NCBI GenBank assembly: GCA_030682385.1
Contig: JAUXOG010000003.1
Span: forward strand, 1 to 34,355
Source of the DNA: Bacteroidota bacterium
Lineage (GTDB): Bacteria > Bacteroidota > Ignavibacteria > UBA10030 > BY39
Length of the DNA: 34,355 bases
Reading direction: 5' to 3'
Part shown: positions 1 through 34,355 of the stretch, one piece after another
Layout: the number at the start of each line of letters is the position of its first letter
Position numbering within the stretch: the stretch's first letter is position 1
Translations under genes and position numbers: made by a program
The notes under the pieces: generated by a model
The model's database searches: none
What the model was told of the DNA's origin: nothing
What the model saw: only the letters and a program-made list of their open reading frames with translations

Positions 1-1592
1 AGTCGCAGGTGGATCCTTTGCATATTCCATATCTTTGTGGGAAATGTCATAAAGAAGGATCGCCGGTTCAAAGGCAAAGAAATATTCACCAGAGCAACAT
101 TCTCGAAAATTATTCTGAAAGTATGCACGGCGAAGGATTACTGAAGAAAGGATTGGTTGTAACTGCTACTTGCGTATCGTGCCACACAGCACATCAAATT
201 TTACCGCACACCGATTCACGCTCAACTATTGCGAGAAAAAATATAGCAAACACCTGCGCACAATGTCATAAGCAGATTGAAGAAGTTCACCGCAAAGTAA
301 TCAAAGGTGAATTATGGGAAAAACAGTTGCATGTTCTTCCTGCATGTGTTGACTGCCACCAGCCGCATAAGGTTCGTAAAGTATTTTATGATCAGGGAAT
401 GGCTGACCGCGATTGTTTGCGGTGTCACGAAAAACCGGATATCAAATCTACAAAAGATGGTCGCTCGCTAAACGTGAAAACCGACGACCTGATGCACTCC
501 CGCCATAACCGCACGGCTTGCAGCCAATGTCATGCTGAGGTAAGTCCTTCAAAAACAAGGTCTTGCGAAACAATTAAATCAAAAGTTAACTGCGCCTCGT
601 GTCATGCTCAACAGGTGGAAGATTACCAAAAAAGTACTCACGGCAAATATTTTGCTAAGAACGATCCGAATGCACCTACTTGCAAAGAGTGTCACGGAAC
701 TCATAAAATTTTAGGGAAACTTGATTCAAAATCCCCCATCTTTCCGATTAACGTTCCTAACTTGTGCGCTCGATGCCATCAGGAAGGTAAGAAAGCCGCA
801 GTCCGTTACACAGGACCCGAACACGAAATTATTTCAAATTATTCTGAAAGTATTCACGGCAAAGGTTTACTAAAAAGCGGACTCGTTGTAACGGCTATGT
901 GCACCGATTGCCACACAGCTCACAGAGAATTACCGGCTAATGACCCGCAGTCGAGTGTTCATCACGATAATATTGCAAAAACTTGCGGACGCTGTCATCA
1001 CGGAATAGAAGAAAAATTTGAATCGAGTATTCATTCACAAAAATCGCACACCGATAAAAAAGATTTACCCACTTGCCGCGACTGTCACACTGCACATACG
1101 ATTAAGCGCGCCGACCAAGAAGGGTTTATGTTGGATATAATGAAACGATGCGGGCGTTGCCACGAGAAAATTGCTAAAACTTATTTCGATACCTATCACG
1201 GAAAAGTATCCCGACTCGGCTATGTTAAAACTGCTAAATGTTACGACTGCCACGGCGCTCACGATATTTTTCCAGTAACAGATACGCGGTCGCATTTGAG
1301 CAGAGAGAATGTACTGCAAACTTGCCAAAAATGTCACCCCGGCGCCAACAGGAGATTTGCTGGCTATCTAACACATGCAACTCACCACGACCCCGAAAAA
1401 TATCCCTGGTTGTTCTGGACTTTCTGGGGGATGACAGGTTTGCTCATCTCAACCTTCGTAATGGGCGGCCTTCATACTCTAATGTGGATTCCACGAGCGC
1501 TGCAGATGCGTCGCGAAGTGAAAAAGCTGCATAAGAAAAATTCAGATAGCAACAAGTCCACACAATCTGAAAAGGAACAGAAAAATGATTAG
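1..1592 (+). CDS. Multiheme cytochrome c, C-terminally membrane anchored (5' end cut by window)
   Basis: The reading frame is open to base 3, so the gene starts upstream; the GTG at 9 is only the first possible start codon inside the window. The visible 527 residues hold 15 CxxCH heme-binding motifs, beginning with CGKCH and ending with CQKCH, plus many extra His that could be distal ligands. The protein is internally duplicated: the stretch around NYSESMHGEGLLKKGLVV matches one about 230 residues later around NYSESIHGKGLLKSGLVV, each followed by a TAxCxxCHTAH block. After the last heme comes a hydrophobic helix (about residues 463-490, rich in W, F, L, G) and a basic Lys/Arg tail, so the heme domain should be periplasmic and the C-terminus cytoplasmic. 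It overlaps the cytochrome b gene by 8 bases. Inferred role: moving electrons between the quinone pool and a periplasmic or outer partner. The exact partner is unknown. Confidence 0.9.
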   Translation, partial: SQVDPLHIPYLCGKCHKEGSPVQRQRNIHQSNILENYSESMHGEGLLKKGLVVTATCVSCHTAHQILPHTDSRSTIARKNIANTCAQCHKQIEEVHRKVIKGELWEKQLHVLPACVDCHQPHKVRKVFYDQGMADRDCLRCHEKPDIKSTKDGRSLNVKTDDLMHSRHNRTACSQCHAEVSPSKTRSCETIKSKVNCASCHAQQVEDYQKSTHGKYFAKNDPNAPTCKECHGTHKILGKLDSKSPIFPINVPNLCARCHQEGKKAAVRYTGPEHEIISNYSESIHGKGLLKSGLVVTAMCTDCHTAHRELPANDPQSSVHHDNIAKTCGRCHHGIEEKFESSIHSQKSHTDKKDLPTCRDCHTAHTIKRADQEGFMLDIMKRCGRCHEKIAKTYFDTYHGKVSRLGYVKTAKCYDCHGAHDIFPVTDTRSHLSRENVLQTCQKCHPGANRRFAGYLTHATHHDPEKYPWLFWTFWGMTGLLISTFVMGGLHTLMWIPRALQMRREVKKLHKKNSDSNKSTQSEKEQKND

Positions 1593-2451
1593 CAAACTCA
1601 TCGATAACGAATACATAGATAAAAACGAAAAACAGGTTATTCGATTTACACGCTTCAACCGTATATTACACGTTGTGATGATAGTGAGTTTTATCAGTTT
1701 AGCGCTTACAGGTATGACTTTAAAGTTTTCATACACTGGTTGGGCGGTTTTTTTAGGGAAGGTGTTCGGGGGTTTCGAAGGTGCGGGTCTTATTCACCGC
1801 ACTGCTGCCGTTTTTCTTTTTGGAATTTTTACTGCACACATTATTGACCTATTCAGAAGAAAGCGTAAAGAATACGGTTCGATGAAAAATTTACTTCTCG
1901 GTCCCAATACAATGCTGCCTACAAAAAAAGACCTCAAAGATTTTATCGGTTCGCTAAAATGGTTTTTGTGGTTAGGACCGCGACCAAATTACGGACGCTG
2001 GACTTACTGGGAAAAGTTCGATTATTTTGCTGTGTTTTGGGGGATGGGGGCTATTGGTTTTACAGGACTTATACTCTGGTTTCCTGAAATATTTACTCTT
2101 ATTTTACCCGGCGAGGTAATCAACATTGCAACAATAATTCACAGCGACGAAGCTTTATTAGCGACAGGTTTTATTTTTACAGTTCACTTTTTTAATACTC
2201 ACTTGCGTCCCGAAAAATTCCCGATGGATATTTGTATCTTCACCGGAAGAGTTCCCCTTGAGGAGTTTAAAATTGATAGACCTGCCGAATATGAAGAAAT
2301 TATGAAGAAAGGTGAATTAGGTAAATATTTAGTCGATCCTTATCCGCCGATTGTTATTAGAGTGATAAAGATATTCGGATGGACTGCATTATCGCTCGGT
2401 TTCAGTATGGTGATATGGATTATCTATGCAATGGTTTTTGCTTATCAATAA
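1585..2451 (+). CDS. Membrane cytochrome b (b561/formate dehydrogenase gamma-like)
   Basis: This 288-residue integral membrane protein has a start that overlaps the end of the multiheme cytochrome gene, preceded by an AAAGGA ribosome site, so the two are translationally coupled. The hydrophobic segments are about residues 29-50, 64-88, 148-165, 188-205 and 262-285. Candidate axial heme ligands are the His in RILHVV (first helix), in LIHRTAA and TAHIIDL (second), and in IIHSDEA and TVHFFNTH (near the fourth). This spacing resembles di-heme cytochrome b subunits of the prokaryotic b561/NiFe-hydrogenase/formate dehydrogenase gamma group. Most likely it exchanges electrons between menaquinone and the adjacent multiheme cytochrome. 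No catalytic subunit is visible in the window, so the direction of electron flow cannot be decided. Confidence 0.82.
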   Translation: MISKLIDNEYIDKNEKQVIRFTRFNRILHVVMIVSFISLALTGMTLKFSYTGWAVFLGKVFGGFEGAGLIHRTAAVFLFGIFTAHIIDLFRRKRKEYGSMKNLLLGPNTMLPTKKDLKDFIGSLKWFLWLGPRPNYGRWTYWEKFDYFAVFWGMGAIGFTGLILWFPEIFTLILPGEVINIATIIHSDEALLATGFIFTVHFFNTHLRPEKFPMDICIFTGRVPLEEFKIDRPAEYEEIMKKGELGKYLVDPYPPIVIRVIKIFGWTALSLGFSMVIWIIYAMVFAYQ

Positions 2452-2468
2452 TATTTTCATTAGTTTTG
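2437..2468 (+). promoter_or_regulatory. Possible Bacteroidota-type promoter (TTTG-N20-TAGTTTTG)
   Basis: TTTG at 2437-2440 and TAGTTTTG at 2461-2468 are separated by 20 bases, fitting the Bacteroidota consensus TTTG-N19-TAnnTTTG. It overlaps the end of the cytochrome b gene and would give the malic enzyme transcript a leader of about 190 bases. In AT-rich sequence this can occur by chance. Confidence 0.25.
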
Positions 2469-2584
2469 TATCGGAAAATGTGTTAATTATTCCACTCATT
2501 CTGAAACCCCGCAATCTATCGAGGTGATGATTGTTCTTCTATTCAAATTTTACTTTTCAGAGTAATATGTTCCTCTCATCATTG

Positions 2585-2605
2585 CATACTTCAATAATAA
2601 GTATG
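2585..2605 (+). terminator. Weak hairpin after the cytochrome pair
   Basis: CATACTT and AAGTATG form a 7-bp stem around a 7-base loop, followed by a T-rich stretch. It lies in the 212-base gap 2452-2663 and could end the cytochrome transcript. The stem is AT-rich and weak. I see no gene or RNA in the rest of the gap. Confidence 0.3.
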
Positions 2606-2663
2606 TTTCGTTCTTACTTTAGTCAATCAGAATATTAAAAAATAAAAAAAAAGGTGAACTATT

Positions 2664-4916
2664 ATGATACGCAAACAAGATGCTCTCGATTATCACAAAC
2701 AAGGTCGTCCCGGAAAAATAGAAGTTGTTTCGACAAAATCCTGTTCAACCCAGCGCGATCTCTCGCTCGCTTATTCTCCCGGTGTAGCAGAACCGTGTAT
2801 GGAAATTTATCGCAATCCCGAAGATGCTTTTTTATATACTGCAAAAGGAAATTTAGTAGCAGTTATCAGTAACGGTACAGCAGTATTAGGCTTAGGAGAT
2901 ATCGGCGCGCTGGCAGGCAAGCCGGTTATGGAAGGAAAAGGAATTCTTTTTAAACGATTCGCCGATATAGATGTTTTCGACATCGAAATCGATTCGCACG
3001 ACCCGAAAGAAATTATCAAATGTGTTAAAATGTTAGAACCAACTTTCGGTGGAATTAATCTTGAAGATATAAAAGCTCCTGAATGTTTCGAGATTGAAGA
3101 GGAATTGAAAAAAATAATGAACATTCCGGTTTTCCACGATGACCAACACGGAACAGCAATCATTAGCGGTGCTGCATTATTAAATGCCCTCGAAATTACA
3201 GGTAAGAAAATTGATGAAATTAAGGTTGTGTTTAGCGGTGCAGGTGCATCGGGAATTGCTTGTGCTAAATTCTACGAAACGCTCGGTGTAAAACATAAAA
3301 ACATTCGATTAGTAGATACGAAAGGTGTTGTTTATGTTGGACGTAAAGATGGTATGAACAAGTACAAAGAATATTTTGCTGTTGATACAGAAGATAGAAC
3401 ACTTGCCGACGCGATGAGAGGAGCTGATGTATTCTGTGGAGTTTCTGTAAAAGACCTTGTAACAAAAGCAATGGTAAAATCAATGGCTGATAAAGCGATT
3501 GTATTTGCTATGGCAAATCCCGATCCGGAAATAACATATCCGGATGCACTCGATGCGCGCGACGACATAATTATGGGAACAGGACGCTCCGATTTTCCAA
3601 ACCAAGTGAATAACGTTCTCGGTTTTCCGTTTATTTTCCGTGGGGCACTCGATGTTCGTGCAACGCAAATTAACGACCAAATGAAAATCGCAGCAGCAAT
3701 GTCGCTTGCAAAGTTAGCTAAAGAAGACGTTCCCGATTCTGTAATCCGTGCTTATGGTGGAAGGAAAATTGAATTCGGGAAAGAATATATAATTCCCACA
3801 CCTCTCGACCCTCGTGTCCTTCTTTGGGAAGCTCCCGAAGTTGCCAGAGCTGCTATGGAAAGTGGTGTAGCACGTGTGGAAATAAAAGATTTCGAGGCTT
3901 ACAAAGATTATTTAGAAGCACGTTTAGGAAAATCGCGCGAAGTTATGCGTGGGTTTGTTCATAAAGCAAAAAAATCACCTAAGAAAATTGTTTTCCCCGA
4001 AGGCGAAGAAGGAAAAATTTTACGCGCAGCACAAATCGTTGTTGAAGAAAATATTGCTCAACCCATTTTGTTAGGCGATCCAAAAATAATCAAACAAAAA
4101 GCAAAAGATATTAATGCAAATTTAAATGGCATCGAAATCGTCAATCCTCTTGAATCGAAAAAGTATAGTGAGTACGTAATCAAGTATTACGAGTATAGAA
4201 AACGTAAAGGCGTAACACACTTCGATGCGGAAAGATTGATGAAAATTGAAAACTACTACGGTATGATGATGGTGCGCGAAGGTGATGCCGATGGATTGAT
4301 ATCAGGGCTAACTCAGCATTATCCCGAAACCGTTCGTCCGGCTCTGCAAATAATAGGGCATCGGGACGATACTGATGTTGTAGCCGGACTTTATATGATG
4401 ATTTTCAAAAATCAGACTATTTTTATCGCGGATGCAACAATTAACATTGAACCGACAGCCGAACAACTTGCCCAAATCGCAATTCTGACCGCCGAGAAAG
4501 TTAAGGAGTACGAAATTGAACCGAAAATCGCTATGCTTTCGTTCAGCAACTTTGGCAATAGCAATCACCCGATTGCAACGAAGGTCAGGCGAGCTGTCGA
4601 AATAGTTAAACAAAAAATGCCGCATCTAATTATCGACGGTGAAATGCAAGCCGATACGGCAGTCGTTCCCGAAATCATAAACGAAATTTATCCGTTCAGT
4701 ACGCTTAAAGGTGGTGCGAACGTTTTAATTTGTCCAGGACTTACTTCGGCAAATATAGCGTATAAGCTTCTTGCGCGGTTAGGCGGCGCTACTGCAGTCG
4801 GTCCGATACTCTTGGGCATCCGCAAACCGGTTTATCTGCTTATCCCGGGTAACGATGTTCAGGATATTGTTAATATCACTGCTATGGCAGTACACGACGC
4901 TCAAACTATTGATTAG
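2664..4916 (+). CDS. maeB: NADP-type malic enzyme fused to a phosphotransacetylase-like domain
   Basis: This is a 750-residue two-domain protein. Residues 1 to about 425 are malic enzyme, which decarboxylates malate to pyruvate with reduction of NAD(P): [12 protein letters not shown] near the N-terminus, [17 protein letters not shown], the metal/substrate segment [11 protein letters not shown], the Rossmann loop [11 protein letters not shown], and [16 protein letters not shown]. Residues about 430-750 match the phosphate acetyl/butyryltransferase fold (start [35 protein letters not shown]; later [10 protein letters not shown]). This layout and length are typical of MaeB. In MaeB the Pta-like part is usually reported as regulatory, with acetyl-CoA sensing, rather than catalytic; that is family knowledge, not visible here. 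The start is supported by AGGTGA seven bases upstream. The gene sits just before the 2-oxoacid oxidoreductase operon, with which it shares pyruvate and acetyl-CoA chemistry. Confidence 0.95.
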
Positions 4917-4937
4917 GAAATTTTAATTAAATACTTT
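4909..4937 (+). promoter_or_regulatory. Possible sigma70-type promoter before the oxidoreductase operon
   Basis: TTGATT (4909-4914), a 17-base spacer and TACTTT (4932-4937) lie across the end of the malic enzyme gene and the 50-base gap before the ferredoxin subunit. Only moderate agreement with consensus; read-through from maeB is equally possible. Confidence 0.3.
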
Positions 4938-4966
4938 AATTTTAGAAAAATTTATAAGGATTATTT

Positions 4967-5290
4967 ATGGCTGTTAAAGGCACTGTAGAAATTGATATCG
5001 AGACTTGTAAAGGTTGCGAGCTGTGCATCGAAGCTTGTCCTCAGGACAGTCTCGAAATGTCTAAAGGAATAAATACAAAAGGATACCACTATGCTGTTTT
5101 AATTCAGGATAATTGTACCGGCTGTATCAACTGCGCTTTAGTTTGTCCCGATGCAGTTATCACAGTTTTTAGGACTACAAAGAAAAAAGAAAAAGTCCCG
5201 GTTGCAACTATAAGTGATGTAAAAGAAAATATTCGCATTACAATTGATAATCCCGAAGTTGCGAACGGAGAAGGGAAATTAGAACTATGA
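4967..5290 (+). CDS. korD: 2-oxoacid:ferredoxin oxidoreductase delta subunit (2x[4Fe-4S] ferredoxin)
   Basis: This 107-residue bacterial-type ferredoxin has two cluster motifs, CKGCELCIEACP (about residues 14-25) and CTGCINCALVCP (about 45-56), followed by a charged tail. The start has AAGGA six bases upstream. Its stop overlaps the alpha-subunit start as ATGA, so the two are translationally coupled. In the Kor/Vor families this small subunit relays electrons from the thiamine-diphosphate site in the beta subunit to external ferredoxin. The symbol reflects the operon type; the oxoacid used (2-oxoglutarate, branched-chain oxoacid or other) cannot be read from this subunit. Confidence 0.88.
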   Translation: MAVKGTVEIDIETCKGCELCIEACPQDSLEMSKGINTKGYHYAVLIQDNCTGCINCALVCPDAVITVFRTTKKKEKVPVATISDVKENIRITIDNPEVANGEGKLEL

Positions 5291-6342
5291 GTGAAATAAG
5301 ATTGATGAAAGGAAACGAAGCAGCCGCAGAAGCAGCAATTCGTGCCGGATGCGATTGCTACTTTGGTTATCCAATTACTCCACAATCAGAAATTATTGAA
5401 TACCTTTCTGACCAAGGAAGGAAACGTAATGTCGTTGTTATGCAGGTCGAAAGTGAGATTGCGGCTATCAATATGATTTACGGTGCGGCGGGTGCAGGTG
5501 CTCGAACAATGACTTCATCATCGGGACCGGGAATTAGTTTGATGCAAGAAGGTTTATCGTATATAGCAGCAGCCGAACTTCCGTGTGTTCTGATAAACAT
5601 TAGCCGCGGCGGCCCCGGTCTCGGAACAATCCAACCATCTCAGGGCGATTATTTTCAAGCGGTAAAAGGTGGCGGTCACGGCGATTATCATCTCATCGTA
5701 TTAGCTCCCGATAGCGTTCAAGAAATGGCTGACTTTGTTTATTTAGGTTTCGACATTGCCGAGAAGTATCGGAATCCGGTATTAATTCTTTCCGATGGTG
5801 CTTTAGGACAGATGATGGAAAAAGTTGTGTTTCCTGATTATGATGTAAAAGAACACAGATCTCTGAAACCATGGGCAACAACCGGAAAAACTCCCGACCG
5901 AGCTGCCAACGTAATTACATCTCTCCATATTCAATCGGAGGAGATGGAAAAAATTAATCTCAGATTACAGGCTAAATACCGGACTATCGAAAAAAATGAA
6001 ATCCGTTACGAAGTAATAAATACTGACGATGCCGATTTGGTTTTAGTCGCATTTGGTCTGTCCTCGCGTATATGCCAGAAGGCGATGGAACTAGCACGTA
6101 ATGAAGGAATTAAAGTTGGTTTCCTCCGTCCCATCACTTTATATCCATTCCCTTACGATGCGTTAAATAAATTAGCCGATAAATTGAAAGGTGTATTAGT
6201 CGTTGAGATGAATGCCGGTCAGATGTTGGAAGATGTGCGTCTTGGTGTATGTGGTAAAATTCCAGTTGAGTTCTACGGACGTATGGGTGGCATAATACCA
6301 TCGCCCGAAGAAATCGTAGCTAAATTAAAAAAGATGATGTGA
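5287..6342 (+). CDS. korA: 2-oxoacid:ferredoxin oxidoreductase alpha subunit (KorA/VorB type)
   Basis: This 351-residue subunit catalyses, with its partners, oxidative decarboxylation of a 2-oxoacid to acyl-CoA with reduction of ferredoxin, or the reverse carboxylation in reductive carbon fixation. The N-terminal pyrimidine-binding domain shows GNEAAAEAAIRAGCDCYFGYPITPQSE-like sequence (residues about 8-34), the conserved ESE of QVESEIAAI and GAGARTMTSSSGPGISLMQE. A C-terminal transketolase-like domain begins near residue 240 and contains VGFLRPITLYPFP. The length agrees with separate-gene Kor/Vor alpha subunits rather than with fused pyruvate:ferredoxin oxidoreductase. Annotation pipelines often call close relatives VorB, so 3-methyl-2-oxobutanoate is an alternative substrate. 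Confidence 0.9.
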   Translation: MSEIRLMKGNEAAAEAAIRAGCDCYFGYPITPQSEIIEYLSDQGRKRNVVVMQVESEIAAINMIYGAAGAGARTMTSSSGPGISLMQEGLSYIAAAELPCVLINISRGGPGLGTIQPSQGDYFQAVKGGGHGDYHLIVLAPDSVQEMADFVYLGFDIAEKYRNPVLILSDGALGQMMEKVVFPDYDVKEHRSLKPWATTGKTPDRAANVITSLHIQSEEMEKINLRLQAKYRTIEKNEIRYEVINTDDADLVLVAFGLSSRICQKAMELARNEGIKVGFLRPITLYPFPYDALNKLADKLKGVLVVEMNAGQMLEDVRLGVCGKIPVEFYGRMGGIIPSPEEIVAKLKKMM

Positions 6343-6357
6343 AGGAGAATATAAATT

Positions 6358-7167
6358 ATGACAAATAGAGAAGATGTTTTGTTAGAAGATATGGAAGTAG
6401 TGTGGGAAAAACCCAATACAATGTCCGACGTTCGGATGCACTACTGCCCCGGTTGCAGTCACGGGGTAATTCATAAAGTACTGATGGAAGTTATCCTAGA
6501 AATGAAAATTCAGGATCAAACAATTGGTGTTGCACCGGTTGGTTGCTCGGTTTTGGCTTATCATTACATGGACATAGATATGCAGGAAGCGGCACACGGA
6601 CGCGCCACCGCAGTTGCTACGGGCATCAAAAGATTTTTACCCGATAATCTTGTTTTTACTTATCAGGGCGACGGCGATTTGGCAGCAATCGGAACCGCTG
6701 AAACAATTCACGCATGCAACCGTGGCGAAAATTTTTTAATCATTTTTATTAATAACGGAATCTACGGTATGACGGGAGGACAAATGGCGCCCACTTCTTT
6801 AGTTGGTATGGTAACAAGCACAACGCCCGAAGGAAGGGAAGTTCATACACAAGGGCATCCTTTTAAAATTACCGAAATGGTTGCAACATTACCCGGAACT
6901 CATTATGTAACCCGCCAAGCAGTTCATACACCAACGGCCGTCCGGCATTTCAAGAAATCGCTTGAGAAAGCATTCAAATATCAAATGGAGAAGAAGGGAA
7001 CTTGTTTGGTGGAAATTGTTTCGAATTGTCCTTCGGGTTGGAAAATGACGCCTGTTGAATCGAACAAATGGATTGAAGATAATATGTTCCCGTTTTATCC
7101 GCCGGGCGATATAAAAGTTGACGGGAAACTTGTAGAGAAAAAAATCATTAAAGGAAAGGAAGCATAA
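6358..7167 (+). CDS. korB: 2-oxoacid:ferredoxin oxidoreductase beta subunit (thiamine diphosphate-binding)
   Basis: This 269-residue subunit carries the thiamine diphosphate/Mg site: YCPGCSHGVIH near residues 22-32, APVGCSVLA, then GDGDLAAIGTAETIHA and, 24 residues on, INNGIYGMTGGQMAPT, matching the GDGD...NNxxYxxTGGQ motif of the family. The strong AAGGAGA ribosome site lies in the 15-base gap after the alpha gene. It is the third gene of a delta-alpha-beta-gamma operon, and all four subunits are intact. Confidence 0.92.
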   Translation: MTNREDVLLEDMEVVWEKPNTMSDVRMHYCPGCSHGVIHKVLMEVILEMKIQDQTIGVAPVGCSVLAYHYMDIDMQEAAHGRATAVATGIKRFLPDNLVFTYQGDGDLAAIGTAETIHACNRGENFLIIFINNGIYGMTGGQMAPTSLVGMVTSTTPEGREVHTQGHPFKITEMVATLPGTHYVTRQAVHTPTAVRHFKKSLEKAFKYQMEKKGTCLVEIVSNCPSGWKMTPVESNKWIEDNMFPFYPPGDIKVDGKLVEKKIIKGKEA

Positions 7168-7169
7168 TT

Positions 7170-7721
7170 ATGACATACGAAATGGTTTTTTCCGGATTCG
7201 GTGGTCAAGGCGTTCTCTCAATGGGGCAGGTTCTCGCTTACGCCGCCCTCGTCGAGGGGAAAGTTGTTACCTGGATGCCGTCGTACGGTCCCGAGATGCG
7301 CGGCGGTACAGCTAATTGCATCGTGATTGTTTCTGATAAAAAAATTAGTTCACCCATTATTTCAACTTTTGATATAGTCGTTGCTCTCAATCAGCCGTCA
7401 GTCGATAAGTTTGAATCCCACGTAAAACCGGGTGGAACAATTATTTATGAAAGCACTAACATTATAAAACCTCCGACTCGGTCGGATATAAACATTGTTC
7501 CAATCCCTGCAAGTGATGAAGCAAATAAATTGCAGAATATGAAGATAATGAATATGGTGATGTTAGGCGGTTTGCTCGGAGTTAAAAATATCGTATCTTT
7601 TAAAGCGGTGTTGGAAGTATTGAAAAAAGTTTTACCCGACCGTTACCATCACTTAATACCGTTAAACGAATCGGCATTAAACAGTGGTAAAAAGATAGTT
7701 GACAATTTAACAATTAATTGA
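7170..7721 (+). CDS. korC: 2-oxoacid:ferredoxin oxidoreductase gamma subunit
   Basis: This 183-residue subunit begins with the family signature SGFGGQGVLSMGQ (residues 8-20) and continues with WMPSYGPEMRGGTANC, both diagnostic of the gamma domain, which helps bind coenzyme A and shapes the complex. It starts two bases after the beta stop. The length is normal. Confidence 0.93.
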   Translation: MTYEMVFSGFGGQGVLSMGQVLAYAALVEGKVVTWMPSYGPEMRGGTANCIVIVSDKKISSPIISTFDIVVALNQPSVDKFESHVKPGGTIIYESTNIIKPPTRSDINIVPIPASDEANKLQNMKIMNMVMLGGLLGVKNIVSFKAVLEVLKKVLPDRYHHLIPLNESALNSGKKIVDNLTIN

Positions 7722-7728
7722 GGTGGAT

Positions 7729-7980
7729 ATGCAAACATTATGCGAACATACATGTAAGGGCTTATGTAAAGCCCTCGATATAGCAATAGCCCAAGAAGAA
7801 AAATCAATAAGCGACTTAAAAATATTTTCTGAAGCATGCGATTATCCGGATGTAGAAATTTTATTGAAGGAAATAATATCAAGTAAAGAAAAAAACATCT
7901 TGCTGCTAAAAGATAAAGCGGAGATGATAAGGATTCGGTTTAATACACTTGACCAGATAAGCGACAGTTTCGCAAAATAA
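7729..7980 (+). CDS. Small helical protein with N-terminal CX3CX3C, family not recognised
   Basis: I choose ATG 7729 (83 residues) over the in-frame GTG at 7723 because GAGG at 7720-7723 then serves as ribosome site with a five-base spacer. The N-terminus MQTLCEHTCKGLC has three Cys spaced three apart plus a His. The rest is predicted as two amphipathic helices (AIAQEEKSISDLKIF and LLKEIISSKEKNILLL), which recall half of a rubrerythrin/ferritin-like four-helix bundle, but the usual E..H metal pair is not evident. Only seven bases separate it from the gamma-subunit stop, so it is probably the last gene of the oxidoreductase operon. Function unknown; an assembly, metal or redox accessory role is speculation. 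Confidence 0.6.
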   Translation: MQTLCEHTCKGLCKALDIAIAQEEKSISDLKIFSEACDYPDVEILLKEIISSKEKNILLLKDKAEMIRIRFNTLDQISDSFAK

Positions 7981-7990
7981 ACCAAATAAA

Positions 7991-9304
7991 TTGAAGCGTA
8001 AATCACCCAAGAAAATTGCTGCATCCGATGTTCTCGGAATCCCGATTGATTTTCAGTTGACAAACGAATTCTCTAATGCATTTGATCTCATGGAGAACAC
8101 GCGACGTCATATTTACATTACTGGTAGAGCAGGCACTGGTAAATCGACTCTTTTAAATTATTTTAAAGAGAACACAAAAAAGAATACTGTTGTAGTAGCG
8201 CCTACTGGTATTGCTGCCATAAATGTCAGTGGCTCAACGATTCATTCTTTTTTTCGTTTTCCACCGCGTCTAATTTCGAAGAGTGATATAAAAAAAATCC
8301 GGAAGAAAGAAAAACTCTTTGCAGCTATTGATACTGTTATTATTGATGAAGTATCAATGGTAAGAGCGGACGTCATGGATGGCATTGATTTTTCTTTGAG
8401 AATAAATCGCAATTGTCTTAATGAGCCATTCGGAGGTGTTCAGTTGATACTCATTGGCGATCCATTTCAACTTGAACCTGTAGTTGAAAAAGAACTAAAA
8501 GATCATTTTTCTGTTTTGTATGAGAGTCCTTTCTTCTTCAGCTCAAACATTATTAAGCAAATAAAATTAGTAAGGATTGAGCTGCAGAAAATATTTCGTC
8601 AAAATGATACTGAATTCATAGAACTTTTAAATCGAATTCGAAATAAAACTATCCAACCGTCGGATTTAGCTCGGTTAAATCGAAGATATACTCCGAACGT
8701 AACGATGAATAGTCGTGAACTCGCAATTATCTTATCGAGTACAAACAATATTGCTTACCAAATAAACAATGCAAGGTTAAACGCATTACACAAAAAAGAA
8801 TATTCTTATCTTGCTGCAATAGAGGGAGATTTTGATGAAGATTCTTTCCCAACAGAAAAAATATTGAAGTTGAAGGAAGGAGTCCAGGTAATGATGGTTA
8901 AGAACGATCCGAATAAACAGTGGGTAAATGGAAGTCTTGGAATTGTTCAAAAACTTTCCGATGATAACATTGAAGTTATAGTGAACAATACCGTTTGCAC
9001 AGTTGAACCGACCATCTGGGAAAAAGTTCAATATGACTATGATAGAAACGATGAAAAGATTGTTCCTCGACAGACAGGGACATTCCGACAATATCCGATA
9101 AAACTCGCTTGGGCAATCACGATTCATAAAAGTCAGGGTAAGACGTTCGATAGAATTATTATTGATCTTGGGAATGGTGCGTTCGCACACGGGCAGACTT
9201 ACGTCGCTTTGAGTCGAGCAAGAACTCTTGAAGGTATTATATTGAAAAGGACTATCCGACCTTCTGATGTAATTTTAAATGAATGTGTGCTTGATTTTTG
9301 TTGA
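7991..9304 (+). CDS. Pif1/RecD-like superfamily 1B DNA helicase
   Basis: This 437-residue ATP-dependent 5'-3' type helicase carries Walker A GRAGTGKST (residues 45-53), motif Ia APTGIAAINVSGSTIHSFF, Walker B VIIDEVSM (D119, E120), LILIGDPFQLEPV (motif III), a Pif1-style IFRQND segment, and, near the C-terminus, AITIHKSQGKTFDRIIIDL and YVALSRARTLEGI (motifs V and VI). The length fits compact bacterial Pif1-like helicases without extra domains. The start is uncertain: TTG 7991 lacks a clear ribosome site, but there is no ATG before residue 33 and Walker A follows at 45. The gene has no partner upstream. It could be a chromosomal replication/repair helicase or belong to the defence genes downstream, from which it is separated by about 285 bases. 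Confidence 0.9.
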   Translation: MKRKSPKKIAASDVLGIPIDFQLTNEFSNAFDLMENTRRHIYITGRAGTGKSTLLNYFKENTKKNTVVVAPTGIAAINVSGSTIHSFFRFPPRLISKSDIKKIRKKEKLFAAIDTVIIDEVSMVRADVMDGIDFSLRINRNCLNEPFGGVQLILIGDPFQLEPVVEKELKDHFSVLYESPFFFSSNIIKQIKLVRIELQKIFRQNDTEFIELLNRIRNKTIQPSDLARLNRRYTPNVTMNSRELAIILSSTNNIAYQINNARLNALHKKEYSYLAAIEGDFDEDSFPTEKILKLKEGVQVMMVKNDPNKQWVNGSLGIVQKLSDDNIEVIVNNTVCTVEPTIWEKVQYDYDRNDEKIVPRQTGTFRQYPIKLAWAITIHKSQGKTFDRIIIDLGNGAFAHGQTYVALSRARTLEGIILKRTIRPSDVILNECVLDFC

Positions 9305-9336
9305 TTTTATAAGTAGGAAATCTTATATTCTTGAGA

Positions 9337-9528
9337 ATGAAAGATGAGTATAAAGAAAATAAACGTATATACCTGCCCGCCGTCCGCCTCGGCGGACTTT
9401 GGCAGGCGGGGTATACGCACATAACCTTTATGGCTGACAAAAACGGTCAGGAAAATTTCGGCAAAGCCGTGTTTGCTATCGATTTTGCAAAAGCAAAAGA
9501 GAGCAATTTTACCAACGCTTTATTTTAA
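9337..9528 (+). CDS. Short orphan ORF containing a palindromic element, possibly a gene fragment
   Basis: From ATG 9337 the frame encodes 63 residues with no family I recognise. Residues about 11-25 are translated from the GC-rich palindromic element at 9366-9418. The remainder (GYTHITFMADKNGQENFGKA and a short tail) looks protein-like but small, and no good ribosome site is seen. It may be a remnant of a longer gene or not translated. It is the only ORF in the 285-base gap between the helicase and mod. Confidence 0.3.
   Translation: MKDEYKENKRIYLPAVRLGGLWQAGYTHITFMADKNGQENFGKAVFAIDFAKAKESNFTNALF
9366..9418. repeat. GC-rich palindromic element, copy A
   Basis: A nested inverted repeat: inner GTCCGCC/GGCGGAC (9383-9398) around a TC centre, outer CCTGCC (9372-9377) and GGCAGG (9401-9406), then partly matching GTATA arms. 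It is strikingly GC-rich in an AT-rich surrounding. It shares the CCTGCC...GGCAGG arms with elements at 9635 and 15627. Confidence 0.75.
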
Positions 9529-9533
9529 TTACA

Positions 9534-9564
9534 TTAGTGAACTTAATTTATATCCATAAATTTG
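9534..9564 (+). promoter_or_regulatory. Possible Bacteroidota-type promoter of mod
   Basis: TAAATTTG at 9557-9564 fits the Bacteroidota -7 box TAnnTTTG; TTAG at 9534-9537, 19 bases upstream, is a weak match to the TTTG -33 box. The transcript would start about 20 bases before the mod ATG, an ordinary distance. Confidence 0.35.
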
Positions 9565-9589
9565 CAGAGAGAAAATTCATAATTTAATC

Positions 9590-12154
9590 ATGGCAAAACA
9601 AAAAAAGAAATCAGCGAACAAGAATTCTCACTTGCCTGCCGTAGCTTCAGCGAAGGCAGGAAGACCAATTGAACAATACGAGCACAAGGACAAGAAACGG
9701 CTCAACAATCCGCCTGTGGGTTTGGTGGATGCACACACCGACAATGGTGGACAGAAGAAAAAGAAATACGCTTACGACCCACACCTTGACCCCCAACTGC
9801 AATGGGCAGGTAAAGCAGAGCATACAAGTTTTGAAGTGCCGACTGTTAGTTTGCATGTGCATGAACGGATTGACCCGAGACGAATAATTGAGCAGTTAAA
9901 AAAAGAACCCGAACCCGATTCACAACTTTCACTTTTTCAAACCAATACGGAAACAAAAGGACTTAGCAAGGCAATTGAGTTTTACAAACACAAAGAAAAT
10001 TGGAGCAACCGCCTTATTGCCGGAGACAGCTTGTTGGTGATGAACTCTCTTTTGGAAAAAGAAGGCATGGGAGGCAAAGTGCAGATGATATTTTTTGATC
10101 CGCCTTATGGAATTAAATACGGGAGCAACTTTCAGCCTTTTGTAAACAAGCGTGATGTAAAAGAGAAAGACGAAGATTTAACTTCTGAACCTGAAATGAT
10201 AAAAGCATTTTGTGATACTTGGGAGTTAGGAATACATTCTTACCTCACATACTTGCGTGACCGTTTGTTTTTGGTAAAAGATTTATTGCACGAAGAAGGA
10301 AGTATCTTCCTTCAAATAAATGACAACAATTTACACCTTGTCAAAGCAGTGATGGATGAAGTGTTCGGTTACAACAATTGCGTTAACATTATTCCTTTTA
10401 AAAAACGAGCTTCATTTCTTTCAAGGTTTGGCAAAGGTTTGTTTGAGCTTTTTGATTACATCATTTGGTATGCAAAGGACATTGAAAACGTCAGTGTTAA
10501 TCCTCTCTATGTTCCCAGCAATAGAGAGGAACAATTGCGTGGAGAATTTAGATTTTACGAAGATGAAAGTGGAATTAGAAACCTTACAGAAGAAGATATT
10601 CAGAATCCTAATCTTGATTTGTCAAAAGTTTTCAGAACACATTCAGGTTCAAAAAAAAGTAGTTCGCCAAAATATACTGAGCCAATAACAATTGACGGCA
10701 AAGAACTATATCCACCAACAGGACACGAATGGAAAGCAGACCCTCAAGGAATGAAAAGGTTGAAAGAATTAAATCGCTTAGTTGGTAACGGTCCAACAAG
10801 ACCTTACAAAATATTTTTCACTGACTTTCCTTATCAAATCTTGAATAACCTTTGGGATGATACACTGGCTGAACAATTTCCAATCTATGCAGTGCAAACT
10901 GATGAACTACCTATTCAAAGATGTATGCTGCTTACAACCATGCCTGGCGATTTGGTTCTTGATATTACTTGCGGAAGCGGAACGACCGCTTATGTTGCAG
11001 AACAATGGGGCAGACGATGGATGACTTGCGACACTTCAAGAGTTGCAATAACACTTGCGAAACAAAGATTGTTGTCAGCAAATTTTGATTATTACGAATT
11101 AGCACACCCAAGCGAAGGAGTAGGAAGCGGATTCAAATACAAGTCAGCAAAAAGATTGAAGTTGGAAATTCTTGCAAACAAACTTGAAGCAGACGAAATT
11201 TATTTTTATGATAAACCAATTCCTAATTCTAAAAAACAAAGAGTAACAGGTCCTTTTACAGTTGAAGCAGTTCCTGCGCCAGTTGTGAAAGCGATGGAAG
11301 ATGCTTCGACTTCGCTCAGCATGACAGATGGAGAAGCAGACAATTCAGTTTCCAGAAGCGGAGAAACATTAAGACAAAACAATTGGATTGATGAATTAAA
11401 AAATACCGGTGTGCGAGGGAAAAGCGGAAATAGAATTGAGTTCACAAGAATGGAAACGGCAAGAGGTTTACGCAATGTGCAAGCAGAAGGAGAAACCAAA
11501 GAAGCGAAACCGAAAAAAATATATGTAGTGTTTGGCCCCGAACATGCACCGCTTGAACAACGAACAGTTGAACTGGCATGGGAAGAAGTGAAGCCATACA
11601 AGCCCGATATTCTTTTGTTCTGTGCTCTGCAGTTTGACGAAGAAGCAGCAAAAGACATTGATGAAATGAATCCTGAAATTACAAAGTGTTTATTTCTTAA
11701 AGCCCAAATGAATGCTGACTTGCTCACTGAAGATTTGAAAAAGAAACGAAGCAGCAACGAAAGTTTTTGGTTAATCGGACAGCCCGATGTGAGGATGAAT
11801 GAAATAAAAAGCGGAGAACACAAAGAGAAATATCAGGTGGAAGTTCACGGCTTTGATTATTACAATCCGAAAACCGGAACAGTTGACAGCGGAGGAAAAG
11901 GAGATATTGCCATGTGGATGCTTGACACCGATTATGATGGAAGAAGTTTATTTCCATCGCAAGTATTTTTTCCGATGGCAGGAGTAAAAGAAGGTTGGGC
12001 AACACTTGCAAAAAATCTGAAAGCAGAAATTGACGAAGAAAAAATTCAGGCATTTAACGGAACTGTTTCTTTGCCTTTCACACCGGGCAAAGCTGTTACG
12101 GTAAAAATCATTGATGCAAGAGGAATTGAGAGTTTGAAAATTATAAGAATTTAA
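9590..12154 (+). CDS. mod: Type III-like DNA adenine-N6 methyltransferase (Mod)
   Basis: This 854-residue protein is the modification and specificity subunit. The catalytic motif IV DPPYG is at residues 170-174 (FFDPPYGIKYGSNF) and the S-adenosylmethionine site follows much later as DITCGSGTTAYVAEQWG (from residue 458). Motif IV before motif I, with a target-recognition segment between (about 240-440), defines the beta class used by type III systems. After the methylase fold there are about 330 further residues, longer than most Mod proteins, with a conserved-looking C-terminal part (HGFDYYNPKTGTVDSGGKGD, DTDYDGRSLFP) that may contact Res. Two palindromic elements are translated in frame, near residues 15-25 (LPAVASAKAGR) and 571-581 (DASTSLSMTDG). 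The OLD-like gene follows after 12 bases. Confidence 0.92.
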   Translation: MAKQKKKSANKNSHLPAVASAKAGRPIEQYEHKDKKRLNNPPVGLVDAHTDNGGQKKKKYAYDPHLDPQLQWAGKAEHTSFEVPTVSLHVHERIDPRRIIEQLKKEPEPDSQLSLFQTNTETKGLSKAIEFYKHKENWSNRLIAGDSLLVMNSLLEKEGMGGKVQMIFFDPPYGIKYGSNFQPFVNKRDVKEKDEDLTSEPEMIKAFCDTWELGIHSYLTYLRDRLFLVKDLLHEEGSIFLQINDNNLHLVKAVMDEVFGYNNCVNIIPFKKRASFLSRFGKGLFELFDYIIWYAKDIENVSVNPLYVPSNREEQLRGEFRFYEDESGIRNLTEEDIQNPNLDLSKVFRTHSGSKKSSSPKYTEPITIDGKELYPPTGHEWKADPQGMKRLKELNRLVGNGPTRPYKIFFTDFPYQILNNLWDDTLAEQFPIYAVQTDELPIQRCMLLTTMPGDLVLDITCGSGTTAYVAEQWGRRWMTCDTSRVAITLAKQRLLSANFDYYELAHPSEGVGSGFKYKSAKRLKLEILANKLEADEIYFYDKPIPNSKKQRVTGPFTVEAVPAPVVKAMEDASTSLSMTDGEADNSVSRSGETLRQNNWIDELKNTGVRGKSGNRIEFTRMETARGLRNVQAEGETKEAKPKKIYVVFGPEHAPLEQRTVELAWEEVKPYKPDILLFCALQFDEEAAKDIDEMNPEITKCLFLKAQMNADLLTEDLKKKRSSNESFWLIGQPDVRMNEIKSGEHKEKYQVEVHGFDYYNPKTGTVDSGGKGDIAMWMLDTDYDGRSLFPSQVFFPMAGVKEGWATLAKNLKAEIDEEKIQAFNGTVSLPFTPGKAVTVKIIDARGIESLKIIRI
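9635..9660. repeat. GC-rich palindromic element, copy B, in frame inside mod
   Basis: CCTGCC (9635-9640) and GGCAGG (9655-9660) flank GTAGCTTCAGCGAA, where TTC and GAA extend the pairing. It is translated as PAVASAKAG, after a Lys-rich low-complexity N-terminus and before the first globular part of Mod. It has the same arms as copies A and C. Confidence 0.7.
11301..11326. repeat. Dispersed-repeat-like insertion in mod (different family)
   Basis: ATGCTTCGACTTCGCTCAGC followed by ATGACA, with ATGCT/AGCAT as short inverted ends. From memory this resembles a very widespread short intergenic repeat whose reverse strand translates as MLSEVEAS; that reverse reading is present here. It is in frame in mod, giving DASTSLSMTD in a linker between the methylase fold and the C-terminal region. 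Identification as a repeat is by recall, since there is only one copy in the window. Confidence 0.5.
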
Positions 12155-12166
12155 AACGGGACAATT

Positions 12167-13909
12167 ATGATTACAGAATTAGTTATAAAAAACTTTAAGA
12201 GTATATCTGAGCAGTCATACAAATTTTCAGATTTCGATTTGCTTGTTGGAAGAAATAACAGCGGCAAAAGCTCTATTCTTCAAGCAATGGCTATATGGCA
12301 ATATTGTGTTGATGAATTTCATCGAATGAAGAGAAAAGGCAAGACCGGTGCTCAAATCGTTTTACCAAACTTTACAGCATTACCTCTTCCGGAATTTAAT
12401 TTGTTATGGACAAATAAAGTTGATAGAAAATATCCAAAAGAAAATGGGAAAAAAAAACAAGAATACATTCTCATAGAAATAACGATAAGTTACATAAAGA
12501 GTGATGGGTCTTATGGTGAATTTGGAATTTCTCTTAGGTATCAAACGCCTCAATCAATATATGCCATTCCAATAAAAGGATGGAAGGAGTTTAACAGTCT
12601 TGATAAAGCAGGAGAATTACCACGCATAGTTTATGTGCCGCCTTTTTCCGGATTAGACCCGTTTGAAAAATGGGCGGATGATGGAGTAGTCAAGCAAAAC
12701 GTTGGCAAAGGTCAGCCGGGTTCTGTATTACGCAACCTTTTATTTAGAGTAATTGACCGATATGAGTCGGATAAAGAAGGAAAACCACTCAGAATAGAAT
12801 CGGAAAAAATTAAAAATTGGAAAACCATTCAAACAAAAATTCACGAATGGTTTGGTGTTAATCTTCTCCATCCTGAATATGAAAAAGGAGTAAGTATAAA
12901 TATTGAATCAAAATATGAAAATGAAAATGGTAAGGAGTTTGATATAATTTCTGGTGGAAGTGGATTTCATCAGGCATTAACTCTGCTTGCTTTTTACTAC
13001 GGATACGAAGGTGTCACTACAATTTTATTTGATGAACCTGATGCGCACATGCACGTAAATCTTCAACGCGAAATATTAAATTATTTTAGAGAATTGAAAG
13101 CAACGCAATTTATTATTGCTACCCATGCTGAAGAATTTATTAAAGGGGTTGAGCCGGAAAACATTTATTCGGTCTTAACACCAAAGCCAGAGAGAGTTCA
13201 AAGTAATCCCGAAATCATTACTGCTTTATCTGATGTCGATAATATGGCAATTGTCAGAACAAAGCAAGACCCACATATCCTTTATGTTGAAGGGGAAGAC
13301 GATGAACGACTATTAAATGCGTGGGCTTCTGTTCTAAAAAAAGAAAATGTTTTAAAGCGATTTTATATTGAAACAATGGGAGGAACAACAAAGAAAGAAA
13401 TGAAAGATAAATCTGACAAACATTATGCAGGCTTAAAAAAAATTGTTCCGAATGTAAAACGGCTGATGTTGTTTGATTTTGATACGGAAGAAACTTCCTT
13501 TCATCCTCAGGCAAATAATCCGGGACTTTTTGAATGGAACAGAAAAAATATTGAAAACTATTTGTTGGTTCCTAACGCTTGGAAAAGAGCAATTCTTGAT
13601 AGAAGAAATGAAACAGAAAATAATTTGTTTAATCAACCTATGTGCGATATGGTTGATGAATTTTTTGTCGGTGAAAATCTCACTTTACCGCCGGGCGCAA
13701 CATGGAAAGATGTTGATGCAAATATCTTCAAAGTCATTGATGGTAAGCGAATTTTATTTGAACAAGATAACTCTCTGTTTCAAAGATTACATATTAAATA
13801 TGAATTGCAAATAAATCGTGAGGTGGTAAGCCGGAATTTGATTTTGGAAGAACTCCATATGGATGTTACAAATTTTTTTGAAAAACTAGAAGCGACTCTG
13901 AGTGCATGA
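12167..13909 (+). CDS. OLD-like ABC-ATPase with C-terminal TOPRIM domain, between mod and res
   Basis: This 580-residue protein has an N-terminal SMC/ABC-type ATPase with Walker A GRNNSGKSS (about residues 28-36), an ABC-signature-like SGGSGFHQAL (about 262-271), Walker B TILFDEPDAHMH (about 285-296) and the H-switch ATHAEEF (about 318). It is followed by a TOPRIM-like metal site: ILYVEGEDDE (Glu near 375) and LMLFDFDTEE (the DxD near 436-438). ABC-ATPase followed by TOPRIM is the class of overcoming-lysogenisation-defect (OLD) nucleases, which includes GajA of Gabija; the length is also similar. The start has only a weak GGGAC ribosome site. It lies 12 bases after mod and 127 before res, all on one strand, so it looks like an integral component of this restriction locus. 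A nuclease, or a nucleotide- or DNA-end-sensing ATPase, are the alternatives. Confidence 0.85.
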   Translation: MITELVIKNFKSISEQSYKFSDFDLLVGRNNSGKSSILQAMAIWQYCVDEFHRMKRKGKTGAQIVLPNFTALPLPEFNLLWTNKVDRKYPKENGKKKQEYILIEITISYIKSDGSYGEFGISLRYQTPQSIYAIPIKGWKEFNSLDKAGELPRIVYVPPFSGLDPFEKWADDGVVKQNVGKGQPGSVLRNLLFRVIDRYESDKEGKPLRIESEKIKNWKTIQTKIHEWFGVNLLHPEYEKGVSINIESKYENENGKEFDIISGGSGFHQALTLLAFYYGYEGVTTILFDEPDAHMHVNLQREILNYFRELKATQFIIATHAEEFIKGVEPENIYSVLTPKPERVQSNPEIITALSDVDNMAIVRTKQDPHILYVEGEDDERLLNAWASVLKKENVLKRFYIETMGGTTKKEMKDKSDKHYAGLKKIVPNVKRLMLFDFDTEETSFHPQANNPGLFEWNRKNIENYLLVPNAWKRAILDRRNETENNLFNQPMCDMVDEFFVGENLTLPPGATWKDVDANIFKVIDGKRILFEQDNSLFQRLHIKYELQINREVVSRNLILEELHMDVTNFFEKLEATLSA

Positions 13910-13991
13910 AAGAGGTAGATTAACTTTATAAAAAATAATTGCGCATTAATTGCGTAAAAGGCGCACTCATTTCGTACTAAAGGAACACAAC

Positions 13992-14029
13992 GGGCATTAA
14001 AGGGGCATTAATGGGGCACAGAATGGGCA
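13992..14029 (+). repeat. Four GGGCA repeats at exact 11-bp spacing before res
   Basis: GGGCA starts at 13992, 14003, 14014 and 14025; the first two are followed by TTAA and all lie within the 127-base mod-side leader of res. More degenerate GCGCA/GCGTA copies appear from 13941. About one helical turn between copies puts them on one DNA face, as in an operator, but they also abut the res ribosome-binding region. Confidence 0.6.
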
Positions 14030-14036
14030 AATTTTT

Positions 14037-17015
14037 ATGAAAAAAATTGACAGATTAATAATCAATTCTCCTTACGAAGAACCCAAACAATATTGGGAAT
14101 ACATTCGTGATACACGGGAATTTGTTTTACAAAGCGGAAGGCGAAAAGCAAGTTATATTGTTGCTACTCCCAACTCACAATCGTTTGACGACCCCGGAAT
14201 TCAGATTGAAATAAAATTAGTGAACGCCATCCGACCACGAATAAACAAGTGGCGTGAGCAAGATTATCCGGGAGTAACAGGAATTACCAAAAGATTATTG
14301 CAGCATTGGCAAGATCCCGAAGAAAGAAAAGACCGAAGATTTTTTTTCTGTCAGTTGGAAGCCATTGAAACTTTGATTTGGTTAACCGAAGCACCTGAAT
14401 CCGACAGAACAGGAATTGAAATACCAAGTGACGGAGGAGATTTTTCAAGATGGTGCAGCAAGATGGCAACCGGCTCAGGAAAAACAATTGTAATGGGCCA
14501 ACTTATTGCATGGCAGGTGCTGAATAAAATTGCAAACGGAAAGGACACACGATTTTCAAAAAATGTTTTGGTGGTTGCACCGGGCTTAACAGTTCGCAAT
14601 CGTTTAAGTGTGCTGAATCCATCTGACAAACAAAATTATTACGAGGAGTTCAACATCGTTCCACAGGGATTGATGGAAACTTTGCGACAGGGGAAAATAA
14701 AAATCATCAACTGGCATACACTTGCATGGGACACACAAAAGAAATTGAATGAAAAGATTGCGAAAGGAAATCTCCGAACAGTTGACAGAAGAAAGAAAAC
14801 GGAAATCAGTGATGAAGCTTATGTAAAAGATGTTTTAGGCGACATGGCTTCAGTAACCAACATGATTGTGATAAACGATGAATCACATCATGCTTGGCGT
14901 GTTAATCCGGATTTTAAAGGTAAGAAAGATGATAAGGAATTAGTTGCAGAAGCAACAATTTGGGTTGGCGGTTTAGATAAAATTCACCGTTCACGGGGCA
15001 TTCTACAATGCTTTGACTTATCGGCAACACCTTTTGCACCGGGTGGAAAACAAGCAAGTGAAGAAGCATTGTTTCCGTGGATTGTTGGCGACTTTGGTTT
15101 GAACGATGCAATTGAAAGTGGGTTGGTAAAAACTCCGAGAGTTGTAATTCGTGATGATGGTAGCCCTTCAGCAAGAGATTTTCGTTCTAAGTTGTATCAT
15201 ATATATACCGCAGATGTTGAAGGTGCAAAAATATCAGATGACCTAAATCAGAAAGTTGATGAAACAATTCCGCTTCCCGATTTAGTGAAGAACGCATATA
15301 TTCTTTTAGGAAAAGATTGGAAAATAGTTTATGATAGTTGGAAAAACAAAATTCCTTTTGTTCCACCCGTGATGATAACAGTAGCGAACACTACTTACAC
15401 ATCGGCACGGGTAAAATATTCTTTTGACCACGATAGTTTTTGGCTTTCGGCAGTTGGCTTAGGTGAATTGTGTAATTCTGAAAAGACATTGCAGATCGAC
15501 AGCGGCATTTTGAATAAAGTTGAGAAAGGCGAGTTCGGTGAATTTAATGGTGATGAAACCGAACAAGATGTTGAGGAAGCCGAAGATGTTGTTGAAGAAG
15601 AAAATGATGAACCAAAAGAAAACCCGCCTGCCGGACGGGCAGGGAAAAAACCCAAAAAAGAATTAGCACTTGAGTTAAGAGAAAAAGTTAATACTGTTGG
15701 AAGATTTGGACAAGCAGGAGAGCAAATTCAAAATGTAATTTCAGTCGGTATGTTGAGTGAGGGTTGGGATGCAAAAACTGTTACACATATTATGGGCTTG
15801 CGTGCATTCAGCAGTCAATTGTTGTGTGAGCAAGTTGTAGGCAGAGGATTAAGACGAACTGAGTATGAAACTAAAAAATTTATAGACCCAAAAACAGGGA
15901 AGGAAATAGATTTATTTGACCCGGAGTATGTAAATATTTTCGGAGTGCCTTTTACTTTTCTTCCACATGAGGAAACAGGTGAAGGACCTGAACCACCGCC
16001 ACCGAAAGCAAAAACAGAAATTAAACCAGACAAAGAAAAAGCGGAACACAAAATTTCTTTCCCGAATGTTTTGCGGATTGACCACATCTACAAACCGCAA
16101 CTCACAATCAATTTAGCGACAGTAATACCGCTTGAACTTGACCCCTACTCTTCCATTACCGAAGCAGAGTTGGGAGCAATCATTGCCGGTAAGCCAACCA
16201 ATCTTTCTATTTCAGAAATTGATTTAGTTGAAATTGGAATCAACACACGGATGCAAACAATTATTTTCAAAACTGCATCTGCTATTTACAATTCAGAAAA
16301 GAAACCCGACTGGAAAGGAAGCAAAGAAACGTTTCTGATTCAGCTAATCGGAATTGTTGAGAAAATAATTAACTCTGATAAAATCAGATTCAAAAATCCT
16401 TTGTTTAATCAGGATGAAGTGAGAAAAAGAATTTTGCTCATGTTGAACATGAACAAAGTCATTCAGCATATCTGGAATGAAATCCGTGCAGTCAATACAA
16501 CACAACTCACACCGATATTTGATAAAGAACATCCGATTCGTTCAACAACAGACATCAGAACATGGTGGACAAGCAAACCGTGTGAGAACTTTTCTAAATC
16601 ACACATCAACTTTGTTGTTTGCGACAGCACTTGGGAATTTCTTGAAGCAAGAAAAATTAACGACAGCAAAGTAGTTGAATCATTCGTGAAGAATGACCAT
16701 TTAGGTTTTGCAATTATTTACAACTATCAGGGAATCGTGAACAGATATTTTCCCGACTTCATTATTAAACTGAAAACAGGCGAGTATCTTATTCTTGAAA
16801 CCAAAGGTCAGGATAAGGACAAGGACAAAACGAAAAGAGCATTTTTAGATGAATGGTGCAGAGCGGTGAATCAGCACGGAGGTTTTGGAAAATGGAGTTG
16901 GGCAGTTTCATTTGATGCAAATGATTTAGACAGCATTCTACAAAAAAGCAGCGAACTAGTAACATCAAACTGTATTAGCCAACATACAAAGCCACACACA
17001 GAGGGGAACGTTTAG
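14037..17015 (+). CDS. res: Type III-like restriction subunit: SF2 helicase with C-terminal PD-(D/E)xK nuclease (Res)
   Basis: This 992-residue protein has the DEAD/H-type translocase motifs: ATGSGKT (144-150), DESHH (281-285), SATPF (329-333), GMLSEGWDAKTVTHIMGLRA and QVVGRGLRR (599-607). Near the C-terminus FPDF (PD at 906-907) and ETK (921-923) form a PD-(D/E)xK endonuclease site. The N-terminus (LIINSPYEEP, then QFC-type helicase entry FFFCQLEAIETLIWL) recalls, from memory, the family annotated as BPTD_3080 family restriction endonuclease rather than classical EcoP15I Res; this was not checked by search. An acidic linker (about 505-528) is followed by an in-frame palindromic element (residues 529-538, NPPAGRAGKK). 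The ATG has no strong ribosome site; an in-frame stop at 13998 excludes a longer start. Confidence 0.92.
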   Translation: MKKIDRLIINSPYEEPKQYWEYIRDTREFVLQSGRRKASYIVATPNSQSFDDPGIQIEIKLVNAIRPRINKWREQDYPGVTGITKRLLQHWQDPEERKDRRFFFCQLEAIETLIWLTEAPESDRTGIEIPSDGGDFSRWCSKMATGSGKTIVMGQLIAWQVLNKIANGKDTRFSKNVLVVAPGLTVRNRLSVLNPSDKQNYYEEFNIVPQGLMETLRQGKIKIINWHTLAWDTQKKLNEKIAKGNLRTVDRRKKTEISDEAYVKDVLGDMASVTNMIVINDESHHAWRVNPDFKGKKDDKELVAEATIWVGGLDKIHRSRGILQCFDLSATPFAPGGKQASEEALFPWIVGDFGLNDAIESGLVKTPRVVIRDDGSPSARDFRSKLYHIYTADVEGAKISDDLNQKVDETIPLPDLVKNAYILLGKDWKIVYDSWKNKIPFVPPVMITVANTTYTSARVKYSFDHDSFWLSAVGLGELCNSEKTLQIDSGILNKVEKGEFGEFNGDETEQDVEEAEDVVEEENDEPKENPPAGRAGKKPKKELALELREKVNTVGRFGQAGEQIQNVISVGMLSEGWDAKTVTHIMGLRAFSSQLLCEQVVGRGLRRTEYETKKFIDPKTGKEIDLFDPEYVNIFGVPFTFLPHEETGEGPEPPPPKAKTEIKPDKEKAEHKISFPNVLRIDHIYKPQLTINLATVIPLELDPYSSITEAELGAIIAGKPTNLSISEIDLVEIGINTRMQTIIFKTASAIYNSEKKPDWKGSKETFLIQLIGIVEKIINSDKIRFKNPLFNQDEVRKRILLMLNMNKVIQHIWNEIRAVNTTQLTPIFDKEHPIRSTTDIRTWWTSKPCENFSKSHINFVVCDSTWEFLEARKINDSKVVESFVKNDHLGFAIIYNYQGIVNRYFPDFIIKLKTGEYLILETKGQDKDKDKTKRAFLDEWCRAVNQHGGFGKWSWAVSFDANDLDSILQKSSELVTSNCISQHTKPHTEGNV
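15623..15644. repeat. GC-rich palindromic element, copy C, in frame inside res
   Basis: CCTGCC (15627-15632) and GGCAGG (15638-15643) enclose GGACG; CCCG and CGGG add outer pairing. It is translated as PPAGRAG at the end of an acidic, probably disordered linker, which explains why an insertion is tolerated. Confidence 0.72.
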
Positions 17016-17348
17016 TGTAAAATTCAAGTTTTGCATAACATCAGTCAGTAATAAATAATCCAGAGGCGGAATTGTAATTCCGTAGTCAGGTTCATTCTAC
17101 ACTTACACAGCTATTCCTTACAAGTATGACAATTAACGGACTGGAAAATATTAGAGATTTAAAGGACGAAATTAATGCAAATACAGCTACTAAAGACAAC
17201 GCATCCCGATAATTATCGGGACAAGCACATTCACTTCTAAAAATCCCAATCCAAAAAAAACTTGACAACGCCAAAATTAATCTTTAAACATATCAAATAA
17301 TAGGCGTTAAATGGAGTATTGAGGTAGAATTTGCAATTCGCAATCCCG
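17016..17348 (+). other. Decayed, palindrome-rich stretch between res and the toxin-antitoxin pair
   Basis: No convincing gene is present. A 28-codon frame from ATG 17126 (MTINGLENIRDLKDEINANT and on) looks like the start of a small protein but ends inside a palindrome at 17204-17221. Two similar AT-rich palindromic motifs frame the stretch: GAGGCGGAATTGTAATTCCG (17063-17082, arms CGGAATT/AATTCCG) and GAGGTAGAATTTGCAATTCG (17321-17340). They suggest the remains of an inserted or deleted element. Confidence 0.4.
17204..17221. repeat. Perfect 18-bp palindrome TCCCGATAATTATCGGGA
   Basis: A perfect palindrome that ends the short frame starting at 17126. Variants with a slightly different centre are, from memory, common dispersed repeats in Bacteroidota-group genomes; only this copy occurs in the window. 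Confidence 0.6.
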
Positions 17349-17377
17349 TTGAAATAAGTTGAGTTATTGTTTATATT
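17349..17377 (+). promoter_or_regulatory. Sigma70-type promoter of the toxin-antitoxin operon
   Basis: TTGAAA (17349-17354), exactly 17 bases, then TATATT (17372-17377). The transcript would start near 17384, which supports ATG 17409 as the antitoxin start because the earlier TTG at 17367 would lie within the promoter. Confidence 0.6.
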
Positions 17378-17408
17378 CTATATGTTAATAAAGAAAGGTC
17401 AGTATAAA

Positions 17409-17612
17409 ATGTTATCAAATACGGAACGTTACGTCGTAGATCAATCAGGGAATCGGGTTAGCGTTGTTCTCGATATTGCTGATTATCAAAAACTTCTCGA
17501 TGGACTGGAAGAACTTGAAGAAATCAAGGCGTACGATGCAGCAAAAAAATCCGGCGATGAAATTATTTCGTTTGAAGATGCAATATCTGAAATCGATAGA
17601 AATAAAAAATGA
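17409..17612 (+). CDS. RelB/Phd-type antitoxin
   Basis: This 67-residue protein starts MLSNTERYVVDQSGNRVSVV and continues with LDIADYQKLLDGLEELEEI, which matches the small antitoxins that pair with RelE-like toxins: an N-terminal DNA-binding beta part, a long helix, and an acidic C-terminal tail that wraps the toxin. The start is set by AAAGG at 17394-17398 with about ten bases of spacing and by the promoter just upstream. Its stop overlaps the toxin start (ATGA). Such antitoxins usually autorepress their own operon. Confidence 0.85.
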   Translation: MLSNTERYVVDQSGNRVSVVLDIADYQKLLDGLEELEEIKAYDAAKKSGDEIISFEDAISEIDRNKK

Positions 17613-17863
17613 TGTATTCATTACTAATCCTTAAACGCGCCCAGAAGGAATTAGCTAAATTACCTGATAAGATGTATCAAATAATTCGAGACGAAATTAG
17701 GAGCCTGGCCCATAATCCCCGACCATCTGGTTGTAAAAAATTATTTGGCCGCGATGGATGGAGAATTCGTGTCGGTGATTATCGGGTTCTATATGACATA
17801 GAAGATAATCAACATACGGTCATAGTTTATCACATTGGGCATAGAAAAGATATTTACCAATAA
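17609..17863 (+). CDS. RelE/ParE-superfamily toxin
   Basis: This 84-residue basic protein (83 if the second ATG at 17612 is used) has the classical RelE pattern: an N-terminal YSLLILKRAQKELAKLP, a helix, SGCKKLFGRDGWRIRVGDYR (with the conserved R-x-G-x-Y/W-R core) and the terminal VYHIGHRKDIY. RelE members cleave mRNA on the ribosome, whereas ParE members poison gyrase. The HRKDIY ending favours the RelE mRNA interferase side. Full length, with no truncation. It may stabilise the neighbouring restriction locus. Confidence 0.9.
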   Translation: MMYSLLILKRAQKELAKLPDKMYQIIRDEIRSLAHNPRPSGCKKLFGRDGWRIRVGDYRVLYDIEDNQHTVIVYHIGHRKDIYQ

Positions 17864-17902
17864 ATCTTTTCGAATGTTACTTTATCGAACTTGTCTCTCT
17901 TT

Positions 17903-18790
17903 ATGAATTCCTACCTTACAACTGAACGCAAAACTGAATTATCATTATTGCTTGTCGCTTTTATTTGGGCGGCTAACTACCCGGTAATTAAATTCGGAAT
18001 TTTGGGTTTAGATGCTTTTGTCTTTAATGCTATCCGATTTGTAACTGCCGGCGCTTTGTTATCTCTATTATTCATCACAAAAATGCAATGGCAAAAAGTA
18101 GAACCAAAAGATTGGTTGAAATTAATTGGCATCGGTTTGATTGCAAACGTTTTTTATCAGGTGGCTTTTATTTCAGGTGTGAAAATTACGAATGCGGGAA
18201 ATGCTGCTGTTCTACTTTCTACCGCACCTCTCTGGACGATATTATTTCAATGGCTTTTTCAGAAAAAAAGAATTGAATTCAAAACGATTGTTGGAATGCT
18301 TATTTCGCTGACGGGGATAATCTTAATCATTTTAGGAAGCGGGAAGAAGTTAGAAATAGGAAGTTATGCTATGTTGGGCGATTTGATTTGTTTAGCAGCA
18401 GCATTATTCTGGGCGCTCCACACTAATTTACAAAAACCAATGCTAACAAAATATCCAACAATACAACTCGCTCTGATAATGACCCTTGTTGGTTCTATCG
18501 GTCTTTCACTGATAGCCTTACCTTCGGCTCTTACAATGGATTGGGCTTCAGTAAAATTATCGTTTTATTTTGCTGCCGTCGCATCGGGAATATTCGCCAT
18601 TGCTACTGCAAATGTTTTATGGTCGCGTAGTATTAAAAAAATTGGTCCAAGCCGGACAGCTAATTACAACAATCTGGTTCCTGTACTGGCGTTTATAATT
18701 TCGTACTTTACATTAAACGAAGACGTATTACCGATTCAATTTGTAGGTGCCGGAGTAACAATAATCGGGATTGTGTTCGCAAAACGATAA
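17903..18790 (+). CDS. EamA/DMT-family membrane transporter
   Basis: The 295-residue protein has about ten hydrophobic helices and two EamA repeats; the first opens with LLVAFIWAANYPVIKFGI (WxxNY/F motif) and the second with DLICLAAALFWALHTNLQKP. I choose ATG 17903 rather than the TTG at 17891, because the extra residues add nothing and neither has a strong ribosome site. The family exports small metabolites or amino acids; the substrate cannot be told. It stands 39 bases after the toxin gene and has no functional link to its neighbours. Confidence 0.88.
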   Translation: MNSYLTTERKTELSLLLVAFIWAANYPVIKFGILGLDAFVFNAIRFVTAGALLSLLFITKMQWQKVEPKDWLKLIGIGLIANVFYQVAFISGVKITNAGNAAVLLSTAPLWTILFQWLFQKKRIEFKTIVGMLISLTGIILIILGSGKKLEIGSYAMLGDLICLAAALFWALHTNLQKPMLTKYPTIQLALIMTLVGSIGLSLIALPSALTMDWASVKLSFYFAAVASGIFAIATANVLWSRSIKKIGPSRTANYNNLVPVLAFIISYFTLNEDVLPIQFVGAGVTIIGIVFAKR

Positions 18791-18824
18791 AGAAAATTCA
18801 ATAATCATCAAATAAAAAAACAAT

Positions 18825-19157
18825 ATGGACTGGATAAAAGAATTTAATTGTGCTATCACCGTTTGTGATACTAACGGAATAATTGTAGCGATGAACGACA
18901 AATCTGTAGAAATATTCAAAGACGACGGCGGTTCGGAATTAATTGGCAAAAATTTATTCGACTGCCACCCTGAACCGTCTCGAACGAAGCTAAAACAGAT
19001 GGTCGAACAACAAACAGAGAATGTTTATACCATCGAAAAGAACGGAAAGAAGAAATTAATCTACCAATCACCATGGTACGAAAAGGAAATTTATAAAGGT
19101 TTTGTAGAATTATCGCTTGAGATTCCGTTTGAGATGCCTCATTTTAAAAGGACTTAA
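18825..19157 (+). CDS. Stand-alone PAS-domain protein
   Basis: The 110 residues are almost entirely one PAS fold: FNCAITVCDTNGIIVAMNDK (beta strands Abeta/Bbeta), SVEIFKDDG, then LIGKNLFDCHPEPSRTKL, which is typical of a PAS subgroup often annotated only as PAS domain-containing protein, and a closing beta sheet with YQSPWY. There is no output domain and no obvious heme or flavin signature. It starts 34 bases after the transporter. Probably a small sensory or protein-interaction module; ligand unknown. Confidence 0.8.
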   Translation: MDWIKEFNCAITVCDTNGIIVAMNDKSVEIFKDDGGSELIGKNLFDCHPEPSRTKLKQMVEQQTENVYTIEKNGKKKLIYQSPWYEKEIYKGFVELSLEIPFEMPHFKRT

Positions 19158-19207
19158 TCCAAAGGAACGGTGAAGTAATAGAATTGATTCATTTAATCAT
19201 TTAATCA

Positions 19208-19235
19208 ATGGATAGATGGATAGATGGATAGATGG
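19208..19235. repeat. 8-bp tandem repeat (ATGGATAG), about 3.5 copies
   Basis: ATGGATAG repeated three times plus a partial copy, in the 177-base gap before the M3 peptidase and about 20 bases upstream of its putative -35 box. A related TGGATAAATGGA repeat occurs at 31511. Confidence 0.8.
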
Positions 19236-19255
19236 TTTGCTAATCCCTTTTATTT

Positions 19256-19283
19256 TTGATAATTAAAATATTATACATATATT
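19256..19283 (+). promoter_or_regulatory. Probable sigma70-type promoter of the M3 peptidase
   Basis: TTGATA (19256-19261), 16 bases, TATATT (19278-19283); about 50 bases before the ATG. Confidence 0.4.
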
Positions 19284-19334
19284 TTGTTCGTCTTACACTT
19301 TTAAACTTTAATTATTAAAAAGGAACTTTAACAA

Positions 19335-21437
19335 ATGAAAACACTTTTAGTATTATTAATCTTCAGCGCAGTTGCATTTTGCTTTTCGCAAGATGAAAAT
19401 CCGTTTTTCAGTAAATACAACACGCCATTTGAAACACCACCTTTTGATAGGATAAAAGAATCACACTATCTACCGGCTTTTAAAGAGGGAATGAAACAGC
19501 AGCAAAATGAGATTGAGGTGATTGTAAATAATACGGCAGCACCAGATTTTAAAAACACAATCGAAAAGTTAGCTGCGAGCGGTTCGCTGCTGAACAAAGC
19601 GGGTAGTGTTTTTTATAATCAAAACTCAGCAAATACGAATGATGAAATCCAAAAGATTGCAAAGGAAGTAGCTCCGCTATCATCGAAGCATTACGACGAT
19701 ATCAATATGAACCCGAAATTATTTCAACGGGTAAAATCAGTTTACGAAAACAAGAAGAAGTTTAAATTATCGACAGAACAAAACAAACTGTTAGAGGAAT
19801 ATTACAAAGATTTTGTGCGGGGCGGTGCTAACTTGAATGAAGAGCAAAAAGAAAAAATTCGAAAAATAAACGGGGAACTCTCGCTTCTTACATTAAAGTT
19901 CGGTGAAAATTTGTTGAAAGAGAATAACGTATTCGAATTAGTTATAGATAAAGAAGAAGATTTAACAGGTTTACCAGATGCTGTTAAAACAGGCGCTGCC
20001 GAGACTGCAAAAGCAAGAAAGAAAGAAGGCAAGTGGATATTCACGCTTCAGAAACCGAGCTTTATACCGTTTTTACAGTATTCACCCAAGCGGGAACTCA
20101 GGGAAAAGATTTTTAAAGCATACGTAAATCGCGGTGATAATAACGACTCTTTAGATAATAAAGAAATAATCTCGAAAATTGTAAAGTTGCGAATTGAAAA
20201 AGCTAATTTACTCGGCTATAAAACTCACGCCGATTTTGTTCTCGAAAATAGTATGGCATCAAATCCTGGAAATGTTTACAAGTTATTAAACCAACTCTGG
20301 GAACCGGCGCTACGAAATGCAAAACACGAAGCGGCGGAACTTCAAGCCATGATTGATAAAGAAGGCGGGAATTTTAAATTAGAAGCTTGGGACTGGTGGT
20401 ATTATGCCGAAAAAGTGAAGAAAGAAAAATATGCACTCGATGATGAATTATTACGACCTTATTTCAAATTGGAAAATGTTCGTAATGGTGCCTTTGCTGT
20501 AGCAAGCAAACTTTTCGGAATACAATTCGTAGAGAGAACTGACATTCTAAAGTATCACGAAGATGTAAAAGTGTTTGAGGTGAAAGAAGCAAACGGCAAA
20601 CACATCGGGATACTTTATACCGATTACTACCCACGTGAGAGCAAACGGGGCGGTGCGTGGATGGGTGCATACAGGAAACAATCTCGCGAGGGCGGAGTAG
20701 AAGTTACACCAGTTATCACTAATGTTGGAAATTTTTCAAAACCAACAGCAGATGAGCCATCGTTGTTGAGTTTCGATGAGTTGAATACTTTGTTCCACGA
20801 ACTCGGACACGCATTGCACGGACTTCTCTCGAATTCAACTTACAATAAACTTTCGGGAACATCAGTGCCGCGAGATTTTGTGGAGCTTCCGTCTCAAATA
20901 ATGGAAAACTGGGCAGCAGAACCTGAAGTTCTTAATATGTATGCAAAGCATTATAAAACCGGTGAACCGATTCCGCAGGATTTAATTGAGAAAATTAAGA
21001 ATGCAAGTTTATTTAATCAAGGTTTTGAAACTGTCGAATATCTTGCCGCCTCGTTTTTGGATATGGATTACCACACCCTCACTGAAGCAAAAGATATTGA
21101 TGTTACAACTTTCGAGAATAACTCTTTGAATAAAATCGGGTTGATGCCTGAGATCATAGCACGATATCGCAGCACGAACTTTCAGCATATATTCTCAGGT
21201 GGATACTCGGCTGGATATTATAGCTATATTTGGTCGGGTGTGTTGGATTCGGATGCGTTCGAGGCATTCAAAGAAACAAGTTTGTTTGACAGCAAAACTG
21301 CACAAGCATTCAGAAAATACGTTCTTGAAACCGGCGGCACTGACGACCCGATGACGCTTTATAAAAAATTCAGAGGAGCCGAACCTAAGATTGAACCGCT
21401 GTTGAAGAAGAGAGGGTTGAATAAAAATCTGTTTTGA
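19335..21437 (+). CDS. Exported M3-family metallopeptidase (peptidyl-dipeptidase Dcp/oligopeptidase-like)
   Basis: This 700-residue zinc peptidase degrades short peptides. A signal peptide (MKTLLVLLIFSAVAFCFSQ) predicts export; the Cys in it is not a good lipobox. The mature N-terminus NPFFSKYNTPFETPPFDRIK is typical of the Dcp branch. The zinc site HELGH is at residues 488-492 and the third ligand Glu at about 517 within RDFVELPSQ; the C-terminal GGYSAGYYSYIWSGVLDSD carries the substrate-contacting Tyr/His-rich loop of M3 enzymes. The length matches Dcp (about 680-720). It is monocistronic, with its own promoter and a 12-bp-stem hairpin nine bases after its stop. Confidence 0.93.
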   Translation: MKTLLVLLIFSAVAFCFSQDENPFFSKYNTPFETPPFDRIKESHYLPAFKEGMKQQQNEIEVIVNNTAAPDFKNTIEKLAASGSLLNKAGSVFYNQNSANTNDEIQKIAKEVAPLSSKHYDDINMNPKLFQRVKSVYENKKKFKLSTEQNKLLEEYYKDFVRGGANLNEEQKEKIRKINGELSLLTLKFGENLLKENNVFELVIDKEEDLTGLPDAVKTGAAETAKARKKEGKWIFTLQKPSFIPFLQYSPKRELREKIFKAYVNRGDNNDSLDNKEIISKIVKLRIEKANLLGYKTHADFVLENSMASNPGNVYKLLNQLWEPALRNAKHEAAELQAMIDKEGGNFKLEAWDWWYYAEKVKKEKYALDDELLRPYFKLENVRNGAFAVASKLFGIQFVERTDILKYHEDVKVFEVKEANGKHIGILYTDYYPRESKRGGAWMGAYRKQSREGGVEVTPVITNVGNFSKPTADEPSLLSFDELNTLFHELGHALHGLLSNSTYNKLSGTSVPRDFVELPSQIMENWAAEPEVLNMYAKHYKTGEPIPQDLIEKIKNASLFNQGFETVEYLAASFLDMDYHTLTEAKDIDVTTFENNSLNKIGLMPEIIARYRSTNFQHIFSGGYSAGYYSYIWSGVLDSDAFEAFKETSLFDSKTAQAFRKYVLETGGTDDPMTLYKKFRGAEPKIEPLLKKRGLNKNLF

Positions 21438-21445
21438 ATCTTGCT

Positions 21446-21472
21446 GAGGGTTGCTTATATTAAGCAACCCTC
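21446..21472 (+). terminator. Strong hairpin after the M3 peptidase
   Basis: GAGGGTTGCTTA and TAAGCAACCCTC pair perfectly over 12 bp around a TAT loop, beginning nine bases after the peptidase stop. Only a short, imperfect T stretch follows, so it may act as a transcript-end stabiliser as well as a terminator. Confidence 0.7.
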
Positions 21473-21513
21473 TTAAAGGACTGTCCACTCCCTACCCGTC
21501 TCGCCGAGGTGGA

Positions 21514-21627
21514 AAGGACGTGGATATGATGAACCAAACTTTGTATCCAAGTTGGATATTTGTATTAACGATAAGAAGTCGCGTCATATTAACTCCGTCC
21601 TTCAGGGCGGAGTTACAGAAGAACAAA
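21514..21627 (+). repeat. Hairpin-bearing repeat unit, copy 1
   Basis: It shares GGACGTGGATATGAT at its left and a 55-base block (21573-21627) at its right with copy 2; the 55-base blocks differ at one position. The block contains the hairpin AACTCCGTCC-TTCA-GGGCGGAGTT (21591-21614), a 10-bp stem with one G-T pair. The middle 40 bases are more divergent. Confidence 0.8.
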
Positions 21628-21633
21628 GAAACA

Positions 21634-21683
21634 GGGCTTTAGCCCAAACATTAATAAGGAGAATGTGAGTTGGGCTAAAGCCC
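21634..21683. repeat. Inverted pair of REP-like hairpins
   Basis: GGGCTTTAGCCC (21634-21645) and its exact reverse complement GGGCTAAAGCCC (21672-21683) each form a small hairpin and together a larger one, as in REPIN-type units. They lie between repeat copy 1 and the tandem array. Confidence 0.7.
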
Positions 21684-21707
21684 ATGCGTGTTAGGTAGGT
21701 GGTGTTG

Positions 21708-21859
21708 CCCACGCTGTGAAGGACTTCCCACGCTGTGAAGGACTCCCCACGCCCTGAAGGACTCCCCACGCTGTGAAGGACTCCCCACGCTGTGAAGGAC
21801 TTCCCACGCTGTGAAGGACTTCCCACGCTGTGAAGGACTCCCCACGCCCTGAAGGACGT
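21708..21859. repeat. Tandem array, 8 units of 19 bp
   Basis: Units of consensus CCCACGCTGTGAAGGACTY start at 21708, 21727, 21746, 21765, 21784, 21803, 21822 and 21841. Units 3 and 8 read CCCACGCCCTGAAGGAC, whose GCCCTGAAGGAC is the exact reverse complement of the hairpin apex GTCCTTCAGGGC in the flanking repeat copies. There are no spacers, so it is not a CRISPR array. Confidence 0.92.
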
Positions 21860-21971
21860 GGATATGATGATGAACCGCATATCTTGGTCGAATAGGACGT
21901 TGGTGTAACTAACGTAAAGAAGTCGCGTCATACTAACTCCGTCCTTCAGGGCGGAGTTACAGAAGAACAAA
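21852..21971 (+). repeat. Hairpin-bearing repeat unit, copy 2, leader of tnpA
   Basis: GGACGTGGATATGATGATGA at 21854 on, then the 55-base block 21917-21971 with the hairpin at 21935-21958. It ends about ten bases before the tnpA ribosome site, so it probably forms the left end recognised by the transposase or the leader of its mRNA. Confidence 0.8.
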
Positions 21972-21994
21972 ACAAAAATAAGGAATAACCATTA

Positions 21995-22423
21995 TTGGCT
22001 TACATACGAATTTGGGTACATCTTGTCTTCGGAACAAAAAGCCATGCACCTTTTTTGACCCGCGAGATTAAAGATAAAGTAATAGCTCACATTTTCGATA
22101 ATGCAAGGAATAAAGAAATCTATATCGACTGCATCAACGGCAGCACCGACCATCTCCATTGTTTAATTTCTCTCGGGGCTGAACAGAATATTGCAAAAGT
22201 TGTAAATCTAATTAAAGGTGAAGCATCTTATTGGATAAACAAAAATAAAATTACGTCTTCCAAATTTGAATGGGCTGATGAATACTATGCTGTATCGGTG
22301 AGTGAATCACAATTAATTGTCGTAAGAAAATACATTCGTACTCAAGAAGATCACCATAAGAAAAAATCATTCGCCGATGAACATACCGAGTTTATTAAAA
22401 AATATAAATTTAACGGCAAATGA
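21995..22423 (+). CDS. tnpA: IS200/IS605-type HUH transposase TnpA (or REP-associated homologue)
   Basis: This 142-residue single-domain Y1 transposase has the HUH metal motif H53-L54-H55 (GSTDHLHCLIS), the catalytic tyrosine Y113 in RKYIRTQEDHH, and the family opening MAYIRIWVHLVFGTKS. It starts at TTG 21995, supported by AAGGA at 21981-21985. It appears intact. Upstream lie hairpin repeats of the kind such enzymes recognise; no matching right-end hairpin is seen after the stop and there is no tnpB. Its stop overlaps the ATG of the broken gene that follows (ATGA), so either it inserted immediately upstream or this is a resident REP-associated transposase rather than a complete insertion sequence. 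Confidence 0.88.
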   Translation: MAYIRIWVHLVFGTKSHAPFLTREIKDKVIAHIFDNARNKEIYIDCINGSTDHLHCLISLGAEQNIAKVVNLIKGEASYWINKNKITSSKFEWADEYYAVSVSESQLIVVRKYIRTQEDHHKKKSFADEHTEFIKKYKFNGK

Positions 22424-23580
22424 TAAAATATTTAATCACACTAATATTATTTCTAAATCTCGGAATCGCATACTCTCAGAATATTGAGATAGAGATTAAA
22501 AACTTATAACAAAACAAAGCCTATCTTGCATCTCTGTCGGGTGAAAAGGTAACTCCATCCGATACTTCTAAATCAAGCAGTGAAGGATACTTTCAGTTTA
22601 ATCTAAACACGGGGAAACACCACACTGGTATTTACCGTTTCACGTTTGATAAAAACAAATGGTTTGATTTTATAAATGATGGTGAGGACGTAAACATCAC
22701 AACCGACGCGAACAATATTTTAGACAGCTTAAAGGTTGTCAAATCTGAAAGCAATCAACTTTATTATGCCTTCTTAAAACTTAACAAACAATACAAATCA
22801 AAATCAGATCTTCTACAGCTTATCTTAGCACGTTATCCTAAGGATGATGAATATTACACAACGACTCAAAATAAATTAAAACAACTCCAAAAAGAATATT
22901 TAGATTTTGTGAATGTCGTTTCTCAAAAGAATCCAAACTCATTCATTAGACTTTGTAGATTTTAACGATGCAGGATTAATCAACTCCGATGTATTTTCTA
23001 ACAAATCAATAGAATATCTTACGTACTATCGAAATCCCCAACTGCCCAAAGAAATTCTCGAAAAAGAATTTATGGCAGCAGTTGATACTCTTCTGAATAA
23101 ATCGAAAATCAATTCTCTTGTATTGACCAAAAATTAGAGACGGCATTACAAAGGAGAATGGATCAGGCAAAGTATTTTAAAACTGGAGATACCGTACCGA
23201 ATATTATTAGCAAAGATTTATCCGGTAAAGAAGTTGATTTGTATAGTATAACTTCAGAAAACATCCTGGTAGTTTTTTATGCTTCCTGGTGCCCACATTG
23301 TCAAACTCTTCTTTTTCAAACAGGCGAACTATACAAAAACCAGAAACAAAAAAAGATCGAAATCTTTGCCGTATCGCTTGATACCAATAAAACTGATTGG
23401 CAAAAATTTGTAAACTCAAATGGCTGGAAATGGATTAACGTTTCAGACCTGAAGGGATGGGGAGGAAAAGCGGTAAAGGATTATTTTATCTATGCGACAC
23501 CTACAACGTTCCTAGTTGACAAGCAGAGGAAAATAATCAAAAAGCCGTTGTCGTTTGACGAATTGGTAGATTTTTTTTAG
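22420..23580 (+). pseudogene. Broken TlpA-like thioredoxin-domain exported protein
   Basis: Three pieces reconstruct one ancestral gene. Piece one starts at ATG 22420 with a signal peptide (MIKYLITLILFLNLGIAYSQ), is stopped by TAA at 22507-22509, but continues in the same frame for about 150 further codons of normal-looking protein (QLYYAFLKLNKQYKS and on) to about 22963. The reading then shifts by +1 to VDFNDAGLINSDVFSNKSIE, ending at a stop at 23135-23137. The thioredoxin part resumes in the first frame at 23158, with the redox motif WCPHC and a cis-Pro-type ATPTTFLV. Between the second and third pieces some residues expected in this family seem deleted. The N-terminal part resembles the DUF4369-like region of Bacteroidota TlpA/ResA relatives. 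At least a nonsense codon, a frameshift and a probable deletion make function unlikely. The C-terminal 140 codons alone could still encode a soluble thioredoxin fold. Confidence 0.82.
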
Positions 23581-23645
23581 GTATTTAGGTGTTTATTTTT
23601 TATCTGTACGTGGGAGAAGATGCTGTTGGTGTTGGTAGTAAATAA

Positions 23646-23674
23646 AAAAAGGCGAAGAACATCTTCGCCTTTTT
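23646..23674. terminator. Bidirectional intrinsic terminator
   Basis: AAAAAGGCGAAGA and TCTTCGCCTTTTT form a 13-bp stem around ACA, with an A run before and a T run after, so it can terminate transcription on both strands. It ends the TlpA-like pseudogene. Confidence 0.85.
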
Positions 23675-23688
23675 GATTAGGTTATTTT

Positions 23689-23739
23689 AGATTTCCGATT
23701 TCTTAACCGAGGTAAAGCTCAGTAAGAAATCGGAAATCT
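23689..23739. repeat. Long inverted repeat, 17-bp perfect stem
   Basis: AGATTTCCGATTTCTTA (23689-23705) pairs perfectly with TAAGAAATCGGAAATCT (23723-23739) around a 17-base loop with an inner GAG/CTC pairing. It directly follows the bidirectional terminator. It could be a second terminator for the minus strand or a small mobile hairpin. Confidence 0.75.
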
Positions 23740-23751
23740 TGTTAATATGGA

Positions 23752-23952
23752 TTACATATTATTTATTATCGCATCTCCAAACTCAGAGCACTTTACTTCT
23801 TTTGCTCCTTCCATCAATCGTGCGAAATCGTATGTTACAAACTTCGATTTGATTAATATAAAAAGCTGAATAGCCTTGAGCGGTATTGCCGAACCTAAAA
23901 TTGAACTACCATTATGCTTTTTATTAAAAATCTTGTATATTGCTTCAGACAT
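23752..23952 (-). CDS. Doubtful small ORF on the minus strand
   Basis: The 66-codon frame from [17 protein letters not shown] to GDAIINNM has reasonable composition and ends just before two hairpins that could terminate it. An alternative start at 23991 would overlap the His-rich gene on the other strand. No ribosome site and no recognised family. It may be a fragment of a lost gene; without it the 384-base gap 23581-23964 holds only the two hairpins. Confidence 0.3.
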
Positions 23953-23964
23953 TAAAAATTGTTG

Positions 23965-24330
23965 ATGCTCATTCAAAAGAGAAATATTCATTTATGGCTG
24001 CTAACTGCTTATTTCTGGGCAATTGTCCATATTTTCATTCCACACCACCATCACCACTACGATAATGACAGGTTGCAAAACCATCAACAAACTTGTGAGG
24101 TTGGCGAAACTTTTCAACCTTGTGAAAAAGACCATCAAATAGGTCAACTTCACTCACACCAACCCTATTTAAAAGTAAACTCGAATCAATATTTTATCAC
24201 TCAATCTTTTTATTGTTCTAATTTTAGTTTACAATTTTTAAACTATTATCTAAAACCTTACGATAATAGTTACATCTCTAAATTCTTCGCATCGTCGCTG
24301 CATTTACGCGCCCCGCCCGCTTTATCCTAA
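23965..24330 (+). CDS. His-rich membrane/periplasmic small protein heading the efflux operon
   Basis: The 121 residues from ATG 23965 begin with one hydrophobic helix ([17 protein letters not shown]) followed at once by five consecutive His (27-31) and an Asp/Asn-rich stretch, then C..C spaced by eight, DH, and HSH. All potential metal ligands are on the outer side of the helix. The C-terminal half is aromatic-rich without motifs. Short His-rich proteins in front of CusA/CzcA operons occur in Bacteroidota, and a role as metal-binding chaperone or buffer for the pump is a reasonable inference. The in-frame TTG codons at 23959 and 23962 are less likely starts. Confidence 0.6.
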
Positions 24331-24425
24331 TTACGTTTTAACAATTATACTTTTTAAGAATCCTTAAACTCATTGCAGTTTAAAGGTGCTATTCATTTTT
24401 TAAAATAATTAGGATAAATATTTTT

Positions 24426-25916
24426 ATGAAAACTAAATTCTACCTAAGCATTATCATTATTTTCATTTCTATGGTTGGTTGTAAGCACGATGATGAACAG
24501 AATGATGATATAAATATCGAAACGGTTTCTTTCACAATGTTCGGGAATCATAGCGAACTGTTTGTGGAGTTCACACCTTTGGTTGTGGGAAACGAAACTA
24601 ATTTCTTGTCGCATTTTAACGTTCTGCAAAATTTCAAGCCGATAACTGAAGGGACGTTAAGAGTTGAACTAATCGGATCCGACCCGACGATTACTCAAAC
24701 CGTTCACGCACCCGCTAAACCGGGAATCTTCAAGATATCATTAAAAGCAGAACAATCCGGTTATCACCAACTGAAATTTACAATCGAAACTAAAAACTTT
24801 ACCGATGTCTTTGCCATCGATAGTATCATGGTTTTTGCAGATGAGATTACCGCAAAAAATCAACAGCCTGATGAACAACCTGAAGGTGAAATTACTTTTC
24901 TAAAAGAGCAGGCGTGGAATATTGATTATGAAACAAAGGTTGTTGAGGAAGTTCCTTTTTTTGAGGTTATAAAAACTACAGGCAAAATAATTCCAGCCCC
25001 CGGAAACGAGGCAATAATAACTGCTAAATCGAACGGAATCATAACCCTCAATGGAAATAATCTTATCCAAGGGAAAAATGTTTTAGCAGGGACAACTCTT
25101 TGCACAATTTCGGGTGAAGGTTTGGCTGAAGGGAGTGTTACATCTCGTTTCAACGATCTAAAAAATAATTTTACAAAAAGTAAATCCGCTTACCAACGGG
25201 CTGAAATATTAAGCGTTACCAAAGCAATATCGGAAAAAGAATTTATTGAAATTAAAACGGAATACTTAGCCGACTCGGTTGGTTATTATTCTTTTGCAAA
25301 TAATTATTCCGAAAATGGAATTAAAATTACCATGCCACAAAGCGGATTTGTTAAAGAGGTCTTTGTTCAGGAAGGGGAGTATGTTGAAGCAGGGCAAACG
25401 ATTGCAACAGTTGGTAATAACCTCAAAATGACACTGAAAGCGGAAATGCTTGCCAATATGTATCCGAAATTAAAGAAAGTTTTCTCGTGCAATTTTAAAA
25501 CTCCTTACAGCGAAAAGATTTATTTGCTGGAAGATATGAAGGGAAAACTAATCTCAACAAGTCATAAAGTTGACGAAAACGATTTTTTCACACACGTATA
25601 TTTTGAATTTGAGAACAACGGTGAAATTCTCGAAGGCACGTTTGTCGAAGTGTATTTAAAAATAAATCAACAACAGGAAGCGTTGATAGTTCCAAAATCA
25701 GCGCTGTTGGAAGAACAAGGAATATTATTTCTGTATCTCCAGATTTCGGGGGAAAGTTTTACTAAACGAGAAGTAAAAATCGGTGGGTCTGATGGATTAT
25801 ATTATCAGATAATTGATGGACTTGCAAAAGGCGACCGAGTAGTAACGAAGGGCGTTCATCAAATCCGTTTAGCGTCGCTTGCCGGAAGCTTACCATTACA
25901 CGGTCATACACACTAA
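24426..25916 (+). CDS. RND efflux periplasmic adaptor (CusB/CzcB-like, HlyD family), lipoprotein
   Basis: This 496-residue adaptor links the inner-membrane pump to the outer-membrane channel. A lipoprotein-type signal (SIIIIFISMVGC, Cys 19) predicts membrane anchoring. Residues about 30-140 form an extra N-terminal beta domain (FTMFGNHSELFVEF), as in the long adaptors of heavy-metal systems. Then come the split biotinyl-lipoyl halves (GKIIPAPGNEAIITAKSNG and SGFVKEVFVQEGEYVEAGQT) around a short hairpin, a beta-barrel, and the closing GLAKGDRVVTKG. It is the first of three efflux genes. The metal-binding Met residues of CusB cannot be assigned by eye. Confidence 0.88.
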   Translation: MKTKFYLSIIIIFISMVGCKHDDEQNDDINIETVSFTMFGNHSELFVEFTPLVVGNETNFLSHFNVLQNFKPITEGTLRVELIGSDPTITQTVHAPAKPGIFKISLKAEQSGYHQLKFTIETKNFTDVFAIDSIMVFADEITAKNQQPDEQPEGEITFLKEQAWNIDYETKVVEEVPFFEVIKTTGKIIPAPGNEAIITAKSNGIITLNGNNLIQGKNVLAGTTLCTISGEGLAEGSVTSRFNDLKNNFTKSKSAYQRAEILSVTKAISEKEFIEIKTEYLADSVGYYSFANNYSENGIKITMPQSGFVKEVFVQEGEYVEAGQTIATVGNNLKMTLKAEMLANMYPKLKKVFSCNFKTPYSEKIYLLEDMKGKLISTSHKVDENDFFTHVYFEFENNGEILEGTFVEVYLKINQQQEALIVPKSALLEEQGILFLYLQISGESFTKREVKIGGSDGLYYQIIDGLAKGDRVVTKGVHQIRLASLAGSLPLHGHTH

Positions 25917-25929
25917 AAAACGGATAACT

Positions 25930-28900
25930 ATGAACACGATAATTAAATTCGCATTAAACAATCGTTTGTTGATTGTAATATTAGCAGTATTAGTACTGAT
26001 ATCAGGGTCGTACATTGCCGTAAAAATGGAAATAGATGTTCTGCCCGACTTAACGTCACCTACAGTCGTGGTGCTAACCGAATGTCATGGAATGGCGCCC
26101 GAAGAAGTAGAACGTTTGGTAACATTTCAAATCGAGACAGCCGTGAATGGCGCTACAAATGTTCGGCGCGTAAGGTCGTCATCGTCAGCAGGATTTTCAG
26201 TAGTGTGGGTTGAGTTCGAATGGGGAATGGATATATTTTTAGCTCGGCAGATTGTGAACGAAAAAATCGCATCAGTTACAGGAAAACTTCCTGAAGGAGT
26301 CAGCAACCCGATGCTCGCACCTCAGTCGTCGATTATGGGCGAGATTATGACAATCACAGTATCTTCCGATAGCGTTAGCCCAATGGATTTACGTGTGATA
26401 AGTGATTGGCAAATTAAGCCGCGATTGCTTTCGATAGCAGGTGTTGCAAATGTAATCGTTACCGGTGGCGATTACAAACAGTATCAGATACTTGCAAATC
26501 CGGTTAAGATGAAATATTTCAATGTTTCGTTGACTGAATTGCTGAACGCTTCCAAAGGGACAAACCAAAATTCATCAGGTGGATTTTTAAACGAATATGG
26601 GAACGAATATATAATAACCGGCATAGGAAGGACAACGGACGTTGATGAAATTGCAAACTCGGTTGTCAAACTTAATAAAAACAAACCCATCAGGATTTCA
26701 GAAATTGCGGAAGTTAAAATCGGATTGGCGCCGAAAATTGGTGCAGGGTTTTTAAACGGGAAACCGGCTGTTATCATTACAATTCTTAAACAACCAAATA
26801 TCAACACGGTTGAGGTTACTAAAAAACTTGATGAAACATTGGCTGATATTCAAAAGACACTTCCTGCTTCAGTAGATATAAACACAGAAATTTACAAACA
26901 AGCCGATTTTATAAACACTTCCGTGAGAAATGTTCAAAAAGTCCTTATTGAAGGGGGTGTTTTTGTTTCCATTATTTTGTTTTTATTTTTGATGAACTTT
27001 CGCACGACAGTAATAACGCTAATTGCTATGCCTCTTTCGTTGCTGGTAACAATCATCACGTTAAAACTTTTAGGTTTAAACATCAACACAATGTCGCTTG
27101 GAGGAATGGCTATTGCAATCGGTGCATTGGTTGACGATGCCATTATAGATGTTTATAACGTCCTAAAATATTTAAAAGAGAACGCCCGAAAACCAGACGA
27201 CGAAAAAGAAAACACAATAACACTAATTTTTAAAGCATCAAAAGAAATCAGAGCATCGATTATGAATGCAACTTTTATTATAATCGTGGCATTCATACCT
27301 CTTTTCTTTTTGAGTGGAATGGAAGGCAGGCTGCTTCAGCCATTAGGTATTTCATTTATTGTTTCTCTTTTTGCGTCTCTTATTATTGCAATAACGCTGA
27401 CCCCGGTTCTGTGCAGTTATTTGTTGACTGACGAAAAACAACTTTTACGGCAGCAAAATCATAGTTGGCTATCCGGAAAATTTAATGCAGCATATAAGAA
27501 AAGCTTGACCAAAATAATGCAGCGAAAAAAAGTATTACTAAACAGTGCAGCAGTTATGTTAGTTGTTTCGCTCATAATATTTTTTACACTTGGACGAAGT
27601 TTCCTGCCGGAGTTTAACGAGGGTTCGTTTTTGATCAGCGCTGTGAGCCAGCCCGGAATTTCTCTTGATGTTTCGAATGAAATTGTATCGCAAGTGGACG
27701 AAGCATTGCTTTCGATACCGGAAGTGCAAAATGTGGCACGCAGAACCGGACGCGCCGAAATGGATGAACATGCACAAGGCACTTATTCATCGGAAATTGA
27801 TGTTCCTTTTGTTCTCAAAGACCGTTCAAAAAATGAGATGCTTGAAGAGATGCGAACAAAACTTGCAGCAATTCGTGGGATTAACACAACCATCGGACAA
27901 CCACTCGGGCACAGGATTGACCACATGCTTTCGGGAACCCGCGCCAACCTCGCCATCAAAATTTTCGGCGCTGATTTAGATAAGATGTTTAATATCGCAA
28001 ACCAGATTAAAAATAGTATCGAGAGTATAGAAGGATTGGTGGACTTAAATGTAGAGCCGCAGGTAAAAATTCCACAGTTGCAGATAAAAGCCAAGCGCGA
28101 TATGTTGGCATTTTACGGTATCACGATTTCGGAATTTACTGAATTTATTGATGTAGCTTTTGCAGGAGAAAAAGTCGGTAATGTGTATGAAGGATCGCAA
28201 AGCTACGACTTAGTATTGCGATATAACGACGAGCATCGAAACAAAATAACTGCGGTAAAAAATTCACTAATCGATACACCCAATGGTAAAATCCCGCTGT
28301 CATTTGTTGCTGATATTGTATCGACTGTAGGTCCGAATATCATTAACAAAGAAAATGTTCAGCGAAAAGTAGTAGTATCGGCGAACGTAGCTGGTCGCGA
28401 CTTAAGAAGCGTCGTTGAAGATGTGCAAAGCACTATCAACTCAAAAATTACATTACCGCAAAATTATCGAATTGAATACGGCGGTCAGTTCGAAAGCGAA
28501 CAGCGCGCTACAACAATATTATTGATCACTTCAATCATTGCAATATTTATTATTTTCTTGCTTTTGTATCATGAATTTAAAAATACAGTTGTTGCAGGAG
28601 TTATTTTACTAAATTTACCATTAGCTTTGATTGGGGGAGTTTTGACTGTATTTTTTACATCAGGAATTTTAAACATTCCTGCCATAATCGGATTTATTAC
28701 TCTGTTTGGTATCGCGACTCGAAACGGAATTTTATTAGTCTCGCGATATGAGCACCTGAAGCAAGCCGGTAAAAATTTATATGAGATTGTTATGGAGGGT
28801 TCGCTTGAACGATTAAACCCGATATTAATGACCGCCTTAACTGCAGCGCTTGCGTTAGTTCCGTTAGTAATTGCAGGTGATAAACCGGGTAACGAAATAC

Positions 28901-29013
28901 AAAGTCCGATGGCTATTGTTATCTTGGGCGGGCTGTTGAGTTCAACGCTAATGAATATATACGTCGTGCCGGTAATTTATTATCTGATTAATCGAAATAA
29001 ATTTAAAAACTAA
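25930..29013 (+). CDS. RND heavy-metal efflux pump (CusA/CzcA-like)
   Basis: This 1027-residue inner-membrane transporter starts at ATG 25930, 13 bases after the adaptor; the longer TTG frame from 25879 would overlap the adaptor and is rejected. The N-terminal helix, the porter domain (MEIDVLPDLTSPTVVV, then GMAPEEVERLVTFQIE), a second copy of the helix bundle and the large periplasmic loops fit the HME-RND family. Transmembrane helix 4 reads GGMAIAIGALVDDAIIDVYN: Asp 402 aligns with the proton-relay Asp of CusA, but the Glu of the usual VEN is Tyr 409, while extra Asp occur at 403 and 407. Substrate is probably a monovalent or divalent metal; the motif variation makes a simple Cu or Zn assignment unsafe. 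Confidence 0.93.
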   Translation: MNTIIKFALNNRLLIVILAVLVLISGSYIAVKMEIDVLPDLTSPTVVVLTECHGMAPEEVERLVTFQIETAVNGATNVRRVRSSSSAGFSVVWVEFEWGMDIFLARQIVNEKIASVTGKLPEGVSNPMLAPQSSIMGEIMTITVSSDSVSPMDLRVISDWQIKPRLLSIAGVANVIVTGGDYKQYQILANPVKMKYFNVSLTELLNASKGTNQNSSGGFLNEYGNEYIITGIGRTTDVDEIANSVVKLNKNKPIRISEIAEVKIGLAPKIGAGFLNGKPAVIITILKQPNINTVEVTKKLDETLADIQKTLPASVDINTEIYKQADFINTSVRNVQKVLIEGGVFVSIILFLFLMNFRTTVITLIAMPLSLLVTIITLKLLGLNINTMSLGGMAIAIGALVDDAIIDVYNVLKYLKENARKPDDEKENTITLIFKASKEIRASIMNATFIIIVAFIPLFFLSGMEGRLLQPLGISFIVSLFASLIIAITLTPVLCSYLLTDEKQLLRQQNHSWLSGKFNAAYKKSLTKIMQRKKVLLNSAAVMLVVSLIIFFTLGRSFLPEFNEGSFLISAVSQPGISLDVSNEIVSQVDEALLSIPEVQNVARRTGRAEMDEHAQGTYSSEIDVPFVLKDRSKNEMLEEMRTKLAAIRGINTTIGQPLGHRIDHMLSGTRANLAIKIFGADLDKMFNIANQIKNSIESIEGLVDLNVEPQVKIPQLQIKAKRDMLAFYGITISEFTEFIDVAFAGEKVGNVYEGSQSYDLVLRYNDEHRNKITAVKNSLIDTPNGKIPLSFVADIVSTVGPNIINKENVQRKVVVSANVAGRDLRSVVEDVQSTINSKITLPQNYRIEYGGQFESEQRATTILLITSIIAIFIIFLLLYHEFKNTVVAGVILLNLPLALIGGVLTVFFTSGILNIPAIIGFITLFGIATRNGILLVSRYEHLKQAGKNLYEIVMEGSLERLNPILMTALTAALALVPLVIAGDKPGNEIQSPMAIVILGGLLSSTLMNIYVVPVIYYLINRNKFKN

Positions 29014-29026
29014 AAACTAATTTTTT

Positions 29027-30211
29027 ATGAAACTTATATTTTTTTTAATAATCAATCTTTGCGCAACTTTTATTATGTTTGCACAAAACCAAACCGATAG
29101 TTTTTTAAAATCGGTTACAAGAAACAATAAAGCAATTATTTCAAATCAGCATTTTGGGGATGCAAAAAAACTTTCGTATCGCACGGGATTATACCCGAAA
29201 AATCCTGAAATAGAATACAACCATCTTTGGGGAAACCCGAAAGACATCGGCAATCAGACTGAATTTAACATCACACAGTCGTTCGATTTTCCGATGGTTT
29301 ATTATTACAAAAATAAAATATCAAATCGGCAAGCTGCAAAAATCGAACATGAACAAAAATATTTCGAAAACGATATTCAACTCCAAGCCAGACTTGTTTG
29401 TTATGAACTTATTATTCTGAACAAAAGAAAAATCGAAATAACTCAACGTTTGCAGGATGCTGAAAAATATTTTCAGATGTATCAACAAAAATTCACAACC
29501 GGTGATGTAAGTGTGGTTGAACTTAATAAGGCAAAGTTGAATTTATTGGCTGCTCAAAACGAACATCGTTTGAATGAGACAGAAAGATATAATATCCGGC
29601 AGGATTTAAAAGAGTTAAACGGTGGAAATGATTTTGATTTTACGGAAACCTCATATCCACCGCTACAAGATTTACTTGCTTATGAGGCGGTTTTAGCAAC
29701 ATTTACTCAAAACTCTCATTCATTACAGTTTTATGAAAGTGATGTTTTAATTAATAACCTGCAACTCAAAGAAGCAAAGGCGAATTGGTTCCCGAAGTTC
29801 GAGTTGGGTTATCGCTCGGAAAAAATACTGCATCAGAGTTTGCGAGGATTCCATTTAGGAATGACAATTCCATTGTGGGAAGGCGCTAATACAATTCAAC
29901 ATCAAAAAATAAATTCGTTATATAGCGTCAGCAGTTTAGAAGCGTATAAAATAAAATCAGAAATCGAACTCGGGAAATTATACAACAGAGTTGTTGTCTT
30001 GAGGCAGGTGTTGGATGAAACTGAAAACATCTTAAAAACTGCAAACAATAAAGAAGTAATAAACCAAATGCTCGAAGTTGGGCAAATATCATTTATTGAA
30101 TATTTATTGGAGACATCATATCTCTACAAAATAATAGACGACTATCTTCAAACCGAAAAAGAGTATAATATTACAGTCGCCAAACTACATCGCTATGAGA
30201 GTAAATATTGA
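29027..30211 (+). CDS. TolC-family outer-membrane efflux channel
   Basis: This 394-residue protein has a signal peptide (MKLIFFLIINLCATFIMFAQ), long alpha-helical repeats (KIEITQRLQDAEKYFQMYQQ, FTTGDVSVVELNKAKLNLLA and a second copy around VGQISFIEYLLETSYLY) and beta-strand segments such as WFPKFELGYRSE and FHLGMTIPLWEG. These are the two OEP repeats of TolC/CusC proteins. It is slightly short compared with the usual 420-470. Last gene of the operon, 13 bases after the pump. Confidence 0.88.
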   Translation: MKLIFFLIINLCATFIMFAQNQTDSFLKSVTRNNKAIISNQHFGDAKKLSYRTGLYPKNPEIEYNHLWGNPKDIGNQTEFNITQSFDFPMVYYYKNKISNRQAAKIEHEQKYFENDIQLQARLVCYELIILNKRKIEITQRLQDAEKYFQMYQQKFTTGDVSVVELNKAKLNLLAAQNEHRLNETERYNIRQDLKELNGGNDFDFTETSYPPLQDLLAYEAVLATFTQNSHSLQFYESDVLINNLQLKEAKANWFPKFELGYRSEKILHQSLRGFHLGMTIPLWEGANTIQHQKINSLYSVSSLEAYKIKSEIELGKLYNRVVVLRQVLDETENILKTANNKEVINQMLEVGQISFIEYLLETSYLYKIIDDYLQTEKEYNITVAKLHRYESKY

Positions 30212-30236
30212 TTTTCATTCCAAAGTTGTTTAATTT
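30208..30236 (+). promoter_or_regulatory. Possible sigma70-type promoter of the serpin gene
   Basis: TTGATT (30208-30213), 17 bases, TAATTT (30231-30236), overlapping the TolC stop codon; the transcript would start about 17 bases before the serpin ATG. Confidence 0.35.
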
Positions 30237-30259
30237 TCAAATAGAAAGGAGATTGCACT

Positions 30260-31495
30260 ATGAATAAAATATATGGCAAATTACACATATTTTTGATGTT
30301 ACTGCTGATTATTAGTTGTTCGCGTGCCCCTACACAAATCACCGAAAATGAGCCACCACGCCAACTTAACGAGAAAGAAACTGCACTTGTTAATTCTGTG
30401 AACGGATTTAGTTTTAAAATCCTCAACCGAATAAACAAATCTGAACTCAATCAAAATGTATTTATATCGCCGTTGAGCATTTCGTATGCACTTGGTATGA
30501 CATTAAACGGTGCCGGAGGAAATACGTATGATTCAATAAAAAACACACTCGATTTATCAACTCTATCTCCTGATGAAATAAATCAGAATTACAAAAGCTT
30601 GATGGAGTTACTCGTGAATCTCGATCCAAAAGTAATTTTCAAAATTGCTAACTCAATATGGCATCGTAACGACCTTCCTGTCGAAAAAGATTTCATAGAT
30701 GTTAATAAAAAATATTTTGATGCTCAAGTTTCTGGTTTGGATTTTGGTGCACCTAATGCTGCACAAATAATCAACGCTTGGGTCGATCAAAATACGAATG
30801 GTAAAATTAAAACAATTGTTCCTGATCCCATCCCAAATTTAGTAGTGATGTATCTTATCAATGCAATTTATTTTAAAGGCAATTGGACTTACCAATTCGA
30901 TCCGAATCAAACTAAAGATGATAAATTCACACTACCTGGTGGTTCGCAGAAGATTTGCAAGATGATGAGCATAACGGGCGATTTCAAATATTTTGAAGAT
31001 GAACAATTACAGATGATTGATTTGCCTTACGGTGATAAAAAATTCAGTATGACTATAGTCTTACCAAAAGGAAATAAAAATATCGATCAGTTTGTCAGTG
31101 AGATAACAGAGATTAAATGGAATAGTTGGATACAAAATCTTAGAATAAAAGAAGGCGACCTTTTCCTGCCAAAATATAAAATTGAATTTAAAAAATCTTT
31201 GAACGATGTTCTGAAAGCAATGGGAATGGATATAGCGTTTGATCATCGCCGCGCCAACTTTACTAATATCAGTAAAATAGGAGATTTGCATATCACAAAT
31301 GTTTTGCACAAAACTTATGTAGATGTGAACGAAGAAGGCACCGAGGCAGCCGCAGTAACTTCTGTTGAAATCGGAGTTACGAGTATTCAAGAAACTTTTG
31401 TTATGCGTGTTGACCGTCCGTTTTTCTTTGTAATTCGGGACAATCATTCTCATAGTTTGATATTTATGGGGAAAATAGTTGAGCCAACGTTGTAA
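30260..31495 (+). CDS. Serpin-family protease inhibitor, predicted lipoprotein
   Basis: This 411-residue protein has a lipoprotein signal (LLLIISC, Cys 20), then a full serpin fold: NVFISPLSISYALGMTLNGA, the breach/shutter segment YLINAIYFKGNW, MTIVLP, and the C-terminal VDRPFFFVIRDNHSHSLIFM plus GKIVEP. The reactive-loop hinge reads EEGTEAAAVTS, matching the Glu-Gly-Thr-Glu-Ala-Ala pattern of inhibitory serpins. Counting 15 residues from the hinge Gly places P1 near Thr/Ser in GVTSIQ, which would favour elastase- or subtilisin-like targets; this count is approximate. AGAAAGGAG precedes the ATG. Anchored on the outside of the cell, it would protect surface proteins from proteases. Confidence 0.93.
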   Translation: MNKIYGKLHIFLMLLLIISCSRAPTQITENEPPRQLNEKETALVNSVNGFSFKILNRINKSELNQNVFISPLSISYALGMTLNGAGGNTYDSIKNTLDLSTLSPDEINQNYKSLMELLVNLDPKVIFKIANSIWHRNDLPVEKDFIDVNKKYFDAQVSGLDFGAPNAAQIINAWVDQNTNGKIKTIVPDPIPNLVVMYLINAIYFKGNWTYQFDPNQTKDDKFTLPGGSQKICKMMSITGDFKYFEDEQLQMIDLPYGDKKFSMTIVLPKGNKNIDQFVSEITEIKWNSWIQNLRIKEGDLFLPKYKIEFKKSLNDVLKAMGMDIAFDHRRANFTNISKIGDLHITNVLHKTYVDVNEEGTEAAAVTSVEIGVTSIQETFVMRVDRPFFFVIRDNHSHSLIFMGKIVEPTL

Positions 31496-31510
31496 CAGTA
31501 GGAAACGAAT

Positions 31511-31538
31511 TGGATAAATGGATTGATGGATAAATGGA
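31511..31538. repeat. Short repeat TGGATAAATGGA, two copies
   Basis: TGGATAAATGGA at 31511-31522 and 31527-31538, made of near-tetranucleotide units like the repeat at 19208. It ends one base before the -35 box of the next promoter. Confidence 0.7.
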
Positions 31539-31539
31539 G

Positions 31540-31568
31540 TTGACATTCAGCGGAAATATTTTTATATT
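31540..31568 (+). promoter_or_regulatory. Consensus-like sigma70 promoter of the tetraheme cytochrome
   Basis: TTGACA (31540-31545), exactly 17 bases, TATATT (31563-31568): a perfect -35 and a near-perfect -10, the best promoter in the window. Transcript start near 31575, about 50 bases before the ATG. Confidence 0.7.
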
Positions 31569-31624
31569 CTTTGTGAAATTTAATCAAATTTACCAATAAC
31601 TTTAAAAATTTTAGGATTAAAATT

Positions 31625-32167
31625 ATGAAAAGAGTAGTTAGTTTTATTATTGTTCTTTCGTTTTTAGTTAGTAGTTTTGGCTTAGCACAAAACAAGTTTG
31701 TAGGTGCAAAGACCTGCGCCCCCTGCCATAAAACCGGAAAGCAGGGTAAACAGGATAGCATCTGGGTAAAGTCGAAACATGCAGGGGCTTATAAAACACT
31801 AACAACCGAAACTGCACAAAAGATTGCAAAAGAAAAAGGACTCAAAAAAGCCGCTAATGAAAGTCCTGAATGCCTCGAATGCCACGTTACAGCACCAAAA
31901 GGCGATGCAAAATTGTTAGATAAGGGTTACAACAAAGCTGAAGGTATTAGTTGCGAATCGTGCCACGGTGCCGGATCAGCTTATAAAACAATGGCTATTA
32001 TGAAAGATGCTAAAAAAGCTGTTGAAGCTGGCTTAACCGAATTCAAAGACGAAAAAGCAATCGAAGCTTATTGTGTAACTTGCCACAACGAAAAGAGTCC
32101 AACTTACATAGAATTCAAATTCAAAGAAGCATGGGCACAGATTGCTCATCCACTTCCAAAGAAGTAA
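31625..32167 (+). CDS. Periplasmic tetraheme cytochrome c (c554-like)
   Basis: This 180-residue protein has a cleavable signal peptide (MKRVVSFIIVLSFLVSSFG, then LAQ) and four CxxCH sites: CAPCH, CLECH, CESCH and CVTCH. The context VGAKTCAPCHK near the N-terminus, the SKHAGAY segment (possible His ligand) and GISCESCHGAGS are typical of cytochrome c554/c-family electron carriers. The expression signals are strong (consensus promoter before, good terminator after) and the gene is alone in its transcript. It probably carries electrons in the periplasm, perhaps for the HybA/HybB-type complex encoded just downstream. Confidence 0.9.
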   Translation: MKRVVSFIIVLSFLVSSFGLAQNKFVGAKTCAPCHKTGKQGKQDSIWVKSKHAGAYKTLTTETAQKIAKEKGLKKAANESPECLECHVTAPKGDAKLLDKGYNKAEGISCESCHGAGSAYKTMAIMKDAKKAVEAGLTEFKDEKAIEAYCVTCHNEKSPTYIEFKFKEAWAQIAHPLPKK

Positions 32168-32194
32168 TTTCTCAAAAATATAATTAGCTTTATC

Positions 32195-32228
32195 AAGCCG
32201 AAGTAACGAAAGTTGTTTCGGCTTTTTT
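32195..32228 (+). terminator. Intrinsic terminator of the tetraheme cytochrome
   Basis: AAGCCGAAGTAAC pairs with GTTGTTTCGGCTT (13 bp including two G-T pairs) around a GAAA tetraloop, followed by a T run. Confidence 0.88.
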
Positions 32229-32523
32229 GTTGAATTATTCGACAAAACTTGTTGTATTTAACGACGGTCTCTAAGTCATTATATGCCACTATTTTAGAAC
32301 GAATTACTCTGATAATTTTAAATTACTGTTGAATAATACAACAAATAATTGTCGATTATTTGCACAATATATTTTATCATAAAATCTCTCCTTTAAATTC
32401 TTTATATACAATAACTTATCTGATTTAATTTCAGTCGATATTTACAAATCATGGCATAGAGCTTGGAGTATATGTCAGTAGATAAACTAAATAACTCAGA
32501 AAAAAATATAAGGAGTAACAAAA
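32229..32523. other. Long upstream region of the GcvH-like/HybA/HybB operon
   Basis: About 295 AT-rich bases without an ORF. Apart from AAGGAG before the next gene I see no convincing promoter, operator or RNA fold. A regulated promoter is expected here but cannot be located by eye. Confidence 0.5.
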
Positions 32524-33222
32524 ATGACTGCAATCTTAGTAATACTAACAATCATTCTCTTCATAGCGATTGATTACCTCGTATATAGAAAGCGAGGCAC
32601 TGCTCTTCTTCAAGTTGCCCGAAAAACTGTAGAAACAGAATCCCCCAACAATTTTATCCCAATACCAATTACAGATGAGGATATGTTAATTCCAAGAGGA
32701 GTATTCTTACATCCAAATCATACTTGGGCACACATCCTACAGTCGGGGAAAGTTAAAGTGGGTGTTGATTCTTTTATTTCAAAAATCGTGGGGACAATTG
32801 ACCGGGTTTCGCTACCTGCAATCGGTTCAGAAGTAAAAAAAGGGGAGCCAATCTTTAGTTTTAACTCAAAAGGAAGAGTTCTAAATTTTGCTTCTCCCAT
32901 TAACGGAAACATTGTATCTATAAACGATGAGTTAGCGAAGAATCCAACTTTATTAACCGATCCTTACAAAAGCGGCTGGTCTGTTGTGATTGAGCCTAAA
33001 AATCTTTCTTTGGATATCCCAAAATTAAAAATTTCGGAAGACGCTAAAAACTTTATAAAAAATGAATTAAAAAGATTTAAGGAATTTTTGATTGGAGTTG
33101 CTAATGGAAATACTTTAGGATTGCAAACTTTGCAAGATGGCGGTTTGCCTGCCGCAAATGTTTTATCATTATTGGACAGTGAAAAGTGGAAGCTATTTCA
33201 AAAAGAATTTTTAAATTCGTAA
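32524..33222 (+). CDS. Membrane-anchored GcvH-like (biotinyl-lipoyl fold) protein lacking the lipoyl lysine
   Basis: This 232-residue protein has an N-terminal membrane helix (AILVILTIILFIAIDYLV) followed by a basic stop signal. Residues about 65-160 follow the glycine-cleavage H protein: LHPNHTWAHI, VGVDSFISKIVGTIDRVSLP, GSEVKKGEPIF, and ASPINGNIVSIND. The segment that in H protein is ESVKA with the lipoylated Lys reads NSKGRV: Gly 117 takes the Lys position and a Lys (116) is one residue early. A helical tail follows. AAGGAG precedes the ATG. It starts the operon with the HybA- and HybB-like genes, so it belongs to a membrane redox complex, not to glycine cleavage. It may be a structural domain, or be lipoylated at the shifted Lys. 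Confidence 0.75.
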   Translation: MTAILVILTIILFIAIDYLVYRKRGTALLQVARKTVETESPNNFIPIPITDEDMLIPRGVFLHPNHTWAHILQSGKVKVGVDSFISKIVGTIDRVSLPAIGSEVKKGEPIFSFNSKGRVLNFASPINGNIVSINDELAKNPTLLTDPYKSGWSVVIEPKNLSLDIPKLKISEDAKNFIKNELKRFKEFLIGVANGNTLGLQTLQDGGLPAANVLSLLDSEKWKLFQKEFLNS

Positions 33223-33245
33223 CGCGAAAAAGGATGATGAAAAAT

Positions 33246-34016
33246 ATGGCACAAAAAGGTATTCTAATCGATATCACTAAATGTATTGGCTGTCAACAAT
33301 GCGTTAGCGCTTGCAAAATTCAAAATAATTTACCCGATACGGAAGAAACAAAATTATCTATTACCGCCTACACAGTGGTAGAAGAAAAAGAAGAGCGATA
33401 TGTTCGCCGGATGTGTATGCACTGTAAATATCCGACGTGCGAATCCGTTTGTCCGGTGGGCGCCTTTGAACATACTAAGGAAGGAGCTGTTCTATATCAC
33501 GCGGAGAAATGTATCGGTTGTCGTTACTGTATGATGGCGTGTCCGTTCCAAGCGCCGAGGTATGAATGGGCGAGTAGAACCCCACAAATTCAGAAATGCA
33601 AACTATGCATCGAACGAATAACCATCGGGAAAGAAACCGCTTGTACGGAAGCTTGTCCAGTGGGTGCAACCATATTCGGAGATTACAACGATATTCTAAG
33701 AATAGCCCGTCAAACAGTTTCAGCGGAACCTGATAAATACGTAAATCATATTTATGGAGAAAACGAAGTAGGCGGTACTTCGATACTTTATATTTCGGAT
33801 GTTCCTTTCGAAAAATTAGGCTTCAAAACAAATCTTGGGACTCAAAAACTACCTGAACTTACCTGGAGTGCATTATCTAAAATTCCTTCAGTAGTAGCAG
33901 TGGGTGGAACGCTTCTCTACGGAATATGGTGGATTACAAACCGGCGTAAAGAAGTAATTGAGTTTGAACGTAAGATGAAAGAGTCGCAAACAAATAATCC
34001 CGATGAAGAAAATTAA
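33246..34016 (+). CDS. HybA-like four-cluster iron-sulfur protein with C-terminal membrane helix
   Basis: The protein is 256 residues from ATG 33246; in-frame ATGs at 33234 and 33237 are alternatives, and the frame from 33186 overlapping the previous gene is rejected. Four cluster motifs follow in order: CIGCQQCVSACK, CMHCKYPTCESVCPVG, CIGCRYCMMACPFQ and CKLCIE...CTEACPVG, as in HybA/NrfC/DMSO-reductase beta subunits. Near the end a single helix (SVVAVGGTLLYGIWWI) and a basic tail anchor it, as in HybA. No twin-arginine signal is seen, so the side of the membrane is undecided (HybA itself is periplasmic with a Tat signal). It should pass electrons between an unseen catalytic subunit and the next membrane protein. 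Confidence 0.88.
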   Translation: MAQKGILIDITKCIGCQQCVSACKIQNNLPDTEETKLSITAYTVVEEKEERYVRRMCMHCKYPTCESVCPVGAFEHTKEGAVLYHAEKCIGCRYCMMACPFQAPRYEWASRTPQIQKCKLCIERITIGKETACTEACPVGATIFGDYNDILRIARQTVSAEPDKYVNHIYGENEVGGTSILYISDVPFEKLGFKTNLGTQKLPELTWSALSKIPSVVAVGGTLLYGIWWITNRRKEVIEFERKMKESQTNNPDEEN

Positions 34017-34028
34017 AAAGGACTTAGT

Positions 34029-34355
34029 ATGAATAAATCTGTAATATCGAATATCACATTTTGGAAAAGCGTTGGCTTTGTTTTAATATCTTTGACTCTT
34101 TATTCAATAATCGTTCGCTTCGCTTTTGGATTGGGTGCCGCAACCAATTTAACCGATGAATTCCCTTGGGGATTATGGATTGGTTTTGATATCCTCTGTG
34201 GAGTCGGGTTAGCGGCAGGAGGATTTACTCTCTGCGGTTTAGTTTATATTTTTAATATCAAAGAATTCAAACCAATTGTTCGACCTGCAATTTTAACCGC
34301 ATTTTTGAGTTATTTGCTTGTAGTTTTTGCTCTAATGGTCGATTTAGGGCGCCCT
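34029..34355 (+). CDS. HybB/NrfD-like membrane subunit (3' end cut by window)
   Basis: The open frame from ATG 34029 gives 109 residues to the right edge. It has at least three hydrophobic helices: WKSVGFVLISLTLYSIIVRF, then a WGLWIGFDILCGVGLAAGGF block and ILTAFLSYLLVVFALMVDLG. The WGLWIGFD...GVGLAAGGF pattern and VDLGRP are typical of the HybB/NrfD quinone-interacting family (full length about 390). It starts 12 bases after the HybA-like gene. It would transfer electrons to or from menaquinone; the downstream genes that would identify the enzyme lie outside the window. Confidence 0.88.
   Translation, partial: MNKSVISNITFWKSVGFVLISLTLYSIIVRFAFGLGAATNLTDEFPWGLWIGFDILCGVGLAAGGFTLCGLVYIFNIKEFKPIVRPAILTAFLSYLLVVFALMVDLGRP

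Follow-up and report, generated by a model that had tools for sequence, protein, structure and literature searches.

A conserved and apparently undescribed gene module that joins lipoate-free H-protein folds to HybA/HybB-like proteins and a putative redox-responsive two-component system

Introduction

The H-protein of the glycine cleavage system (GcvH; PF01597, TIGR00527) shares its fold, over about 125 residues, with the protein that is the subject of this analysis. The latter differs from GcvH in lacking the lipoyl lysine and in having an extra N-terminal helix and C-terminal tail, and it is not encoded beside gcvP or gcvT; a true GcvH is encoded elsewhere in the same genome (contig C19). 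A GcvH-like protein recruited into a redox gene cluster is also found in the sHdr sulfur-oxidation system, where the lipoyl lysine of LbpA is strictly conserved (PMC6067878). In contrast, the family described here has no such lysine, and no recurrent Hdr-like or lipoate-ligase neighbour was recognised at its 67 loci. Membership of the sHdr/LbpA group is ruled out by the missing lysine.

The neighbouring genes resemble parts of other well-described systems. The Hmc, Qrc and Hyb modules (HmcBC, QrcCD and HybAB; PMC8076601) share with this locus a pair made up of an iron-sulfur protein and an NrfD-like membrane subunit, whereas the pair described here scores under the equivalog cut-offs, comes without a hydrogenase or molybdopterin catalytic subunit and is linked to a kinase. 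Histidine kinases, two-component systems and GcvH go unmentioned in that review of NrfD-like proteins (PMC8076601). The kinase itself has a periplasmic Cache-like sensor and a CXXCH motif in common with the c-haem Cache sensors (sCache_heme/DUF3365; GSU0582, GSU0935), but differs from these in its second, CX4CH motif, in the lack of a PF11845 match and in its linkage to HybAB and GcvH. A preprint on Cache sensors with one haem reports that domains fused to signalling modules show NO-sensor properties (PMC12889525). Finally, the kinase and its regulator have the same domain make-up as NtrC-type sigma-54 regulators and AtoS- or ZraS-like kinases, yet here the pair is fixedly linked to two lipoate-free H-proteins, HybAB and an archaemetzincin.

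We found no description of such a module in the literature searched, which is weak evidence of novelty as most subscription journals lay outside reach; the redox-signalling module is conserved and, as it appears, undescribed. The window analysed here, meaning the whole stretch of 34,355 nucleotides (contig C98), holds the beginning of the module at its right-hand end.

Results

The first gene, GcvH1 (32524-33222, forward strand), encodes 232 amino acids comprising an N-terminal membrane helix, a lipoate-free H-protein fold and a C-terminal DGG...EFL tail, and carries the motifs VGVDSF and SPINGNIVSIND. Its match to PF01597 (GCV_H) reaches 65.8 bits against a Pfam cut-off of 22.2, while both NCBIfam equivalog profiles score below their cut-offs (61.5 against 115.85 for TIGR00527; 64.4 against 117 for NF002270). 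An AlphaFold model built from a 42-sequence alignment of the family (pLDDT 89.4) has a long N-terminal helix at residues 2-38, an H-protein barrel and a helical C-terminal tail, for which the same 42 rows give the conserved motif DGG...WxxFxxEFL. The model superposes on the lipoylated E. coli H-protein 3ab9 with a TM-score of 0.92 over the target at 1.5 A, and all 22 matches with E <0.001 in a fold search of the PDB are H-proteins. By profile and by structure the window protein thus has the H-protein fold, and the membrane-anchored H-protein fold proposed in an earlier note on this DNA is borne out. Neither GcvH1 nor the second H-protein of the module (GcvH2) matched an anti-phage system in a PADLOC search, and that reading was discarded.

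What sets the protein apart from GcvH is the tip of the hairpin that bears the lipoyl lysine in true H-proteins. Here the tip reads Lys116-Gly117-Arg118 (codons at 32869-32877, forward strand), with Lys116 at 32869-32871 and Gly117, at 32872-32874, in the lipoyl-lysine column. This column was placed by reference to an E. coli GcvH sequence, and the genome's own GcvH gives the identical column. Column alignment thus agrees with the previous placing of Gly117 at the lipoyl position with Lys116 adjoining it. Among 110 GcvH1-type homologues the lipoyl column holds mostly other residues (G29, S21, N18, D16, E8) and lysine in only 5; among the residues listed, it holds lysine in none of 45 GcvH2 and none of 21 REC-GcvH proteins, the latter having the H-fold fused to a receiver. 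As a control, the canonical GcvH proteins of this and related genomes keep the lipoyl lysine (V-K-A; EAVKA-type site) in 21/21 cases. One of the five GcvH1-type proteins with lysine in the column comes from the Chloroflexi locus L121, where no module genes adjoin it; this H-protein may be unrelated. A tree of 84 domains places the true GcvH proteins in one clade, separate from the module H-proteins (support 0.79).

It had been suggested that lipoate might sit instead at a shifted site, Lys116 or a neighbouring lysine, from which it would swing as a redox arm to connect HybA with a further partner. Next to the canonical site, Lys116 is indeed found in the window protein and in a small number of close relatives, and a basic residue is frequent at position 118 (84 of 110). 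However, in the same 110 homologues the Lys116 column is lysine in only 9 and glycine in 53 (aspartate in 18), so that this residue is not invariant beside HybA/HybB, a finding that the earlier note had itself named as decisive against the idea. At position 118 arginine is commoner than lysine (R46, K38), and since arginine is not open to lipoylation this column is not a lipoylation site either. With lysine also nearly absent from the lipoyl column and the true GcvH site intact throughout, shifted lipoylation is extremely improbable, and at Lys116 it is ruled out by the column counts. Judged by these alignments, the H-folds of the module carry no lipoate.

GcvH1 is followed, across short gaps, by a HybA/HmcB-like iron-sulfur (ferredoxin-type) protein (33234-34016, forward strand; PF13247, 71 bits) and by a HybB/NrfD-like membrane subunit (34029-34355, forward strand; PF03916), of which the N-terminal 109 residues precede the contig end. 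These Pfam and NCBIfam matches uphold the view that the GcvH-like gene opens an iron-sulfur/quinone stretch of the HybA-HybB kind. Homologues of the HybA-like protein have 16-17 cysteines in most cases. The window protein has a C-terminal membrane helix and begins straight at the first cluster; the Tat signal found in about 30 of 72 homologues is lacking throughout its lineage. HybA proteins with and without the signal occur in modules that are otherwise alike (for example, 33234-34016 of the window and L055:11063-11935). With the signal variable, the window HybA may work either on the cytoplasmic side, where direct contact with GcvH1 would be possible, or be exported in another way, and its route to the periplasmic haems would depend on that side.

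Upstream of GcvH1 lies a tetrahaem c-type cytochrome with a Cytochrome_C554 domain and four CXXCH motifs (31625-32167, forward strand; PF13435, 61 bits), and the same gene directly precedes GcvH1 in the related loci L037, L038 and L039. We infer that it belongs to the module, as a probable electron-transfer partner, and the 356-bp gap between the two genes suggests a separate transcript.

These proteins belong to neither a hydrogenase 2 nor an Hmc complex. The HybA-like protein scores 185 bits against a cut-off of 263 for HybA and 261 against 420 for HmcB (NCBIfam), the upstream cytochrome has four haem motifs against the 16 haems of HmcA, and no catalytic gene accompanies the module at any of 20 close loci or of 67 from a wider range. 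The NiFe hydrogenases of the genome are on contigs C66 and C97, with no HybA/HybB of the module type nearby, and a hydrogenase or other catalytic subunit downstream was therefore rejected. The membrane redox enzyme expected by the earlier note, with its catalytic subunit to be looked for downstream, gives way in the relatives to signalling genes.

The rest of the module can be followed on two further contigs. A PF01597 search of the genome gave three clear proteins, of which one is the true GcvH on C19, another is the window protein and the third lies on C10. Contig C10 begins with the remainder of HybB (L035:3-854), followed by the second lipoate-free H-protein, GcvH2 (L035:862-1662, 266 aa), and a HAMP histidine kinase. 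Measured against HybB of L037, residues 1-109 are encoded at the end of C98 and residues 112-382 at the start of C10, with two residues missing. Contig C112 carries the sigma-54 regulator, an archaemetzincin (L125:1575-2093), a six-haem cytochrome, a cytochrome b-sized gene and a multihaem cytochrome. The archaemetzincin (M54; PF07998), which follows the regulator in most loci, scores over the cut-off in this genome (77.9 bits) as in L037 (80.2) and L054 (74.3). No sequence overlap joins C98 to C10, or C10 to L124, which starts inside C112. In L037 and L038 the order is uninterrupted: tetrahaem cytochrome, GcvH1, HybA, HybB, GcvH2, kinase, regulator and archaemetzincin, and then a NapC-type cytochrome, a Rieske protein, a cytochrome b and an 11-haem cytochrome. 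The order C98-C10-C112 in the window's genome, which is read from these relatives and not from the assembly, is strongly supported.

In the relatives a HisKA and HATPase kinase (HAMP-HisKA-HATPase) and a receiver protein lie in one operon, as in a two-component system; the regulator is of the NtrC type, with receiver, AAA+ and Fis-type HTH domains. For the genome of the window itself, C10 has the kinase and C112 the regulator, across the inferred joins. GcvH2 has an N-terminal motif, C-x-W-M-x-A-G-V-V-x-Y-K-L-C-x6-C-x2-C, whose four cysteines are found in 36 of 45 homologues, are lost in the two close relatives L037 and L038, and could possibly form a metal or Fe-S site.

The periplasmic sensor of the kinase carries two haem-c motifs, CX2CH and CX4CH, which occur together in 59 of 63 kinases. 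In a 39-row alignment the cysteines and histidine of both motifs and Met60 are invariant, and the histidine that follows in CHxHP is nearly so. The sensor model (pLDDT 89.7) matches the Cache sensors WalK, GSU0935 and CitA in fold, and a profile of the sensor finds the c-haem sensor GSU0935 as a weak sequence match (E 2e-4). Compared with sCache_heme (DUF3365), the Cache fold and CX2CH are seen, PF11845 gives no match and the CX4CH is extra. With two haem motifs and with HybAB linked to it, the sensor more likely reads a redox signal than NO, NO being possible.

The grouping of these genes is conserved. A forward scan, with one genome per species and an alignment from Ignavibacteria only, so that distant branches are under-sampled, gave 67 loci from about a dozen phyla; these were chosen by GcvH1, and most records are metagenome-assembled genomes (MAGs). 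They come from Ignavibacteria and Bacteroidetes MAGs, KSB1, Cloacimonetes, Krumholzibacteria, Nitrospinae, Spirochaetes and Deltaproteobacteria, together with Planctomycetes, Gemmatimonadetes, Glassbacteria, Zixibacteria, Caldithrix, Acidobacteria and Chloroflexi records. Module HMMs found HybA at 58 loci, HybB at 54, the haem kinase at 48, the NtrC regulator at 45, the archaemetzincin at 42 and GcvH2 at 33, many of the 67 being on short contigs. Among the 35 loci of at least 15 kb, HybAB was present in 30, the kinase in 30, the regulator in 29 and the archaemetzincin in 27, and each of the 35 had at least one of HybA, kinase and regulator. L063 and L120 have GcvH1-HybAB with no kinase within the stretch examined. 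The recognisable recurring neighbours from outside the module are multihaem cytochromes; a catalytic subunit was not a recurrent neighbour across the 67 loci.

The association also holds when read in reverse. The kinase-sensor alignment was run against 148 genomes of the phylum, with GcvH ignored in the selection, and gave 26 strong matches, 23 of which have HybB and/or GcvH2 within 1.5 kb. Six loci from this test that showed only a receiver fragment were extended (L163-L168), and in all six a Tat-type HybA and HybB accompany a multihaem cytochrome, the kinase and a pair of receiver-fused H-proteins (REC-GcvH and TM-REC-GcvH). As for the absence from related HybA/HybB operons that the earlier note had said would count against a role in a complex, the association is kept in many genomes.

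These six loci belong to a sister architecture (the REC form) with the order HybA, HybB, multihaem cytochrome, kinase, REC-GcvH (about 265 aa) and TM-REC-GcvH (about 385 aa). In both receiver proteins the Response_reg and GCV_H domains score well above the Pfam cut-offs, and the acidic/phospho-Asp pattern and the lysine of the receiver are intact in 20 of 21 REC-GcvH proteins. As these operons have no DNA-binding regulator, the output of phosphorylation must act through the GcvH proteins. TM-REC-GcvH and GcvH1 have the same N-terminal helix, and GcvH1 looks like TM-REC-GcvH minus its receiver. At L163 (G184, a one-contig genome) the REC form (HybA, HybB, 13-haem cytochrome, kinase, REC-GcvH, TM-REC-GcvH) and the window-type form are adjacent on opposite strands.

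Another form, at L101, L112 and L119, combines GcvH proteins with a kinase, an NtrC regulator and an archaemetzincin; HybAB is absent, and the kinase is of the PAS or Cache type with no haem motifs. At L119 (9215-10537) a NuoG-type 2Fe-2S/4Fe-4S ferredoxin-like region is fused to a lipoate-free GcvH. This fusion gene adjoins a PAS kinase, an NtrC-type regulator and an archaemetzincin. Across these forms the H-fold is always partnered by signalling proteins, and the iron-sulfur parts are a variable input. The receiver-fused H-folds and the kinase, regulator and archaemetzincin partners therefore place the H-fold in a signalling context.

The presence of a sigma-54 regulator is matched by sites upstream of the module and by RpoN encoded in the window's genome. 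A scan for TGGCAC-N5-TTGC(A/T), with at least 10 of 11 positions matching up to 200 bp upstream, gave sites before 7 of 63 kinase genes and 12 of 101 GcvH1 genes, with 0.2 expected in each case from shuffles, although related sequences are not independent and the counts overstate the number of events. Such sites occur in 1% of random stretches and are rare before internal genes (0-2). Upstream of GcvH1 in the window, no site has both the -24 GG and the -12 GC at a score of at least 9; TGGCATAGAGCTTGGA at about 32452 is sigma-54-like with the GC missing, and is not claimed. It is likely, from these sites, that the module is autoregulated by its sigma-54 regulator.

Elsewhere in the window, a multihaem cytochrome of 527 aa with cytochrome c7/c3 and NapC-type matches lies at 9-1592, and a full-length serpin (PF00079, 391 bits) is encoded in this bacterial genome at 30260-31495. 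The stretch 9590-17015 is a probable type III restriction-modification locus with a methyltransferase, an OLD/AAA-type ATPase gene and a 992-aa protein; the latter is a weak match to a restriction subunit, and the ATPase gene lies between.

Discussion

We propose that the genes form a redox-responsive two-component module in which the H-proteins, free of lipoate, connect HybAB with the kinase and regulator as adaptor or effector domains, a reading to which we give a probability of roughly 55%. In such a module, HybB and HybA would swap electrons with the quinone pool, and the resulting redox state could, directly or via the adjacent multihaem cytochromes, set the redox state of the sensor haems. 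The kinase would then phosphorylate the regulator, which in its phosphorylated state would switch sigma-54 genes, the module itself included. The H-folds may serve on the cytoplasmic side as the domains that couple HybAB to kinase and regulator, with GcvH1 tethered to the membrane, and in the sister architecture the H-fold would serve receiver proteins as their output domain. The analysis establishes the anatomy of the module and its conservation; the flow of electrons, the phosphotransfer and the contacts of the H-domain are predicted.

A different reading is that HybA, HybB, the cytochrome and GcvH-like structural subunits make up an ordinary Hmc/Qrc-like quinone:cytochrome c oxidoreductase, of which the kinase and regulator control nothing but the expression. 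We regard this as unlikely, though it is the strongest competitor, given that HybA and HybB are nearest to HmcB and HmcC, that multihaem cytochromes recur beside the module and that relatives of the window have a NapC-Rieske-cytochrome b-multihaem operon after the regulator; moreover, regulators often adjoin the enzymes under their control. It does not, however, account well for H-folds that are fused to receivers and, at one locus, to a ferredoxin-like domain, for those that stay with kinase, regulator and archaemetzincin at L101, L112 and L119 where HybAB is absent, or for a REC form that has no DNA-binding regulator and whose output passes through GcvH proteins. Since the signalling partners are constant and the iron-sulfur input is variable, an adaptor or effector role is favoured over that of a structural subunit of an enzyme. 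The reuse of the fold as a structural or docking domain, which the earlier note had put forward, stands in so far as the role with the HybAB module is real and docking would fit; the partner is a signalling set and not an enzyme.

It could also be speculated that the H-fold gates HybAB: as REC-GcvH is phosphorylated, or the synthesis of GcvH1 is regulated, docking to HybB at its cytoplasmic face would change and electron flow with it, so that the membrane complex would be a target besides transcription. Such an arrangement would suit an operon that, next to HybAB, has receivers only in its GcvH proteins, one of which is tethered to the membrane, and would suit the N-terminal helix that GcvH1 shares with TM-REC-GcvH in the absence of the receiver. 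As GcvH persists at a few loci that have no HybAB, we consider gating to be improbable, more so than the oxidoreductase. Returning to the two-component reading, it is conceivable that an enzyme-free HybAB is a dedicated redox antenna and that the lipoate-free H-fold, as signalling adaptor and response-regulator output, reads or gates it, which would amount to an undescribed kind of redox signal transduction; this broader proposal is tentative and somewhat short of an even chance.

The module shows how a textbook cofactor-carrier fold may be reused, in signalling, with no cofactor, and it is a warning that the annotation "glycine cleavage system H protein" is wrong for many genes. Bacterial archaemetzincins, for their part, gain a genomic context. 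To our knowledge, the sensing of the redox state of the quinone pool in uncultured anaerobic and sediment bacteria is largely unknown, and the module offers a specific wiring for it, through a quinone-reactive HybAB, a di-haem periplasmic kinase and a sigma-54 regulator. Within this wiring, the job of GcvH1 is most likely to help sense the respiratory state and not to take part in metabolism.
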